Positions 1-21,703 of a DNA stretch of 21,703 nt are shown one piece after another. The translations under genes were made by a program, and so were the position numbers. Every line of letters starts with the position of its first letter. Positions within the stretch are counted from its first letter, which is position 1. The stretch spans positions 1-21,703 of IMG/VR virus record IMGVR_UViG_3300020166_000133; one strand, given 5' to 3'. The stretch comes from a virus. Under the pieces are notes generated by a model. The model was not told the origin of the DNA. It did not search any database and saw only the letters and a program-made list of their open reading frames with translations.

Positions 1-1
1 G

Positions 2-172
2 GGGATCGAAGAGTACTTAGATAAAGGTGGGGAGGTAACGCAATGCCCACCCCGGGCGTTTACATTAACCGAAGGGCCGAGACGTAAGTTCGACGGCGGG
101 CGGAACGCTTCGCTAACCGACCCAACCAACCGAGATGTGGGTGCGCATCGCCCTACAAAAAAGGAGCAATAA
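2..172 (+). CDS. 3' end of an unrecognised small phage protein (partial)
   Basis: An open frame enters from the left edge and runs for 56 codons to a TAA at 170-172; the start lies outside the window. The visible part begins GIEEYLDKGGEVTQCPP and is rich in charged residues, Gly and Pro, with no membrane segment. I do not recognise a family. It is supported by context: the stop lies 5 bases before the next start, and the ribosome binding site of the next gene (AAGGAG, 161-166) overlaps its last codons. That is the tight spacing seen throughout this operon. The other two plus-strand frames are closed early here. A chance open frame of this length at a window edge remains possible. Confidence 0.55.
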   Translation, partial: GIEEYLDKGGEVTQCPPRAFTLTEGPRRKFDGGRNASLTDPTNRDVGAHRPTKKEQ

Positions 173-177
173 ACTAA

Positions 178-585
178 ATGTATGAGTACCCCTGCAAGAT
201 TGTCAGAGTCGTAGACGGAGATACAGTCGATGTTGATATTGATCTTGGTTTTAGTCATTGGATTCATAACGAGCGCATACGTTTGTACGGTGTTGATACT
301 CCAGAGTGCCGCACACGAGATGCTGAAGAAAAAGCGGCCGGACTCTTGGCAAAGGCGTTTGTCGAAGACGCCCTGCACGTCGGAGGAACATACACACTCA
401 GCACTAAAGAGAAGGGTAAGTTCGGACGGTACTTAGGAGTCATCATGCTTAGTGATAGGACTTCAATCAACGCGGCGCTAGTTACAGAACACTTAGCAGT
501 TGCGTACTTCGGCCAGAGCAAACAAGACATTGAAGACGCACACGCAGCGAACTACGAACTACTAAAAGAAAAAGGATTGCTATAA
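178..585 (+). CDS. Staphylococcal-nuclease-like (thermonuclease) protein
   Basis: This 135-residue protein is a single SNase-like OB-fold nuclease domain, a family of Ca-dependent phosphodiesterases that cut DNA and RNA. The core motifs are all visible: VVDGDTVDVDIDLGF (residues 11-25), RLYGVDTPE (35-43) and KFGRYLG (81-87). The residues matching the SNase metal and catalytic set are present as Asp15, Arg35, Asp40, Glu43 and Arg84, so it should be active. There is no signal peptide, unlike secreted bacterial thermonucleases, so it should act inside the infected cell. A ribosome binding site AAGGAG sits 11 bases before the ATG. The polymerase gene starts one base after its stop, so the two are co-transcribed. 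A role in degrading host DNA or in replication and recombination is inference. The family call is firm. Confidence 0.93.
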   Translation: MYEYPCKIVRVVDGDTVDVDIDLGFSHWIHNERIRLYGVDTPECRTRDAEEKAAGLLAKAFVEDALHVGGTYTLSTKEKGKFGRYLGVIMLSDRTSINAALVTEHLAVAYFGQSKQDIEDAHAANYELLKEKGLL

Positions 586-586
586 C

Positions 587-2449
587 GTGAATATAATAAC
601 GGTAGACTTCGAGACGTACTACGATAAGACGTTTTCTCTAAGTAAGCTAACAACAGAAGAATACATACGCAGCCCTGACTTTGAAGTGATAGGACTAGCA
701 GTCAAAGTAAACAATGGCGATACAGAATGGTTAAGTGGGCCTCACGATGCGCTTAAGAAATACTTACAGGATAACTACGATTGGGAAGGTTCTGCTGTTC
801 TTGCCCATAATACTTTGTTCGACGGCGCTATTCTTAGTTGGGTGTTTGATATTCACCCTAAGTTATATCTTGATACGTTATGTATGGCGCGTGCCCTCCA
901 CGGCACAGAAGTTGGTGGCTCGCTTAAGTATCTAGCGGATATGTACGAGATCGGCGAGAAAGGTGATGAGGTTATACACGCTCAAGGTAAACGTCGGGGG
1001 GATTTTACTGGCGAAGAGTTAAGTAGGTACGGCGACTACTGCATACAAGACACTGAACTTACTTACAAGTTGTTTGGTATTCTCGTTCGCCCCACCCCAC
1101 GCCAAGAGCTTAAAGTAATCGACATGACCTTACGTATGTTCATTGACCCTGTACTAGAACTTGATACCAGTAAGTTAATTAAACACTTAGATACCTTACA
1201 AGAACAGAAAGAAAAGCTACTGGAAGAGTGTGGCATAGCCAAAGAAGAGCTGATGTCCAACCCCAAGTTTGCTTTAGCTTTAGAGTCGTTGGGGGTAATA
1301 CCCCCTACTAAGATAAGTGCGCGCACAGACAAAGAATCTTTTGCTTTTGCTAAGAGTGACGAGGCGTTTAAGGCATTACAGGAACATGAGGACACACGAG
1401 TGCAAGCCCTAGTAGCTGCACGAATAGGTTTGAAGAGCACACTAGAAGAGACACGCACCGAGCGGTTCATTGGTATAGGGATACGCGGGGCGATGCCCGT
1501 ACCGATTCGGTACTACGCTGCGCATACAGGCAGGTGGGGCGGTTCTGACAAGATAAACCTACAAAACTTACCATCACGCGGGCCAAATGCCAAGGTATTG
1601 AAATCATGTATTTGCGCCCCTGAAGGCCACACCTTGATCGAAGCTGACTCCGCGCAGATTGAGGCTCGCGTCTTAGCTTGGTTAGCAGGACAAGTTGACC
1701 TAGTTAAAGCGTTTGAGAACGGCGAAGACGTATACAAGAAGATGGCGGCTACTATCTACGGAGTGAAAGAAAGTGAAGTCACCAAAGAGCAACGGTTCAT
1801 CGGCAAGACCACAATCTTAGGCGCGGGCTACGGTATGGGTGCGGTTAAGTTCCGCGATCAGCTAAAGGGTATGGGTGTCGAGGTAGACGAAGAGGAATGC
1901 CAACGTATCATACGTGTGTACAGAGGGGCTAACAAAGGTATAACTACTTTGTGGAGACAGGCGCAAGACGCGTTGATGGGTATGTACCAAGGGTATAGCA
2001 ACCCACTTGGACGGCAGGGGGTGTTGACAGTAGAAGCGGTTAACCAAGCCATACGACTACCGTCTAAACTACTGATGCGGTATGACGATCTGCAAGCAAC
2101 TCAAGGGGAGAGAGGCCCACAGTTTACATACAAGACCCGACGAGGCCGAATCAATATCTATGGTGGCAAGGTGATAGAGAACGTCTGTCAAGCGATAGCT
2201 AGATGTGTTATGGCAGAGCAGATGCTTCTAATCTCAAAGAAATATCGTGTGTTACTAACTGTACACGACTCTGTGGTATGCTGTGTAAGCGACACAAAAG
2301 TAGATGAAGCAGCAGCTTACGTCGCTCAGTGTATGCAATGGACTCCCGATTGGGCAGCAGGTCTGCCTTTGAACGGTGACGTTGAGTTAGGTAAGAACTA
2401 CGGAGAATGTACAGAATGGGTAAACCCACATGGTCGTTTAGTAGCCTAA
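587..2449 (+). CDS. polA: Family A DNA polymerase with 3'-5' exonuclease domain
   Basis: This 620-residue replicative polymerase has an N-terminal DEDD proofreading exonuclease (about 1-165): exo I DFETYY with Asp7 and Glu9, exo II NTLFD with Asp79, exo III YCIQD with Tyr151 and Asp155. The polymerase domain follows (about 300-615): motif A at 352-361 with Asp354; motif B with Arg403, Lys407, Leu411 and Tyr415; motif C VHDS with His560, Asp561 and Ser562. There is no 5'-3' nuclease domain, as in T7-type enzymes. Two positions stand out: Leu411 aligns with E. coli Pol I Phe762, and Ser562 replaces the Glu that usually follows the catalytic Asp. The start is GTG, with AAAGGA 10 bases upstream inside the preceding gene. 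Its 3' end overlaps the next gene. Confidence 0.96.
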   Translation: MNIITVDFETYYDKTFSLSKLTTEEYIRSPDFEVIGLAVKVNNGDTEWLSGPHDALKKYLQDNYDWEGSAVLAHNTLFDGAILSWVFDIHPKLYLDTLCMARALHGTEVGGSLKYLADMYEIGEKGDEVIHAQGKRRGDFTGEELSRYGDYCIQDTELTYKLFGILVRPTPRQELKVIDMTLRMFIDPVLELDTSKLIKHLDTLQEQKEKLLEECGIAKEELMSNPKFALALESLGVIPPTKISARTDKESFAFAKSDEAFKALQEHEDTRVQALVAARIGLKSTLEETRTERFIGIGIRGAMPVPIRYYAAHTGRWGGSDKINLQNLPSRGPNAKVLKSCICAPEGHTLIEADSAQIEARVLAWLAGQVDLVKAFENGEDVYKKMAATIYGVKESEVTKEQRFIGKTTILGAGYGMGAVKFRDQLKGMGVEVDEEECQRIIRVYRGANKGITTLWRQAQDALMGMYQGYSNPLGRQGVLTVEAVNQAIRLPSKLLMRYDDLQATQGERGPQFTYKTRRGRINIYGGKVIENVCQAIARCVMAEQMLLISKKYRVLLTVHDSVVCCVSDTKVDEAAAYVAQCMQWTPDWAAGLPLNGDVELGKNYGECTEWVNPHGRLVA

Positions 2450-3093
2450 AGACTTTTAACGACTGCCCTAAAAAGTATTACCACACGAAAGTACTTAAAG
2501 ATTACAAAGAAGACTTTAATACCGAAGCCATACTGTACGGCAACGAGTTTCATGAAGCTGCCGAGTTGTACGTTAAAGGTGCTGTCGAAGAGCTAGACCC
2601 AAGGTTTGACTATGCGCTAACTGCACTGGACAAACTTAAGAACATGAAGGGTGAGAAGCTCTGTGAGCTAAAGATGGGTTTAACTGAAAACCTTGAAGCG
2701 TGTGGGTTTTTCGATAAAGACGTATGGTTTCGAGGGGTAGCCGACCTCATTATCCTAGATAGGGAAACAGGTGTAGCTAAAGTAATCGACTACAAAACGG
2801 GTAAGTCCGCTAAGTATGCCGACAAGGGGCAGCTAGAACTGATGGCTTTAGCCGTTTTCAAGCACTACCCCGAGGTTAAAGTAGTTAAAGGCGGCTTACT
2901 GTTTGTGGTATGTAACGCGTTTATTAAAGAGACGTACACCATAGAACAAGAGTCTGACCTCTGGAAGAAATGGTTGAGTGAATACGGTATGTTGGAAAAG
3001 TCGTACGAAGTTGATACATGGAATGCAAGACCGACAGGGCTTTGCCGCGCTTGGTGCGTGGTATTAGAATGCCCACACAATGGGAGAAGATAG
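2416..3093 (+). CDS. PD-(D/E)XK nuclease, RecB/Cas4-like, with probable Fe-S cysteines
   Basis: This is a 225-residue nuclease of the RecB/Cas4 type. The order of motifs is clear: an N-terminal FSSLKTFNDCPKKYY segment, a GNEFHEA helix with His46, VADLI with Asp110, VIDYKTGK with Asp125 and Lys127, and a following Gln139 helix. Cys17 plus the C-terminal trio Cys210, Cys214 and Cys219 match the four cysteines that hold a 4Fe-4S cluster in AddB and Cas4-like nucleases. Such phage proteins are thought to process DNA ends during recombination or replication. I prefer the ATG at 2416 because GGAG at 2402-2405 lies 10 bases upstream; the ATG at 2407 would have almost no spacing. The first 34 bases overlap the end of the polymerase gene in another frame. 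The family is confident, the cluster inferred. Confidence 0.9.
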   Translation: MGKPTWSFSSLKTFNDCPKKYYHTKVLKDYKEDFNTEAILYGNEFHEAAELYVKGAVEELDPRFDYALTALDKLKNMKGEKLCELKMGLTENLEACGFFDKDVWFRGVADLIILDRETGVAKVIDYKTGKSAKYADKGQLELMALAVFKHYPEVKVVKGGLLFVVCNAFIKETYTIEQESDLWKKWLSEYGMLEKSYEVDTWNARPTGLCRAWCVVLECPHNGRR

Positions 3094-3095
3094 AG

Positions 3096-3425
3096 ATGCC
3101 TGCAAAGAAGCGAAAGAAGCAAGTAAACGCCCCTGTTGGGAGTAAAGCGTTTGAAGCTCGAATGGAGCGGCAGCGTGCTAGACGTGCGATCGACGAAACA
3201 GGGGTCGATAGGAACAACAACGGTAAGGCTGATAAGCGCGAGGGTAAAGACGTTAGCCACAACGTGGCATTAAGTCGGGGCGGCAGTAATAAAGACGGTG
3301 TGACAATAGAAGACTCCAGTACCAACCGTGCGCGTAAGCCACGTAAACGTACGGTTGCCGCAAAAACAGGCGGCGCAATCACCAACAAAAAAGTTAAGGC
3401 ACCTACAAGCACGCGTAGGAAATAG
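3096..3425 (+). CDS. Small, very basic HNH-like protein
   Basis: This 109-residue protein is strongly Lys/Arg-rich, with a basic N-terminus (MPAKKRKKQ) and a basic tail. The middle, DVSHNVALSRGGSNKDG (52-68), followed by a STNRARK segment (75-81), resembles the core of HNH endonucleases (Asp-His, then hydrophobic-Pro-Leu-Ser-x-Gly-Gly, then Asn-Arg). However, Asp-His is here Ser-His and the middle Asn is not clearly placed, so it may be a degenerate or inactive relative, or a DNA-binding protein. A stretch at 38-49 also fits an EF-hand-like loop. A longer in-frame start exists upstream, but GGGAG at 3082-3086 lies 9 bases before the ATG at 3096, just after the stop of the nuclease gene, which decides this start. 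It is followed by an 87-base gap. Confidence 0.75.
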   Translation: MPAKKRKKQVNAPVGSKAFEARMERQRARRAIDETGVDRNNNGKADKREGKDVSHNVALSRGGSNKDGVTIEDSSTNRARKPRKRTVAAKTGGAITNKKVKAPTSTRRK

Positions 3426-3512
3426 TACACAAACGTAACGTAACAGCACAAAAAGTAAGTAGGGGGAAGCACACAGTTGTTTCGCTCTATTTACTGACCT
3501 CCGGAGAAAGGG

Positions 3513-5054
3513 ATGCAGATAGTAGATAACAGGGCTTTGCGCATTAAAGTACGTAACCCAAACAAAATACTAACGTCGATACCACGCAGTAAACAGTTAA
3601 GTGAGAACGAAGTGTTGGTTAAGTGGGGGGTAGACGAGGCCCGAGTGCTCAGAAACTTAAACGTGAAAAGCGTACCCTCGCCTATTCTTGGGCGGTATGA
3701 GTGGACTGGGATGCACAAACCTTTTGACCACCAGAAGACTACCTCTTCTTTCCTTACTATGAACCAACGTGCTTTTTGTTTTAACGAACAGGGCACAGGT
3801 AAGACAGCTAGTGCTATATGGGCGTCTGACTTTCTAATGAAACAAGGCATTATCCGTAGAGCACTTATTATATGCCCGCTATCTATCATGGATTCTGCGT
3901 GGCGAGCTGACCTATTTACATTCGCTATGCACCGTACAGTCGATATTGCCCACGGCCCACGAGAAAAACGAGAGAAGATAATTAGAGGCGGGGCAGACTA
4001 CGTAGTCATTAACTACGACGGCGTGGAGATAGTACGTGATGCGATAGCCGAGGGAGGGTTTGATTTAATCATCGCTGACGAAGCTACCCATTACAAGAAC
4101 ACTCAGTCTAAACGTTGGAAGGTACTTAACTCACTAGTCGAACCAAACACTTGGCTGTGGATGATGACCGGTACTCCTGCGGCACAGTCCCCAGTAGACG
4201 CTTATGGTTTAGCTAAACTTGTTAGCCCTAAGAACGTACCTAGATTTGCGGGGGCGTTCAAAGAAATGGTGATGCAGAAAGTAAGTCAGTTTAAATGGAC
4301 CCCTAAACCTACCGCCACTGATACGGTGTTCAACGCACTGCAACCCGCCATAAGATTTACAAAAGAACAATGTTTAGATCTACCAGAACTAACTTATAAC
4401 AAACGTATGGTGGAGCTTAACGCCCAACAACGTAAATACTACGACATACTTAAGACTAAGATGCTTGCAGTAGCGGCGGGAGAGGCGATAAGTGCAGCTA
4501 ACGCAGCGGTAAACATGAACAAACTACTACAAATATCTTGTGGCGCGGTATATACCGACACTGGAGAGACGGTAGAGTTTGACGTGAAGAACAGGTACAA
4601 AGTATTATCCGAAGTCATCGCGGAGTCTAGCCAGAAAGTTCTTGTCTTCGTGCCATTCAAACACGTCATAGGGATTCTTTCCGAGAAGCTAACCGCAGAC
4701 GGTATAACTAATGAAATAATAAGCGGGAACGTATCGGTAAACAAACGCACTAAAATATTTAGCGCCTTCCAGACTACACCAGACCCGCGCGTACTAATAA
4801 TACAACCTCAAGCAGCGGCACATGGCGTAACCCTAACCGCAGCCAACACCATTGTTTGGTGGGGGCCTGTGCCCTCGCTAGAAACGTACGCTCAAGCCAA
4901 CGCTAGGGTACACAGGTCAGGACAGAAACATCCTTGCACGGTGGTACAACTCCAAGGCTCCGCAGTAGAGAAACGAGTTTACAGTTTACTAGACCAAAAA
5001 ATAAACATCCACACAAAAATGATAGATTTATACCAAGACGTGCTTGAAAGTTAA
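3513..5054 (+). CDS. SNF2-family superfamily 2 helicase / DNA translocase
   Basis: This 513-residue ATPase has the full motif set. Motif I is NEQGTGKT (91-98), motif II is ADEAT (188-192, DEAT in place of DEAH), and motif III is TGTP (219-222). Motif V lies at 433-450, and motif VI QANARVHRSGQ (461-471) is diagnostic for SNF2-like proteins. The two RecA-like domains are separated by a linker around 260-360. Phage proteins of this type probably translocate on double-stranded DNA during replication, recombination or repair; the exact job is not known from sequence. There is no accessory DNA-binding or nuclease domain, and the length is usual for phage versions. GGAG at 3503-3506 lies 6 bases before the ATG. 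It follows two nuclease-type genes, suggesting a shared DNA-processing function. Confidence 0.93.
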   Translation: MQIVDNRALRIKVRNPNKILTSIPRSKQLSENEVLVKWGVDEARVLRNLNVKSVPSPILGRYEWTGMHKPFDHQKTTSSFLTMNQRAFCFNEQGTGKTASAIWASDFLMKQGIIRRALIICPLSIMDSAWRADLFTFAMHRTVDIAHGPREKREKIIRGGADYVVINYDGVEIVRDAIAEGGFDLIIADEATHYKNTQSKRWKVLNSLVEPNTWLWMMTGTPAAQSPVDAYGLAKLVSPKNVPRFAGAFKEMVMQKVSQFKWTPKPTATDTVFNALQPAIRFTKEQCLDLPELTYNKRMVELNAQQRKYYDILKTKMLAVAAGEAISAANAAVNMNKLLQISCGAVYTDTGETVEFDVKNRYKVLSEVIAESSQKVLVFVPFKHVIGILSEKLTADGITNEIISGNVSVNKRTKIFSAFQTTPDPRVLIIQPQAAAHGVTLTAANTIVWWGPVPSLETYAQANARVHRSGQKHPCTVVQLQGSAVEKRVYSLLDQKINIHTKMIDLYQDVLES

Positions 5055-5079
5055 ACTTAGTTACAATATACTAGACCTT

Positions 5080-5097
5080 GTTATGCAACAACATAAC
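5080..5097. promoter_or_regulatory. Inverted repeat upstream of 5116; candidate operator
   Basis: A perfect 6-base inverted repeat, GTTATG and CATAAC, is separated by CAACAA. It overlaps a second dyad, TTGTT-ATGC-AACAA (5078-5091). It lies in the 61-base gap after the helicase gene and ends 6 bases before the ribosome binding site of the next gene (AAGGAGA, 5104-5110). The stem is AT-rich and has no T-run after it, so it is not a convincing terminator. An operator or a 5' leader hairpin is more likely. I see no confident -35/-10 pair in the gap. Confidence 0.35.
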
Positions 5098-5115
5098 TAA
5101 TAAAAGGAGATAAGT

Positions 5116-5508
5116 ATGGCGAATGATGATATGGAAAGACTAGTAAAAGTCTTCGTAAAGATTCGGGATAAGAAAGCAGAAGTTGCCCGAGAAGCCAAAG
5201 AAAAAGAAGCCGTTTTAGAAGAACAACTGTCAATGATTCGAGCCAAGTTACTTAACTATTGCAAAGAAAATGGCATAGAGAAAGTAGGCACAGAGTCAGG
5301 TACGTTCTTCCGAAGTGTTAAAACGCGTTACGGTACTAATGATTGGGGGTCTATGCACAAGTTTATTTTGGAGCACGGGCTACCTGAGCTATTAGACAAG
5401 CGCATAAACCAAGGGAACATGAAGCAGTTCCTAGAAGAGAACCCAGAACTGTTACCGCCCGGCCTCAATGTAGACAGGGAGTACGCAGTTACGGTAAGGA
5501 GAAAGTAA
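5116..5508 (+). CDS. Conserved phage protein with N-terminal coiled coil; function unknown
   Basis: This 130-residue protein starts with a long charged helix (about 5-45, with many Lys, Glu and Ala in heptad-like spacing) that is likely to form a coiled coil. The C-terminal half (about 55-130) contains TRYGTNDWGSMHKFILEH, a KRINQGNMKQFLEENPE segment, and an ending PPGLNVDREYAVTVRRK. From memory the C-terminal half resembles a protein common in replication regions of marine phages, but I cannot name a characterised family. The helix-plus-small-domain layout is loosely like Gam-type DNA-end-binding proteins; that is speculation. It has a strong AAGGAG ribosome binding site 6 bases before the ATG. 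Its stop overlaps the next start (TAATG), so it is translationally coupled to the helix-turn-helix gene. Confidence 0.85.
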   Translation: MANDDMERLVKVFVKIRDKKAEVAREAKEKEAVLEEQLSMIRAKLLNYCKENGIEKVGTESGTFFRSVKTRYGTNDWGSMHKFILEHGLPELLDKRINQGNMKQFLEENPELLPPGLNVDREYAVTVRRK

Positions 5509-5831
5509 TGAGTGCTACAGACAAGTACGTACCTATAGATGTCATGGCAGAGTATTTAAGCTTAAAACCTAACACTCTTAGAACGTGGGTACGGATGGGG
5601 TTCATCCCTAAAAGTACTTATATAAAAGTGGGCAACACTTATCGGTTTAGTGTGCCAGAGGTAGTAGAGGCGCTTAAGAAAGATGACCCTGCGGAAGCGG
5701 AGACACGCCAAAGAAAAGAAGCCATAGACGCGTTACCGAAATATGTTGACGACGTTACCGAGACAGTTGATGACGAGATAAGTGCGCTATCACACGACAT
5801 AACTAGTTTTGATGACAACGAAGACCTATAG
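5508..5831 (+). CDS. Helix-turn-helix protein, excisionase/MerR-like
   Basis: This 107-residue protein has a winged helix-turn-helix at residues 9-57: DVMAEYLSLKPNTLRTWVRM forms the first two helices, followed by a GFIPKSTYIKVGNTYRF wing and a VPEVVEAL helix. This layout is typical of excisionase and MerR-like DNA-binding domains, which bend or mark DNA or act as regulators. The C-terminal half is acidic (many Asp and Glu, 58-107) and probably disordered. It overlaps the preceding stop by one base, and SD-like AAGGAGA lies just before. In this position it could be a regulator of early genes, an accessory factor for replication initiation, or an excisionase. No integrase lies in the window to support the last. 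The fold is fairly sure, the role is not. Confidence 0.82.
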   Translation: MSATDKYVPIDVMAEYLSLKPNTLRTWVRMGFIPKSTYIKVGNTYRFSVPEVVEALKKDDPAEAETRQRKEAIDALPKYVDDVTETVDDEISALSHDITSFDDNEDL

Positions 5832-5837
5832 GGGTGG

Positions 5838-6638
5838 ATGGTGAGCGAACTTATGGACGACATGCCCGATACCTACAAAAACTTACTGGCGCAACTAGAA
5901 CCAAAAACCCATCCTAGTGATGGTGCAGCGGAAAGTAAACGCAGGTTAAGTATACGCGACGGTGTATTCCGTAAAGTTGTGGACGGCAAAGAAGATGCAG
6001 CGTTTGAGGCTAGTAATTTAAAAGTTGTTATCGTAAAAGTCGCGCCGGTCTCTCGTATGTATTACGAAGGGCAGTACGTTGCGGGAAAAACTACCGCCCC
6101 TAAATGTTGGTCTGCGGATGCAAACACTCAACGTGCTTCTGACGATGTAAGTAGTACCGACCGTCAAGGCAGAACATGTAACGAGTGCCCACAGAACATC
6201 AGAGGTTCTGGCATGGGTGGAGGCAAAGCGTGCCGCATGCAACAACGTGTAGCACTAGTACTAGCGGATCAAGATGGTCAGGTTGTCTTTGACGAGCGGT
6301 ACATGCTATCACTGCCTGCTACTAGTATTCTTGCCCGCAACAAAGAAAGAATGGGGCTGAAAGTTTATGCGGAACACTTGGCTGCGTTCCAAGCTCCAAT
6401 AGCTACTGTGCTTACTGAATTAAGTTTCGAGGAGGGTAGCAGTATGCCGAGAGTATGCTTTAAGCCTGTTCGAGCATTAAACGAAGACGAAGTTACAGCA
6501 GCAAAAGCTATACAGAAAGACCCTAATACTAAAAATTTAATTGCTTTCAACCCAAAGCCTTATGTAGACGATGGCCCCAACATGGACAATGTGTTTGGTA
6601 CCGTTAAAGGGGATGGGGTGTACGTAAAAAATTTGTAG
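5838..6638 (+). CDS. Conserved phage protein with four-cysteine cluster; function unknown
   Basis: This 266-residue protein is soluble, with no signal peptide or membrane segment. The striking part is a Cys cluster, Cys90, Cys114-x2-Cys117 and Cys132, framed by KCWSADA, TCNECPQN and GGGKACRMQQR; it could bind zinc or an Fe-S cluster. A regular beta-rich part follows (135-215), including YMLSLPATSILA and a CFKPVRALNEDE segment. From memory, similar proteins sit beside single-strand-binding and primase genes in other marine phages, but I know no assigned function. The neighbours suggest a role in replication or DNA binding. The start is uncertain: ATG 5838 and GTG 5841 are adjacent, and GGGG at 5831-5834 gives better spacing to the GTG. 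It begins 6 bases after the previous stop. Confidence 0.83.
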   Translation: MVSELMDDMPDTYKNLLAQLEPKTHPSDGAAESKRRLSIRDGVFRKVVDGKEDAAFEASNLKVVIVKVAPVSRMYYEGQYVAGKTTAPKCWSADANTQRASDDVSSTDRQGRTCNECPQNIRGSGMGGGKACRMQQRVALVLADQDGQVVFDERYMLSLPATSILARNKERMGLKVYAEHLAAFQAPIATVLTELSFEEGSSMPRVCFKPVRALNEDEVTAAKAIQKDPNTKNLIAFNPKPYVDDGPNMDNVFGTVKGDGVYVKNL

Positions 6639-6662
6639 TAACCGTAGTACCCGAACCATAAC

Positions 6663-6680
6663 TTAGCCCTTACCGGCTAA
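6663..6680. promoter_or_regulatory. Inverted repeat upstream of the SSB-like gene
   Basis: A perfect 6-base inverted repeat, TTAGCC and GGCTAA, has a 6-base spacer (CTTACC). It lies in the 75-base gap between the Cys-cluster gene and the SSB-like gene, about 20 bases before the ribosome binding site (AGAGAG, 6701-6706). It is followed by TGCTATTTTA, a weak T-rich stretch, so it could be a weak terminator, a leader hairpin or an operator. It has the same 6-6-6 layout as the dyad at 5080-5097 but a different sequence. Confidence 0.3.
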
Positions 6681-6713
6681 TGCTATTTTAAAAACCTTAA
6701 AGAGAGTGCAGAT

Positions 6714-7418
6714 ATGTCTAAACCAACTTACATGCTAAACAATGTAGAAGCCCTTTACCCAAAACTAGATCAGCCTTATCACTTTGATCGGCAGGGTGGA
6801 AAGAACAAGCAGGGGGCGAGTGTTCCGTGCTTGGCTACTGCTCAAGGGGCTACGTATCAAGTCAATTTTAAAATGACATCGGCTCAAGCTAAAGATCTTT
6901 TTACCGCTATGTCTGTAGCTTATGACGAAAGCAAAGAAGACTCATGGCCTGCGCTAACAATGCCATTTACAAAGACTGAAGATAAAATGTTTGTGGGTAA
7001 AGCTAAGTTACCTGCTTCGTTCGACGGTAGGCCAACGAACCCGCCCAAACATTATGATGCTAATAACACTCCGTTAGATAGCGAGTTCCAGCTTACTTCA
7101 GGCAGCACTGTAAATGTGTTTGTGGAATTAGTTTCTTATAACGGAAGTATGGGTAATGGTGTATCTTTACGCTTGCGTGCAATACAAGTTATAAAGTACA
7201 AAGAGTACTCTGCGGCTTCGCCCTTTGAAACTCAAGAAGGGTTTACCCAAAGCGGTTTTGCAGCTAGCACAGAAAATCTCGATGCTGTGTTCGACACTGA
7301 CGCAAAGCCTGTAGAAGAAGCGGAAGCTGAACCAACCGTAAAAGTTAGTAAGAAGAAAACTGAAGCCCCAAAAGATGACGAAGATTTATCGGGTCTGCTA
7401 GACCAGTGGGACGACTAA
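6714..7418 (+). CDS. ssb: Single-stranded DNA-binding-like protein (gp2.5-like)
   Basis: This 234-residue protein has a predicted beta-rich N-terminal domain (about 1-180), with an APFETQ-like region missing but a KYKEYSAASPFETQEGF segment (188-204) at its end. A Lys/Glu-rich linker follows, and then an acidic tail ending DDEDLSGLLDQWDD (221-234). An OB-like domain followed by an acidic, aromatic-containing C-terminus is the layout of SSB proteins and T7 gp2.5, where the tail contacts the polymerase and helicase. I therefore infer that it coats single-stranded DNA at the fork. Sequence identity to a named SSB family is not certain by eye; DUF2815-like phage proteins are the nearest I recall. 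A weak ribosome binding site AGAGAG lies 7 bases before the ATG. A hairpin follows the gene. Confidence 0.75.
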   Translation: MSKPTYMLNNVEALYPKLDQPYHFDRQGGKNKQGASVPCLATAQGATYQVNFKMTSAQAKDLFTAMSVAYDESKEDSWPALTMPFTKTEDKMFVGKAKLPASFDGRPTNPPKHYDANNTPLDSEFQLTSGSTVNVFVELVSYNGSMGNGVSLRLRAIQVIKYKEYSAASPFETQEGFTQSGFAASTENLDAVFDTDAKPVEEAEAEPTVKVSKKKTEAPKDDEDLSGLLDQWDD

Positions 7419-7450
7419 CTTACTAAAAGACTAAGAAATAGAAATGTGGC

Positions 7451-7472
7451 AGGGGCCTCCTTGGGGGCCTTT
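7451..7472 (+). terminator. Hairpin with short T-run after the SSB-like gene; weak terminator or attenuator
   Basis: GGCCTC (7454-7459) pairs with GGGGCC (7464-7469) around a CTTG loop, with one G-U pair. The stem can be extended outward by two G-U pairs and one A-T pair, to 7451-7472. It is followed only by TTTGACCC, so termination should be partial. It lies 32 bases after the SSB-like stop and about 30 bases before the primase start. Read-through must occur if no separate promoter drives the primase gene, and I see no convincing promoter in the gap. Confidence 0.45.
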
Positions 7473-7500
7473 GACCCTCTAAAAAACGCTATGAGATGTA

Positions 7501-10449
7501 ATGATGAACACCAAAGAATTTTTAAGTACGGTGTTGGGGGATCAGGGGTACTATTGCGCGTTAGGACTAAGACCGAAAGATAAGAGAAGAAAACAAAAGT
7601 TCTACGGTTCTATAGACGCGCTAGCTGATTCTTCGCTAAACCTTGATGCTGAAGGGTACGATTCTTACTTTGCCCTTGCCTCATTTTTAGACGACAAAAG
7701 TCGCACCGCTGACAATGTAGATTCGATAAAGAGCTTTTTCCTAGACCTCGATTGCGGGGCGGGTAAACCTTATGAGCAACAAACAGATGCGCTTAAGGGA
7801 CTACAAAGTTTTTGTAGAACTACACAGATGCCTAGACCTACTGTTGTAGTTAACTCTGGGCGCGGCATCCACGTTTATTGGGCGTTAGACAAACCGTGCC
7901 CTAAAGATAAGTGGTTACCCATAGCCGAAAGACTAAAGTTAGTCTGTGCAGAACATAACTTAGATGCAGATTCCGCAGTAACTTCTGACGCAGCACGCGT
8001 GCTACGAGTACCAAACACGCACAACTACAAAGGGAATCCCCCCATACCGGTAAAAGTTATCGGTGAGTTAGGGGGTGTCTTAACCCTAGAAGAGTTTGAA
8101 GCGGTCTTACCACAAACAAACTTGATACCAGTGATCTCTAAGAGAGCCTACAGTGCTGAAGACTTAGAGGATTCTAAAAGTCTAGCAGGAACCACATACA
8201 CTAAAAGCTTTACTGACATAGTTAAGAAAACTTTAACTGGTAAAGGGTGCGGACAAATACACAAGGCTATAACGCAGCCTAACGATCTCACCTACGGTGA
8301 GTGGCTAAGTGTGCTATCTATCGCAAAGCATTGCGAAGAAGACCGAGCGATCCACATGATTTCGCAGGGGCATGATGAGTATGATGAGCAAGAGACCGAA
8401 AAGATTGCTGCGTCTATCAACAGCCCTCACTTATGCGCTACGTTTGCTGAACATAACCCCGACGCATGTAAAGATTGCGCGCATAAGGGAAAAATTAAAA
8501 CGCCTATAACGTTGGGTATGGGGCCAAAAGAAGCGTCAGCCGCTGACAATGTTATAGATATACCTATAGACGAACCGGAAGAAGCAGAAGAACAAGCTCC
8601 GCTACATGTGGTTGCTCCAGACTCGGAGCTTTTTGATGCTACCAAAGGCTTTCCCGGTGCACCTGTTGAACCAAAACTTGTAGCTGCGCCGCGCACTAAG
8701 AAGTACACCATACCCCAGTACCCCGACAAATATTCAAGGCAAGAGGGTGGCGGGATAATTAAATTGATTCAAGACTCTGAAGGTAACGTAGATAAAAAGT
8801 TAGTGTACAAACGTGACTTATACTTAACCAAAAGAATCGACGACCCCATCGAGGGGCCGAAGTATGAGTTTAAACACCACACCGCTAGAGAAGGCATACG
8901 CACGTTTTTAATTGCCGGAGTGAAGTTAAGTTCTAGGGAAGAATTTCGTAAAGCTATGGGTATGAACGATATCCACCTACTAAAACCGGAGCCTCTTATG
9001 GAATACGTTGCCGCTTGGATTGAGAAGCTATATACAGACACCGACCCAATAAAGGCCAATATGCAGTTTGGTTGGACCGAAGATATGAAATCTTTTGTGG
9101 TAGGTGGTAGGGAAATATTTAAAGACAAGATTACGGACAACCCAGCATCTTCAGCTACGGCAATGTACTTTCCTATATTTAAACAGAAGGGTACGTTGGA
9201 CGGGTGGAAAGAAGTTGCTAAGTTTTACAACATGCCGGGTAATGAACAGCATCAGTTTATGATGGCTACAAGCTTCGGTTCGCCACTTCTGTCGTTTCTA
9301 CCTAACGTAAGCGGTATGATTAACCATCTGTTTAGTTCTGCAACAGGTATTGGTAAGTCTATGGGCATGATAGGCGGGGCATCTATATGGGGTAACTACG
9401 CATCTTACATATTGCCGGGCGCTTCTACACCAAACTCTATCTGGCAGCGTGCTGAAGTATGGAAGAACCTACCACTATACGTTGACGAGATAACAAACCT
9501 ACCCCCCAAAGATGCTAGTGACGCTGCGTATGCGGTATCTAGTGGGCAACAAAAGTCTCGTATGGATAGTTCGGGGCAGAACAAAGAACGCTTTAGGGGC
9601 GAGCCTTGGAAATTAATAACTGGAACTAACGGTAATACTGGGCTAGTAGAGAAGATGTCTTCCTACAAAGCGCAGCCCAAAGGCGAACAACAGCGAATTA
9701 TAGAAACAAGAGCCAAACAAGTTTTCTTTACTTCTGAAGACACAGAAATTACAAACAAGATTAACAAAGCAGTAGCTAAGAATTACGGCTACGCCGGAGA
9801 TGTCTTTATACAGCATGTGTTGTCAGACATGGAACATGCGGAAGCGTTGTGTGAAAAGTACCGTGCTTTAATAATTCAAAAAGCAGGGCTAACTGACCAG
9901 AATAGGCTGTGGTCTGGCGGCGCAGGGGTAAGTATTGCGGGCACTGCGCTAGCTATAGAGGCGGGGCTAGTGGACTGGGACCTAGACAAACTAATAAAAT
10001 GGATAGTAGAGAGGTTAAAAGTGTTGAAGGTAAGCGAACGAGAGCTAAACTTAGACGTACAGCAGCTAATAAATGATTACTACGCACACTACCAAGGCGC
10101 GATTATGCGTCTACGCAGTACTGATGACGCACGAGCAGGTGACGCCTCTGGCGTAGGTGTGCTTGTATACCCCGAGAAGATGCCACACTACGCTTGGGTG
10201 GGGCGGTACGAGACAGACATAAACAAGTTGTACTTACTAATCAAACCGTTCAAGCAGTGGTGCATAGATCAGCAGTATAACTATGGGGAAGTTTACGAGG
10301 CATTGCAGCAGACATTTGGGGCAGTGAAAGATCGCATAAGGCTAGGCAAAGGCACGACTATAAACATGCCTCCTACGTATGTAATCGCTATGAAGTTTGA
10401 AGAGCCTGAGATTGTAGATGCGGTAGTTGAAGGGGCGGTCTTTAAATGA
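7501..10449 (+). CDS. Primase-helicase: AEP-type primase fused to DUF927-type helicase
   Basis: This 982-residue protein should make primers and unwind DNA at the phage fork. The N-terminal part is an archaeo-eukaryotic-type primase: FFLDLDCG with Asp82 and Asp84, SGRGIHVYW (119-127) with His124, and a DAARVLRVPNTHNYKG segment (163-178). A PriCT-like region follows (about 240-330) with a cysteine set, Cys312, Cys323-x2-Cys326-x-His328, probably zinc binding. A linker rich in Glu and Ala leads to a DUF927-like ATPase: Walker A SATGIGKS (613-620), Walker B LYVDEIT (659-665) and sensor LITGTNGN (705-712). The C-terminal 200 residues are unassigned. Two ATG codons are adjacent (7501 and 7504); the ribosome binding site is weak (GAG, 7493-7495), unlike the neighbours. 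It overlaps the next gene by ATGA. Confidence 0.9.
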   Translation: MMNTKEFLSTVLGDQGYYCALGLRPKDKRRKQKFYGSIDALADSSLNLDAEGYDSYFALASFLDDKSRTADNVDSIKSFFLDLDCGAGKPYEQQTDALKGLQSFCRTTQMPRPTVVVNSGRGIHVYWALDKPCPKDKWLPIAERLKLVCAEHNLDADSAVTSDAARVLRVPNTHNYKGNPPIPVKVIGELGGVLTLEEFEAVLPQTNLIPVISKRAYSAEDLEDSKSLAGTTYTKSFTDIVKKTLTGKGCGQIHKAITQPNDLTYGEWLSVLSIAKHCEEDRAIHMISQGHDEYDEQETEKIAASINSPHLCATFAEHNPDACKDCAHKGKIKTPITLGMGPKEASAADNVIDIPIDEPEEAEEQAPLHVVAPDSELFDATKGFPGAPVEPKLVAAPRTKKYTIPQYPDKYSRQEGGGIIKLIQDSEGNVDKKLVYKRDLYLTKRIDDPIEGPKYEFKHHTAREGIRTFLIAGVKLSSREEFRKAMGMNDIHLLKPEPLMEYVAAWIEKLYTDTDPIKANMQFGWTEDMKSFVVGGREIFKDKITDNPASSATAMYFPIFKQKGTLDGWKEVAKFYNMPGNEQHQFMMATSFGSPLLSFLPNVSGMINHLFSSATGIGKSMGMIGGASIWGNYASYILPGASTPNSIWQRAEVWKNLPLYVDEITNLPPKDASDAAYAVSSGQQKSRMDSSGQNKERFRGEPWKLITGTNGNTGLVEKMSSYKAQPKGEQQRIIETRAKQVFFTSEDTEITNKINKAVAKNYGYAGDVFIQHVLSDMEHAEALCEKYRALIIQKAGLTDQNRLWSGGAGVSIAGTALAIEAGLVDWDLDKLIKWIVERLKVLKVSERELNLDVQQLINDYYAHYQGAIMRLRSTDDARAGDASGVGVLVYPEKMPHYAWVGRYETDINKLYLLIKPFKQWCIDQQYNYGEVYEALQQTFGAVKDRIRLGKGTTINMPPTYVIAMKFEEPEIVDAVVEGAVFK

Positions 10450-11099
10450 TAGATGCTGTTGCTGTTATAGTTCCGGTTATGCGTCGGCCACATTCCGTGC
10501 GTTCGCTTATTACAAGCTATAGAAAAAGCGGGGCGGTAGGGAAACTTTATTTTATTGTTGACCATGACGACCACGCAGAAAGAAAAGCAATAGGCGATGT
10601 GTTCGGGTCCGAAATTATTAACTACGACCCGTTAAAAACATTCGCTAGGAAATGCAACTTGGGCTACCACAATACAACAGAGCCTTGGCTGCTTTTTGTC
10701 GGTGACGATGTTGTTTTTCACCCTAATTGGCAGCAGGAAGCTTTGAAAAACTCAGACAAAGCTCTTATCAGTACGAACGACATGTTAAACGGAGCAGTCC
10801 AAACTGGAGACCATACGGTACACCCTATTGTTAAGCGAAGCTTTATTGACAAAGTTGGTTTGTCTTTTGACGGGCCGGGAACTGTTTGCCACGAAGGGTA
10901 CGGGCACATGTTTGTAGATAATGAGTGGACTTATATAGCAAAAAGAGAAGGGCAGTTTTGTTTCGAGCCGAACGCCGTAGTTGAGCATATCCACTATCTC
11001 AAATATGCGGAACGTGAAGACGAGGTAAGCCGTATTGGACAGCGATCTTTTCAAAGTGACAAGGATCTATGGTTCAAAAGACTAGAGCAATATGGGTGA
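10446..11099 (+). CDS. GT2-like glycosyltransferase (GT-A fold)
   Basis: This 217-residue protein resembles family 2 glycosyltransferases, which move a sugar from a nucleotide-sugar donor. It opens with AVIVPVMRRPHSVRSLITSY (5-24), the typical first beta strand and helix. It then has FIVDHDD (36-42), an ARKCNLGY segment with Asn71 and Gly73, and LLFVGDDVVFHPNW (82-95), where the Asp pair fits the metal-binding DxD position. HEGYGHMFVDNEW-type residues later (around 149-161) fit an acceptor-side motif. There is no membrane anchor, so it acts in the cytoplasm. The start overlaps the primase stop as ATGA, so it is translationally coupled to a replication gene. Possible targets are modified DNA bases, a host surface precursor or a virion protein; the sequence does not decide. 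Confidence 0.82.
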   Translation: MIDAVAVIVPVMRRPHSVRSLITSYRKSGAVGKLYFIVDHDDHAERKAIGDVFGSEIINYDPLKTFARKCNLGYHNTTEPWLLFVGDDVVFHPNWQQEALKNSDKALISTNDMLNGAVQTGDHTVHPIVKRSFIDKVGLSFDGPGTVCHEGYGHMFVDNEWTYIAKREGQFCFEPNAVVEHIHYLKYAEREDEVSRIGQRSFQSDKDLWFKRLEQYG

Positions 11100-11317
11100 G
11101 CAGAATACGGCTAAGTGACATAGCTCCAGACGGCGTTCGGATAATAGTAGACTGGGTTAAGTTTACTGAGAACGCCTCTATATTTATTCCTGCGGTTAAT
11201 ACGCAGAAGGCGGTAGCGCACGTACTAGAAGCTACTAAGTTAGAAAAACAACATATAAAATATAGAGTTAGGATAGAAGACGGCGTGTACGGAGTACGTA
11301 TCTGGCGGTTGGTATGA
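11096..11317 (+). CDS. Small phage protein of unknown function
   Basis: This 73-residue protein starts VSRIRLSDIAPDGVRI and contains a central DWVKFTENASIFIPAVNT segment (22-39) and a basic C-terminal part ending YGVRIWRLV. I do not know its function. Its composition suggests a compact alpha/beta protein with a positive surface, with no membrane segment. I chose GTG 11096 because it overlaps the glycosyltransferase TGA (GTGA) with GAG about 8 bases upstream. An ATG in the same frame at 11069 would add 9 residues and overlap the previous gene by 31 bases. It is the last gene of the plus-strand operon; the terminator follows 38 bases later. Confidence 0.75.
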   Translation: MSRIRLSDIAPDGVRIIVDWVKFTENASIFIPAVNTQKAVAHVLEATKLEKQHIKYRVRIEDGVYGVRIWRLV

Positions 11318-11355
11318 TACTATTGGACCTCATCATTCTCTTAGCGAGAACTTAG

Positions 11356-11378
11356 CCCCCCGAAAGGGGGGTATTTTT
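11356..11378 (+). terminator. Strong intrinsic terminator of the plus-strand operon
   Basis: Six C (11356-11361), a GAAA tetraloop, six G (11366-11371) and then TATTTTT (11372-11378) form a textbook Rho-independent terminator read on the plus strand. It lies 38 bases after the last plus-strand gene. On the minus strand the same stem is followed by CTAAG with no T-run, so it is not an obvious terminator for the opposing operon. The stop codon of the 2020-residue minus-strand gene (11377-11379) overlaps its T-run. Confidence 0.9.
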
Positions 11379-14300
11379 ACATCCACTCATCCCCAAACTC
11401 AGCGTTAGACCTTAGCACTTCGGCTTGCCTACGTTTGTTTACCGTAATACCCCCTAACATTCCAGTCTGGATACTTGTTCTGCCGTGTTGCGCTATGGAA
11501 CGCTTGATAGTTTCTGGAGTAATAGCGACCGTCGGGTGACGTTGATTAAACTCATTAAGTTCGTCTACCGCATCTCGCAGGCCGTCGGTGTCCCCATCAC
11601 GCAAAGATTTGTAGTACTTACGTAGGATCTTGGTGCGCGCTTCAGCTATGTTTCTGTCAACACGTTTGTTGAGTGCATTTATCTCTAGTTGTTTAGTGTA
11701 GTTAGCAGGAGCAAAACCTAATGCCTGTGCAAACAAAGACATTGGCCGCATAGTACCTTTTAGGATTTCATCCCCGCGCATACTAACTGCGCCTTTGGTA
11801 GCGTAGCGGTACGACTTCATGGAGTTAGATAAGAACGCAGGTAGTAAACGTTCTGCGCCTCGTTGGGCGGCCTCCCCACCTTCAGCAATCGAACCTAACC
11901 CATTCAACCAACGCATCCCAATACCTACTACGGGACCGCCAAACATTTCTAAGTAGTGCTCAACCATACTGTCTGGTTCGTAGTTTGCACGGTTTCGTAC
12001 TATAAGGTTTGTTTGAGATATGCGGTCGGCCACACTAACGTTTAAGTAGTTGTTAAATATGCCAGACATAGCCCCCTCACCTATAGCCTTTGATACTATA
12101 GTGTCGAAGTCTTCTTCGTCGTCGTCTAAAAGGAAGGTATTAGCCGTCATAGCCACGAGGCCGTACAACGGTACGCCAGCCACACCTGCGAAAGCACCAG
12201 CAGAAGCGTACTGAAGAATAAGTTGTTTACGTAATACTAAAGCTTCTGCGGCTTGCCTATCAAACTCAGCTTGGTCTATCTCCCCCGCAGCTAAAGCACG
12301 TTGGCGCTTCATAGTCATGTCGGCTAGCAGCGACTTAAACATCTTAAATTGCATAGCAAGAATCGCAGAGGGGTAACGCTTGTACATAAACACAAGACTA
12401 CCCATATCGTTTTGGGAGAACCTAGGAGCGGACGTTAGGAGCGCCGCACTGTTTATTTCTTCCGTACTATCAATGGCAGTTTGTGCGGCTTGCGTTCCAA
12501 ACTCTGCAATCTCTGTTTCCGAAAGCTCATCGAACTTTTTGTTAGTTAGCTTTTCCATCTCTGCTTTGTATACTGCCATTGCAAAGATCTGGCGGTTAGC
12601 TCGCTCTGCGTGGTTAAACAAAAACCCTGAAGCTGCTTGGAACTTATTAAGTAAGCGGTTAGACGGGTTCTCTAAGTCAAACATATCCGAGGCTAGCGTG
12701 CGGCTGTCTAACCCGTACTTAATAAACAAGTCGGCCAAAGGGCCATAACTAGGAAATTTAGCAGTATCGTTAGTCAAGGATAGCCCTGACCGTACAGTAA
12801 CCTGCTCATTAACTTCATTACCGTTTGCGTCTACCGTAGGGAATATTTCGCTTTCACGACTAAACCCAGTGCTCATGTACTCTCTCATCGCGCTCAGTAT
12901 CATGCGCGTAGCTTTCAGAGGCCCGTACCGTGCAGCCAAATAAGGCATGCCTACTATAGGGATGTTAGTAAGGTTGACGACAATACTGGATATATTAAAT
13001 CCTAGAGTGCCGAAGAACGCGAGAGACTTAAGTGTTCTAGCTGTCTCTCCTATGTATGGGTTTTTAGCGAACTCTAAGTAGCTAGCTAACCTACCATTGC
13101 GCCGGTCTACTCCCGAAGTTGTACCTACGGTAGCACGTAAAACATCTTGCACTAACGCGTCGTCTGGATGTTCTGCGGCTTGTGCTTTTATTTCAGTCGC
13201 TACTTCCGTTAAAGGTATGTCGAACTCAACGTTAGTCAGGTTAGTTATTAGCACAGGCATCTTCTTCTCGAACACCCCTATAGCGTCTTCTTCAAAACCT
13301 AACGTGCCTTTACGATGTTTGTAGCCTTGTAGTAGGGCTTGTTCTGGCAACACATCAAAGAGTATGTCCTGCAACTGTTGGGCTGCTTCAGGGTTATCTT
13401 TGAGGGCGGGCAAGATTTCGTTGTATATTTTCGACACCGAAGAGGTGGGTATGCCTTTAATTCTTTCCCGTACCTCTATACGAGATTTCTTTTCTACGTT
13501 TTTAGCCCCGTTCTTTTGTAGCTGAGCTATAGCTTTATTGCGCTGACCTCTACTATCGAAAGGAGCCGCGTAGTACTGCCCTTCAAATGTGTACTCAAGC
13601 CAGAAATTACCATCACGATACAATGGAAAGTAGGGGCGAATCTTGTTCTTGCCGATAATGTCCCGCACAATTTTATTACGTACGGTTGCACGTACGGCCT
13701 TATCCCCTATCAACGCTTCGAGTCTAAGATCTAAAGCGGCTAAAGTTTTGTTATCTATAAAGGCGTATGCGTCTCGTATATCTTTGTAGACTTGTAACTG
13801 CGCAGGTTTCTGTCTTAGTCTGGCTACAGAAGGTTGCATTGCTCTCCATAGTTCACGCTGTTCTTTACTATAAACAGGATTGCCGTCGCTATCTTTTAAA
13901 TCTATAGGGTCTAAGGGGTCAACTCCTCCCTCGTTTTCTATCCCTAGCGTAGAATTAAATACTAGTCTATCAAGTACGTCTCTGCCTTCTCTGTCGCCTT
14001 TAAAGGCTTCGAGGGCTTTTTTAACGCTTAGTTTATGCGCGTCCAACAACTTATTTCTAGCGCCTGCCTGCTCTCGTAGCGTGTTAAGCAGTTTACCTAC
14101 CGCAGGTACTTTTTGACTAACCAAGTCTGCAATGTTGTTTAGAGATATAGAGTTAAGAAAGAAGGCGCGCTGTTTGTCTGTATACCCTTCGTAAGCCCCA
14201 CGTATATAACTCGTACTTGTTTCAGTTATACCACTACTACTAAGCCCTTTACCTCCACCAATTAGCAAAGAAGTAAGCTGCGCGTCTTTCCCATCTTCTA

Positions 14301-17300
14301 GCATAGAGTACATAACCCCAGCGTCTCTGTATTCTGGAGCGGGGGACAGTATGGCGCTTATGTATTCTCCTACTTTCTGCTGTGCGTTAGGGGTCTTTAG
14401 AGCTTTTATCCCGAAGAAGTCAGCGAAAGCATCTACGATACGCTGCCACAAGTTCTTTTTAGTTCCCGCCTCGGTGTACGACGCAAGCTCGTTAGCAAAG
14501 TTAGGGTTGCCAGTATACTCAGATACAAACTCATCTAAAGACGTTGACCCATAACTAGACGACAGTCCTGCCTTTGATGCTTCGTATATAGCAGTTAGCT
14601 TGATCGTTAGCGGGTGGGCTGGGTTAGCCAGTACATGAGAGGTTGTAGCGTGTGTCGCTTCGTGTATTAGTGTATGGACGGCAATAGGTACAGAAGAGTT
14701 TATCTGGATCGTATCGGTTTGCGGATTGTACAGCCCCGCCAGTGCTTCACCTTCTGGAGTAGCTAAGTTTTCTACCAGTTCTATCTTAGTGTTGCCGATA
14801 TTGTTCCGTAGCTCTCTAGCTGTTTTGCGCACCTTTGGATTAACTGATTGGCCGAGTATGTCTAAAGCTGCGCCTATGTTGCCTTGAGAAAGCTGCTCAA
14901 AGATAGCGGGAGATATAGGCATACTAGACGAGGCCACTGCATCTAAACGCAAGGCTTGAGTAATTTTGTTACCCGGTTGTGCTAGGAACGCTGCTACATC
15001 CGCATCAACTTGAACTTGCCTTTGCGCGGCATCAGTATTAGTGGCAAGGGCATCGGCTCCTCCTAGATCCTCTTCCGTTTTCTTTACTACTTCTTGTACT
15101 GCTTCTACCGCTACGTTGGGATCAGATTTAAAAGCATCTCCAACTAACTCAGCAGCTTGTTCGGCTTGTTCTGCTTCCAATCTATCTTTTGCAGCTTTTT
15201 TTGCTTCATTAACTTCTGAGCGGGTTAAACCTGCTTTGGCTTCTTTAGTTTGCTCGACCCACTGCTCACCGTACTGCTCTTTTAATTTGGCGATAGTCTC
15301 TGAATTTTTAGCTCTTGCAGCTATACCCTCTTTTATTTCAGCTATCTGAGCATCTAACAATGCCGAAGCCGCAGGTAGAGAACGGACATATCTCGCTGCG
15401 TTGTTGACCCGAGTAGTTTCTGCCTTACTGGCTTTAGGGTCTAGCGTAGCTAAGTCGTATGCGAGCATACGTACAGAGACTTTAGGGGAGAACACATCAT
15501 TTAAGTAGTAAAGTATTGCGTTAGCAGGAGCAACTGCATTAGCAGCAGGTTTCTCTTTAAGCCCTTTAAGAACACCGTCTCGTAAACGTTTAGCAAGAGC
15601 GGTATCGGCGTTAGGATTTAGTTTTGCAGACGCAACTTCTAGTTGGTTAGTTATGTTTTGCGATAGGTTTTCTACCCCTTCAAGGGTATCAAGAGCTTTC
15701 TTAGCTTCACCTTCAAACTCTTCTTTACCACCAAATTCTTGTTGAAGGGCTTCTTTTGCTTCTGGAGCATTAAGCTCAGCTTCTACTTCTTTTGCTGTAG
15801 GGGCAGCGGCAGCTAATGCAGCGCCTGCGGTACGGTTTTTGGCGGCGTCTTCTTCAGCACGCACGCGAGCCGCTTCGGTTGCTATCGCTATGTCGTCGGC
15901 GGTAAATTGTACTTGTTCAAATCCGGTAACTTTGACCTGTTCGTTTGGTTCTACACCTTCTTCGGCTTGTTCGCTCTGTAAGTTAGTAAATTCTTCAGCA
16001 CGTTTAGCTGTTTCGGCAGCGTTTCGCGCATCTATGTCCTCTTCCCACGTTTCTGGAACTTCTTCTAGCTCAGCCGCTGCGTCTATCTCCGCTTGGGCGG
16101 CTTCTTCTGCTTCGCGGTCCTTGTCAAACTTCGCCACTAAAGCGGCTTCTTCTTCTGGGGTTAGCTCTTGTTCTTGCGGAGCATCTACTTCGGTAAGATC
16201 GTCTTCTGTAACTGGGGCTTCGGCTCTTTGTTTTTCCTGTTGTGCTTCAAATGCTGAAACCGCCTCTTCACCTTCTACAGTTGTACGTCCAGTTTCTTCA
16301 CCGGCAGGGTTTTTACGTACGACAGTTAGCGTGCCGTCTAGGTTTTTCTGCGAGGTGACCGTACTACCGTTTGCTTCGGTAACTACTATAGGCGCTGCGA
16401 CAACTGTACCGGCAGCTTCAGCTTGTGCTTCGGCTTCTTCGTTTTCTTGGTTTGCCAATTCAGCACGAGCAGAGCTAGGGGCAAAAGCGTTAGCACCAGC
16501 ACCAAGAGACCCGCCAACAGTTGCGGCCATGTAAGCAGCTTCACCGTACTCTTCAAGTGCTTCGTCAGAAAGTAAATCTAGGCCCGCTTGGTCACGTTCT
16601 ATAACAGACTGGGCTACTTCTACAGGAACTTCTGAGGCTGCACCACGAACTGCACCTCTACCCATACTGTTTGCTATTGAGCGTTTAGATACGTTGAGTA
16701 GTGAGCTTGCCGCCTGTCCAGTAAGTGGTGCGTCTTCGGCTATATTGAGAATGTTTTTTATTAAACGTTTGCCTAACACAAACCCAGTACCGGCTGTTTC
16801 GGTAAGGCTCTGTAGTGCTGCACCTCTAGCCGCTTTTGCAACGTCAATATCAAGTTCTTCGCCGCGTTCTTGTTGGGCTTCGGCTTGTCGTTGTACGTTA
16901 GACCCAAGGAATTGCGAACCCACAGCGGTAGCGCCGCCTAACAAAGCTCCAAGGGGCTTAGCAAAAGGTCCGACTACAGGCAGCACTGGAGGGGTAACTG
17001 CTGCACCTAAACGAGCACCGGCTAATGCGGTACCTATAACACCAACTTGTCCTGCTAATGCACGGGGAACTTGCCCTACACCTGATGCCGCCGCAGAGAG
17101 TACGCCCTCTTCTTCAGCTATATCTTTTATGCGTTGAAAAGACGGGGCTTCGCCGTAGCTTTCGCCAATAGCTTTACCGCGTTCTATACCCTCAAGTGCT
17201 GCCTCTTCTGCATCTCCGAAAAGAGAACTGATACCCGTACGACTAGCAGAACCTAACTGTCTAACACCACGAACAAGTTCTTCGCCAATAGTACTTTGCT

Positions 17301-17439
17301 CGCCTTCGGGTATACGAGGGCCTGTGGGGGCATAGTGAGCGGCAAACAACTCTTCCATGTCACTAGGCGTAGGGGGGACTGCCCCCTGTACCTTTAGTTC
17401 TTTCCCAGTCTCAGCATCGCGTATAGTATATTCAGGCAT
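11377..17439 (-). CDS. Giant virion protein with zincin-like HEATH motif and PLxRFG-like region
   Basis: This 2020-residue protein is probably an internal or ejected virion protein. Regions in order: a short N-terminal domain starting MPEYTIRDAETGKEL; a Gly/Ala-rich hydrophobic stretch (about 115-180); a long Ala/Glu/Gln-rich coiled-coil region (about 325-830); and a metallopeptidase-like motif IHEATH (925-930), with Glu970 or Glu974 in DEFVSEY as a possible third zinc ligand. After these come PYFPLYRDG (1269-1277), close to the PLxRFG signature of very large phage proteins, and an LPD38-like C-terminal region with hydrophobic segments near 1470-1500 and 1738-1769. Membrane-active segments fit a role in moving DNA into the host; that is inference. 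AAAGGA lies just before the ATG, 9 bases after the upstream stop. No lysozyme or RNA polymerase motif was seen. Confidence 0.9.
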   Translation of the reverse strand: MPEYTIRDAETGKELKVQGAVPPTPSDMEELFAAHYAPTGPRIPEGEQSTIGEELVRGVRQLGSASRTGISSLFGDAEEAALEGIERGKAIGESYGEAPSFQRIKDIAEEEGVLSAAASGVGQVPRALAGQVGVIGTALAGARLGAAVTPPVLPVVGPFAKPLGALLGGATAVGSQFLGSNVQRQAEAQQERGEELDIDVAKAARGAALQSLTETAGTGFVLGKRLIKNILNIAEDAPLTGQAASSLLNVSKRSIANSMGRGAVRGAASEVPVEVAQSVIERDQAGLDLLSDEALEEYGEAAYMAATVGGSLGAGANAFAPSSARAELANQENEEAEAQAEAAGTVVAAPIVVTEANGSTVTSQKNLDGTLTVVRKNPAGEETGRTTVEGEEAVSAFEAQQEKQRAEAPVTEDDLTEVDAPQEQELTPEEEAALVAKFDKDREAEEAAQAEIDAAAELEEVPETWEEDIDARNAAETAKRAEEFTNLQSEQAEEGVEPNEQVKVTGFEQVQFTADDIAIATEAARVRAEEDAAKNRTAGAALAAAAPTAKEVEAELNAPEAKEALQQEFGGKEEFEGEAKKALDTLEGVENLSQNITNQLEVASAKLNPNADTALAKRLRDGVLKGLKEKPAANAVAPANAILYYLNDVFSPKVSVRMLAYDLATLDPKASKAETTRVNNAARYVRSLPAASALLDAQIAEIKEGIAARAKNSETIAKLKEQYGEQWVEQTKEAKAGLTRSEVNEAKKAAKDRLEAEQAEQAAELVGDAFKSDPNVAVEAVQEVVKKTEEDLGGADALATNTDAAQRQVQVDADVAAFLAQPGNKITQALRLDAVASSSMPISPAIFEQLSQGNIGAALDILGQSVNPKVRKTARELRNNIGNTKIELVENLATPEGEALAGLYNPQTDTIQINSSVPIAVHTLIHEATHATTSHVLANPAHPLTIKLTAIYEASKAGLSSSYGSTSLDEFVSEYTGNPNFANELASYTEAGTKKNLWQRIVDAFADFFGIKALKTPNAQQKVGEYISAILSPAPEYRDAGVMYSMLEDGKDAQLTSLLIGGGKGLSSSGITETSTSYIRGAYEGYTDKQRAFFLNSISLNNIADLVSQKVPAVGKLLNTLREQAGARNKLLDAHKLSVKKALEAFKGDREGRDVLDRLVFNSTLGIENEGGVDPLDPIDLKDSDGNPVYSKEQRELWRAMQPSVARLRQKPAQLQVYKDIRDAYAFIDNKTLAALDLRLEALIGDKAVRATVRNKIVRDIIGKNKIRPYFPLYRDGNFWLEYTFEGQYYAAPFDSRGQRNKAIAQLQKNGAKNVEKKSRIEVRERIKGIPTSSVSKIYNEILPALKDNPEAAQQLQDILFDVLPEQALLQGYKHRKGTLGFEEDAIGVFEKKMPVLITNLTNVEFDIPLTEVATEIKAQAAEHPDDALVQDVLRATVGTTSGVDRRNGRLASYLEFAKNPYIGETARTLKSLAFFGTLGFNISSIVVNLTNIPIVGMPYLAARYGPLKATRMILSAMREYMSTGFSRESEIFPTVDANGNEVNEQVTVRSGLSLTNDTAKFPSYGPLADLFIKYGLDSRTLASDMFDLENPSNRLLNKFQAASGFLFNHAERANRQIFAMAVYKAEMEKLTNKKFDELSETEIAEFGTQAAQTAIDSTEEINSAALLTSAPRFSQNDMGSLVFMYKRYPSAILAMQFKMFKSLLADMTMKRQRALAAGEIDQAEFDRQAAEALVLRKQLILQYASAGAFAGVAGVPLYGLVAMTANTFLLDDDEEDFDTIVSKAIGEGAMSGIFNNYLNVSVADRISQTNLIVRNRANYEPDSMVEHYLEMFGGPVVGIGMRWLNGLGSIAEGGEAAQRGAERLLPAFLSNSMKSYRYATKGAVSMRGDEILKGTMRPMSLFAQALGFAPANYTKQLEINALNKRVDRNIAEARTKILRKYYKSLRDGDTDGLRDAVDELNEFNQRHPTVAITPETIKRSIAQHGRTSIQTGMLGGITVNKRRQAEVLRSNAEFGDEWM

Positions 17440-17448
17440 GGTGTTCCT

Positions 17449-19695
17449 TTAGCTCCCCACTACGGTAAACCTATCAGTCGCAGGTGTGGTGGGCGTTGAG
17501 GCGGTAGAAACTCCCGATTGCCCCATACGGCGCGCCAACTCCCTTGCAATGTACTGATCTTCAAGACGCCTTACGGCATCTGCGTACATTTGCGCGTCGA
17601 AACGTTCTTTTCCGTCAAAGTAGCCGGAGCCTGTTGTGGCTTCTAACCTTAACTTATCTTTTTCCGCTTGGAGTAAGGCATCAAAAGCCATACCGGTGTA
17701 AATGTCGTTGATTACGTCGGCTGTAAGTTTAGCGTTTGCAGTGTTTCCCTGCGCTTCTATGCGTTGTTTTAACTCTTCTGAGCGTGCATTTATATCCATC
17801 TGCCTTAAGTCTTTCTCGTTAGCAAACCTAGAGCGGTCGCGGGCTTTTTCTCTGTCGAATAAGCGCTCTTCGGCTTCAAGTTTTCTGCCTTCTTCTGCAA
17901 TCTTAGCAAACTCAAAGCCTTTAGAAGCACCCGCGCCTCTTCCCAAGATACTACCTACATCCCGCAACAGCCCCGATATTCCCCCTTCTTTCTTAGTTGG
18001 GGTAGTAGCGGCGGTAGTGCTGGCGGGAGGTGCCGCGTTTCTTTTCTCTTCGGCGGTTTGCATAGCAGCACGTAACGCTGTAGCCAAAGCTTGATCGTCT
18101 ATGCCTTCCATACTATTCAGACTGCGGTCCGAAGGCGTACTTGTAGGAGTGGTAGGAGTGGTAGGAGTGGTAGCTGCTTCTACTATATCTCCCCCACTTG
18201 CGGATGCCGTTTCAATAGCGGAGGCCGTTTCTTTGCCTTTCGCTTGGTCTTGCTCTACTTCGGTTCCCGTGTAGCCTTCTTGTATGTCGCTAATAAAATC
18301 TGAGTTTATAACCCCGTCAATTAACCTGCCCGGACCAGTAACGATGTCGTTAGCATAAGCACCAAGATATCTTCCTAATGAGGGGTCATCGCTATTTTCT
18401 GCAACGTTTGTTGCTCTGGGTAGTATTGCGCTAGCATAACCGCTTAAATCTAGGCTGCCTAAACCAGACTCATCTACAAAGTCTGCGATATTTCCGGGGA
18501 CTGCACTAAGATCTTCTTTGGCTTGGTCGTATATAGTCCGGCCCATCGTGGACTTTCTTGGGTCGCGTTCTGCTACAAAATCTTTTACCCCGCCCAGTAT
18601 GTTGGCTATGCCCATACCGCTATCGGGGCTAGTCATAACGTCTTGCATACTCGCGCTGTTCTCGGCGTTTATGCTACGCTGCGCTGCGTTTAGCTCGTCT
18701 GTAAGTGACGGGCCTATGTCTCGTTCGTTGCGAGCCTGCATAGTTTTACGATTAAAGTCTCTAGCAGCGTCACTAGTAGCCCCTGCATTTTCTGGCATTG
18801 ACGGCATTCTGTCTCGCAGTACATCCATAGCACCACGGCCTACTCCACGTAGGGTATCGTTTTGCCCACGCGCAACTTGGCTGTCTAGCATCTGGCTTAT
18901 AGCGGATAGCTGCCCTTCAGTAAAGTCTGCGATGTCACGGCCTATAGAAGACAAGTAAGCCCTGATCTCTCCTCCACTTGCGTAGCCTCTAACGTCTCCA
19001 CCCATAGCTAACTTAGCTGTACCCATATCAGAAACGATACGTTTAACTCGGGGCGACGTTAACTGTATTAAGTCTTTAATCTTTTGCTCAAACAGTTGTT
19101 TTTCTTGCGGGAACGCATTATCTAAATCTTCCTGCGCTTTTTTCATGTCCTGTATAAATTTAATTACTTCTGGGTCTTGTTGCGGTTTACTAGTAGCCGC
19201 CGGTCGCTGCGCTTGGGCCTCGGTGTTTGACATGCCCTGTGGTACGCCTTGCATACCGCCGCTTGCATACCCAATAATCCCACCTTGAGCACGTCCGATA
19301 GACTGCATGTTTTGGGCAGGATTAGCGGAGATACCTTGTGCCATTTGCGGTTGCGGTTGCGGTTGCGGTTGCGGTTGCGGTTGCGGTTGCGGTTGCTGCG
19401 CACTTCGCTGTCCCTGTTGCATAACCCCCGGAGATACCCTTGCTATTGGCGATTGAGGCATGGCTTGACTCTGCAACTGTCTTTCAAATTGCTGTACCAG
19501 ATTACCCCCCGGAACGGGTGGTTGGGGGTTCATATCTTGTTGCCGTCCCCCCGCTTGACCCGTACTAGCCATTTGCTGCAAGGCAATAGCCTTAAACAAA
19601 TCTGGATATTGCTGTTGGCTTTGCATTAGTTTCTGTGAGCCAAGGCTTTTTAAATTTTCTATTTCGCCGCTAATAGGGCCATTACTTTGGTACAT
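17449..19695 (-). CDS. Gln/Pro-rich virion-type protein with GG..GY..GG motifs
   Basis: This 748-residue protein is mostly low in complexity. The first 130 residues are rich in Gln, with a Pro-Gln repeat at 101-117 encoded by a DNA hexanucleotide repeat. Two related glycine motifs follow: GGIIGYASGG (138-147) and GGDVRGYASGG (232-242), separated by a helical, charged segment. Later come TTPTTPT repeats from a 9-base tandem repeat, and an Arg/Glu-rich helical region likely to form a coiled coil (about 590-680). I recognise no enzyme domain. Such Gly-Tyr motifs occur in tail-length or internal virion proteins of phages, so a structural role is inferred from this and from its neighbours. AGGAGA before the ATG is a strong ribosome binding site; there are 25 bases to the upstream gene. 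Confidence 0.85.
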   Translation of the reverse strand: MYQSNGPISGEIENLKSLGSQKLMQSQQQYPDLFKAIALQQMASTGQAGGRQQDMNPQPPVPGGNLVQQFERQLQSQAMPQSPIARVSPGVMQQGQRSAQQPQPQPQPQPQPQPQPQMAQGISANPAQNMQSIGRAQGGIIGYASGGMQGVPQGMSNTEAQAQRPAATSKPQQDPEVIKFIQDMKKAQEDLDNAFPQEKQLFEQKIKDLIQLTSPRVKRIVSDMGTAKLAMGGDVRGYASGGEIRAYLSSIGRDIADFTEGQLSAISQMLDSQVARGQNDTLRGVGRGAMDVLRDRMPSMPENAGATSDAARDFNRKTMQARNERDIGPSLTDELNAAQRSINAENSASMQDVMTSPDSGMGIANILGGVKDFVAERDPRKSTMGRTIYDQAKEDLSAVPGNIADFVDESGLGSLDLSGYASAILPRATNVAENSDDPSLGRYLGAYANDIVTGPGRLIDGVINSDFISDIQEGYTGTEVEQDQAKGKETASAIETASASGGDIVEAATTPTTPTTPTSTPSDRSLNSMEGIDDQALATALRAAMQTAEEKRNAAPPASTTAATTPTKKEGGISGLLRDVGSILGRGAGASKGFEFAKIAEEGRKLEAEERLFDREKARDRSRFANEKDLRQMDINARSEELKQRIEAQGNTANAKLTADVINDIYTGMAFDALLQAEKDKLRLEATTGSGYFDGKERFDAQMYADAVRRLEDQYIARELARRMGQSGVSTASTPTTPATDRFTVVGS
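18143..18169 (-). repeat. Three 9-base tandem repeats (Thr-Pro-Thr coding)
   Basis: Three exact copies of GTAGGAGTG lie in frame inside the 748-residue gene and read as Pro-Thr-Thr on the minus strand. This makes the TTPTTPT linker before the coiled-coil part of the protein. Because the unit is 9 bases, changes in copy number would keep the frame. Confidence 0.85.
19345..19396 (-). repeat. Hexanucleotide tandem repeat coding for Pro-Gln
   Basis: Eight exact copies of TTGCGG (19345-19392) plus a partial copy read on the minus strand as alternating Gln and Pro codons. They encode residues 101-117 of the 748-residue protein. The unit length keeps the reading frame, so slippage would change the length of the linker without breaking the gene. 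Confidence 0.95.
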
Positions 19696-19720
19696 AATCT
19701 TAAATCTCCTATGGCCCGTC

Positions 19721-20542
19721 TTATCCGGGGAAGTATTCTTTATACTTATCGTAAATTGAAGTTAGTGCATCAAAGTACCCCAACCCCTGAGAAAAACTGC
19801 TTGGCTCTACGTAAGTCATGTCTTGTGCTTCTATAGGTAAGCCCTGCAATAGAGATTGTTGATACTGGACCATTTTATAGGGGTTATCCCGTTCTTCTTT
19901 AAACTGCGCGTAATCAGCGGCAATGCCTTGCTGCTCTATGCCACGCTGAATTGCTCCGGCGTCTTGCATAGCGTTTAACGACTCTAAGCCATATTTGTTT
20001 GTATATTCTTGAGCCTGCCTAGCGCGGTCTTGCTCGGTATTAAACTGGTCCATACCTTGGGTGTAGGCTGTCTGCATGCCTGTGCCGTATATATCTGCGA
20101 GGTTTCGCGTCAGGTTTCGCTGCCCTTCGGACTCCATAATAGCTTGACGTGACCCACCAAACGCACCTGCTTTGCCTAGCCTACCTGCATTTTGCACCCG
20201 CAGTATTTCTGCTTGGCGCTGCGCTTCGGCCATTTGCGGTTCTAGTGCGGCATTTATATAGGGACTCATAAAGTCCTGAGCCGTTGTGCCAGAAGTAAAG
20301 CTAGTCGGCGTAAACGCCCCCATCTGCGCAGTCGGTACAGAAAGACCCGCCAAACCTTGAAAAGCTTTAGTTTGTAAATCAGATTGCCCCGCAGTTAAAG
20401 GTCCGCTGTAGGATTGGTAGGGTTGGTCTGCAAGAGCTGCTCCCTTGCCTAACATATTTGTTACATACCCCGATGCCCAAGGCGCAAGGGATTCTGTGGT
20501 GCTAGCTGGTTTGCCTACTGGATCGCCGGTTGCTGAACTCAT
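19721..20542 (-). CDS. Ala/Gln-rich helical virion-type protein
   Basis: This 273-residue protein has a disordered N-terminus (about 1-90, rich in Ser, Thr, Gly, Pro and Ala). A long helical region follows (about 92-215), opening with DFMSPYINAALEPQMAEAQR and carrying the motif GKAGAFGGSRQAIMESEGQR (123-142). The C-terminus (216-273) ends in aromatic-rich IYDKYKEYFPG. From memory the FMSPY...GAFGGSRQA arrangement is common among structural proteins of marine podoviruses and siphoviruses, but I know no assigned function; an internal virion or tail-fibre-linked role is inferred. The ribosome binding site TGAGGA contains the stop of the gene upstream, which places the two genes 10 bases apart and suggests coupled translation. 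Confidence 0.83.
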   Translation of the reverse strand: MSSATGDPVGKPASTTESLAPWASGYVTNMLGKGAALADQPYQSYSGPLTAGQSDLQTKAFQGLAGLSVPTAQMGAFTPTSFTSGTTAQDFMSPYINAALEPQMAEAQRQAEILRVQNAGRLGKAGAFGGSRQAIMESEGQRNLTRNLADIYGTGMQTAYTQGMDQFNTEQDRARQAQEYTNKYGLESLNAMQDAGAIQRGIEQQGIAADYAQFKEERDNPYKMVQYQQSLLQGLPIEAQDMTYVEPSSFSQGLGYFDALTSIYDKYKEYFPG

Positions 20543-20552
20543 AATTATTTCC

Positions 20553-21428
20553 TCACGCTAGATACTTGTTGGGGTCTATTTGACGCCCTTGTTCGGGGTT
20601 ACCTGTACGGTCTGTACGTACTCGGTCCATCATGCTGTATAGGTTTTGCGCGCCTGCTTCGGAATTACCGTTGCCTAAGTGACTTACTACGTCAGCAGGA
20701 ACTACAAACTCCCCATCGCTCAGTGCAGCAGGTTGGTTGTTATCTATCGTGGCAGGAATTTGGTCTGCCATACCGTCTGTTGGACCGCCTAAGTAGTAGC
20801 CGTTTACGTTGCCGCCTTGAGCCATACCTTGCACTTCACCAGTGCCATAAGGTTGTGTTTTTGTACCGTCTATATATTCTTGCAACAACGTATACAGATC
20901 GGCAACACCTCCGGGCTTAGTCTCACCATACGCTGTGTAGTACGGCCCCATCATTTTTTGTATGTCAGATAAAGGCACGTCCATTAAATCTGAAGCTCGA
21001 TACGGGTTTATATTGTACTGGTTCATTGCCCCAATACCTTGGTCGATTTGCTTGCGTTCTGTAGTTAGATTACCGGAGTCATCTAAGACCATTGCAAGGT
21101 TTTCCTTAACCCCTGCGTCAGTAAGTGTCTGAGCCGCAGGCCGCTGTTGCTTAGCCGGATTAGCGACATTTGCAAGACCAAATCTGTTAGCTTCTTCTCT
21201 AGCAAGAAGGTTTTGAGCGTCTACCCTAGCACCAAAAGCAGTATCATAGCGCCTATCGTAGGCGTCTTGCGTTTCAGTGTCAGCTCTATCCCCTAAATTG
21301 GGAGGGCTGACATAGCGTATATCACTAAAATAACGCTGCCCACTACTGCCCGGCCTACGATTTTCGTCGTAAGTATTCGGCACAGCCGCACGGGTTGCTT
21401 TAAAATTTGGAATTACGGTTTGTACCAT
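20553..21428 (-). CDS. Virion-type protein with C-terminal LSDGEFVVPADVVSHLGNGN module
   Basis: This 291-residue protein begins with a charged, Tyr/Arg-rich segment (1-90). Its middle is helical, and at 205-215 it has GGNVNGYYLGG, related to the motifs in the 748-residue protein. A conserved-looking module then runs from about 216 to 290: GGPTDGMADQIPATIDNNQ, LSDGEFVVPADVVSHLGNGN (236-255), then an Asn-Leu-Tyr-Ser-Met-Met-Asp-Arg-Val-Arg helix. From memory this module recurs in structural proteins of HMO-2011-like and pelagic phages, with no known biochemical role. The ribosome binding site TGAGGTT includes the upstream stop codon, again pointing to coupled translation. A structural role is inferred from operon context. 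Confidence 0.85.
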   Translation of the reverse strand: MVQTVIPNFKATRAAVPNTYDENRRPGSSGQRYFSDIRYVSPPNLGDRADTETQDAYDRRYDTAFGARVDAQNLLAREEANRFGLANVANPAKQQRPAAQTLTDAGVKENLAMVLDDSGNLTTERKQIDQGIGAMNQYNINPYRASDLMDVPLSDIQKMMGPYYTAYGETKPGGVADLYTLLQEYIDGTKTQPYGTGEVQGMAQGGNVNGYYLGGPTDGMADQIPATIDNNQPAALSDGEFVVPADVVSHLGNGNSEAGAQNLYSMMDRVRTDRTGNPEQGRQIDPNKYLA

Positions 21429-21435
21429 ATTAACC

Positions 21436-21703
21436 TCACGTATTCTCTAAGTACCGAATAAGTTCTTCGATATCATTGCCCTGCACTATACCATCTACTG
21501 CACCGCCTGCGTATAGGGCGGCAACATCATCTTGTTTTTCGTCTGTTACTTCAGGGGCAAATATACTGTCCCCAAACGCATCAAAATAGTAATCAATTTC
21601 TACGTCTTCACCCGATTCGACCGTTATAAACCCCGGCAAAGCTGGGTATTGGACGTTAGTTGTGCCTGTGCCTGTTCCCGTACCTGTGCCTGTGCCTGTG
21701 CCT
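21436..21703 (-). CDS. C-terminal part of an acidic protein with Gly-Thr repeat (partial)
   Basis: The frame is open at the right edge, so the start is outside the window. The visible 88 residues begin with seven Gly-Thr pairs, then TNVQYPALPGFITVESGEDVE, an acidic middle (many Asp and Glu), and an ending DDIEELIRYLENT-like helix. A TTG at 21637-21639 could be called as a start, but the frame continues through the repeat to the edge without a stop, so it is better read as an internal codon. The repeat is probably a flexible linker. The acidic C-terminus resembles small phage structural or chaperone-like proteins, but I do not recognise a family. The next gene starts 7 bases downstream. Confidence 0.75.
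   Translation of the reverse strand, partial: GTGTGTGTGTGTGTTNVQYPALPGFITVESGEDVEIDYYFDAFGDSIFAPEVTDEKQDDVAALYAGGAVDGIVQGNDIEELIRYLENT
21663..21703 (-). repeat. CCTGTG-type hexanucleotide repeat at the right edge (Gly-Thr coding)
   Basis: Near-exact copies of a CCTGTG hexamer run to the window edge, broken by one diverged copy (TTCCCG, around 21676). On the minus strand they read as alternating Gly and Thr codons. The repeat continues beyond the window, so its full length is unknown. Confidence 0.85.

Follow-up and report, generated by a model that had tools for sequence, protein, structure and literature searches.

Zincin-type metallopeptidases were described in the giant proteins of phages in 2017, where they occur in about 36% of the polyvalent proteins (PMC5512222). 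Iyer et al. also cover a clade with the variant motif HExxxH, and propose that the zincins process the polypeptide (PMC5512222). The DdrB protein of phage P1 is processed prior to packaging, and the virion RNA polymerase of phage N4 is packaged uncut although an MPTase is present (PMC5512222). In the solved ejectosome of phage PhiM1 (8vb2), Asp268-Asp528 of gp48 has been published as an 'endolysin/exotransglycosidase-like domain', and the main text of that paper makes no mention of a metallopeptidase or protease (PMC11440229).

The DNA analysed here, referred to as the window, is the 21.7-kb virus record IMGVR_UViG_3300020166_000133 (21,703 nucleotides), probably a fragment of a genome. Its end (21640-21703) falls within a Gly-Thr repeat of an upstream gene, which suggests that an assembly break at this repeat explains where the contig stops. 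No DNA-level match to isolate phages was found. The plus strand carries a replication set, composed of a family A DNA polymerase, an SNF2 helicase, a PD-(D/E)XK nuclease, a single-stranded DNA-binding protein and a DUF927 primase. These genes point towards a minus-strand block, the final gene of which is the 2020-residue open reading frame noted in a preliminary description of this DNA and recovered here on the minus strand (17439..11377). The features of the block are listed in Table 1. The phage is a tailed one that has not been cultured, and its giant product is most likely a polyvalent protein for ejection, with a zincin-like metallopeptidase at its centre, which would be packaged and injected.

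Table 1. Features of the giant gene and its surroundings, in window coordinates.
Feature	Position	Strand	Basis
Giant polyvalent protein (large multidomain, probably ejected), 2020 aa	11377..17439	-	ORF and syntenic orthologues
N-terminal module (aa 1-345), a short beta-hairpin followed by long helices	16405..17439	-	model and conservation
Zincin-like metallopeptidase domain, aa ~845-1015	14395..14907	-	conservation, predicted fold, fold matches
His922, one turn ahead of HExxH; conserved in 11/12 close relatives	14674..14676	-	
HEATH, aa 926-930: His926 and His930 as predicted zinc ligands, Glu927 as predicted general base	14650..14664	-	
Glu970, probable third zinc ligand, invariant	14530..14532	-	
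C-terminal PLxRFG domain, aa 1269-2002	11434..13635	-	NCBIfam NF032893
PYFPLYRDG, PLxRFG-like motif, aa 1269-1277	13609..13635	-	
Gln/Pro-rich protein, 748 aa, directly upstream of giant, same operon	17449..19695	-	
273-aa protein, weak phrog_4287 'DNA ejection protein' match; neighbour kept in most relatives	19721..20542	-	
291-aa protein, conserved C-terminal SDGEFVVPADVV motif; conserved neighbour	20553..21428	-	
DUF927 primase/helicase gene, convergent; other side of giant gene in many relatives	7501..10449	+	

The gene order is largely constant among the relatives: a phrog_3287 virion structural protein, the SDGEFVVPADVV protein, the phrog_4287-like DNA ejection gene, the Gln-rich protein, the giant and the convergent primase. 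The giant gene holds a late-gene position beside structural and ejection genes, as expected of an ejected virion protein. The Gln-rich neighbour (17449-19695) contains a (PQ)n tract and is poorly conserved in sequence, yet its position beside the giant gene is fixed. The C-terminal motif DGEFVVPADVVSHLGNG of the 20553-21428 product is found across nearly all relatives, with ~49-88% identity regionally, in proteins that differ greatly in length. Portal families of the P22 and T7 types were not found in eight relative contigs, the T7 search being one without a positive control.

In its architecture, the giant is a polyvalent protein in the sense of Iyer et al. 2017, with a helical N-terminal module, a central peptidase and a C-terminal PLxRFG (candidate LPD38) domain. 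The N-terminal module is kept in 30 non-redundant giants at 31-49% identity; its modelled hairpin and long helices matched no known fold. The region upstream of the zincin, earlier called coiled-coil, is Ala/Glu-rich and of low complexity. The PLxRFG-like motif of the preliminary description proved to be part of a true family match, as NF032893 ('PLxRFG domain-containing protein') covers residues 1269-2002 with 248.4 bits against a cut-off of 100. Pfam LPD38 did not match the window's giant directly and was matched in its syntenic relatives. The connection between the two runs stepwise through a chain of significant C-terminal profile matches that leads to the LPD38-containing sets: set P, to which the window's PLxRFG domain belongs, is joined to set Q (99.9%), Q to R (100%), and R, S and T to one another (R-S, R-T and S-T, 100%), set P having no direct match to the LPD38-containing sets. 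One syntenic relative (L040:3357-12020) has an ADP-ribosyltransferase domain (ART-PolyVal, aa 1640-1758) in addition to the zincin and LPD38.

The IHEATH stretch at residues 925-930, on which the proposal of a peptidase was first built, is the sole HExxH in the 2020-residue protein, and DEFVSEY (aa 969-975) places Glu970 and Glu974 where they had been reported. Five letters can arise by chance in 2020 residues, and the HEATH of a coiled-coil-rich protein could be such a case. However, the expectation for HExxH from the composition of the giant is only 0.008; 0.7% of its shuffles hold any HExxH, and 0.005% hold one followed by [DE]EF 30-60 residues on. These values rule out a chance motif, a reading that conservation had already refuted and that, with the fold and the homologues also against it, retains a negligible probability. 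His926, Glu927, His930 and Glu970 are completely conserved among the homologues, on which the preliminary description had staked its proposal: they show no substitution in any of 12 non-redundant family members, six distant phage proteins and three solved ejection proteins. That description left the third ligand between Glu970 and Glu974. The first candidate stood, whereas Glu974, invariant in the close family only, is ruled out as a general third ligand by the other residues found at its position in distant homologues. Since the equivalent of Glu970 is kept in the distant and solved homologues and that of Glu974 is not, Glu970 is the likely third zinc ligand, judging from the alignments. Iyer et al. 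recognise 12 MPTase clades (PMC5512222). The window's domain exceeds no Pfam cut-off, the best score being that of DUF6782 'putative metallopeptidase' (12.4 bits vs. 27).

An AlphaFold2 model of the domain, built on 15 sequences, has a mean pLDDT of 74.9, with ~85-94 across most of the core. The order of its elements is a helix (73-85 in model numbering), three strands (90-94, 104-110 and 115-119), the HExxH helix (aa 921-937), a further helix and the Glu helix (aa 968-977), which is the order of the zincin-like MPTase core of Iyer et al. (PMC5512222). Judged on this order, the predicted structure is zincin-like, and the helix of HExxH is distinct from that of the Glu, as in zincins. A Foldseek search of the PDB placed zinc metallopeptidases on top, represented by eight lethal factor chains, at modest scores (best E 0.03, probability 0.92, TM-score 0.34), with PPEP and ArdC further down the list. 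The likeness to the catalytic domain of lethal factor concerns the fold class only, and no kinship with the toxin is implied. Against viral models, 20 matches had E<=1e-3, among them large polyvalent proteins, with which the preliminary description had wanted the domain compared, a virion RNA polymerase, a T7-like internal core protein and crAss-like proteins. Residues ~845-1015 are a real zincin-like metallopeptidase domain; the first proposal of a peptidase is thus borne out by conserved residues and by the predicted fold.

Homologues of the domain are also present in isolate phages. By tblastn, crAss-like phages and T7-like Pseudomonas and Achromobacter phages were reached; the matches are individually weak (E 1e-4 to about 10), and those examined align on the motif. 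Among the crAss-like matches are phi14:2 gp76, which MS/MS has proven to be structural and present in virions, and Carjivirus gp45, whose annotation reads 'RNAP associated protein fused to zincin protease'. A homologue of this region is likewise present in Serratia phage Parlo, which was reached through the C-terminal domain. Its gp81 (L010:6761-18064) bears a second HExxH, HEAFH (aa 2560), besides this zincin, and Skulduggery has the equivalent of that second motif only. The seven-sequence alignment (A1), at ~21-24% identity, proved so divergent that it could not serve as the basis of a pattern scan; apart from one glycine, only the columns of His926, Glu927, His930 and Glu970 are invariant in it. 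A single-sequence search of the PDB with the domain gave no matches, whereas profile searches with the domain sequences matched three solved internal or ejection proteins: 9sfn (E 1.3e-13), 8vb2 (3.5e-12) and 23sg (1.5e-9). Each has the HExxH and the equivalent of Glu970, without a Glu at the position of 974. On chain A of 8vb2 the match covers gp48 residues 377-514, with HExxH and Glu conserved.

An alternative role for the domain lies in attacking the cell wall, the function that the PhiM1 authors put forward for the corresponding part of gp48. In PhiM1 the homologous domain is inserted in the hub of a tetrameric ejection protein, the T7 protein has a lytic transglycosylase, and several homologues from P. 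putida phages carry the annotation 'internal virion protein with endolysin domain'. The invariant set is, however, HExxH...E and no glycosidase site, the fold matches are metallopeptidases, and PhiM1 has a separate lysozyme-like domain on another ejection protein, so that a cell-wall role is improbable here. About equally doubtful is a fold kept for structure only, in packaging or oligomer assembly, and catalytically silent. In N4, encapsidation depends on a region that takes in the MPTase, although the protein stays unprocessed (PMC5512222), but the restriction of the invariant columns to four catalytic residues and one glycine at such low identity argues for retained chemistry.

A direct search of viral contigs with the zincin domain alone found nothing, whereas the N-terminal module (aa 1-330) led to 46 loci, chosen regardless of the peptidase. 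The module had no match among 50,697 isolate phage records, and a pattern scan of GTDB genome contigs found no relatives of it. Proteins over 1500 residues were taken as giants; clustered at 90% identity, and counting that of the window, they gave 30 groups. HExxH or HExxxH is present in every one of the 30, with an expectation for HExxH of 0.001-0.03 each. In the neighbouring open reading frames of the same loci (99,249 residues), only two such motifs occur, both in truncated copies of the giant gene. Four zincin sequence types, all in the same gene position, are found among the giants: type A, that of the window (HExxHA...DEFxxE), type B (HE[LM]GH...EWFA), type C (HExxHA[LV]K...EEA) and type D (HExxGH (HExxxH)...E). 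The 12 non-redundant members of type A show no variation at the four catalytic residues. The HExxxH form (HELIGHY and variants) was seen in L048, L050, L052-L058 and L060, members of the same orthologous gene family.

The nearest relative of the window by the N-terminal module (L020, 49%) carries type B. The tree of this module requires at least five type changes, against a possible minimum of three. Two changes each for types C and D are imposed by well-supported branches, and the main group of type C lies inside type D. Comparison of the four types by hhalign gave only weak similarity, the best being A-C with 79% probability over 43 columns. As the C-terminal domains are linked, the gene order is largely constant and the N-terminal tree requires these changes, the peptidase is exchanged within one orthologous gene. 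The number of exchanges is modest and uncertain, because a tree that keeps type A as one group is not rejected (p-AU 0.077) and L061 sits on a long branch.

Exchange of this kind would also fit an arms race over host targets. The zincin would then be an effector that cleaves host proteins after injection, such as defence, transcription or envelope factors, an option offered by Iyer et al. (PMC5512222). Besides the replacement of zincins by other types, the ADP-ribosyltransferase domain of L040, typical of host-directed effectors, speaks for this role. A motif kept in every complete giant is, however, less expected of a dispensable effector, and the role is possible but rather unlikely. The presence of the motif in all 30 giants, with neighbouring reading frames having none of their own, argues for an obligatory step over an optional effector, and suggests that cutting is indispensable. 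Processing of the injected protein or its partners is favoured over attack on host proteins, because the peptidase is constantly present beside constant flanking domains.

For such processing, the following course may be proposed. His926, His930 and Glu970 would hold the zinc, with Glu927 as the general base. The giant would share the capsid with the ejection proteins encoded next to it, and would be injected before the DNA or together with it. Carriage in the capsid and delivery into the host, already suggested in the preliminary description, are supported through homology and synteny, by the MS/MS-proven phi14:2 protein, the T7-like ejectosome proteins and the adjoining DNA-ejection gene. 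During or after delivery, the zincin would cut its own chain or a neighbouring ejection protein, so that the helical module at the N-terminus would come apart from the PLxRFG/LPD38 domain at the C-terminus; the chances that its substrate and timing are these can be put at about even. Self-cleavage before packaging is not general, since the N4 virion RNA polymerase is uncut and the gp48 chain of PhiM1 was modelled with the homologous domain in place (PMC11440229).

More tentatively, it may be that in this phage lineage, found in metagenomes only, a zinc peptidase is a compulsory part of the orthologous giant ejection protein, and that its type (three kinds of HExxH, or HExxxH) can be exchanged, whereas the N-terminal module, C-terminal domain and gene order are fixed. 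Cutting would then be obligatory for DNA delivery, and the same step would have gone unrecognised in the solved T7-like ejectosomes. A limited search of open-access full text found neither the constant presence with type exchange nor the link to these ejectosomes. A peptidase always present yet exchangeable argues that cutting belongs to delivery, and since culturable T7-like phages have homologous ejection proteins, some of them solved, the role can be tested by a single catalytic mutation in a laboratory phage. A re-examination of the PhiM1 domain, read as 'endolysin-like', would also seem warranted.

The window's protein belongs to an already described kind, from an uncultured lineage. With the polyvalent-protein MPTases of Iyer et al. 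2017 (PMC5512222), it has in common the HExxH helix and later Glu helix, the three-stranded sheet with an N-terminal helix, the central place in a giant phage protein and the late-gene neighbourhood. Parlo gp81 and other PLxRFG/'DarB-like' phage proteins have a C-terminal domain homologous to that of the window; in the Parlo protein (~3770 aa), the zincin homologue lies upstream of this domain, but the window's N-terminal module is lacking. The crAss-like proteins, Carjivirus gp45 and phi14:2 gp76, share the domain and catalytic residues but do not match the PLxRFG domain, and the record annotation of gp45 ties it to RNA polymerase. By profile, the window's domain is also found in T7-like internal virion proteins, namely the tetrameric ejection protein gp48 of PhiM1 (8vb2), 9sfn, 23sg and those of Villemi, a P. 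putida KT2440 phage in which the protein has 1525 residues, and Axy21. Such proteins are ejected and keep the HExxH and Glu, in an overall architecture unlike that of the window's giant.
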